This document shows, one piece after another, positions 1-32,413 of a DNA stretch of 32,413 nucleotides. A model generated the notes under the pieces. The model searched no databases. It was not told the origin of the DNA and saw only the letters and a program-made list of their open reading frames with translations. The stretch's first letter is position 1; each line of letters opens with the position of its first letter. The translations under genes were made by a program, and so were the position numbers. Source of the DNA: Phycisphaerae bacterium (GTDB lineage: Bacteria; Planctomycetota; Phycisphaerae; Sedimentisphaerales; UBA12454); NCBI GenBank assembly GCA_026386845.1, contig JAPLMW010000075.1, positions 1 through 32,413 of the forward strand, in the 5' to 3' direction.

Positions 1-455
1 ATTTCAAGATTTATCTTGGGACTGATGGCATATTTGATGCAAACTGTTTCGTAAACGGTGTCGAGAAAACTGTCTTGCTTTATCAAAACGCCCAAAGTGT
101 TTCTACTTTGGCTGACGGTAACAGTAATTGGATTATGCTGACCGCCGTTATGCCTGATTGTAATATATCCGGCACTGGTAATTTGCTTATAGGTTCATCT
201 TTTTCCGGTTCTCTCGATGACTTGAGAATTTACAACAAGGCGTTGAGTGTCGATGAGGTTGAGACGTTATACAAAGAAGTGTATCCAACAAAGTTTGCAG
301 GTGATTTGAACGGCGACTATCAGGTTGATTTCTTTGACTTTGCAGTGCTGGCAGGCAGCTATGACGGCAGCACAGAGGACTGGCTTATATTAAAGGATAT
401 AGCCGATACCTGGCTCGAATGCGGCTTGCCTAATCAGGATAATTGCTGGCAGTAA
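1..455 (+). CDS. Secreted LamG/dockerin-like protein, 3' end only
   Basis: The frame is open from base 3, so this is the C-terminal part of a longer gene that begins outside the window. The visible end has a concanavalin-like LamG tail (GSLDDLRIYNKALS followed by VETLY). After it comes a dockerin-like calcium-loop segment, GDLNGDYQVDFFD, and a second degenerate half ending in a Cys-containing tail. In planctomycetes this arrangement is common in very large secreted or surface proteins that bind polysaccharides. The ligand cannot be told from this fragment. No signal peptide is visible because the N-terminus is missing. No in-frame methionine start is needed within the window. Confidence 0.8.
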   Translation, partial: FKIYLGTDGIFDANCFVNGVEKTVLLYQNAQSVSTLADGNSNWIMLTAVMPDCNISGTGNLLIGSSFSGSLDDLRIYNKALSVDEVETLYKEVYPTKFAGDLNGDYQVDFFDFAVLAGSYDGSTEDWLILKDIADTWLECGLPNQDNCWQ

Positions 456-460
456 ATTAA

Positions 461-518
461 AAGTGAACAGTTTACAGTGTGCAGTTACTGTTAACGGTAA
501 ACTGTTTACTGTAAACTT
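461..518. repeat. Intergenic quasi-palindrome built from CAGTTTAC words
   Basis: AACAGTTTAC at 466-475 is matched by its reverse complement at 497-506. AGTTTACAGT at 469-478 is matched by its reverse complement at 508-517. The two pairings overlap, so alternative hairpins are possible. It lies just after the LamG gene and has no clear T-run, so it may be a repeat rather than a simple terminator. Confidence 0.55.
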
Positions 519-559
519 ATAAAAAACCTTCAATTTTCAATTTTTCTAAGGAATCCCCT

Positions 560-610
560 ATGAACAACTCTCCTCGGCCTCGACATCGGCGATACAAAAA
601 TCTGTTCTGA
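560..610 (+). other. Short 16-codon frame with strong RBS, probable broken 5' end of the terminase-like gene
   Basis: TAAGGAAT lies just upstream of ATG 560. That frame encodes only 16 residues before TGA at 608-610. The frame of the terminase-like gene is already open from 564 and gives plausible protein over 570-617. The simplest reading is a one-base indel between about 563 and 575 that separates the true start from the body. A genuine leader peptide is the alternative. Confidence 0.45.
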
Positions 611-617
611 GCATAAT

Positions 618-1952
618 GTGCCTATGGATTATCTGTGGCACTGCTATAACAGCGATTTTGCTGGTAATGCAAGTGGTTCGACTTCGCTCACCACAAGCGG
701 CGATTGTGTCGTCTGGGCAGGCCGCGGCGGCGGAAAGACTCTTTTGGCCGCGGCCGCTACGCTCCTGGATTGTATTTTTAAGCCCAACTGCAAGGTAAGA
801 ATCCTCGCGGGAAGCGAATTGCAGGCTCAAAGAATGTATGATTACCTGCTTGAATTTTTAAGAAAAGGTTTTGAAGGTTTTCTCGCTGGACCTGTTCACA
901 AAAACAAGTGCAGCTTCGTCAACGGTTCGGATGTTGAGGTTTTAACTCAATCGGCGGCATCTGTCCGCGGCAGTCATATCCAGAAACTGCGATGTGATGA
1001 GATTGAATTGTTCGACAGGCAGATTCTTGAGGCGGCAAAGTTTGTTACCAAAAGCACTGATGGAATTGTCGGTGCGATGGAGTCGCTCAGCACAATGCAC
1101 CAGCCTTTCGGCATTATGCACGAGCTTGTCGGCAAGGCCTCTTCCTGCGGAACGCCGATTTTCAAATGGTGCGTCTGGGAAGTTATTGAAAATTGTCCCG
1201 CGGACAGAAGCTGTTCAAGATGCCCGCTGAATAACGATTGCCGCGGCAGAGCAAGAAAAGCATCAGGCTACCTGAAAATTGACGATTGTATAGCGCAGAT
1301 GCGAAGAAGCAGCAGAGCCGCTTTTGAATCTGAAATGCTTTGCCTGCGCCCATCGCTTGAAAATGTCGTATTTGCGGAATTTGAGCCTGACAGTCATATT
1401 GCGCCACTCGATTACAATCCCGCTTTGCCGCTGTATCGCGCGATTGATTTCGGCTTTGTCAATCCGTTCGTATGCCTGTGGATTCAGGTTGATGCGCAAG
1501 GCACTGTAAAAATCATTGATGAGTATGTCAAAAGCAGACAGACAATTGATGTTCACGCTGACGAAATAAAAAACAGGACCCCTTTCAGCGAAGAGCAGGT
1601 TTTGGCGACATTTTGCGACCCTGCGGGAGCGGGCGTAAATGACGTTACAGGCACAAGTCCCGTCTTTCAGTTAAGACAAGCCGGGGTAAAACTTCGCTAT
1701 AAAAGAAGTTCGATACTTGAGGGAATAGAGCTTGTCCGAAGGTCTTTACGCAGCGGCGATGGGCGAAGCAATCTAATTATAAGTCCCCGCTGCGGCAGAT
1801 TAATCGAGGCGATGCAGTGCTATCATTATCCGCAGGCAGGTGCGGAGGAATTGCCCTTAAAAGATGGCATTTACGACCACCCGATAGACGCCCTGCGCTA
1901 TTTCTTTGTAAATTACAACAGTTCAAATTCTGCTAGGAGCAGAAAATATTGA
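618..1952 (+). CDS. Orphan phage-terminase-like large subunit (ATPase plus nuclease)
   Basis: The protein (444 aa from the GTG at 618) has the architecture of a terminase large subunit. It has Walker A AGRGGGKT at residues 34-41, an S-x4-RG motif at about 112-118, a Walker B-like LRCDEIE at 124-130 and an STMH coupling segment at about 158. The C-terminal RNase H-fold nuclease shows AIDFGF, FCDPAG and DHPIDALRY. Between the two domains is a Cys cluster, C193-x5-C199-x2-C202-x5-C208, which could bind zinc or an Fe-S cluster. No portal, capsid or small terminase gene is nearby, so this is not an obvious prophage. The start is uncertain: the frame stays open upstream to 564 and reads like the missing N-terminus (LDIGDTKICSEH), while a good Shine-Dalgarno sequence and ATG at 560 are in another frame. 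ATG 624 is another possible start. Confidence 0.75.
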   Translation: MPMDYLWHCYNSDFAGNASGSTSLTTSGDCVVWAGRGGGKTLLAAAATLLDCIFKPNCKVRILAGSELQAQRMYDYLLEFLRKGFEGFLAGPVHKNKCSFVNGSDVEVLTQSAASVRGSHIQKLRCDEIELFDRQILEAAKFVTKSTDGIVGAMESLSTMHQPFGIMHELVGKASSCGTPIFKWCVWEVIENCPADRSCSRCPLNNDCRGRARKASGYLKIDDCIAQMRRSSRAAFESEMLCLRPSLENVVFAEFEPDSHIAPLDYNPALPLYRAIDFGFVNPFVCLWIQVDAQGTVKIIDEYVKSRQTIDVHADEIKNRTPFSEEQVLATFCDPAGAGVNDVTGTSPVFQLRQAGVKLRYKRSSILEGIELVRRSLRSGDGRSNLIISPRCGRLIEAMQCYHYPQAGAEELPLKDGIYDHPIDALRYFFVNYNSSNSARSRKY

Positions 1953-1956
1953 TAAC

Positions 1957-1991
1957 AAAAAGGCTGTGAATTCTTTCACAGCCTTTTTTAT
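1957..1991. terminator. Bidirectional hairpin terminator
   Basis: AAAAAGGCTGTGAA and TTCACAGCCTTTTTT form a long stem around a small loop, with an A-run before and a T-run after. It sits between the converging terminase-like gene and the minus-strand 95-aa gene, and can serve both. Confidence 0.85.
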
Positions 1992-2008
1992 AAAGCATTT
2001 TGGTTCTA

Positions 2009-2296
2009 TTAATTTTTATTTTTTTTCAAAACTGCAATTGAGCCGATTACCAGCAGAGCAGTTGTTATTGCTTCCTGCACCACGATGTTGAATGAGACAT
2101 TTGTGGTTCCTATAAGTGAGTCGGACAAAAATGACAGAGGCCCTTCGTTCAAAGGGGTAACATCAGACTGGTTGACGTGAATCTGTTTAGAAAAGTTATT
2201 GTTGTAATTTTGAATGTAACTTGAGCCAGGTGTGATAGCCAGTGCTACTGAAATCAGCGCAAAAACAACCACAATGATTGCAATTAAAGCTTTCAT
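2009..2296 (-). CDS. Small exported membrane-anchored protein, unknown
   Basis: The 95-aa product starts with a signal peptide (MKALIAIIVVVFALISVALA). It then has a short polar Asn/Ser-rich middle and a C-terminal hydrophobic helix (about residues 74-89) ending in KKNKN. This resembles the helix-plus-basic-tail of PEP-CTERM proteins, but the PEP motif itself is absent, so exosortase processing cannot be assumed. Translation is supported by AAGGGTT upstream of the ATG. The gene stands alone, with a strong promoter and a roughly 150-nt leader. I do not recognise the family. Confidence 0.65.
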   Translation of the reverse strand: MKALIAIIVVVFALISVALAITPGSSYIQNYNNNFSKQIHVNQSDVTPLNEGPLSFLSDSLIGTTNVSFNIVVQEAITTALLVIGSIAVLKKNKN

Positions 2297-2350
2297 CTTT
2301 TAACCCTTAAAAATATTCAAACTTCCACAGAACACTCATGGATTTTGAAA

Positions 2351-2419
2351 GGATATGTAAGGGTCCATTGCTGGATGGCAACTTATTAAATCACCCAAGT
2401 CGCCTAAGCCTCTATATCC
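2351..2419 (-). ncRNA. Putative structured 5' leader of the 95-aa gene
   Basis: In the minus-strand transcript GGATAT (2419-2414) can pair with ATATCC (2356-2351), closing a compact domain. Inside it, GCGACTT (2403-2397) can pair with AAGTTGC (2385-2379). The loop contains GGGT (2396-2393), which can pair with ACCC (2364-2361), giving a pseudoknot. CCAT/ATGG (2378-2375 with 2368-2365) is an additional small hairpin. I could not assign it to a known riboswitch class. The structure is inferred from complementarity only. Confidence 0.4.
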
Positions 2420-2451
2420 TGTTCAGTCTTATATCCATCACCTATTTTAAC

Positions 2452-2480
2452 ATTATACTAGAAAAGACCGATAATGTAAA
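2452..2480 (-). promoter_or_regulatory. Sigma70-type promoter for the 95-aa gene
   Basis: On the minus strand TTTACA (2480-2475) and TATAAT (2457-2452) are separated by exactly 17 bases. The predicted transcription start is near 2445, leaving a leader of about 150 nt before the ATG at 2296. Confidence 0.75.
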
Positions 2481-2579
2481 GAGAAAAGTAATTTTTTTCG
2501 TGATGGTATATTAGGCAAACCCAAAAGATGTGTATATAAGGCATCTTGTTTGGAAAGAAATTAGGTAATTATCTGCGTT

Positions 2580-4661
2580 TTACCCCACATCAACAAGGCC
2601 GAGGCTGTCGGCAAATTTCCGCCCAAGTTCCGCCCTTATGTTCTTATGTTCAGCCGATTTGAGCATTGGGTCTTTTTCTACAAGCTCAAAAGCGTCTTTT
2701 CTTGCAAGAGTCAGCAGGTCAAAATCGTCGATAATATTTGCGATTTTCAGGTCAGGCAGGCCGTGCTGACGCGAGCTTAAAAGTTCGCCGGGCCCGCGGA
2801 TTTTAAGGTCGTGTTCCGCAATTTCAAAACCGTCATTGCTCCGCTCCATTATTTCGAGTCTGCTTTTTGCCGTTTCGTTTTCAGTCTGTGCGACCAGCAG
2901 GCAATACGCCTTTGACGAGCTTCTTGCAATCCTGCCGCGAAGCTGATGAAGCTGGGCAAGACCGAACCTGTCCGCTCCTTCGATAACCATTATCGTCGCA
3001 TTGGGAACATCAATACCAACTTCTATCAGGACGGTTGATACGAGGCAGTGAATTTTCCCCTTGCGAAAACTATCCATAATTTTCTGTTTATTGTCGCCTG
3101 CCATTTGGCCGTGCAATAAACCTACGTTAAATTCGGGAAAAATATTTTTGCTTAAATTCTCGTATTCAGCAATTGCCGCTTTTACCTCGCCGTTTTCGCT
3201 GTCAACGATTCTTGGATAAACAAAATACGCCTGTTTTTTCGCTTTGAGTCTTTCGCGGATAAACTCATAAGCCTTCGGCAAATCCTTAGGCTGAATACAT
3301 CTTGTTATTATCTGTCCCCTGCCCGGCGGCGAGTGTTTCACAACAGATATATCCAAATCGCCGAAGGCCGTCATCGCCAGCGTTCTCGGTATAGGCGTTG
3401 CCGTCATAACAAGACAGTGCGGCGTCGCGTCTTTTCTCAACTGTGCCCGCTGATGAACGCCAAACTTGTGCTGCTCATCTATTATTACAAGTGCAAGATT
3501 TGCAAACTGTATGTCTTCCTGCAATAAAGCGACAGTGCCGACAATAATATTGGTATCGCCTGATTGAATATCGTCGAGAATCTCTTTTCTCTTCTCACCG
3601 GTAATTCCGCCTGTGATAAGAACTCTTTTCACATCGCTGTTTTTCAGATACCGCTCAATATTTATGAAGTGCTGCTCTGCGAGAATTTCCGTCGGAGCCA
3701 TTATCGCGACCTGCATTTTATTTGCGACCGCGACAAGAGCGGCATACAGCGCGACAACTGTTTTTCCGCTGCCGACATCGCCCTGAAGCAGACGGTTCAT
3801 AGGAACGGTCTTGGCCAAATCGGAGACAATCTCCCCGATTACCTTATCCTGGTCTTCGGTAAGCAGAAACGGAAACCGTTTTCTTATTCTCTTGTCAATC
3901 AGCTCGGTGCATTCGAGCGCGGCAGCTCTTGAAAAGTTTCTCACCTTATATCGCCGCAAGGCAAGAGCTGACTGCATTAAAAACAGCTCATCGTATTTCA
4001 ATCTGCGATTTGCCTTTTCAACCTGTGATTCGTCCTCGGGGTTATGCAGCCATTTAAACGCCTTCTGTCTCTCTGCAAGGTTTGATTTCTTCAGAAAGCC
4101 TGCGTCAAAAAATTCGGGCACAAGTTCAACTATTTTTTCGAGCGACTGGCGGACAATTCTTTTTATCTGTCCGCTTGAAAGCTCAGCCGACGCCGGATAA
4201 ACCGGTCCGCTGAAGCTGTCAGCGGCAATCTCATCGTCTTCCACTATTACAAATTTCGGATTGGTAAGCTGGAGCTGGTGTTTATACTGACCGATTTTTC
4301 CCCAGACGATAAGTTTTTGGCCCGGTATGATTTTGCCCTGCAGAAATTTGCTGTTAAACCAGATAATTCTGCACGAACCTGTTTCATCATTTACATAAGC
4401 CTCAAAATATGATGGTTTTCGCCAATATTGAAAATCCGTGCTTTCGACAATTCCCACAAGAGTAACAGTTTGATTTAATTTTACTTTTTCGATTTTTACA
4501 GGTTCTGGCGCGAAGTACCAGTCCCTGGGATAGTATTCAAGCAAATCGGCGACGGTTTTGACTCCCAGTTTTTCAAAGGCTGCCGCTCTTGCGGGCCCAA
4601 CGCCTTTTAAAAACTGCACCGGCATATCCAGGCTGATATTATCCAATGGTTTTTCTGTCAT
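2580..4661 (-). CDS. recG: ATP-dependent DNA helicase RecG
   Basis: RecG unwinds stalled replication forks and Holliday junctions. From the ATG at 4661 the protein is 693 aa, the usual RecG length. It opens with a helix-hairpin-helix (FLKGVGPARAAAFEKLGV) and an OB-fold wedge domain. The two helicase lobes show Walker A GDVGSGKT, the DEQH box (IIDEQHKFG), MTATPIPRT, and QLRGRIARS near motif VI, where RecG more often has GRVGRG. A longer frame exists upstream to 4715, but it runs into pcm. The start chosen lies 2 bases after the pcm stop and begins MTEKPLDN, so the two genes look translationally coupled and cotranscribed. Confidence 0.95.
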   Translation of the reverse strand: MTEKPLDNISLDMPVQFLKGVGPARAAAFEKLGVKTVADLLEYYPRDWYFAPEPVKIEKVKLNQTVTLVGIVESTDFQYWRKPSYFEAYVNDETGSCRIIWFNSKFLQGKIIPGQKLIVWGKIGQYKHQLQLTNPKFVIVEDDEIAADSFSGPVYPASAELSSGQIKRIVRQSLEKIVELVPEFFDAGFLKKSNLAERQKAFKWLHNPEDESQVEKANRRLKYDELFLMQSALALRRYKVRNFSRAAALECTELIDKRIRKRFPFLLTEDQDKVIGEIVSDLAKTVPMNRLLQGDVGSGKTVVALYAALVAVANKMQVAIMAPTEILAEQHFINIERYLKNSDVKRVLITGGITGEKRKEILDDIQSGDTNIIVGTVALLQEDIQFANLALVIIDEQHKFGVHQRAQLRKDATPHCLVMTATPIPRTLAMTAFGDLDISVVKHSPPGRGQIITRCIQPKDLPKAYEFIRERLKAKKQAYFVYPRIVDSENGEVKAAIAEYENLSKNIFPEFNVGLLHGQMAGDNKQKIMDSFRKGKIHCLVSTVLIEVGIDVPNATIMVIEGADRFGLAQLHQLRGRIARSSSKAYCLLVAQTENETAKSRLEIMERSNDGFEIAEHDLKIRGPGELLSSRQHGLPDLKIANIIDDFDLLTLARKDAFELVEKDPMLKSAEHKNIRAELGRKFADSLGLVDVG

Positions 4662-4663
4662 AT

Positions 4664-5374
4664 TTATTCCGAGTAGCCGAATTTTCCTATAAGTTTTACA
4701 AATCTGCATCCGCAAACAGATTTTGTTTTCAAACCATCGACGGTTTTCTCAATAACCACAAGCTCCTGTACGTAATCGGCTCCCAACGGCACTACTGCTA
4801 TGCCGCCTGTCTTTAATTGTTCGAGCAGCGGTTTTGGCATCTGGGGAGTCGCAGCGGTAATTATTATCCTGTCGAATTGCCTCTGTTCAGGCCTGCCCTG
4901 AGCGGATTTATCCTGAGTGAAATCGAAGGAGTCGAAGGGCCAGCCGATAGTCCCGTCGCCTGTATGGAATTTTACATTTGTTATATTCATTTCCGCCAGA
5001 ATCCGCTGTGCGTTTAAAGCAAGATGTTCTATTCTTTCAATTGTATAGACTTCTTTCGCAAGTTTCGCAAGTATCGCGGTCTGATAACCGCTGCCTGTTC
5101 CTATTTCAAGCACTTCGCTATTTTTATCGACTTTCAATTCCTGTGTCATTAAAGCGACAATATACGGCTGGCTTATCGTCTGGCCGCACCCTATTGGCAA
5201 AGGCCCGTCAAAATAAGCCCCGTCGAGACATTCAGCAGGTATAAACTTTTCTCTCGGCACATCGGCCATTACTCTCAAAACAGCAGGGTCTGTTATATCC
5301 CGCTTTTTCAGCTGGACTCGAACCATCGCCTGCCTTTCGGCAGCAAATTTGTCCTTTTCATTTGCCTGCTGCAT
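4664..5374 (-). CDS. pcm: Protein-L-isoaspartate O-methyltransferase with in-frame repeat insertion
   Basis: Pcm methylates isoaspartyl residues of damaged proteins using S-adenosylmethionine. The Rossmann SAM-binding motif VLEIGTGSGYQTAILA and the family motif GQTISQPYIVALMT are clear. Between GDGTIGWP and EQRQFDRIIITAA lies a stretch of about 16 residues (FDSFDFTQDKSAQGRP) that is not expected in the family and coincides with a palindromic repeat; without it the segment reads as a normal Pcm. ATG 5374 is chosen. A TTG at 5410 would crowd the divergent lipoprotein gene, and ATG 5326, with AAAGG upstream, is also possible. Downstream recG follows by 2 bases. Confidence 0.9.
   Translation of the reverse strand: MQQANEKDKFAAERQAMVRVQLKKRDITDPAVLRVMADVPREKFIPAECLDGAYFDGPLPIGCGQTISQPYIVALMTQELKVDKNSEVLEIGTGSGYQTAILAKLAKEVYTIERIEHLALNAQRILAEMNITNVKFHTGDGTIGWPFDSFDFTQDKSAQGRPEQRQFDRIIITAATPQMPKPLLEQLKTGGIAVVPLGADYVQELVVIEKTVDGLKTKSVCGCRFVKLIGKFGYSE
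4895..4940. repeat. 46-bp palindromic element inside pcm
   Basis: The element is bounded by GCCCT and AGGGC and contains GAAGGAGTCGAAGGGC. It matches another 46-bp element at 23979-24024 inside dtd at 36 of 46 positions, with identical ends and length. It adds 48 bp in frame (46 plus a GCC-like flank). It has the look of the REP-like TCCTGAGC/GTCGAAGG palindromes seen in many bacterial genomes. Confidence 0.8.
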
Positions 5375-5383
5375 AACTATAAT
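5355..5383 (+). promoter_or_regulatory. Candidate promoter for lipoprotein-bioA-bioD-nadB
   Basis: TATAAT at 5378-5383 is preceded, with a 17-base gap, by TTTTCA at 5355-5360, a weak -35 match. It lies about 50 bases before the lipoprotein ATG and at the start of the divergent pcm gene. Confidence 0.4.
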
Positions 5384-5433
5384 AATTGCGTTATTAAACG
5401 CGTTTTGCAAATCAATTTTTAAGGAGATATATT

Positions 5434-6021
5434 ATGAAAAGTAAACTTAAAGTCATCGCATTTTACACGCTGGCCCTTATTTTAGGCGGCTGTGTGCCTT
5501 CGCTGCATCCGCTTTTTACTGAAAACGACCTGATTTTCGACAATGATCTCATCGGCAGCTGGGCCTCGACAGATTCCAATGAAACTCTTGAGTTCAAACA
5601 GACAAAAGCTAAAGACTATGAATGTATTTATATCGACAAAGACGGTAAATCAGGCAAATTTATCACAGGCCTCGGCAAACTCGGAAATATTATGTATCTG
5701 GATATTTATCCCGGCGAATCGAATATGATAGAAAATGCTTTCTACAAATCTCATCTTTTGTTTACGCATTCTTTTATGAAGATAGAATTGTCGAAAGATT
5801 CATTAAAACTTTGTTCTATTAATCCAGATGGGACAGATAAGCTGTTAAAATCCAAACCGAATGCCGTGAAACACGAAAGACTTGAAGGCGATAACGGTAG
5901 TATTGTCCTTACAGCGCCAACGAAAGAACTTCAAAAGTTTATACTCAAATACGGTAATGACAAAAAAGCGGAACTTTTTAAAGACAAAGACGCCAGCGAA
6001 TTTCACCGCATCAAAAAATAA
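5434..6021 (+). CDS. Lipoprotein, unknown function
   Basis: The 195-aa product has a lipoprotein signal peptide with lipobox LGGC (Cys20) and is therefore expected to be lipid-anchored outside the cytoplasmic membrane. The rest is a soluble, charged domain with repeated beta-like segments (LIGSWASTDSNETLEFKQ), reminiscent of lipocalin-like small lipoproteins. I do not recognise a named family. A strong AAGGAG lies 8 bases before the ATG. Its TAA overlaps the bioA ATG by one base (TAATG), so it is probably translated together with the biotin genes. Nothing in its sequence suggests a direct role in biotin synthesis. Confidence 0.8.
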   Translation: MKSKLKVIAFYTLALILGGCVPSLHPLFTENDLIFDNDLIGSWASTDSNETLEFKQTKAKDYECIYIDKDGKSGKFITGLGKLGNIMYLDIYPGESNMIENAFYKSHLLFTHSFMKIELSKDSLKLCSINPDGTDKLLKSKPNAVKHERLEGDNGSIVLTAPTKELQKFILKYGNDKKAELFKDKDASEFHRIKK

Positions 6022-7193
6022 TGAATCCCGGAACTGAAAAGTTAATCAGTCTTGATAAGGAATATCTCTGGCATCCGTTTACGCAGATGAAGGCCTGGCT
6101 GGCCTCTGAGCCGGTTATTATCGAATCGGGCGATGGGTTTTGTTTAATCGATACTGAAGGAAATCGCTATATCGACGGCGTAAGCAGTCTTTGGTGCAAT
6201 GTCCACGGCCACAGAGTCAAAAAAATCGATGATGCGATAAAAGGACAGCTTGATAAAATCGCACACAGCACTCTGTTAGGTCTTGCACAGACAAAATCAA
6301 TCGAACTTGCGGAAAAACTCGTCGCCATTGCACCAAAAAATCTGAAAAAAGTCTTTTATTCCGACAGCGGCGCAACAAGCGTTGAAATCGCTTTGAAAAT
6401 CGCATATCAGTATTATCACAACCAAGGCCAAAAAAGAGACAAATTCATCGCACTGGGTCAATCCTATCACGGCGATACAATCGGCTCTGTAAGCGTCGGC
6501 GGAATTGAATTATTTCATTCAATCTTCAAGCCGATGCTTTTTGAGACTTACTTTGCTCCAACACCGTTTCCTTATCGTTTCAATGGTTCCGCTGAACAAT
6601 GCAGGCAATTCAGCCTCGATAAAATCGAAGAACTTTTGAAAAAAAATCCTGAAAATATCCCCGATATTATGTGTCTTGCCAAGGGAATCACCGGCGGCTA
6701 TCTCCCTCTGGCAGCTACACTTACGACACAAGAGCTTTTTGACGCCTTTTTGGGCGAGCCTTCGGAATTTAAGACTTTTTTTCACGGTCATACATACACC
6801 GGCAATGCGTTAGCCTGCGCCGCCGCGATTGCATCGCTTGAACTTTTCCAGGAAAACAAAATCATCGAATCGCTGACGGCAAAAATAGATTTGATTGCTG
6901 ATTACCTTAAAAAAATTTCACTTTTGGATTATGTCGGCGATGTTCGTCAGTGCGGCTTAATGGCAGGAATTGAGATTGTAAAGGACAAGAAAACCAAAGA
7001 GTCATTTCCCTATGAAAAATTGATTGGTGCAAAACTCTGCGCCGCAATGCAGCCAAAAGGCGCGATGATGAGGCCTTTGTCAGACGTAATTGTTCTTATG
7101 CCGCCGGTGGCGATTGATTTGCCTTTACTGCGGCAATTGCTGGATATCGTTTACGACACAATCAAAACCGATTTACCAAAAATCGTAAAATAA
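6021..7193 (+). CDS. bioA: Adenosylmethionine-8-amino-7-oxononanoate aminotransferase with internal deletion
   Basis: BioA makes 7,8-diaminononanoate from KAPA using SAM as amino donor, with PLP. Family marks are LWHPFTQM near the N-terminus, YHGDTIG, the Schiff-base lysine in CLAKGITGG (Lys221), and FFHGHTYTGN. The protein is 390 aa instead of about 450. The text jumps from LKKNPENI straight to PDIMCLAKG, so roughly 60 residues normally between these points are missing. They include the DEVxTGFGRTG segment whose Asp binds the PLP ring nitrogen. The frame is intact. Activity is doubtful unless the gap is an assembly artefact. It is followed two bases later by bioD. Confidence 0.9.
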   Translation: MNPGTEKLISLDKEYLWHPFTQMKAWLASEPVIIESGDGFCLIDTEGNRYIDGVSSLWCNVHGHRVKKIDDAIKGQLDKIAHSTLLGLAQTKSIELAEKLVAIAPKNLKKVFYSDSGATSVEIALKIAYQYYHNQGQKRDKFIALGQSYHGDTIGSVSVGGIELFHSIFKPMLFETYFAPTPFPYRFNGSAEQCRQFSLDKIEELLKKNPENIPDIMCLAKGITGGYLPLAATLTTQELFDAFLGEPSEFKTFFHGHTYTGNALACAAAIASLELFQENKIIESLTAKIDLIADYLKKISLLDYVGDVRQCGLMAGIEIVKDKKTKESFPYEKLIGAKLCAAMQPKGAMMRPLSDVIVLMPPVAIDLPLLRQLLDIVYDTIKTDLPKIVK

Positions 7194-7195
7194 AA

Positions 7196-7927
7196 ATGAA
7201 TTTAAAATTTCCAAAACATAAAGGGGTTTTTATCACCGGTACTGATACCGGTGTCGGCAAGACGCTCATTGCCGGGGCAATTGCTAAAATTCTGCGACAA
7301 TCCGGCAAAAATACCGGTGTATTCAAACCCATCGCAACAGGCTGTAAAAAAACAAAAAACGGCCTTGTGAGCGAAGATGCCGAGTTCCTGGCTCATTGTA
7401 TAGATAACAAATTAGGCCTCGATGTAATCAATCCTGTAAAATTCAAAATCCCAGCGGCACCTTTTGCCTGCGAAAAAGCTAAAAATAGAAAAGTTGACCT
7501 GGGAAAAATCGCTGCCGCTTATAAGCAGATTTGCCGGAAAAGTGATTTTGTCATTGTTGAAGGTATTGGCGGAATTAAAGTGCCTATTACCAAAAATATT
7601 GATGTGCTTGCTCTCGCAAAAGCTTTCAAATTACCTGTCATCGTCGCAGCAAAATCAAAACTTGGCACAATAAATCATACACTACTGACTATTGATGCCA
7701 TTCGGTGTGCAGGACTTTCTCTTGCGGGCATCATAATTAACGGTTATGATGAAAAAACTAAAGATGTTGCGGAAAAAACCAACGCTGAAATCATAAAGAA
7801 ATTAGGCACGGTTAAAATTATCGCGATAGTGCCTTTTGACGATAAAACAAATATGAAAAAATTCATAATCGGCAAAAAAGTTTTAAAAGCCCTGCGAAAC
7901 ATTGATTGGCTGAAAATTAAAAAATGA
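7196..7927 (+). CDS. bioD: ATP-dependent dethiobiotin synthetase
   Basis: BioD closes the ureido ring of dethiobiotin from diaminononanoate, CO2 and ATP, the step after BioA. The P-loop GTDTGVGKT (residues 15-23), FKPIATG and VEGIGGIKVPI are characteristic, and 243 aa is normal. It starts 2 bases after bioA and its stop overlaps the nadB start in ATGA, indicating one operon. The protein is Lys-rich, especially at its end. The other biotin genes, bioB and bioF, are not in the window. Confidence 0.95.
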   Translation: MNLKFPKHKGVFITGTDTGVGKTLIAGAIAKILRQSGKNTGVFKPIATGCKKTKNGLVSEDAEFLAHCIDNKLGLDVINPVKFKIPAAPFACEKAKNRKVDLGKIAAAYKQICRKSDFVIVEGIGGIKVPITKNIDVLALAKAFKLPVIVAAKSKLGTINHTLLTIDAIRCAGLSLAGIIINGYDEKTKDVAEKTNAEIIKKLGTVKIIAIVPFDDKTNMKKFIIGKKVLKALRNIDWLKIKK

Positions 7928-9555
7928 ACGACAAATCGTTAATTTTGAAACGGCCAGACTTGCGGCGTTATCTCGTGCCGATAAACACCGCCGCGACTCA
8001 GCAGTTATTTACGGATTGTTTGATAATTGGCGGCGGCGTCGCTGGTCTGCGGGCAGCTATTGAAGCGGCTGCGGGCGGCTGTGAGATTGTGCTGGTCTGC
8101 AAAAAAACACTTGAAGACAGCAACACCTGGAACGCCCAGGGCGGCATCGCATCGGTGCTGGGCAGTGATGACAGCTTCGCCTCGCACATAGAAGATACAC
8201 TGGCGACAGGCTGCGGTTTATGCAATCACGACACTGTCGAACGGGTCGTAAAGGATGGTCCCGGCCTTGTAAAGGAACTGCTTGACTGGGGCGCTGAATT
8301 TGACAAAACAAAGGACGGCTCAATCTCAATCACATTTGAAGGCGGCCATAGCCACGCACGCATCGCCCACGCTCTCGGCGATAATACCGGCAAGGCAATC
8401 GCTCAGGCCCTTTTAAACAAAGTCAGGAAATTTGATAATATAACTCTTGTCGAAAATTACTATACAATCGACCTTATTACAAATGACGATGGAGCCTGTC
8501 TTGGCGTAATCGGTCAGACTCACAAGGGAACACTGGAAATCATCTGGGCAAAGACAACCATTCTCGCCACAGGCGGCGCAGGCAGGCTTTACCGCGAAAC
8601 AACCAATCCCGAAGTCGCTACTGCTGATGGCCTTGCAATAGCCGTTCGCGCCGGCGCGGTTTTGCGCGATATGGAATTTATGCAGTTTCATCCCACAACG
8701 CTTTACATCGCAGGCGCATCGAGAGCTCTTATTACAGAAACCCTTCGCGGCGAAGGCGCTATCTTGCGCGATATCAATCATTATGCCTTTATGGCCGAAT
8801 ACGATAAAGATGCTGAGCTTGCACCTCGCGATGTCGTCAGCAGAGCAATTCTCACACAGATGCTCAAAACGGACGCCACGCATGTTTTTCTGGACATCCG
8901 GCATCTCGACAAGAACTACTTTGCACGGCGTTTTCCCCTTATCAGCGAACTTGTCACAAGTTTTGATATTGATGTAAGCAAAGACCTTATACCTGTCCGG
9001 CCCAGCGCCCATTATATGGTCGGCGGCGTAAGAACTGACGGTCTTACGAAAACAAACATCGCAAATCTTCTTGCCTGCGGCGAGGTCGCTTCGACCGGTC
9101 TGCACGGCGCCAATCGGCTCGGCAGCAATTCGCTTCTGGAAGGTCTTGTCTTCGGCAGGATTGCCGGCCGAGCGGCAGTGCAGCAGTGCGGCCGAACCAA
9201 TGGCGCTGCAGGACTGCGAAAGTTTAGATATGACGTTCCGCAATCCGACAGAAGCAGGCTCGATACCGCTGACGTGCTTAATTCGCTAAGGTCGCTTATG
9301 TGGCGAAACGTCGGCATAACCCGCTCCGCAAAGCCGCTTGCCGAAGCTCAGGAGATTATCAGTTTCTGGCAGCGGTATGTGCTTGACAAAGTTTTTGATT
9401 CTCCGCAGGGCTGGGAGTGTCAGAATATGCTGACTGTTTGTTTGATGATGGCAAAGGCGGCAGAGGCAAGAACCGAAAGCAGAGGCACTCATTTCCGCAG
9501 CGATTTTCCCCAAATCGATGATACAAAATTTAAAACTCACATCGAATTTGCCTAA
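7924..9555 (+). CDS. nadB: L-aspartate oxidase
   Basis: NadB oxidises L-aspartate to iminoaspartate, the first step of de novo NAD synthesis, with FAD. Seen in sequence are the FAD-binding GGGVAGLRAA near residue 37, NTWNAQGGIASV, HARIAHALGDNTGKAI, EFMQFHPTTLY, PSAHYMVGGV and GANRLGSNSLLEGLVFG, in the expected order. Length (543 aa) is normal. The C-terminal helical domain (LRSLMWRNVGITRS) is present. The start overlaps bioD by 4 bases. The gene converges on the MATE gene, with 4 bases overlapping at the 3' ends. nadA and nadC are not in the window. Confidence 0.95.
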   Translation: MNDKSLILKRPDLRRYLVPINTAATQQLFTDCLIIGGGVAGLRAAIEAAAGGCEIVLVCKKTLEDSNTWNAQGGIASVLGSDDSFASHIEDTLATGCGLCNHDTVERVVKDGPGLVKELLDWGAEFDKTKDGSISITFEGGHSHARIAHALGDNTGKAIAQALLNKVRKFDNITLVENYYTIDLITNDDGACLGVIGQTHKGTLEIIWAKTTILATGGAGRLYRETTNPEVATADGLAIAVRAGAVLRDMEFMQFHPTTLYIAGASRALITETLRGEGAILRDINHYAFMAEYDKDAELAPRDVVSRAILTQMLKTDATHVFLDIRHLDKNYFARRFPLISELVTSFDIDVSKDLIPVRPSAHYMVGGVRTDGLTKTNIANLLACGEVASTGLHGANRLGSNSLLEGLVFGRIAGRAAVQQCGRTNGAAGLRKFRYDVPQSDRSRLDTADVLNSLRSLMWRNVGITRSAKPLAEAQEIISFWQRYVLDKVFDSPQGWECQNMLTVCLMMAKAAEARTESRGTHFRSDFPQIDDTKFKTHIEFA

Positions 9556-10991
9556 AGACCGTCTTCAGCCGTGGGCATAGCCGGCATTGCGTCCGGCAAA
9601 ACCGGTACCTTCTCTATTACCCGCATCGTTTTCCACTTGCCCGTAAGAAATCGCAGTAGAAAAAGAATCGCCAGAGCACAAACATAACCTGTCAGCGCCA
9701 GCCACGCCACATAGAGTCTTGCCCTGCCCTGCAGAAATGTTACAGCCGCCCAGCTCGGAATAACCATAATAAGCCAGTTAAGCACAATTGAAACATACAT
9801 CACAAATTTCGTATCGCCCGCCCCCTTGAGCGCCGCTGAAAAAACTATATTGCCGGTATCAAAAATGCAGTAAAAACTGACAAAGTAAAGCAGTGTTTTC
9901 GCTATCGGCCGCATCGCATCCATCTGTTCTGCCGAAGCTCTTGCCTCGAACGGCAGCATAAACACATTTGGGAAAAGCCAGTAGCCCGCAGCCACAGCAA
10001 TCATATAACCGAAAGTCAGCTTGGCCGCTGTATAAGTTGTCTTCTGAGCGATTTGCGGCTTATCCGCTCCCAGTGCCCTGCCGACAAGCACGCTTGTCGC
10101 CATACCGAAACCTATCATAGGCATAAATGAAAGTGTATTAATCTGAAGAACCATCGACGAGGCGGCAAAAGACACCGCGTCAATTCTGCCTACGAAAACC
10201 ACAAAAAGCGTAAAGCCCAGTATGTCGAGCATAAACTGTACGCCGCTCGGAATACCGAATTTCATAAGTCTGCCGAAAAGTTCTCTGTCAAAAGTATAAT
10301 TTGTGGTGCAGAAACTTTTGCGGTGAGCCGGCAATAAAAAGATGACAAAATAAATTACACAGGTTACAACACTGGCGATAACGGTTGCTATCGCCGCCCC
10401 GCCGATACCCCATTTCGGAAAACCGAATTTTCCGAAAATCATCGCGTAATCCAGCACGGCATTTATGACTGTTTTGACAACATTGACCCATAAAACGGTC
10501 CATGTTTTCCCCCTGCCTGTCAGAAAACAGGAAAGCGAAGCGTCAACAATTCCCGGCATCGACCCTATCAGCAAAATTTTGAAATATACAAGCTCGTAAT
10601 TGGCTATTGCCGGCTCGTGACCGACAAGGGCGATAAGGGGCTTGGCAAACAGAGCGATTGCGGCCATTATCAGCCCGGCGGCGACGGAAAAATAAATGCT
10701 CTGCCAGACGGCAGGCCCGATTCTTTCTTTCCTCTTTGCCCCGTCGTACTGCGAGACAAACGTATTCGCATAGGTAGCTGTGCCGAGAAAGAAGCTGAAG
10801 AATACAAAGCTGAGAATTCCGCCCAGCATCGCCGCGCTCATCGCGTCGCGGTCGTACCACATCAAAAAAACCCTGTCCACAAACATCTGAAGCGTCATCG
10901 CAGAGGTGCTCAAAATCAGCGGAAATGCGATTTTCAGAACCTCTGCCGATCCGCCTTCATTTATCACAATTTTTTCAGATTTTTCTTTCAT
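9552..10991 (-). CDS. MATE family multidrug/cation exporter
   Basis: This 479-aa polytopic membrane protein has about 12 hydrophobic segments. Its N-terminal pattern is typical of MATE (NorM/DinF-like) transporters: LKIAFPLILSTSAMTLQMFVDRVFL, then FVSQYDGA and, in the second half, KFGIPSGVQFMLDILGF and MIGFGMATSVLVGRALGA. Such proteins export drugs or metabolites using Na+ or H+ gradients. The substrate cannot be told. It is transcribed alone and diverges from the flavoprotein gene with 51 bases between the start codons. Its stop overlaps the end of nadB. Confidence 0.9.
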   Translation of the reverse strand: MKEKSEKIVINEGGSAEVLKIAFPLILSTSAMTLQMFVDRVFLMWYDRDAMSAAMLGGILSFVFFSFFLGTATYANTFVSQYDGAKRKERIGPAVWQSIYFSVAAGLIMAAIALFAKPLIALVGHEPAIANYELVYFKILLIGSMPGIVDASLSCFLTGRGKTWTVLWVNVVKTVINAVLDYAMIFGKFGFPKWGIGGAAIATVIASVVTCVIYFVIFLLPAHRKSFCTTNYTFDRELFGRLMKFGIPSGVQFMLDILGFTLFVVFVGRIDAVSFAASSMVLQINTLSFMPMIGFGMATSVLVGRALGADKPQIAQKTTYTAAKLTFGYMIAVAAGYWLFPNVFMLPFEARASAEQMDAMRPIAKTLLYFVSFYCIFDTGNIVFSAALKGAGDTKFVMYVSIVLNWLIMVIPSWAAVTFLQGRARLYVAWLALTGYVCALAILFLLRFLTGKWKTMRVIEKVPVLPDAMPAMPTAEDGL

Positions 10992-11042
10992 TGTTTTAAG
11001 CCGGTTATGTTAAACTCAAGCCTACTTTTTTTCAAAACAAAT

Positions 11043-12350
11043 ATGATTGAAACAGATTTATGTATAATTGGTGCAGGGCCGGCAGGTATGATGGCAGCTA
11101 TTGCCGCAGCCGAACGCTCAGGAAAAATTATAATTCTTGAGTCGAACACAACCGCGGGACGTAAACTTCTGCTGACCGGCCGGGGTAGATGTAATCTTAC
11201 GCATACAGGTTCAGCCGACGAGATTATAAAGGCATTCAAACCCTTTGACAGATTTGTTCGCCACTGTATCCACGAATTCTCGCCGGCCGACCTGATAAAA
11301 TTCTTCGCACATCGCGGCCTTGAAACAGTCGAAGAACCTGACGGCTGTGTATTTCCAAAAACTCAACGTTCAAGTGATATCAAGCAAATATTGACTGAAG
11401 AACTGAAAAAACCTGACATCAGAATACTTTATGGCAAAAAAGTTCAATCGGTCAGAAAGGACGGAGATATTTTTGTAATCCTGTCGGAAAAATTTGAAAT
11501 CTCGGCAAAGTCTCTGATAATCGCCGCCGGCGGCGCAAGCTGGCCGCAGACAGGCTCAACCGGCGACGGCTACAGATTCGCTGAAAGTCTCGGCCACAAC
11601 ATCATAAAACCGCTTGCAGCACTTGTGCCGCTGATTACGGCGGAGAAGTTTTGCTCTGCCCTTGCAGGTGTAGGTGTTCAAAATGTTTTTATATCCTGCA
11701 AAATAAACGGTAAGAAAATATCCTCATCCGGCCCAATGATTTTCACGCATAACGGCATTGGCGGCCCGGCTGTACTTGACCTGAGCCGATTTATCACAGA
11801 CCGGCTTGGCGAAAAACGCAGCGTTGACCCCGTTAGAGACAAGGCATCAAAGATGCCTGACGGCTGCCAAAGGCGGCCTGTCTCTAATGGGGTCGAACTG
11901 TCGATAGACCTGCTGCCGGACATAACACACAAGCAGCTTGATAAAAAACTTACAGAAGACCTTATGCAATACCCAAAAAGAAATATCGCCTCGACAATCG
12001 CTCAATATACGCCAAAAGCTCTTGCGGAAATTATATGCAGCAACTATAAGTTTACGGATATCATTGCAGGACAATTTACGAAAAAAGACAGAATGACGCT
12101 TATTGAAACGCTGAAAAACTTCAAACTTACGGCGGTATCTGCCGACTTGCTTGAAAAAGCCACGGTAACCAGAGGCGGCATCGATACCTTGCAAATCGAC
12201 CGTAAAACTATGCAGTCAAAACTGTGCGGCCGTCTGTTTTTTGCCGGCGAAGTAATCAATATTGACGGCCCCTGCGGCGGATATAACCTGCAATTCGCTT
12301 TTTCCAGCGGTTTTCTGGCTGGTAAATCTGCCGTTGAGTCATTAAAATAA
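11043..12350 (+). CDS. HI0933-type NAD(P)/FAD-dependent oxidoreductase with in-frame repeat insertion
   Basis: From ATG 11043 the protein is 435 aa. It starts directly with the FAD-binding loop ([18 protein letters not shown]) and has AGRKLLLTGRGRCNLTH, PEDG-like EEPDGCVFPKTQRSSD and the C-terminal FFAGEVINIDGPCGGYNLQFAFSSG, all diagnostic of the HI0933/BaiN-like flavoprotein family. A longer open frame extends back to 10617 but lies over the MATE gene. At about residues 263-285 the stretch DPVRDKASKMPDG...RPVSNGV is foreign and coincides with a 69-bp palindrome. Removing it gives 412 aa, near the family norm. The reaction is unknown. arsC follows 44 bases downstream. Confidence 0.9.
   Translation: MIETDLCIIGAGPAGMMAAIAAAERSGKIIILESNTTAGRKLLLTGRGRCNLTHTGSADEIIKAFKPFDRFVRHCIHEFSPADLIKFFAHRGLETVEEPDGCVFPKTQRSSDIKQILTEELKKPDIRILYGKKVQSVRKDGDIFVILSEKFEISAKSLIIAAGGASWPQTGSTGDGYRFAESLGHNIIKPLAALVPLITAEKFCSALAGVGVQNVFISCKINGKKISSSGPMIFTHNGIGGPAVLDLSRFITDRLGEKRSVDPVRDKASKMPDGCQRRPVSNGVELSIDLLPDITHKQLDKKLTEDLMQYPKRNIASTIAQYTPKALAEIICSNYKFTDIIAGQFTKKDRMTLIETLKNFKLTAVSADLLEKATVTRGGIDTLQIDRKTMQSKLCGRLFFAGEVINIDGPCGGYNLQFAFSSGFLAGKSAVESLK
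11826..11894. repeat. 69-bp in-frame palindromic element in the flavoprotein gene
   Basis: The ends GACCCCGTTAGAGACA and TGTCTCTAATGGGGTC are nearly perfect inverted repeats. Inside are two smaller hairpins, GGCATC/GATGCC and GGCTGCC/GGCGGCC. The length is exactly 23 codons. A copy at 24047-24113 in dtd shares the core GTTAGAGACAAGGCATCA and is read in the same frame. Confidence 0.85.
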
Positions 12351-12363
12351 ATTCACTGTTTAG

Positions 12364-12384
12364 CCCCCACCCCTGCGGTGGGGG
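12364..12384. repeat. GC-rich intergenic hairpin
   Basis: CCCCCACC (12364-12371) and GGTGGGGG (12377-12384) form an 8-bp stem with a 5-base loop between the flavoprotein gene and arsC. There is no T-run, so it is more likely a repeat or transcript-processing hairpin than a terminator. Confidence 0.6.
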
Positions 12385-12394
12385 GTTAAATCCT

Positions 12395-12847
12395 ATGAAA
12401 AAAGAAAAACTGAACATATTATTCTTGTGCACCGGCAATGCCTGCCGCAGTCAGATGGCCGAAGGCTGGGCAAGGAAGCTTAAAGGCGACCGCATAGAAG
12501 CCTTTTCCGCCGGTGTTATTCTCACCGCTTTAAGCACAAGGGCCGTAAAGGTGATGGCCGAAGCCGGCGTCGATATTTCAGGGCAATTTTCAAAACACGT
12601 CGATGAGCTTGTCGGGATTGATTTCGATTATGTAATTACGCTCTGCGACAATGCAAAAGAAAATTGTCCGATGTTCAGCGGCAAAGCAAAGCTTATACAC
12701 AAGCCTTTTGCGGACCCGTCATTTCTTATAGGCGACGAAGAAGTAATAATGGATTCCTTCAGAAAAACACGCGATGAAATCATGGATTTTATTCTGACTC
12801 TGCCGGATAGTCTCAAGCAAAAAAATTGTAAGGAAAAATATGACTGA
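12395..12847 (+). CDS. arsC: Thioredoxin-coupled arsenate reductase
   Basis: This 150-aa protein is a low-molecular-weight phosphatase-fold arsenate reductase, converting arsenate to arsenite. The P-loop CTGNACRS contains catalytic Cys12 and Arg18 (CX5R). The two relay cysteines, Cys84 and Cys91, lie in CDNAKENCP, spaced as in the Staphylococcus ArsC type. Regeneration by thioredoxin fits the thioredoxin reductase gene two genes downstream. No arsR, arsB or acr3 is in the window, so the supply of an arsenite exporter is unknown. Its 3' end overlaps the next gene by 8 bases. Confidence 0.9.
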   Translation: MKKEKLNILFLCTGNACRSQMAEGWARKLKGDRIEAFSAGVILTALSTRAVKVMAEAGVDISGQFSKHVDELVGIDFDYVITLCDNAKENCPMFSGKAKLIHKPFADPSFLIGDEEVIMDSFRKTRDEIMDFILTLPDSLKQKNCKEKYD

Positions 12848-14177
12848 TGGTGAAAAATTAAGACGTTTCGGTTTTGATAAAGTTGCATTGCTTATTTTGC
12901 TGCTGATAGGCCTTCTTGCTGCAAAACTGATTGTTTCATGGCGGGCCGGTTTTAAACTGTCAAAACCCATTGTCCTGCAGGGCACAGGTTTGTCTGTTTC
13001 TGTCCCGAAAAGCGGCGGATTTAAACAGCTTTCGGAAGGTTTTGAATATGACAACAGTGAATTTCGGCTCTCATGTATTTTGCAGATAAGCAGTGATACG
13101 GCGGTGTCAGTAAGCTGGCGGTATTTTCTTGTGCCGTTTAAGAAAACAGTTGCTGAAAGATTCGAGGCTCAGGCTTCGGACATCGGAGGCGCTATCGAAA
13201 AAACCGGTTCGGAACAGTTCGGACAATTCCCTTTCGATTACGCCAGAATCGCTTCCGAAAAAACGTCGATTCTGCTTTTCAGCGGCATAACTCAATTGCC
13301 TGACGGCAGAACTTTAACGCTTGAGGTGTCCCAGAAAGGCCGCGATATTGACCTTGCCGAAAAAATCTTCAGGTCTATTGCCGCATCCGTAACTTTTACA
13401 CCGGACAGTCCCCTTGCCACAGGCCGCAAACTGCTGGATAATTTCCGCCATAGCGACCTTGCGGCCATCACAGCGAAAAAAACCGAACAGAATTACTATT
13501 ATATAAAAAATTATACAGGCCAGCCTTTAGGCTTCATTACTGACGCGATTAGCCGCAAGACCGACGGACGCGACGCCAATTCACTTGTGACAGCCAGCCT
13601 GTACTTTATCCGTCCGGGTATAAGTTCCTTTGCGGAACAAAGCTTACTGCGATGCGACCCGAACCTTCAGAGCTTCAAGTGGATGTCCCGGCAGAGCGAC
13701 CTTTTAATCAACCGTGATTTAACTACCAGCATTGAGCTCGACAGACAGGGTAAAGTTACCGTTCAGAGAAGAAACATCGTGCAGGACTTTGCTTTTACCT
13801 CAACAATGCTGCCGGAAATTCTTTTAGATACCCTGCTTGAAAGTTTCCTGCAAAGCGATTTTAACTCCGTTATGGTCGATATAATTCTTCCGGATGGACG
13901 ACTCGCACCGACTCTTGTCGCCAAAACCGAACCGCAAAAGGCCGTTGAGCCAAACGCCGCATGGGCTGTCAGAACTGAAATTTTCGGTACAAATACGAAT
14001 CAACAAACCATATATTTTGACAGTACCGGCAAAATTCTGTTAAGCGAGGTGCACGGCAGGCTTTCATACAAGCTTGAAAAAACTCAAAGAGACCGCATTA
14101 TCGCCGACTTCCCGCAGTGGCTTGAAAAAATTCAGCAGATTGAACAATATATTATTCCCGAAAAATCAAAGGAATGA
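12840..14177 (+). CDS. Membrane-anchored protein of unknown function
   Basis: The 445-aa protein has one N-terminal membrane helix (about residues 15-33, VALLILLLIGLLAAKLIV) and a large soluble part probably outside the membrane. There are no recognisable catalytic motifs. The soluble part alternates beta-like segments and resembles two copies of a substrate-free domain (for example LQGTGLSVSVPKSGGFKQL and QDFAFTSTMLPEILLDTLL). The start ATG 12840 overlaps arsC by 8 bases and the stop is 3 bases before trxB, so it is the middle gene of an arsC-unknown-trxB unit. A role tied to redox or arsenic metabolism is only a guess from position. Confidence 0.8.
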   Translation: MTDGEKLRRFGFDKVALLILLLIGLLAAKLIVSWRAGFKLSKPIVLQGTGLSVSVPKSGGFKQLSEGFEYDNSEFRLSCILQISSDTAVSVSWRYFLVPFKKTVAERFEAQASDIGGAIEKTGSEQFGQFPFDYARIASEKTSILLFSGITQLPDGRTLTLEVSQKGRDIDLAEKIFRSIAASVTFTPDSPLATGRKLLDNFRHSDLAAITAKKTEQNYYYIKNYTGQPLGFITDAISRKTDGRDANSLVTASLYFIRPGISSFAEQSLLRCDPNLQSFKWMSRQSDLLINRDLTTSIELDRQGKVTVQRRNIVQDFAFTSTMLPEILLDTLLESFLQSDFNSVMVDIILPDGRLAPTLVAKTEPQKAVEPNAAWAVRTEIFGTNTNQQTIYFDSTGKILLSEVHGRLSYKLEKTQRDRIIADFPQWLEKIQQIEQYIIPEKSKE

Positions 14178-14180
14178 ACA

Positions 14181-15176
14181 ATGGCGGATATTTATGATTC
14201 TATTATTATCGGCGCCGGTCCCGCGGGTCTGGCGGCAGCACTCTATAACGCAAGAGACAGGCTGAAAACAATCATACTCGAAAAATTCTATCCCGGCGGC
14301 CAGATTGTGAACACCGACCGGATAGAAAACTATCCCGGTTTTGAAAGCATTTCAGGCTCGGACTTGATAGAGAAAATGAAAAAGCAGGCGGAAAATTTCG
14401 GCGCCGAACTCAAAACAGGCGCCGAGGTAGAAAGTATAGTCAAACTCGCCGACGGCAATATTCAGGTAAACTGCGGCAAACAAACCTTCCTCGGCCGTTC
14501 CGTAATTATCGCCTGCGGCAGCGATTACCGCAAACTCGGCGTCCCGGGCGAAGAGCAGTTTAGAAATGCAGGCACAGGCGTAAGCTATTGCGGCACCTGC
14601 GATGCTCCTTTCTTCAAAGGCAAAAAAGTAGTCGCCGTCGGCGGCGGCAATACCGCTGTCGAAGAGGCACTGCACGTCGCAAAATTCGCGGCCCAATTGA
14701 CCCTTGTTCACAGACGGCAGGAGTTCAGAGCGACAAAAGTCCTCGCCGAAGAACTTATGCAGAAAGCCGGCGCCCCAAACAGCAATATTAAGCTGAAACT
14801 TGATACCGTTGTTACGGCAATCCAGGGCGGCAACAGAGTTGAAAGGGTCAGTCTCAGAAACGTAAAAACCAACAATGAAGAAATTCTGCCCTGCGATGGC
14901 GTTTTTATTTTCGTCGGTATGATTCCCAATACTACGTTTCTTAAAGGTTTTCTCGACCTTACGGAAGCTGGTTTTGTCAAATGCGATGTAGGCTTTTTGC
15001 GGACGAAAGTCCCCGGCGTTTTTGTCGCCGGCGATTGCCGCACAGGAGCGGCTATGCAGCTTGCGACAGCCGTCGGTGACGGCGTTAACGCCGCGATGAT
15101 GACAAAGCAGTATTTAAGAGACCCCGCCTGGTGGAATAAACCGATTTCAGACGCTCTTATGCCCGGCGAATGGTGA
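14181..15176 (+). CDS. trxB: Thioredoxin reductase
   Basis: TrxB transfers electrons from NADPH to thioredoxin via FAD. It shows FAD motif [10 protein letters not shown] near residue 11, the redox pair Cys137-GT-Cys140 in [10 protein letters not shown] (the usual bacterial form is CATC), the NADPH motif [18 protein letters not shown], and the C-terminal FAD motif [21 protein letters not shown]. Length 331 aa is slightly above the usual 310-320. It ends the gene cluster that includes arsC, which needs reduced thioredoxin, and is followed at once by a palindromic terminator. Confidence 0.93.
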
Positions 15177-15197
15177 TTTTTTGCCGAAGGCAAAAAA
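15177..15197. terminator. Palindromic terminator after trxB
   Basis: TTTTTTGCC-GAA-GGCAAAAAA is a perfect palindrome directly after the trxB stop. Its T and A runs could serve as a terminator on either strand. Confidence 0.6.
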
Positions 15198-15292
15198 GGA
15201 AGTAAGGATGTAAAGACACAAGGAAGTAAGGAAAAACAAACGAAACGCATTCCTTACATCCTTATTTCCTTACTTCTTTACTTCCTTATCTC
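15196..15292. repeat. Long inverted repeat of GGAAGTAAGG words
   Basis: The left arm (about 15196-15235) contains GGAAGTAAGGATGTAAAG and GGAAGTAAGG. The right arm (about 15252-15292) contains their approximate reverse complement. It fills the gap between the convergent trxB and citrate synthase genes and slightly enters the end of the latter. It probably folds into a long imperfect hairpin. Confidence 0.65.
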
Positions 15293-16680
15293 TTCGACAG
15301 CGGAATATATTCTTTCTTCTCCGCAACGCTTTTATATGCCGGTCTTATTATACGTCCGCCGCTGACGTTTTCTTCGATGATATGGGCGCACCAGCCGGCA
15401 ACACGCGAAATCGCGAAAAGCGGCGTATATAATTCCGCAGGTATGCCGAGCATTCTATAAACAAAGCCGGAATATAAATCCACATTGGAGCATACGGTCT
15501 TGCCGGACTGTTTAATCTTCTTTAAAACTTCCGGCGCAAGTCTTTCAACCAAAGAATAAAGGTCAAATTCCCATTCGAGGTCTTTTTCCTTTGCAAGTCT
15601 TGCCGCCTGTTTTCTCAAAAGCGATGTCCTTGGGTCTGAAATCGTATAGACTGCGTGGCCCATTCCGTAAATCAGGCCTGTTCCGTCAAATGCTTCTTTT
15701 TTAATAATCTTCGCCAGATAGTCTGCCACTTCGCCTTCATCGTCATACTTTTTGACATTTTTCTTAATGTTTTCCATCATCTGGACGACCTGTATATTCG
15801 CCCCGCCGTGCTTATAGCCCTTTAATGAGCCGATAGCGGCAGCGACAGATGAATAAACATCCGTATCCGAGGAGGTAACGACGTGAGCGACAAAGGTTGA
15901 ATTGTTTCCTCCGCCGTGCTCGGCGTGAAGCACAAGACACAAATCCAGCAGTTCCGCTTCCATTTTGGTGTATTGCTTGTCCGGCCTCGTCATCAGCAGA
16001 AAGTTTTCCGCAGTTGAGAGTTTTTCATCGGGAGTATGTATATAAAGGCTCTCGCCGTCATAATAGTGAGACTTCGCCTGATAGCCGTAAGCGGCAAAGG
16101 TCGGAAACCTCGCAATCAATCCTATGCATTGACGAAGAATATTTTTCAGCGACCGCTCTTCGGGCGTTTTATCGTAAGAGTAAGCAGCCAGAACGCTTCG
16201 CGCCAGCTTGTTCATCACATTATTGCTCGGCGCTTTAAGAATCATATTCTCGGCAAAGCCTTCCGGAAGCGACCTGTTTTTGCCGAGCAGGTGGCAGAAC
16301 TTCGTCAAATCTTTTTTCTTCGGCAGCTGGCCGAACAAAAGAAGGTAAGCCGTCTCTTCATAGCCGGGTCTTCTTTCCTTTTGGAAACCTCCTACGACAT
16401 CTTCTATTTCTATCCCGCGATATCGCAGTCTGCCTTCGACCGCCACTTTCTCTTTTTCGCTGATGATATAGCCGTGCACATCGCCGATTTCCGTCAGGCC
16501 GACAAGCACACCTGTGCCGTCCGCATTTCGCAGGCCGCGTTTGACGTCGAATTTCTCGAAAAGCTCATGGTCAATCTTGTTATTCTGCTTGGCAAGCTTT
16601 GCCAATTCCGTCAAAAACGGGCCCTTGGGCATCTTTTCAGGCACTATCCCTTCAATTTCCGGCGTTTCAGACTTTGCCAT
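15286..16680 (-). CDS. gltA: Citrate synthase
   Basis: Citrate synthase condenses acetyl-CoA with oxaloacetate at the entry of the TCA cycle. The sequence has the substrate-binding segment LHAEHGGGNNSTFVAHVV, GSLKGYKHGGAN, the catalytic GMGHAVYTISDPR, and a C-terminal FAISRVAGWCAHIIEE with arginines for citrate binding. The ATG at 16680 is chosen (464 aa) because AGGTGG lies just upstream; a TTG at 16695 would sit inside that ribosome site. It has an N-terminal extension of about 70 residues before the citrate synthase core. It is transcribed alone. Confidence 0.93.
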   Translation of the reverse strand: MAKSETPEIEGIVPEKMPKGPFLTELAKLAKQNNKIDHELFEKFDVKRGLRNADGTGVLVGLTEIGDVHGYIISEKEKVAVEGRLRYRGIEIEDVVGGFQKERRPGYEETAYLLLFGQLPKKKDLTKFCHLLGKNRSLPEGFAENMILKAPSNNVMNKLARSVLAAYSYDKTPEERSLKNILRQCIGLIARFPTFAAYGYQAKSHYYDGESLYIHTPDEKLSTAENFLLMTRPDKQYTKMEAELLDLCLVLHAEHGGGNNSTFVAHVVTSSDTDVYSSVAAAIGSLKGYKHGGANIQVVQMMENIKKNVKKYDDEGEVADYLAKIIKKEAFDGTGLIYGMGHAVYTISDPRTSLLRKQAARLAKEKDLEWEFDLYSLVERLAPEVLKKIKQSGKTVCSNVDLYSGFVYRMLGIPAELYTPLFAISRVAGWCAHIIEENVSGGRIIRPAYKSVAEKKEYIPLSKR

Positions 16681-16731
16681 TTTTCCACCTGTCAATTATC
16701 GTTAATATTCTGCCGTCGAGTGATTAGTTTA

Positions 16732-16771
16732 GCCGTCCGCCTAAGGCGTCCCTTACGGGAGCTGGCACGGC
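16732..16771. repeat. 40-nt three-way-junction palindrome
   Basis: GCCGT (16732-16736) pairs with ACGGC (16767-16771). Inside are CGCC-TAA-GGCG and TCCC-TTAC-GGGA hairpins. The arrangement, an outer stem with two inner hairpins, parallels the 69-bp coding element. Here it is intergenic, between gltA and secA. Confidence 0.6.
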
Positions 16772-16890
16772 GACGCAGTATAATAGATAAGAATGTTCTA
16801 TACAAGAACCTTTCTTGACTTTCAACCATATTTATATGATACTTACATTTTCGTATTTTAAATTTTTTTATTTTCGATTTGTTATTTTTT

Positions 16891-19800
16891 ATGCCTGCAG
16901 GAAGCATTAGTCGGTTTCTCGTTAGGCTTTTCGGCTCACGAAACGAAAGGCTCGTTAAAGGCTATATGCGCATCGCCCTCGAAGCAGGTGAATTTGAAGA
17001 GGATATCAAATCTCTTGATGATAACGCCTTAAATAATAAAACCGCAGAGTTCAAAAACCGCCTTGCGCAAGGCGAAAGTTCGCAGCAAATTCTTCCTGAG
17101 GCCTTTGCCGTTGTCCGTGAAGCGGCAAGGCGAAACGTCAATATGCGGCATTTCGACGTCCAGCTCATCGGCGGCAATGTCCTCTACGACGGAAAAATCG
17201 CTGAAATGGCGACCGGCGAAGGAAAAACTCTTGTTGCTACCCTTGCCGCATATCTTGTCCATCTTACGGGACGAAAGGTGCATATTGTCACCGTCAACGA
17301 TTATCTGGCAAAACGCGACTCTGAGTGGATGGGCCCGATTTATACCAGCTTAGGCCTTACCGTCGGCGCAATCCAGGCCGATATGGACACCATGGGCGAT
17401 GAGAGGAAAGCTCAATATGCCTGCGATATAACCTACGGCACAAACAACGAATTTGGATTCGATTATTTGCGCGACAATATGAAACTTTCCGCTCCGCAGC
17501 TCGCTCAGGGGCCTCTCGAATACGCCGTTGTCGATGAAGTTGACTCGATTCTCATAGACGAGGCTCGAACGCCGCTGATTATTTCAGGCCCCGCCCTCGA
17601 CGACATCAGCAGATACAAAAAGGCCGATACTGTTGCCAGGCAGGTAATCAAAATGCAGAGCGATTACGACCGGATAAAGCAGCAGCTCGACTTTGCGCAG
17701 AGAACTATCGCAAACGCCGAAGGCGAACTTTCAGAAGCAAAAAGAGCAAAGGATGATGAGCGCATCCTGAAAGCACGGTCGGTAATTGACAAAACCAGTT
17801 CTGAAATTGGAAATCTTGAATCTCGCCTTGCCTCCGCCAAACAGTATTACGAAGTCGAATACGACCGCAAGAGCGTGCATTTGAATCACGATGGCATAGG
17901 AGCCGCTCAGGATTTGACCGGCGTAGGTTCATTTTTCGTCGGCGCAAATACCGAATGGAAACATCTGATTGAGCAGTCTCTGCGGGCGCATATTGTCTTT
18001 GAAAAGGAAAAAGATTATGTCGTAATGGACGGCAAAGTCGTAATTGTCGATGAATTTACCGGCCGACTGATGCACGGCAGACAATGGTCCGACGGCCTTC
18101 ATCAGGCTGTCGAAGCAAAGGAAAATGTTACGATAAAAGAGGAATCGCAGACGCTTGCAACGATAACCCTGCAGAATTTCTTCCGGCTTTATGACCAGAT
18201 TGCCGGTATGACCGGAACTGCCGCTACTGAAGCAGATGAATTTATGCAGATATACAAACTCGAAGTCGTTACTATCCCTACCAATGCGCCCTGCATCCGC
18301 AAAAACTACGACGATATGATTTACAAATCCCTCAAGGAAAAATTCAACGCCATAATTGAGGAGATTCATAATACAAGCTCAGCCGGCAGGCCTGTCCTTG
18401 TCGGCACAATAAGCGTTGAAAAAAGTGAGGCCGTCTCAAATGCTCTTACCAGAAAATACGGCATAGAGCACGAGGTCTTAAACGCAAAGCAGCACGCCAG
18501 AGAGGCTTTAATTGTTGAAAAAGCAGGCTGGCAGCATACCGACCGCTTGGGGAATCTTTGCGGCAATGTTACAATCGCTACAAATATGGCAGGCCGCGGC
18601 ACAGACATAAAACTTGCGCCGGGCGTCGCTGACATCGGCGGCCTGCATATACTCGGCACGGAACGCCACGAGGCAAGAAGAATCGACAACCAGCTTCGAG
18701 GCCGCTCCGGTCGGCAGGGAGACGCCGGTTCAAGTCAGTTCTTTTTGAGCTTTGACGACGACCTTTTGAAAATCTTTTCTCCTGAATGGACGGTAAAAGC
18801 TCTTAAGTGGGTCGGCTGGGAAGAAGGAATGCCCATCCAGCACCGCCAGATAAGCAAAGGTATTGAAAAAGCCCAGAAAAAAGTCGAGCAGCGAAACTTC
18901 GAGGCTCGAAAAAGTCTGCTCGATTTTGATGAGGTGATGGATTATCAGAGAAAAATCTTCTATTCGCGCAGAAGACAGATAATCGGCGGCATAGGCCTTA
19001 AGGAAATGATAACCGAAATGATTGTATCGGCCGTCGAAAAGGCCTGTGTCGATATGCTCAAGGAAAATTATTGTTTTATCTGTATCGCTGAATGGGCAAG
19101 AACGGCCTTTGGTGTGGATATAAATCCAAAACGCCTTAATGGTCTTACTGCTGAGCAAATTGAAGAGGTCATAAAGAAAACCACAAAAAATGAGGCGGCT
19201 AATAACATATCTGTTACTCTCGGCGAATATTTAGAGGATTACGAGGACAAAAGCACCTGGAATATCGAATCGCTCTGCAAATGGGCGATGAGTTCATACA
19301 GCGTGAACCTTTCCGGCAGCAAAATCAGGCAAATGACCGCTGAAGAAATCGAACAGAACCTCATCGAAGCATCGGCAGAGCAGATTGACAAAAAAGACTG
19401 TTCCCTCCTGACCGCGTTTCTCGACGCCGATTTTGGGATTAAGACTTTTACCAACTGGGCAAATAACAAATTTGCCGTGAAACTTGATGTAAACCGCCTT
19501 AAAACCTTAAAGCCGGCTCAGATTCAGGATGAACTTTCCGGGCAGATTCAGGCCGGATATGCCCGCCGTGAAATCGAGTATCCAGCCGAATTTGCGATGA
19601 GTATGACCTACCGCCCTGACGGCATAAATGTTTATGCCTTTGAAAATCTCGCCAAATGGGCAAACGAAAAATTCGGCGCAAATCTTTCTGTCTCTTATCT
19701 TCAGAATACCTCGCCGGCCTCTGTTCATAAAGAGCTGCTGAAAATCAGCGAAGATTATCATAAAACAGGTCTGGAAAAAGAAATTGACGGCCGGCTTGCC

Positions 19801-20382
19801 GGCTTAACAACCGAGCAGCTTGTTGACTGGGCAAACAAAAGATTTAAGGCGACTTTTAAACCCGACGAACTCGAAGACAAGGAAACTGTTAAAGAAAAAC
19901 TGCTTGCTGCCGGCAAAGATTTCCTGAGAAGCGAGCTGGCAGAGCTTGAGCGATATGTTCTCTTGCAGATATTTGATTCCGTCTGGAAGGACCATTTGTA
20001 TTCCATGGACCATATGAAGGAAAGCATCTTTATGCGGGCCTATGCCGAAAAAGACCCGAAGATTGAATACAAGCAGGAAGGCTTCCGGATGTTCAGCGAA
20101 ATGCTCGATTCGGTAGAGGATAAGGTAACCGACATCATTTTCAAGGTTCGACTTGATGCAGGCACAAGGGCAAGAAACGTCTGGCAGGCAGGCCAGACAA
20201 AACATGAAGAAGTCAGCCAGTTTGAAATGACCGAGCGACAGCGCGCCGCAGCACAGGCTCCTCAGGGCGAAGCAACGAAAGTAAAACAGATAAAACTTGA
20301 GCAGCCCAAAACCGGCAGAAACGACCCCTGCCCCTGCGGTTCGGGCAAGAAATACAAAAAATGCTGCGGCAAAAACGCCTGA
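16891..20382 (+). CDS. secA: Protein translocase ATPase SecA, greatly enlarged
   Basis: SecA drives preproteins through SecYEG. From ATG 16891 it is 1163 aa, against about 900 in E. coli. Conserved parts are Walker A MATGEGKT, VDEVDSILIDEARTPLIISG, the second-lobe TNMAGRGTDIKL and LRGRSGRQGD, the scaffold-helix segment VWKDHLYSMDHMKESI, and a C-terminal zinc motif PCPCGSGKKYKKCCG that binds SecB or phospholipid. There are two insertions. One is a coiled coil at about residues 255-318, after the first DEAD lobe. The other, at about 730-1010 in the helical wing region, has five related units that start near residues 732, 795, 853, 920 and 977, each with a WA...F core. The numerous exported proteins nearby depend on this machine. 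No clear ribosome site precedes the ATG. Confidence 0.95.
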   Translation: MPAGSISRFLVRLFGSRNERLVKGYMRIALEAGEFEEDIKSLDDNALNNKTAEFKNRLAQGESSQQILPEAFAVVREAARRNVNMRHFDVQLIGGNVLYDGKIAEMATGEGKTLVATLAAYLVHLTGRKVHIVTVNDYLAKRDSEWMGPIYTSLGLTVGAIQADMDTMGDERKAQYACDITYGTNNEFGFDYLRDNMKLSAPQLAQGPLEYAVVDEVDSILIDEARTPLIISGPALDDISRYKKADTVARQVIKMQSDYDRIKQQLDFAQRTIANAEGELSEAKRAKDDERILKARSVIDKTSSEIGNLESRLASAKQYYEVEYDRKSVHLNHDGIGAAQDLTGVGSFFVGANTEWKHLIEQSLRAHIVFEKEKDYVVMDGKVVIVDEFTGRLMHGRQWSDGLHQAVEAKENVTIKEESQTLATITLQNFFRLYDQIAGMTGTAATEADEFMQIYKLEVVTIPTNAPCIRKNYDDMIYKSLKEKFNAIIEEIHNTSSAGRPVLVGTISVEKSEAVSNALTRKYGIEHEVLNAKQHAREALIVEKAGWQHTDRLGNLCGNVTIATNMAGRGTDIKLAPGVADIGGLHILGTERHEARRIDNQLRGRSGRQGDAGSSQFFLSFDDDLLKIFSPEWTVKALKWVGWEEGMPIQHRQISKGIEKAQKKVEQRNFEARKSLLDFDEVMDYQRKIFYSRRRQIIGGIGLKEMITEMIVSAVEKACVDMLKENYCFICIAEWARTAFGVDINPKRLNGLTAEQIEEVIKKTTKNEAANNISVTLGEYLEDYEDKSTWNIESLCKWAMSSYSVNLSGSKIRQMTAEEIEQNLIEASAEQIDKKDCSLLTAFLDADFGIKTFTNWANNKFAVKLDVNRLKTLKPAQIQDELSGQIQAGYARREIEYPAEFAMSMTYRPDGINVYAFENLAKWANEKFGANLSVSYLQNTSPASVHKELLKISEDYHKTGLEKEIDGRLAGLTTEQLVDWANKRFKATFKPDELEDKETVKEKLLAAGKDFLRSELAELERYVLLQIFDSVWKDHLYSMDHMKESIFMRAYAEKDPKIEYKQEGFRMFSEMLDSVEDKVTDIIFKVRLDAGTRARNVWQAGQTKHEEVSQFEMTERQRAAAQAPQGEATKVKQIKLEQPKTGRNDPCPCGSGKKYKKCCGKNA

Positions 20383-20383
20383 T

Positions 20384-21289
20384 TTAATCGGTCTTTGATT
20401 TTTTTACTTTCTTTTTAATCTCCGTCGGCCCAATTTTAGCCGCTGTTCTGTTATCTTCCTTAGTCAGCGGAATTCCATCAAGTTTTGGCTCTATTTGGCT
20501 CAAATCCAATCCAAAAGCCTCAAGTATTGTCGGAGCTACATCTTGTCTTCTGCCGTCACGGATAATATTCTTGGCATTAGTCGCAAGAAAAACATAAGGG
20601 GCGTTACCGTGACCGGTCTGATCTTCATCAAAACCGTGGTCTGCGGTTATATAAATAAGCGTTTTTTTGTAGATACCGAGTTTTTTGAGCTTGTCGATAA
20701 TTTTTCCCGTCCATTTATCATTCGAGATAAGCGCATCGTTATATTCTTTTGAGTTCTCTCCTGATTTGTGTCCTGAATGGTCAACCTCGGCAAAGTGTAC
20801 AAAGAAAAAGAATCTTTTGTCCTTGTTTTGTTCAATAAGCTCTATCACTCTTTTGCCCACTTTCTCATCGAGTACCAGACCGTTTTCAAAGAGGTCTGTA
20901 TTTTTGCTCATATTGTAATGAGGCTTGCCCGGAACAAAATAATACTCAACGCCGTTCTGGTCTATAATTTTCCCATCCGGTTTATTTACTTTGCCTTCCT
21001 TGTTCTTTCTCGGTTGAGTCATCTTTTCATATTTTGCCCTGTTTTCGTCGGTTATTTTTATTTTCTGCTCCGCTTCACCTTCGATATCGATTTTTACGAG
21101 TTTTCCTTCTTTGCTGAGTTTCTTCAAGGTTGGCAATTGGCCCTTTTCAAGAGCCTGAATTACGTGCTCCCTTTGTGCCCCGTCCCACCCGATAAGAATA
21201 ACATTCTTATCCGGCGATGCTGCGTTTAATACTGAGCAGAAAACAACCAAACAATAAATCAATAAACATAGTTTAAATTTCGCTGTCAT
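20384..21289 (-). CDS. Exported alkaline-phosphatase-superfamily (phosphodiesterase-like) protein, probably internally deleted
   Basis: The 301-aa protein has a signal peptide (cleavage near NAAS). It shows the superfamily metal ligands: the first Asp in ILIGWDGAQ, the pair in HFAEVDHSGH, and DHG in ITADHGFDE, then a His in TGHGNAPY. The segment that should carry the nucleophilic Thr or Ser and the following motif (TDTKAGW-like) is not found. The chain runs from KLVKIDIEG directly to a charged stretch. From memory of relatives, about 60 residues seem absent, so activity is doubtful. AAAGGAG precedes the ATG. It converges on secA, with 1 base between the genes. Confidence 0.75.
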   Translation of the reverse strand: MTAKFKLCLLIYCLVVFCSVLNAASPDKNVILIGWDGAQREHVIQALEKGQLPTLKKLSKEGKLVKIDIEGEAEQKIKITDENRAKYEKMTQPRKNKEGKVNKPDGKIIDQNGVEYYFVPGKPHYNMSKNTDLFENGLVLDEKVGKRVIELIEQNKDKRFFFFVHFAEVDHSGHKSGENSKEYNDALISNDKWTGKIIDKLKKLGIYKKTLIYITADHGFDEDQTGHGNAPYVFLATNAKNIIRDGRRQDVAPTILEAFGLDLSQIEPKLDGIPLTKEDNRTAAKIGPTEIKKKVKKSKTD

Positions 21290-21747
21290 TTGAAAAACTC
21301 CTTTAATCTGAATTTCCTGGTTAGATTACCCTACAGATACAAAGACGAATAAAAACAGATTTTATTGCGGAAAAATATGAAAAAATTATTTTTCTGCTTT
21401 TCGCATCCATTTGTAACGAAAAACATTTCTGATTTTTTCTGTGAAAGACAGCCCCAATCGCTGCGTTGAAGCGGAAAATTCCATCTTTCTTATGTCATTT
21501 GCTGTTGTTTTTCGTTTGAATAACGAAGAAACAACTAATAGGAATGAAATTCCACAATTTTCAATTTTAAATTTTAAATTTTCAATTCTTTTCATCCCGC
21601 ACCTTCTTTACATTCAGTCTTCTTTAATCCTTTTATGATTCTATTGCGTTTTCGATTCTTTGAAAAGTACAAATAATATATTGAATCCCGCACCATTTTT
21701 TTATTAATAGTTCTCGGTGCGGGATGAATATTTAGAAGGTGCGGGAT
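21290..21747. other. Gene-free 458-base spacer
   Basis: There is no convincing coding frame. It contains an AT-rich palindromic run of TTTTCAATTTTAAATTT words (about 21556-21590) and the nested CCCGCACC inverted repeats described separately. The ATG-like frames present are short and AT-biased. Confidence 0.6.
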
Positions 21748-21751
21748 TCAT
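21593..21751. repeat. Nested inverted repeats of a CCCGCACC word (MITE-like)
   Basis: ATCCCGCACCTTCT (21594-21607) is matched by AGAAGGTGCGGGAT (21734-21747), and the inner GAATCCCGCACC (21683-21694) by GGTGCGGGAT (21716-21725). The outer pair spans about 155 bases and abuts the stop codon of the 21748-22353 gene. No open frame is inside. Confidence 0.6.
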
Positions 21752-22353
21752 CTTGCAACTGCCATTTTTGTCGCAGCCAGAAGTTCTGCCCCTGTCATAC
21801 TTTCAAATTTCTGCTGCCCGAATAATTGATGTCTCTGCAAAATTTCCGGCGAATCGGCATAATATCTTTTTACCGCTTCAATCCCCCCTTCCGCAGGCCC
21901 GGCTGTTTTGTAATCAACGTCAAGCAGCCATTTGCTGAACAGGTCTCCGTATTCAGCAGGGAAAATCAGGGCGGTAGCAAATTTTTCATCTGCCGTAAGG
22001 CATCCCTTAGCGGAGCTGTATTTCGCAAGATGAACCTTTGCCCTTGCCGGCGGTGCGTTTGCGACAGCAGCGTTTATCAATTTTTTATAATCGCCTTTAG
22101 CAGTAGTTTCGTCAAATTCATAGAAAAACATTCCCGCTTCAAGCTGAAATATCCCGCTCGGCACACCTTTCAACTCCATTTTGCCGTCAGGATAAGCCTT
22201 ATAGATTCTATAAACTTTCACATCTTTGAATTTCTCGCTTTCGAGCAGTTCCGCGACTTCTTGGGCGGTAAATCCGACTCCGCTATGGTCGCTAAAGTCA
22301 ACCACATAAAGGTCAACATACTTATCTGGATTCTTTATTTGGGGCAGTTTCAT
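21748..22353 (-). CDS. Conserved-looking cytoplasmic protein of unknown function
   Basis: The 201-aa protein has no signal peptide or membrane helix. It has an alpha/beta composition with segments such as YVDLYVVDFSDHSGVGFTA and KVYRIYKAYPDGKMELKGV. I do not recognise the family. Its ATG lies immediately after the tyrS stop (no gap), so it is translated from the tyrS transcript. This suggests a housekeeping link, but not a function. Confidence 0.75.
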   Translation of the reverse strand: MKLPQIKNPDKYVDLYVVDFSDHSGVGFTAQEVAELLESEKFKDVKVYRIYKAYPDGKMELKGVPSGIFQLEAGMFFYEFDETTAKGDYKKLINAAVANAPPARAKVHLAKYSSAKGCLTADEKFATALIFPAEYGDLFSKWLLDVDYKTAGPAEGGIEAVKRYYADSPEILQRHQLFGQQKFESMTGAELLAATKMAVAR

Positions 22354-23562
22354 TTAATTTACCGATAATTTCGCGAATTTAAGTTTTCCGGCTCGGACAA
22401 TCATTCCATTTGCCGGCGTTATTGCTTTATTCGGGTCTGTAATTTTTTCGCCGTTTATTGTCAATCCGCCGCCGGCGATAAGTCTTTTCGCTTCTCCGCC
22501 GCTTGCGACAAGTTTGCAGGCCGAAAGAAGTTTCGCCGCCGTTATGGATTCGCCTGATATTTTAACTTCCGGCATATCCTGCGGTATTTGTTTTTGAGCG
22601 AAGACTTTCTCGAATTCCGCAGCGGCAGCCTCGCCCGTAGCCTCATCGTAAAATTGCTTTATAATCGTCTTGCCCAAAAGCACCTTTGCCTGTTTCGGAT
22701 GCGTTTTTTGTGGATTGACAAGCTCTTTAATCTTGTCGGCAGGTATTTCGGTCAGCAGCGTAAAATAGTTTTCCATCATATCGTCGCTTATGCTCATTAC
22801 TTTGCCGAACATATTCTTTGGCTCATCGGTAACGCCGATGTAATTACCTTTCGATTTGCTCATTTTCTCTTTGCCGTCAAGCCCGACGAGTATCGGCATT
22901 GTAATTACAATCTGTGCTTTTTGGCCGTTAATCCTTTGCAAATCCCTTCCGACAAGGTTATTGAATGTCTGGTCAGTCCCGCCAAGTTCAACATCCGCCT
23001 TTACCATAACAGAATCATATCCCTGCATAAGCGGATATAGAAATTCGTGCATACTAATCGCATCACCTGCTTTATAGCGGATTGCAAAAGTATCCCGTTC
23101 AAGCATTCTCGCAACAGTTGTTGAACTGGTAAGTTTTATAATATCGGCAAGCCTCAAATCCGCCAGCCATTTGCTGTTCGGCCGGACTTCAAATTTCTCT
23201 TTTGATGTATCAAGGACTTTGCCTGCCTGGGCGATATAAGTCTTTGCGTTTTTTTCAATCTGTTCGGGCGAGAGCATTGGTCTTGTGGTATTCTGCCCGG
23301 TCGGGTCGCCGATGCGGGCTGTATAATCGCCTATAATCAGGACGGCCTTATGTCCCATATCCTGAAACTGCCTCATTTTTCGCATAACAACGGTATGCCC
23401 AAGATGAATATCCGGCGCGGTAGGGTCCATACCGAGTTTGACGCGGAGCTGTCGTTTACTCTTCGCCGCCTCGGCAAGCCGCTCGGCAAGTTCATTCTCG
23501 TTGAATATCTCAACCGTCCCGCGTTTAAGCTGCTCAACTTGCTCTTTTATGTTTTCAGACAT
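22354..23562 (-). CDS. tyrS: Tyrosyl-tRNA synthetase
   Basis: TyrS charges tRNA-Tyr. The class I signatures are present: HLGH in DIHLGHTVVMRKMRQF, and KMSKSKGN. The tyrosine-binding DVELGGTDQTFN is present. The C-terminus carries an S4-type RNA-binding domain (LVASGGEAKRLIAGGGLTING). Length 402 aa is normal. It is co-directional with the downstream unknown gene. Inverted repeats of CCCTCACACC lie immediately upstream. Confidence 0.95.
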   Translation of the reverse strand: MSENIKEQVEQLKRGTVEIFNENELAERLAEAAKSKRQLRVKLGMDPTAPDIHLGHTVVMRKMRQFQDMGHKAVLIIGDYTARIGDPTGQNTTRPMLSPEQIEKNAKTYIAQAGKVLDTSKEKFEVRPNSKWLADLRLADIIKLTSSTTVARMLERDTFAIRYKAGDAISMHEFLYPLMQGYDSVMVKADVELGGTDQTFNNLVGRDLQRINGQKAQIVITMPILVGLDGKEKMSKSKGNYIGVTDEPKNMFGKVMSISDDMMENYFTLLTEIPADKIKELVNPQKTHPKQAKVLLGKTIIKQFYDEATGEAAAAEFEKVFAQKQIPQDMPEVKISGESITAAKLLSACKLVASGGEAKRLIAGGGLTINGEKITDPNKAITPANGMIVRAGKLKFAKLSVN

Positions 23563-23565
23563 TTA

Positions 23566-23668
23566 CCCTCACACCAAATATGATAGTTTTAAACTTTGTA
23601 TTTTCGATAAAATAATTCCATTTTTCCATTAAATATTTTTCCCTCACCAACATAATTTGGTGTGAGGG
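23566..23668. repeat. Inverted repeat upstream of tyrS
   Basis: CCCTCACACCAAAT (23566-23579) is the exact reverse complement of ATTTGGTGTGAGGG (23655-23668), 75 bases apart. A second CCCTCACCAA (23641-23650) can pair with the same right arm. It starts 4 bases before the tyrS ATG on the minus strand. It may be a small mobile palindrome or a leader hairpin. Confidence 0.65.
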
Positions 23669-23733
23669 TGAGCCTCTAAAAGGAAAGCATTTTAATCCAA
23701 GACCTGTCTTCAATCAACGGAAATGATTAAGGT

Positions 23734-24300
23734 TTAAAATTGTCTTTTACTGTCTAAAAGAAAATTGATTGGTCCGTCATTAGCTGCCGTAACATCCATA
23801 TACGCTGCAAAAACTCCTGTTTGCACCTCAAGCCCTTCGGCTTTTACAAGCTCAACTACTTTTTTATATAGTTTCTCCGCAATATCCGGCTGGGCGGCCA
23901 AATCGAAGCCCGGCCTTCTGCCTTTTCGGCAGTCCCCGAAAAGCGTAAAATTGCTGATTACAAGTATCTGCCCCGCCTGCCCTGAGCCGACCTGTCCTGA
24001 GCTTTGCCGAAGGAGTCGAAGGGCCGTGTCTTTTACGCTTAAATTCATCCTGTTAGAGACAGGTCGTCCTTGACGACCGTCAGGCATCTCTGATGCCTTG
24101 TCTCTAACAGGATTCATTTTGCCCTCGCTGTCGGCAAAGATTCGAAGATTGACAATCTTATCGGCAATAAATACAGCGTCTGTTTCATCGTCGTCCCTGC
24201 CCACGCCAAGATAAACAAGCAGCCCTTTGCCTATCTGGCCGATTATGCCGCCGTTTACAGATACCTGTGCGTTTTTTACTCTTTGAACTATCGCTCGCAT
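23734..24300 (-). CDS. dtd: D-aminoacyl-tRNA deacylase with two in-frame repeat insertions
   Basis: Dtd removes D-amino acids wrongly attached to tRNAs. From ATG 24300 the protein (188 aa) starts MRAIVQRVKNAQVSV, the family N-terminus; an upstream frame to 24423 looks non-coding. It has SNFTLFGD and NDGPINFLL, typical Dtd motifs. Two foreign stretches interrupt it. One is 23 residues, PVRDKASEMPDG...PVSNRMN, between EGKMN and LSV. The other is 16 residues, LRLLRQSSGQVGSGQA, between KDTA and GQILV. Removing both gives 149 aa, the usual length. Both map to palindromic elements. Whether the enzyme tolerates these loops is unknown. Confidence 0.93.
   Translation of the reverse strand: MRAIVQRVKNAQVSVNGGIIGQIGKGLLVYLGVGRDDDETDAVFIADKIVNLRIFADSEGKMNPVRDKASEMPDGRQGRPVSNRMNLSVKDTALRLLRQSSGQVGSGQAGQILVISNFTLFGDCRKGRRPGFDLAAQPDIAEKLYKKVVELVKAEGLEVQTGVFAAYMDVTAANDGPINFLLDSKRQF
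23979..24024. repeat. 46-bp palindromic element inside dtd
   Basis: It begins GCCCTGAGC and ends GAAGGAGTCGAAGGGC, with GCCCT/AGGGC ends, and has the same length and ends as the element at 4895-4940 in pcm (36 of 46 identical). Read on the gene strand, it is in a different frame from the pcm copy. Confidence 0.8.
24043..24117. repeat. 69-bp coding palindromic element inside dtd with 6-bp flanking repeats
   Basis: Palindromic ends ATCCTGTTAGAGACA and TGTCTCTAACAGGAT (24047-24113) enclose two hairpins. ATTCAT occurs at 24043-24048 and again 69 bases later at 24112-24117, consistent with a target duplication. It matches the element at 11826-11894. Confidence 0.85.
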
Positions 24301-24352
24301 ATTTCTATTCTTAGGTATATTTTTGTCATAAAAAATACCACATTCACCGGCC

Positions 24353-24371
24353 ATAAAACAAGTTGTTTTAT
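24353..24371. promoter_or_regulatory. Perfect 9-1-9 palindrome between dtd and the response regulator gene
   Basis: ATAAAACAA-G-TTGTTTTAT lies in the 145-base divergent gap. Its size and position suit a dimeric repressor operator. No cognate regulator can be named. Confidence 0.35.
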
Positions 24372-24445
24372 AGGACTCGGTATGAAGAATTTTTATCGTA
24401 ATTTTAGTAATACCGCAAGGCATTTAAGCCGACATTAGTGATAAT

Positions 24446-24880
24446 ATGTTAGAATCCATAACAGTTTTGGTCATTGACGACGATACGATGATAAGGTCGC
24501 TTTTGCAGAACGCCCTGGCCGGTAAGGGTTTTAAGGTCTTTACCGCTGCCAGCGGTTATGACGGCCTTGACATCGCCAAATCTGAAGAGATTGATATTAT
24601 ACTGCTGGACTGGATGATGCCGGAAATGGACGGTATGGAGACGCTGGAAGAGTTGAAACACAACAGCGATACAATGCACATTCCGGTATTAATGCTTACC
24701 TCCAAAGATGATTCCAAGGATATTGATTTTGCCATTAACAAAGGCGCTATTGATTACATCGTAAAACCTTTCAATGCTTATGAAGTGCCCGAAATGGTGC
24801 AAAAACACCTCGAAAAAATCCATCAAGGTACACATACCCGCAAACAAGGCTTTTTGGGCAAAATTTTTGCCCGCCATTAA
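24446..24880 (+). CDS. Single-domain response regulator (CheY-like receiver)
   Basis: The 144-aa protein is a phosphoacceptor receiver domain: acidic pair in VIDDD (residues 11-13), phosphorylation site Asp55 in ILLDWMMPEMDG, Thr/Ser in LMLTSKDD, and the conserved Lys in YIVKPF. After the domain there is only a short basic tail (HTRKQGFLGKIFARH) and no output domain, so it acts by protein contact or as a phosphorelay step. No histidine kinase is adjacent. There is no clear Shine-Dalgarno sequence before the ATG. Confidence 0.92.
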   Translation: MLESITVLVIDDDTMIRSLLQNALAGKGFKVFTAASGYDGLDIAKSEEIDIILLDWMMPEMDGMETLEELKHNSDTMHIPVLMLTSKDDSKDIDFAINKGAIDYIVKPFNAYEVPEMVQKHLEKIHQGTHTRKQGFLGKIFARH

Positions 24881-24964
24881 CGGCAGGAACAGACCTGCGT
24901 ATCTAACCAAATAATGAACCCGAGCACGTCCTAATAAAAATCTTTTATAAACCCCATTTTTCTC

Positions 24965-24993
24965 TTGCATTTCTATTTTCGTTGTGATATAAT
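24965..24993 (+). promoter_or_regulatory. Promoter of the first PEP-CTERM leader
   Basis: TTGCAT (24965-24970) and TATAAT (24988-24993) are spaced by 17 bases. Transcription would start near 25000, giving a leader of about 280 nt before the ATG at 25284. Confidence 0.7.
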
Positions 24994-25002
24994 ACCTATA
25001 AC

Positions 25003-25263
25003 AATTGGGGTTAGGCGGAGAGTTCTTGTATAAAGTATTTTATTATTCAGCTTGAATATTGTTTCTTCATAATTGGGGCAGGTTAAGGGTTATTGTACAA
25101 AGCGTCTTGTTATCCAGCTTAGGTTTGTTTTTTCGCATTGCTTTGTGAATCGACTTGTCCGCTGGAGGCGGATTTTAGTCAAATCTTTATTGTTTAAGCG
25201 AGAGAAGAGTTATCCGTTAGAGATTTTGCGCGCGTTTTTAAAGCGATAAATATAAACCTCTTA
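25003..25263 (+). repeat. Leader with two 68-base tandem units, then a shared leader module
   Basis: AATTGGGG starts units at 25003 and 25071. Both units continue with a GTTnTTGTA(T/C)AAAG segment and TTAT(T/C)CAGCTT. The region from about 25044 to 25263 matches a second leader at 26794-27020. Within it TCCGC-TGGAG-GCGGA forms a hairpin, and GAGAAGAGTTATCCGTTAGA and GCGATAAATATAA are shared. Confidence 0.75.
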
Positions 25264-25283
25264 TTTAGAAAGTGAGGTATGAA

Positions 25284-25895
25284 ATGACAAAAAGATTGTT
25301 AGTCTTCCTTGCCGTTGCTTTCATTATCACGGCTGTGCCCGCTTTTGCTACGACAATCTCATATAACACCAGCACACCGGTTCCTTTAACGCGAACCAAT
25401 TGGTCAAACACCTTGGCGTTTCAGAAGTTCGATTCCTCACTGGGAATTCTAAACAGCGTAAGACTCGATGTTAATGGTGTGATGAGCACCGTAATAACCG
25501 TTGACTCTAATAGCTACGCAACCGGTGATGTAAAAACTGAAGTGGTAACGACTGTTCAGAATTCATCAGGTCTCGACCTTATGAGCCCTCTATTTACGTT
25601 TACCGATCTTTATGGCAGCGTAACTTCAGGCACGCTCACCAAGAGCGGCTCATCTTACGATATATACACAACTCCTGCGATACTTAGCGCGTTCAGTGGG
25701 ACCGGCAATATTTTGCTAAACGCCAGCACTTTTACGTCAACATGGTTGCATTTCACCAGCGGCAATGCCACGGCCAGCCAGGTTACAGATGCTTCATTGA
25801 ATGGAACCGTTACTTACGATTACACCATTCCTGAACCGGCTACAATTACACTGCTTTGTGCAGGCGCTTTTGCCCTTCTAAGAAGAAAAAAATAA
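25284..25895 (+). CDS. PEP-CTERM secreted protein (choice-of-anchor E-like)
   Basis: This 203-aa protein has a signal peptide (MTKRLLVFLAVAFIITAVPAFA), a beta-rich body and a C-terminal PEP-CTERM signal: IPEPATITLLCAG, a hydrophobic helix and RRKK. Such signals are processed by an exosortase/archaeosortase-type enzyme, which is not in the window. The body (LAFQKFDSSLGILNSVRLDV) matches the pattern of choice-of-anchor E domains and is related to the protein at 27796. ATG 25284 is chosen because GAGG lies 6 bases upstream. A GTG at 25272 would overlap that site. Confidence 0.87.
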   Translation: MTKRLLVFLAVAFIITAVPAFATTISYNTSTPVPLTRTNWSNTLAFQKFDSSLGILNSVRLDVNGVMSTVITVDSNSYATGDVKTEVVTTVQNSSGLDLMSPLFTFTDLYGSVTSGTLTKSGSSYDIYTTPAILSAFSGTGNILLNASTFTSTWLHFTSGNATASQVTDASLNGTVTYDYTIPEPATITLLCAGAFALLRRKK

Positions 25896-25934
25896 ATAAG
25901 AATAGTAAATGAAAAAAGTAATAAGGATATTTAC

Positions 25935-26693
25935 ATGAAACGTTTTTTAATTATTGCAACAGCATTCCTGGTAGTAGCTGTGGCGGCAATCGGCACATCA
26001 CAGGCCACAATAAATCTGGGTGCGGCGACTAATTTCGCAGTCCTGGGCGGCAGTGGTGTGACCTGCGCCGGGACGGGAGCTTTGATTACTGGTGACGTAG
26101 GCAGTTCCCCAACACAAACGGTGGATGGAATCACGGCTTCAATGGTCACTGGTAACCTGTACCTCGCCGGCGAATCCCCCACCTTGAAAGCTCAAGCCCA
26201 CGCGGACGCGAATCTCGCATACGGCATTCTCAAGGCCATGACTGGCGCGCAGGATTTGACCGGCCTGGACCTGGGTGGAAGGACTCTTAATCAGGGAGTT
26301 TACAAATATACTTCGACTGCGAATTGGACGGCCGGCACTCTGACGCTGGATGGTCAATCAAATCCCAACGCACAGTGGGTCTTCCAGATCGGCACCGGCC
26401 TGACGACGCCAGAAGGCGCCATAGTATCCTTGATTAATGGCGCATCGGCCAGCAATGTGTTCTGGCAGGTCGGCAGTTCCGCAACCATCGGTGGCACTAA
26501 CACCTTCGCCGGAACCATTCTCGCGGACCAGAGCATTACCCTTGGCGGCGGCACCCTGACCGGCCGGGCCCTGGCTATAAACGCTTTGGTGTCGATTCCC
26601 ACTATGACGACCATAAATATTCCGGAACCCGCAACTATTACCCTGCTTTGCACAGGCGCTTTTGCCCTCCTAAAGAGAAAAAGCAGCAAATAA
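25935..26693 (+). CDS. DUF3494 ice-binding-type protein with PEP-CTERM tail
   Basis: The 252-aa product has a signal peptide (cleavage near SQA) followed by the DUF3494 beta-solenoid domain found in ice-binding proteins: INLGAATNFAVLGGSGVT, ITGDVGSSP, LDLGGRTLNQGVYKY, and WVFQIGTGL...FWQVGSSATIGGTNTFAGTI. It ends with IPEPATITLLCTG and RKSSK. DUF3494 proteins bind ice in some cold-living microbes, but the domain is also found where ice is unlikely, so binding is not proven. Codon use is GC-richer than in neighbouring genes, which may indicate recent acquisition. It lies 39 bases after the first PEP-CTERM gene and probably shares its transcript. Confidence 0.9.
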   Translation: MKRFLIIATAFLVVAVAAIGTSQATINLGAATNFAVLGGSGVTCAGTGALITGDVGSSPTQTVDGITASMVTGNLYLAGESPTLKAQAHADANLAYGILKAMTGAQDLTGLDLGGRTLNQGVYKYTSTANWTAGTLTLDGQSNPNAQWVFQIGTGLTTPEGAIVSLINGASASNVFWQVGSSATIGGTNTFAGTILADQSITLGGGTLTGRALAINALVSIPTMTTINIPEPATITLLCTGAFALLKRKSSK

Positions 26694-26728
26694 CATCTCG
26701 TGGAAAAAGGATTTTTATATAAAAACCC

Positions 26729-26756
26729 GGAGCCCCGATAAATCGGGGCTCCTTAT
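26729..26756 (+). terminator. Strong hairpin terminator
   Basis: GGAGCCCCGA and TCGGGGCTCC form a GC-rich 10-bp stem with a TAAA loop, followed by TTATT. It ends the first two-gene PEP-CTERM transcript. Confidence 0.8.
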
Positions 26757-26793
26757 TCTCGTAAATTTTAGAAAAATTTTTGCGAAAAATTAG

Positions 26794-27020
26794 TATCCAG
26801 CTTGAATTTTGTCTTTCCATAATTGGGGCAGGTTAAGGGTTATAGCACAAAGCGTCTCGTTATTCAGCTTGGATTTTTCTTTGTGCGCTGATTTGTCCGC
26901 TGAATGCGGGTTTTAGGCAAATCTTCATATTTTAAGCCGAGAGAAGAGTTATCCGTTAGAGACTTTGCGCGCGTTCCCGCCGAAGGCGGGCAAGTTTAAA
27001 GCGATAAATATAATCTCTTA
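26794..27020 (+). repeat. Second copy of the PEP-CTERM leader module
   Basis: It repeats about 220 bases of the leader at 25044-25263: TATCCAGCTTGAATTTTGT, AATTGGGGCAGGTTAAGGGT, a CCGC-TGAAT-GCGG hairpin flanked by GATTTG and CAAATC, GAGAAGAGTTATCCGTTAGA, and GCGATAAATATAA. It lies just before the PEP-CTERM gene at 27046. No promoter as clear as that of copy one is seen. Confidence 0.8.
26976..26990. repeat. Small hairpin present in leader 2 but absent in leader 1
   Basis: CCCGCC-GAA-GGCGGG is followed by CAAG. It interrupts the segment that reads GCGCGCGTTTTTAAAGCG in leader 1, adding about 20 bases with a small GTT flank. Confidence 0.7.
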
Positions 27021-27045
27021 AAGAAAAAGGAAAAAAGAAAAAACA

Positions 27046-27759
27046 ATGAAAAAACATTGTTCAATACTTCTCTTGCTTACAGTAATCTTTATAGCGACTG
27101 CCGCATCAGCCTCGTCGATTCCGTGGATACCATGCACGAACTCGGTCTCGCTAAGTTCCCTGCTGGATAATTCCCTCATCTTTGGCGACAAAAAACTTTC
27201 GGATATTGATTTCTCCGGCTTCGCCATAAACGGAGCAATCACTCCAACTGCCGACGCGGTGTTCGTTCAGGGTGGCCAAAACGGCACGACAGGTGACTAT
27301 GGCCTGAGGTTTCAGTTTGCATGGATTGCGGGGCCAAACCAGTACGTCAACACCGATTTAAAGTTTAAGATTTCTATCCTGTCCGATCCCGAATACGATA
27401 ACTATTTTATCAAGGACGTTGGGATGGACATCAGCGGCGCTTCAGCCACTGGCAACGGCGGAATCGTCGTTGGTGAAACTGTTAGGGATGCACCATTCGG
27501 CAACATAATTGCCTCACTTAGCTGCTCCAAGTTCGCTAATGACGGCGGCGCTTTTTTGAAGGACGATGCTGAGTTCGCACCAACCAAAGAAATCTGGATA
27601 TGGAGCAAGGACCTTTCTGTCACCGGCGGCAACATTGGTTCAGCACACATCAGCGAGTTCTTCCAGTTCTACAGCCAGACTGAAGTACCCGAACCTGCTA
27701 CAATCGGGCTTCTAACCCTCGGCGGGCTGACAATTCTTGGAAGAAAGAAATACGGCTAA
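27046..27759 (+). CDS. PEP-CTERM secreted protein, unknown body
   Basis: The 237-aa protein has a signal peptide (MKKHCSILLLLTVIFIATAASA), a body with beta-rich segments (GDYGLRFQFAWIAGPNQYVN), and VPEPATIGLLTLGGL followed by GRKKYG. It is predicted to be exported and processed at the PEP motif. The body contains two cysteines and no catalytic motif I recognise; it could be a structural or binding module. It follows leader module 2 by about 25 bases. The next PEP-CTERM gene starts 36 bases after its stop. Confidence 0.83.
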   Translation: MKKHCSILLLLTVIFIATAASASSIPWIPCTNSVSLSSLLDNSLIFGDKKLSDIDFSGFAINGAITPTADAVFVQGGQNGTTGDYGLRFQFAWIAGPNQYVNTDLKFKISILSDPEYDNYFIKDVGMDISGASATGNGGIVVGETVRDAPFGNIIASLSCSKFANDGGAFLKDDAEFAPTKEIWIWSKDLSVTGGNIGSAHISEFFQFYSQTEVPEPATIGLLTLGGLTILGRKKYG

Positions 27760-27795
27760 AATAAAAAACCGGAGAATCGGAGTCTGAGATTTAAT

Positions 27796-28476
27796 GTGCC
27801 GAAAAAATTCTTAACCTTCCTTGTCGCTATCTTTCTTGCAGCTGCCGCACCGGCTTTTGCTGCGACAGATGTTCATATAAAAGACTTTAATGGAACATCT
27901 AATTTCTACCGGACTTTGACTTTTAACAAGTTTAATCCGGCTCTTGGCAATCTTAATTCCATCTATATTTCGCTTACTTTACAAACCAGCGGCGGCACAA
28001 TTATAATTGACAATGACGCCAATAGTAACGCTTGCGGAACTTTTGAATTCGGCGCAAACGCCGATTTTAGTTCAGCAGATGTATCACTCGGTTCTATTCC
28101 AAACAAAATTCAAGCTTATAATTTATTATCAATAATCCTCAGCAGCAATGTCGATGATGAGGCCAATGATTACAGCCCTCTGCCGCCTGATGGGAACGAA
28201 TATAATGGCGGCTTTGTTTTCGATTCAAACTCAGGTTATGTAGATAACTCTCTCTGGGGACCATATCTGGGAACTGGCTCCTATGATTTTATTGTCAGCG
28301 TTTCTCCGTGGTCCAATTACACAGGCTCCGGCGACATTAAATATCTTATAAATACTCCCGCAAGTATATCAGGCAATGTAACCATTGTTTACGATTATAC
28401 AATTCCTGAACCCGCAACAATCGCCCTGCTGGCAACAGGCATTTTTGCCCTTTTAAAAAGAACCCGCCCTTTTTGA
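27796..28476 (+). CDS. PEP-CTERM secreted protein (choice-of-anchor E-like), GTG start
   Basis: The 226-aa protein starts at GTG 27796 and has a signal peptide ending APAFA. Its body, LTFNKFNPALGNLNSIYISL, is the same pattern as in the protein at 25284 (LAFQKFDSSLGILNSVRLDV), so the two are likely paralogues. It ends IPEPATIALLATGIFALL then KRTRPF, a shorter basic tail than usual. The overlapping ATG at 27794 is out of frame. It follows the previous gene closely and may be cotranscribed. Confidence 0.8.
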   Translation: MPKKFLTFLVAIFLAAAAPAFAATDVHIKDFNGTSNFYRTLTFNKFNPALGNLNSIYISLTLQTSGGTIIIDNDANSNACGTFEFGANADFSSADVSLGSIPNKIQAYNLLSIILSSNVDDEANDYSPLPPDGNEYNGGFVFDSNSGYVDNSLWGPYLGTGSYDFIVSVSPWSNYTGSGDIKYLINTPASISGNVTIVYDYTIPEPATIALLATGIFALLKRTRPF

Positions 28477-28529
28477 CTCCACTCAACTTATTTATTATAT
28501 TTTACTCGTGAAAGATAAGGAAAGTCCTT

Positions 28530-28546
28530 CTGCACCCACAGTGCAG
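28530..28546. other. Hairpin in the 155-base gap before the next PEP-CTERM gene
   Basis: CTGCAC-CCACA-GTGCAG is followed by CTTTTGGGG. It is a moderate hairpin, possibly a weak terminator or leader element. The rest of 28477-28631 shows no coding frame. Confidence 0.4.
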
Positions 28547-28631
28547 CTTTTGGGGCTTACGGTCTAAATTCAGGGGGTTTCGCTGCCTTTGGCGGCAAAA
28601 CACAGGGAAAAACTATATTTATAAGGGTAGT

Positions 28632-29309
28632 ATGCAGAAAATAAAGTTTATTGTCGCGGCAATTGTTTTATTTGTGTTCTCAGCCGCTCAGGCAGTTGTC
28701 TGGAGCAATCCGACAGGGAACGCTGACTTCTTCGACTGGCAAAACGGCCAAAGTCTTTACGGTTTGTTTGGCGACCCGATTCTTGTCGGCGGAAACAACT
28801 TAGTGTTCTTTCCTTCAATGTTCAGAGCAGAGAGTCTTGACAGGGAAACCAATTCCGTTTCTGACAGTCTTGAATTTGAACTGACTGCCCATTCAGGTTT
28901 CAGTTTTCAGAATATTTCAATTACAGAATATGGCAACTATGGCATTTCAGGCAGCGGCCTGGTTCAGGTTTCAGGTGCATTGTCCGTCGAAAATCTGGAC
29001 ACGGCGGATACTTTAAGCAGCAGCCTTATAACCGACCTCCCTGAAAGGCCTCCAGCCGACCCAAATGGCCAGTGGCAGGCCTGGACGTATCTTGACATTG
29101 TCCCGGCAGGCTGGACACATATTAAGATTACACTCGAAAATAATTTATTTGCCATAAGCGGCTCCGGCTCATCTGCCTGGATAGAAAAGAATGTCCTCAG
29201 CAATGCGATAGCCGTCCAGTTAATTCCTGAGCCTGCGACAGTTGCTATGCTGAGCATCGGCGTAATGTTTACGCTCTACAAATCGCGTAAAAGGCAATAT
29301 AAGGCCTAA
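28632..29309 (+). CDS. PEP-CTERM secreted protein, unknown body
   Basis: The 225-aa protein has a signal peptide (MQKIKFIVAAIVLFVFSAAQA) and a body without cysteines or known motifs, with mainly beta-type segments (SDSLEFELTAHSGFSFQNISI). Near the C-terminus are IPEPATVAMLSIGVMFTLY and KSRKRQYKA. Ribosome site AAGGG precedes the ATG by about 6 bases. It is the last gene before a 900-base gap and is followed by a weak terminator. It looks like part of the same family of surface proteins as its neighbours, though the bodies differ. Confidence 0.82.
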   Translation: MQKIKFIVAAIVLFVFSAAQAVVWSNPTGNADFFDWQNGQSLYGLFGDPILVGGNNLVFFPSMFRAESLDRETNSVSDSLEFELTAHSGFSFQNISITEYGNYGISGSGLVQVSGALSVENLDTADTLSSSLITDLPERPPADPNGQWQAWTYLDIVPAGWTHIKITLENNLFAISGSGSSAWIEKNVLSNAIAVQLIPEPATVAMLSIGVMFTLYKSRKRQYKA

Positions 29310-29335
29310 AAGCCTTGTCTCTTCCACGGCATATC

Positions 29336-29360
29336 GGGCCTTCGCAAAAGCCCTTTTTTC
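29336..29360 (+). terminator. Weak terminator after the 28632-29309 gene
   Basis: GGGC and GCCC form a short stem around CTTCGCAAAA, followed by TTTTTTCTTT. Confidence 0.5.
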
Positions 29361-29436
29361 TTTACAGTTCACCGCTTAACAACGTCCTATAATTTCGCGG
29401 TAAAACCCCTCTATAAAAAATATCTGATTTTTTATC

Positions 29437-29466
29437 TTGACAAACCTATACTGTTTGTGGTATAAT
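29437..29466 (+). promoter_or_regulatory. Near-consensus sigma70 promoter
   Basis: TTGACA (29437-29442) and TATAAT (29461-29466) are spaced by 18 bases, the best promoter match in the window. It heads a long non-coding leader rather than an immediate gene. Confidence 0.82.
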
Positions 29467-29473
29467 TCATCTC

Positions 29474-29804
29474 ATAATAGGGGTGGAACGAGAAAACGGG
29501 AGTTTGAGAAAACACATTTAGGGAGTTCGGAGAAAACGCGCTATTGGGAAAACAGGGTTTTTGCGCGTTTTTCAGCATTTATCCACTGATTAAGGAGAAA
29601 ACACCAAAGCTTTTGCGCAGATTTTGCGCGCGTTTTTAGGCTTTGCGCTGTTTGAAAACCAGTTTCTTTTAATTCATCTGGAATTCTACAGGATTAATTA
29701 GCCGCATTATGTCAATGCGGGGCTGCTGATTTTTTAATTTTAGTCTCGGCAGCAGAGAAACAGGAAAACCTAAGAAGCACGTTTAGGATTGTTGAGAAGA
29801 AGTT
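29474..29804 (+). other. Long leader with GAGAAAAC repeats and the TTTTGCGCGCG motif
   Basis: GAGAAAAC occurs at 29490, 29506, 29530 and 29595, with a GGGAAAAC variant at 29546. AGATTTTGCGCGCGTTTTTA at 29619-29638 is an exact 20-base match to 25221-25240 in leader 1. A CCGCAT/ATGCGG hairpin lies near 29700. No convincing coding frame is seen. Confidence 0.55.
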
Positions 29805-30000
29805 ATGCGGATTAAAAGAAGAAGTTGTACGGATATTATTTGTTTTCACTTCTGCGCAGTTGCTGCGCCGTTATTCCCCTCATTTATTCCATCATTACAG
29901 TCTGTCTATCTACAAACCCATAGCACCCGCAATTTCATCATCAACATCAATAGGTCTATCAGCCTTCCTGCGAAGGAAAAAAATACCAATAAACACGGAG
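29805..30000 (+). pseudogene. Possible remnant of a PEP-CTERM gene
   Basis: After GAGAAGAAGTT an ATG at 29805 opens an 84-aa frame, but its protein is not signal-peptide-like throughout. In the next frame, 29918-29990 encodes KPIAPAISSSTSIGLSAF then LRRKK, which resembles a decayed PEP-CTERM tail. Leader motif AGATTTTGCGCGCGTTTTTA lies upstream, as for intact PEP-CTERM genes. Frame changes and the small size suggest a broken gene. The evidence is weak. Confidence 0.25.
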
Positions 30001-30222
30001 AAGACTGTTTTCCTGGCACATATCAAGGAAGAAAGGAGGCGGGATTCAGTAACGTGTGAAAAAATATTGGGCTTGTCCGCCATAGTCCTTAATGGACGAC
30101 GGCGGATATGTAAGACCGAACAACATAGACCGGACAGCAATGTATGTAAATGCGGAAAGAAGTTATTAAAGGAAGTTAAAAAAATTGGAACAAAAAAACA
30201 AAGAGTAAATGGAGAAGCTTAA
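30001..30222. other. Gene-free stretch upstream of the 110-aa gene
   Basis: Frames continue here but show no recognisable protein. It contains the hairpin at 30076-30106 and, at its end, GGAGAAGCTT, the ribosome site of the next gene. Confidence 0.5.
30076..30106. repeat. 31-base palindrome
   Basis: TCCGCC-ATA-GTCC-TTAAT-GGAC-GAC-GGCGGA folds into a nested hairpin. TCCGCC/GGCGGA arms recur in the palindrome at 30489-30525. Confidence 0.65.
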
Positions 30223-30555
30223 ATGAAAAAGTTAATTACGATTTGTTTGGCAGCAGCGATGATTTTGGCAATTGGCGGCATGGCAAATGCCAATCAGATG
30301 CAGCCGCAATCATTTGACCCCTATGACTGGGACGTTTCGCTCAGCGACACTATCATTGCCGACATAACCGCGCTGGTCTGGGGGGCGCTGGGAATCGCTG
30401 CATTGTCGTTATCCAATCGCCGCAAACACCACCAGGAGCACATCGTGCACAATTGCAAACAGTATTTTTGCGAGGAAGAGGTGGATATATCCGCCTTGTC
30501 TGCCGTAGTTTCAGCAAAGGCGGATGAGTATGTATGTGAAGAAGTTAATTGTTAA
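30223..30555 (+). CDS. Small exported protein with repeat-encoded C-terminus
   Basis: The 110-aa protein starts with MKKLITICLAAAMILAIGGMA, a signal peptide nearly the same as those of the genes at 30604 and 32305. It has a hydrophobic stretch at about residues 47-63 (ADITALVWGALGIAALSL) followed by RRKHHQEH, which resembles the hydrophobic-plus-basic end of PEP-CTERM proteins without PEP. Beyond this it continues with a Cys/Glu-rich tail, CEEEV...YVCEEVNC, interrupted by SALSAVVSAKAD encoded by a palindrome. The tail may be an accidental read-through extension. I do not recognise the family. GGAGAAGC precedes the ATG. Confidence 0.6.
   Translation: MKKLITICLAAAMILAIGGMANANQMQPQSFDPYDWDVSLSDTIIADITALVWGALGIAALSLSNRRKHHQEHIVHNCKQYFCEEEVDISALSAVVSAKADEYVCEEVNC
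30489..30525. repeat. 37-base palindrome inside the 110-aa gene
   Basis: ATCCGCCTT (30489-30497) and AAGGCGGAT (30517-30525) are perfect 9-base arms, with CTG/CAG pairing possible in the loop. It is read in frame as ISALSAVVSAKAD. Confidence 0.75.
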
Positions 30556-30603
30556 TGGAAAGTATTTAGGAAATTTATGGAAATAAGGAAAGGAAAAACT
30601 CAA

Positions 30604-31323
30604 ATGAAAAAGTTAATTGCAATTTGTTTAGTTGTGCTGGTTATTGCCGCCGGCGTCCATGCTGGAGCGGTCTCAACAAGTACAAGTAAAGCTGGGATAG
30701 ATTGGGCATCGCTGACCATAACCAGAGATATTACGTGGGGTGATAAAGGCAGTGAATCGTACGCCTATGTAGAAGATGCTACCGGCTCTGATGAGGATCC
30801 CCAGAGTGAGTCGGAATGGACGGACACATCCGCTTCTGCCTCGATAGGCGATTCATACGGCGATGCTTATACCAGCGATGACTATTTATACGAAGAGGTG
30901 TATGCGATTGCAGAAACCACTACACTATGGGCATATGCTGAGGCCTATGCATATCGCGATGGTCATTTCACTGCAACTTCGGATGGATGGGTAGAAATTT
31001 CAGCCGATTACGAACTCTGGCAGGAACTACTTACAGATTGTGAAGGCGAATTCCCTTGGACATCTGGTTATGCAGGAGCAGAGTTATGGCTAACGAACGA
31101 TTCCACGTCTGAGGGGGACGAAGACATAGCAGAACTTGAAATTACTGTGTGTGGGATGGATACTCTGGACGGCACATTGATGGTAGAAATGTATTTTGCC
31201 GAAGGGGACGCAGGGTATTTTGGGGTTGGTGTATACAACGAAGCATCCGTGCAAATCCCTGAGCCTGCAACAATTGCAATTCTCGGCCTTGGCGCTTTGA
31301 GTCTCATTCGCAGAAAAAAGTAA
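30604..31323 (+). CDS. Acidic PEP-CTERM secreted protein
   Basis: From ATG 30604 (GGAAAGGA upstream; ATG 30577 is in frame but lacks a signal-like N-terminus) the protein is 239 aa. Signal peptide MKKLIAICLVVLVIAAGVHA is followed by a very acidic, Tyr/Ser/Ala-rich body (SESYAYVEDATGSDEDPQ). It ends with IPEPATIAILGLGA and a LIRRKK tail that is identical in amino acids to that of the 31478 gene. No catalytic motif is seen. The high acidity and Tyr content suit a surface or matrix protein, which is inference. Confidence 0.85.
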   Translation: MKKLIAICLVVLVIAAGVHAGAVSTSTSKAGIDWASLTITRDITWGDKGSESYAYVEDATGSDEDPQSESEWTDTSASASIGDSYGDAYTSDDYLYEEVYAIAETTTLWAYAEAYAYRDGHFTATSDGWVEISADYELWQELLTDCEGEFPWTSGYAGAELWLTNDSTSEGDEDIAELEITVCGMDTLDGTLMVEMYFAEGDAGYFGVGVYNEASVQIPEPATIAILGLGALSLIRRKK

Positions 31324-31424
31324 GGGACGGAGTTAACCCACAGGATGGGTATAAACAAAGGAGTTTAAGAAGAATAGTGATGAAGTGATGCATAAGAAAA
31401 GACAGTGATTGGAACTATACGGTA

Positions 31425-31445
31425 AGAGGGCTCAGTTGGCCCTCT
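31425..31445. other. Stem-loop before the last PEP-CTERM gene
   Basis: AGAGGGC-TCAGTTG-GCCCTCT is a perfect 7-bp stem followed by an A-run on the plus strand. As a terminator it would work only on the minus strand; as a leader hairpin it lies 32 bases before the ATG at 31478. Confidence 0.5.
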
Positions 31446-31477
31446 AAAAAAAACGAAACAGCAAACGGAGAAAGGTA

Positions 31478-32236
31478 ATGAAGAAAAGAAAATTAAAGAT
31501 AAATAGAGCGGTGCAAATTTTTGCAGCAGTTGTTTTGCTCGGTGTTATACTGACTTCGACAGCAAGTGCGACAATTCTCGGCACTGCAAACATCCAGAAT
31601 CACAATAACAGTCTTTCTGACCAAGGCCAGCTCTGGGGCGGCGGCCTTAACGGCGGGACCTATTACACGGGCATCTATTCGTGGACTAATATGGGCGGCA
31701 CCGGTTTGTTGGGTGCGCTGGTTCCGAATTGGGGCTTTTGTATCGAACTGACTCAGGGTGCCTATAATGGCACAGTAGATATCCTTCCCCTGGAAGAAGC
31801 GCCTTTGCCGGTTCAGTATGGCACACCTATGGGAACCAAAGCCGACTATATTCGCGAGCTTTGGGGCAGACATTTTGACCCCAACTGGGTCACCAACCCA
31901 ACTACTACAAATAAACGACTGGCGGAAGCCTTCGGCGCTGCCGTATGGGAGATTGTTTACGAAACCAACACCGGCGCCACTGCGTGGGACGTTACCACTA
32001 AACCCACTGGTACAGGTTTCCGTGCTACCATCGAACAGGCTGCTACAGCCAATACCTGGCTTGACGGGTTGAACGGCGACGAAGACTATTTTGATTTGAA
32101 CCTTGTCGCAACCAGCACAATCTACGGTCAGGACTACTTAGTTCGACTGCCGACACCACCTCTACCGATTCCTGAGCCGGCAACGATTGCAATTCTTGGT
32201 CTTGGCGCTTTGAGTCTCATTCGTAGAAAAAAATAA
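31478..32236 (+). CDS. PEP-CTERM secreted protein, possibly with a thioester-type domain
   Basis: The 252-aa protein has a basic N-terminus and signal peptide (cleavage near ASA), preceded by GGAGAAAGG. The body contains NWGFCIELTQG and, further on, AEAFGAAVWEIVYET, a pair that resembles the Cys and the WE region of thioester-forming adhesion domains. The Gln expected before the WEI segment is not obvious, so thioester formation is doubtful. It ends with IPEPATIAILGLGA and LIRRKK, shared with the gene at 30604. It is predicted to be exported and processed by an exosortase encoded elsewhere. Confidence 0.85.
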   Translation: MKKRKLKINRAVQIFAAVVLLGVILTSTASATILGTANIQNHNNSLSDQGQLWGGGLNGGTYYTGIYSWTNMGGTGLLGALVPNWGFCIELTQGAYNGTVDILPLEEAPLPVQYGTPMGTKADYIRELWGRHFDPNWVTNPTTTNKRLAEAFGAAVWEIVYETNTGATAWDVTTKPTGTGFRATIEQAATANTWLDGLNGDEDYFDLNLVATSTIYGQDYLVRLPTPPLPIPEPATIAILGLGALSLIRRKK

Positions 32237-32304
32237 AGAAGAAGTAAAACTGCTTTGTGCAGATAAAAAAATAAAAAAGTAAAAATTTAATTTGGAGAAG
32301 AATT

Positions 32305-32413
32305 ATGAAGAAGTTAATTACAATTTGTTTAGTAGTATTTTTTGCAATTAATGCGAATGCGGTTATGATTACGCACACGCACTCGCAGGGTATTGGAAGT
32401 TATGACGTCTCGT
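32305..32413 (+). CDS. Exported protein, 5' end only
   Basis: ATG 32305 follows TTGGAGAAGAATT. The 36 codons visible begin MKKLITICLVVFFAINANA, a signal peptide matching those of the genes at 30223 and 30604, then VMITHTHSQGIGSYDVS. The gene continues beyond the window. By position it is probably another PEP-CTERM-type protein, but its C-terminus is not visible. Confidence 0.7.
   Translation, partial: MKKLITICLVVFFAINANAVMITHTHSQGIGSYDVS

Follow-up and report, generated by a model that had tools for sequence, protein, structure and literature searches.

A dtd gene with two in-frame insertions

The window analysed here is a stretch of 32,413 nucleotides from a Phycisphaerae bacterium (contig JAPLMW010000075.1). 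It contains a gene for D-aminoacyl-tRNA deacylase (dtd) that carries two insertions, insert 1 and insert 2, each belonging to a repeat found elsewhere in the genome (element 1 and element 2, respectively). The features that concern us are as follows.

23734..24300, minus strand: dtd (D-aminoacyl-tRNA deacylase) coding sequence, 188 aa, with two in-frame insertions; PF02580 is split into two stretches
23974..24021, minus strand: element 2 insertion, 48 bp, read as LRLLRQSSGQVGSGQA; absent from orthologues, with relatives in the genome
24044..24047, no strand: copy of the target duplication, TTCA on the plus strand (TGAA on the minus strand); the matching flank
24048..24112, minus strand: element 1 in dtd, a 65-bp palindrome read as PVRDKASEMPDGRQGRPVSNR, with a three-way-junction (Y-shaped) fold
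24113..24116, no strand: copy of the target duplication, TTCA on the plus strand (TGAA on the minus strand); present once in the empty site of orthologues
11828..11892, plus strand: second element 1 copy, in frame inside an HI0933-like flavoprotein gene (10617-12350, plus strand)
4891..4941, minus strand: second element 2 copy, of similar double form, in frame in pcm (4664-5410, minus strand; PF01135); repeat family D5, L065

In translation, the dtd frame is stop-free through all 188 codons and includes 23 additional residues from insert 1 and 16 from insert 2. Matches to dtd occur in 117 other genomes of the order (the match in G036 and G037 being slightly longer), and we aligned a subset of them, giving 31 proteins with that of the window. 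Both inserts are absent from all 30 orthologues, each of 149 residues and eight of them from the same family, and removal of the 23 and 16 residues places the window's Dtd in the exact sequence register of these eight, with the junctions KMN[23 aa]LSV and KDT[16 aa]AGQ or equivalent. The catalytic and conserved motifs are intact, frameshifts and stops are absent, and the window's own genome (95.8% complete) has a single matching locus, with no other dtd copy found. An earlier note on this DNA had proposed that two independent insertions are read through in a frame of 188 codons and that the usual Dtd size of 149 residues remains without them, which the open frame, the empty sites and the length of the orthologues bear out; a close orthologue with both segments is not among the 30 aligned. 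Its length of 46 bp for insert 2 needs correction to a net 48 bp.

An AlphaFold model of the 188-residue protein, built on a shallow alignment (31 sequences), reaches a mean pLDDT of 80.5 and a pTM of 0.77, and its top Foldseek matches are DTD structures from Aquifex and E. coli (2dbo/1jke; TM to target of 0.91 and 0.89). Residues 61-69 have a pLDDT below 50, blocks of insert 1 average 46-71, and insert 2 is modelled in part as a helix. Such modelling had been proposed as a check on the inserts: the DTD fold is retained and insert 1 is of low confidence, consistent with tolerated loops, and in the model both inserts look like tolerated extra loops. Insert 1 is presumably translated as 23 residues, and the enzyme is probably active with the inserts in place.

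Element 1 has paired ends and a 4-bp target duplication

Element 1 has the TIR YCCCGTTAGARAC...GTYTCTAACGGGR and folds into a 13-bp outer stem with an outer T-A pair and two 7-bp hairpins, the stem being extended by flanking pairs. As single-stranded DNA, the dtd copy folds with z = -10.6, and the copy at 11828-11892 adopts the same fold (z = -8.9). The pairing is maintained by compensatory changes: among 22 copies, both sides have changed in 12 of 27 pairs (5.3 expected; 0 of 500 shuffles), and the dtd copy has a double change of its own, C-G to T-A, in the third pair. In the outer stem, 98.3% of cells are paired, as in the TIRs of a MITE. Rfam gave no match to the window.

On the coding strand, dtd reads AAA-ATGAAT-(CCTGTTAGAGACA...TGTCTCTAACAGG)-ATGAAT-TTA at insert 1, where orthologues whose DNA we saw have AA(A/G)-ATG-AA(T/C), and the 23-residue peptide is PVRDKASEMPDGRQGRPVSNRMN. 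The 6-base repeat that had been noticed around the insert is present (ATTCAT at 24043-24048 and 24112-24117), but the true duplication is 4 bp. Across 58 family and 109 other copies, positions 2-5 of the flanking 6-mers match in 79-95% and positions 1 and 6 in only 40-66%, whereas the last left and first right flanking bases, the outermost Y/R pair, are complementary in 95-98%. We therefore replaced a 6-bp duplication (our initial candidate) with one of 4 bp (TTCA/TGAA, consensus YNNR) around an element of 65 bp with the ends Y...R. Flanks match at 4.59 of 6 bases in the 58 family copies, compared to 2.55 ± 0.16 when shuffled, and at 4.34 compared to 2.64 ± 0.10 in the 109 copies across phyla; with the empty site in dtd orthologues, this is the target site duplication of a MITE. 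Because 65 + 4 = 69 bp corresponds to 23 codons, the dtd frame is kept.

Insert 2 is a different repeat

Insert 2 is an independent insertion of a different, common REP-like repeat. In dtd it is an apparent nested doublet of the unit CCTTCGAC..GCTCAGGACAGG, to which the genome has at least 40 matches, full or partial, many of them intergenic; several intergenic single units have short direct repeats on both sides. Both inserts had been described as palindromic, which holds strongly for insert 1 but not clearly for insert 2, whose palindrome is weak and whose fold is no stronger than that of shuffles (z = -1.1).

The window holds other repeats as well. Between tyrS and dtd (23553-23681) lies an inverted repeat, ATTTGGTGTGAGGGT, with 75 nt separating its arms, and leader-like repeats (25040-25146/26790-26896 and 25199-25236/26938-26975, 82-97% alike) lie upstream of two genes for PEP-CTERM-like proteins.

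Element 1 is dispersed and often lies in frame within genes

A BLAST search of the genome with element 1 gave 28 matches at E ≤ 1, about 23 of which are full or partial copies, and a covariance model built from 22 copies found about 36 distinct places; with so many matches, insert 1 is not chance. Over these places the element is 57-107 bp long, dispersed and without a transposase gene inside, as copies of a MITE are. The same model found copies in 7 of 13 same-family genomes and, in another family of the order, weaker relatives; together these come from 22 of 161 genomes.

Inside open frames of at least 120 aa, the window's genome has 23 copies of element 1. The ends of the element are open in two of three phases (PVR[DN]..VSNG and PLET..LTG), and the third meets TAG in the end itself. 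Counting as gene-spanning those copies with at least 30 aa of open frame on both sides, we found lengths divisible by three in 28 of 28 gene-spanning copies of the family compared to 20 of 28 others (p = 0.004), and outside the family in 38 of 40 compared to 41 of 69 (p = 4e-5), a comparison that is partly circular in that any copy that broke the frame would also terminate it, and in that 63, the canonical length, is itself a multiple of three. Its informative part is the length variants: family gene-spanning copies measure 57, 60, 63, 78 or 102 bp, whereas the other copies include lengths of 59, 61, 64, 67, 71 and 107 bp.

Pfam matches put copies within the Dtd, shikimate kinase, DUF711, TsaC/Sua5, AlaRS, HI0933-like flavoprotein, GcvT and PanC domains. 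In RsmD and Lpd the copy lies where the matched domain ends, and in RNase R it lies between domains. In the last of these (L018:1439-1540; G000 C40:12672-12773), a 39-bp palindrome is nested inside the element's first hairpin and the frame remains open. Element 1 also lies inside alaS and rnpA, genes that can hardly be lost.

Several copies stand at particular positions in their proteins. Nine lie directly before a prepilin cleavage motif, ..LTG/FTLVEL with the slash at the cleavage site (including L189, L214, L219, L224, L251 and L286, L014 of the window's own genome and L149 of G004); the glycine usually comes from the element's last codon, and the insert would leave with the leader peptide. 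In 12 copies with exact TIRs the flanking 6-mer starts with ATG, often apparently a start codon of Parcubacteria (including L188, L193, L218, L236, L244, L257, L272 and L282), and the encoded proteins start M-D/N-PVRD..VSNG. In the gene of a PD-(D/E)XK nuclease (L226:4878-7892), two elements of the 51-bp class are apparently in tandem (VNPVRNTTQISVNTTVSNGVNPVRNTKQINVKTT).

Three insertion sites are shared between genomes: rsmD (L020/L141) and rnpA (L017/L144) in the window's genome and G009, and panC (L147/L155) in G009 and G010. Over these pairs, agreement is 68 of 72 positions for the 24 end bases, 82 of 132 for the interior and 464 of 600 for the flanking coding DNA (ends against the flank rate, p about 9e-5). 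The better-kept ends may be a detection bias, since detection needs fairly intact ends; if the difference is real, some constraint other than protein function keeps them.

Exact ends occur across distant phyla

We ran the exact-end pattern CCCGTTAGARACN{27,57}GTYTCTAACGGG on a collection of 84,980 species and obtained matches in at least 105 stretches; a backward control pattern had no match in 12 of the carrier genomes. Among the matches listed are Patescibacteria (several lineages), Omnitrophota, Planctomycetota, Nitrospirota, Cloacimonadota and one Nanoarchaeota bin, with copies in genes for PurL, radical SAM proteins, an amino acid kinase (in the Nanoarchaeota bin), a tRNA methyltransferase, CDC48-like AAA and MraY-like proteins; Rickettsia records are not among them. 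Within 392 Planctomycetota genomes, matches are confined to three, the window's own with 21 exact copies and two more with a single copy apiece, so that the distribution of the element is patchy. Lengths in the exact-TIR set span 51-81 bp, with 51 bp in Omnitrophota and 60 and 63 bp in Parcubacteria, and such lineage-specific classes argue against simple contamination, although nearly all carriers are metagenome bins. One match, in a Marinimicrobium isolate (L232), has no target duplication and was taken as chance. No exact-TIR match was found in 2.9 million viral contigs, and we rejected a virus as the carrier.

The widest reading of this range is plausible, though we stop somewhat short of favouring it: the copies may form one superfamily of protein-coding palindromes, with a common TIR and 4-bp duplication, that passed horizontally among uncultivated prokaryotes of distant phyla, an archaeal bin among them, repeatedly donating short peptides to core enzymes, and whose ends could be constrained at the DNA level even where the insertion is old.

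Origin of the dtd insert

Insert 1 is very probably a non-autonomous, MITE-like transposable element that was inserted in dtd and is read as a tolerated 23-residue loop, insert 2 being independent of it. Element 1 would have entered dtd after the lineage split from its sampled relatives, moved by a transposase acting in trans; an insertion at YNNR would survive selection where both site and phase are tolerant, and the host would then translate the element. Being stop-free in the phase entered and adding a net 69 bp, it would leave dtd open, and the ribosome would read a 23-residue loop. In the stretches examined, most genomes having been read in part, we found no transposase or autonomous partner with element 1 ends. 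Two candidates for the latter, L217 (997 bp) and L206 (1071 bp), are two short ends around ordinary genes, and unpaired ends in two Omnitrophota genomes are short elements or have no pair with a matching duplication.

The mobilizing enzyme could instead be of the Y1/RAYT type, moving the element as a single strand as for REPs rather than by cut and paste. Of 13 same-family genomes, 12 have Y1_Tnp genes, and the elements are rich in hairpins, but the presence of these genes does not track that of copies (G012 has a copy without a Y1_Tnp match, and copies are missing from G005 and G011 despite several Y1_Tnp genes), and element 1 has a 4-bp target duplication, which to our knowledge is not expected of Y1 enzymes; we consider this route unlikely. 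A second possibility, to which we give still less weight, is that the inserts are skipped, by ribosome bypass or by excision from the RNA or peptide, to yield a 149-residue enzyme, with the flanking repeats as take-off and landing sites. Bypassing is known from T4 gene 60 and the byps of yeast mitochondria, and both the strong hairpin between identical ATGAAT repeats and the better conservation of ends than of flanking coding DNA in the three shared insertions would suit it. However, removal or bypass would not require the frame to be open or the length to be divisible by three, yet both are seen, in dtd as in the gene-spanning copies at large, and the flanking repeats are often unequal between the two sides; the absence of an Rfam match in the window also speaks against it. 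Of the 'tolerance or processing' of the loops that the earlier note had suggested, processing is thus not supported, whereas the open frame, the sole dtd copy, the intact motifs and the DTD fold favour structural tolerance. Least probable of all is that dtd has become a pseudogene, or can be spared, and that the inserts reflect its decay: two insertions within one small gene would fit this, but the only dtd copy found has conserved catalytic motifs and no stop or frameshift, and the same element lies in hard-to-lose genes such as alaS and rnpA.

Relation to known repeats and significance

By its ends and duplication, element 1 has the structure of a MITE: it is short, with TIRs, a target duplication, no gene of its own and many copies, but it is unusually compatible with coding sequence. 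REPs (PMC3733652) are also small palindromes in many copies, and element 2 resembles them, but they are 20-40 bp long, extragenic and tagged by GTAG or CGTC, whereas element 1 is 65 bp long and largely intragenic, with TIRs, a target duplication and ends that lack the tag. ERIC/RU sequences (PMC2759123) are small repeats with open frames that are found in genes, but they are longer (103-168 bp), differ in sequence and are described as mostly intergenic. The end sequences of element 1 are not printed in any paper on such an element among those searched, the sole text match (PMC4223163) being on tomato.

In its behaviour, element 1 appears to work like the Rickettsia palindromic elements (RPEs), to which we compared it by behaviour and length. 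The review PMC10969869, following Ogata et al. (2000, 2002), gives RPEs as about 150 bp long and places nearly half of those of R. conorii inside genes. Element 1 is likewise a small palindrome that has entered many unrelated genes in frame and is apparently translated there, with about half of its copies in genes, but it is shorter (51-81 bp in the exact-TIR set, compared to the about 100-150 bp of RPEs), has clear TIRs and a 4-bp duplication, and is hosted by Planctomycetota, Omnitrophota, Patescibacteria and more. In-frame protein-coding palindromes have been presented as unique to Rickettsia, and the same process elsewhere was in 2024 only 'conceivable' (PMC10969869). Element 1 appears to be a new family of an already known type, the protein-coding palindromes, with an unexpectedly wide host range.

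That insert 1 of dtd is one copy of a mobile family lying in frame in dozens of genes is a larger point than dtd alone, as gene-internal in-frame palindromes at such frequency had so far been reported mainly from Rickettsia and are here found in several phyla. The family accounts for odd inserts seen in annotated enzymes from metagenome genomes, its sharp ends and clear duplication make the question of how it moves testable, and its many before-and-after pairs allow the study of how new segments enter working proteins.
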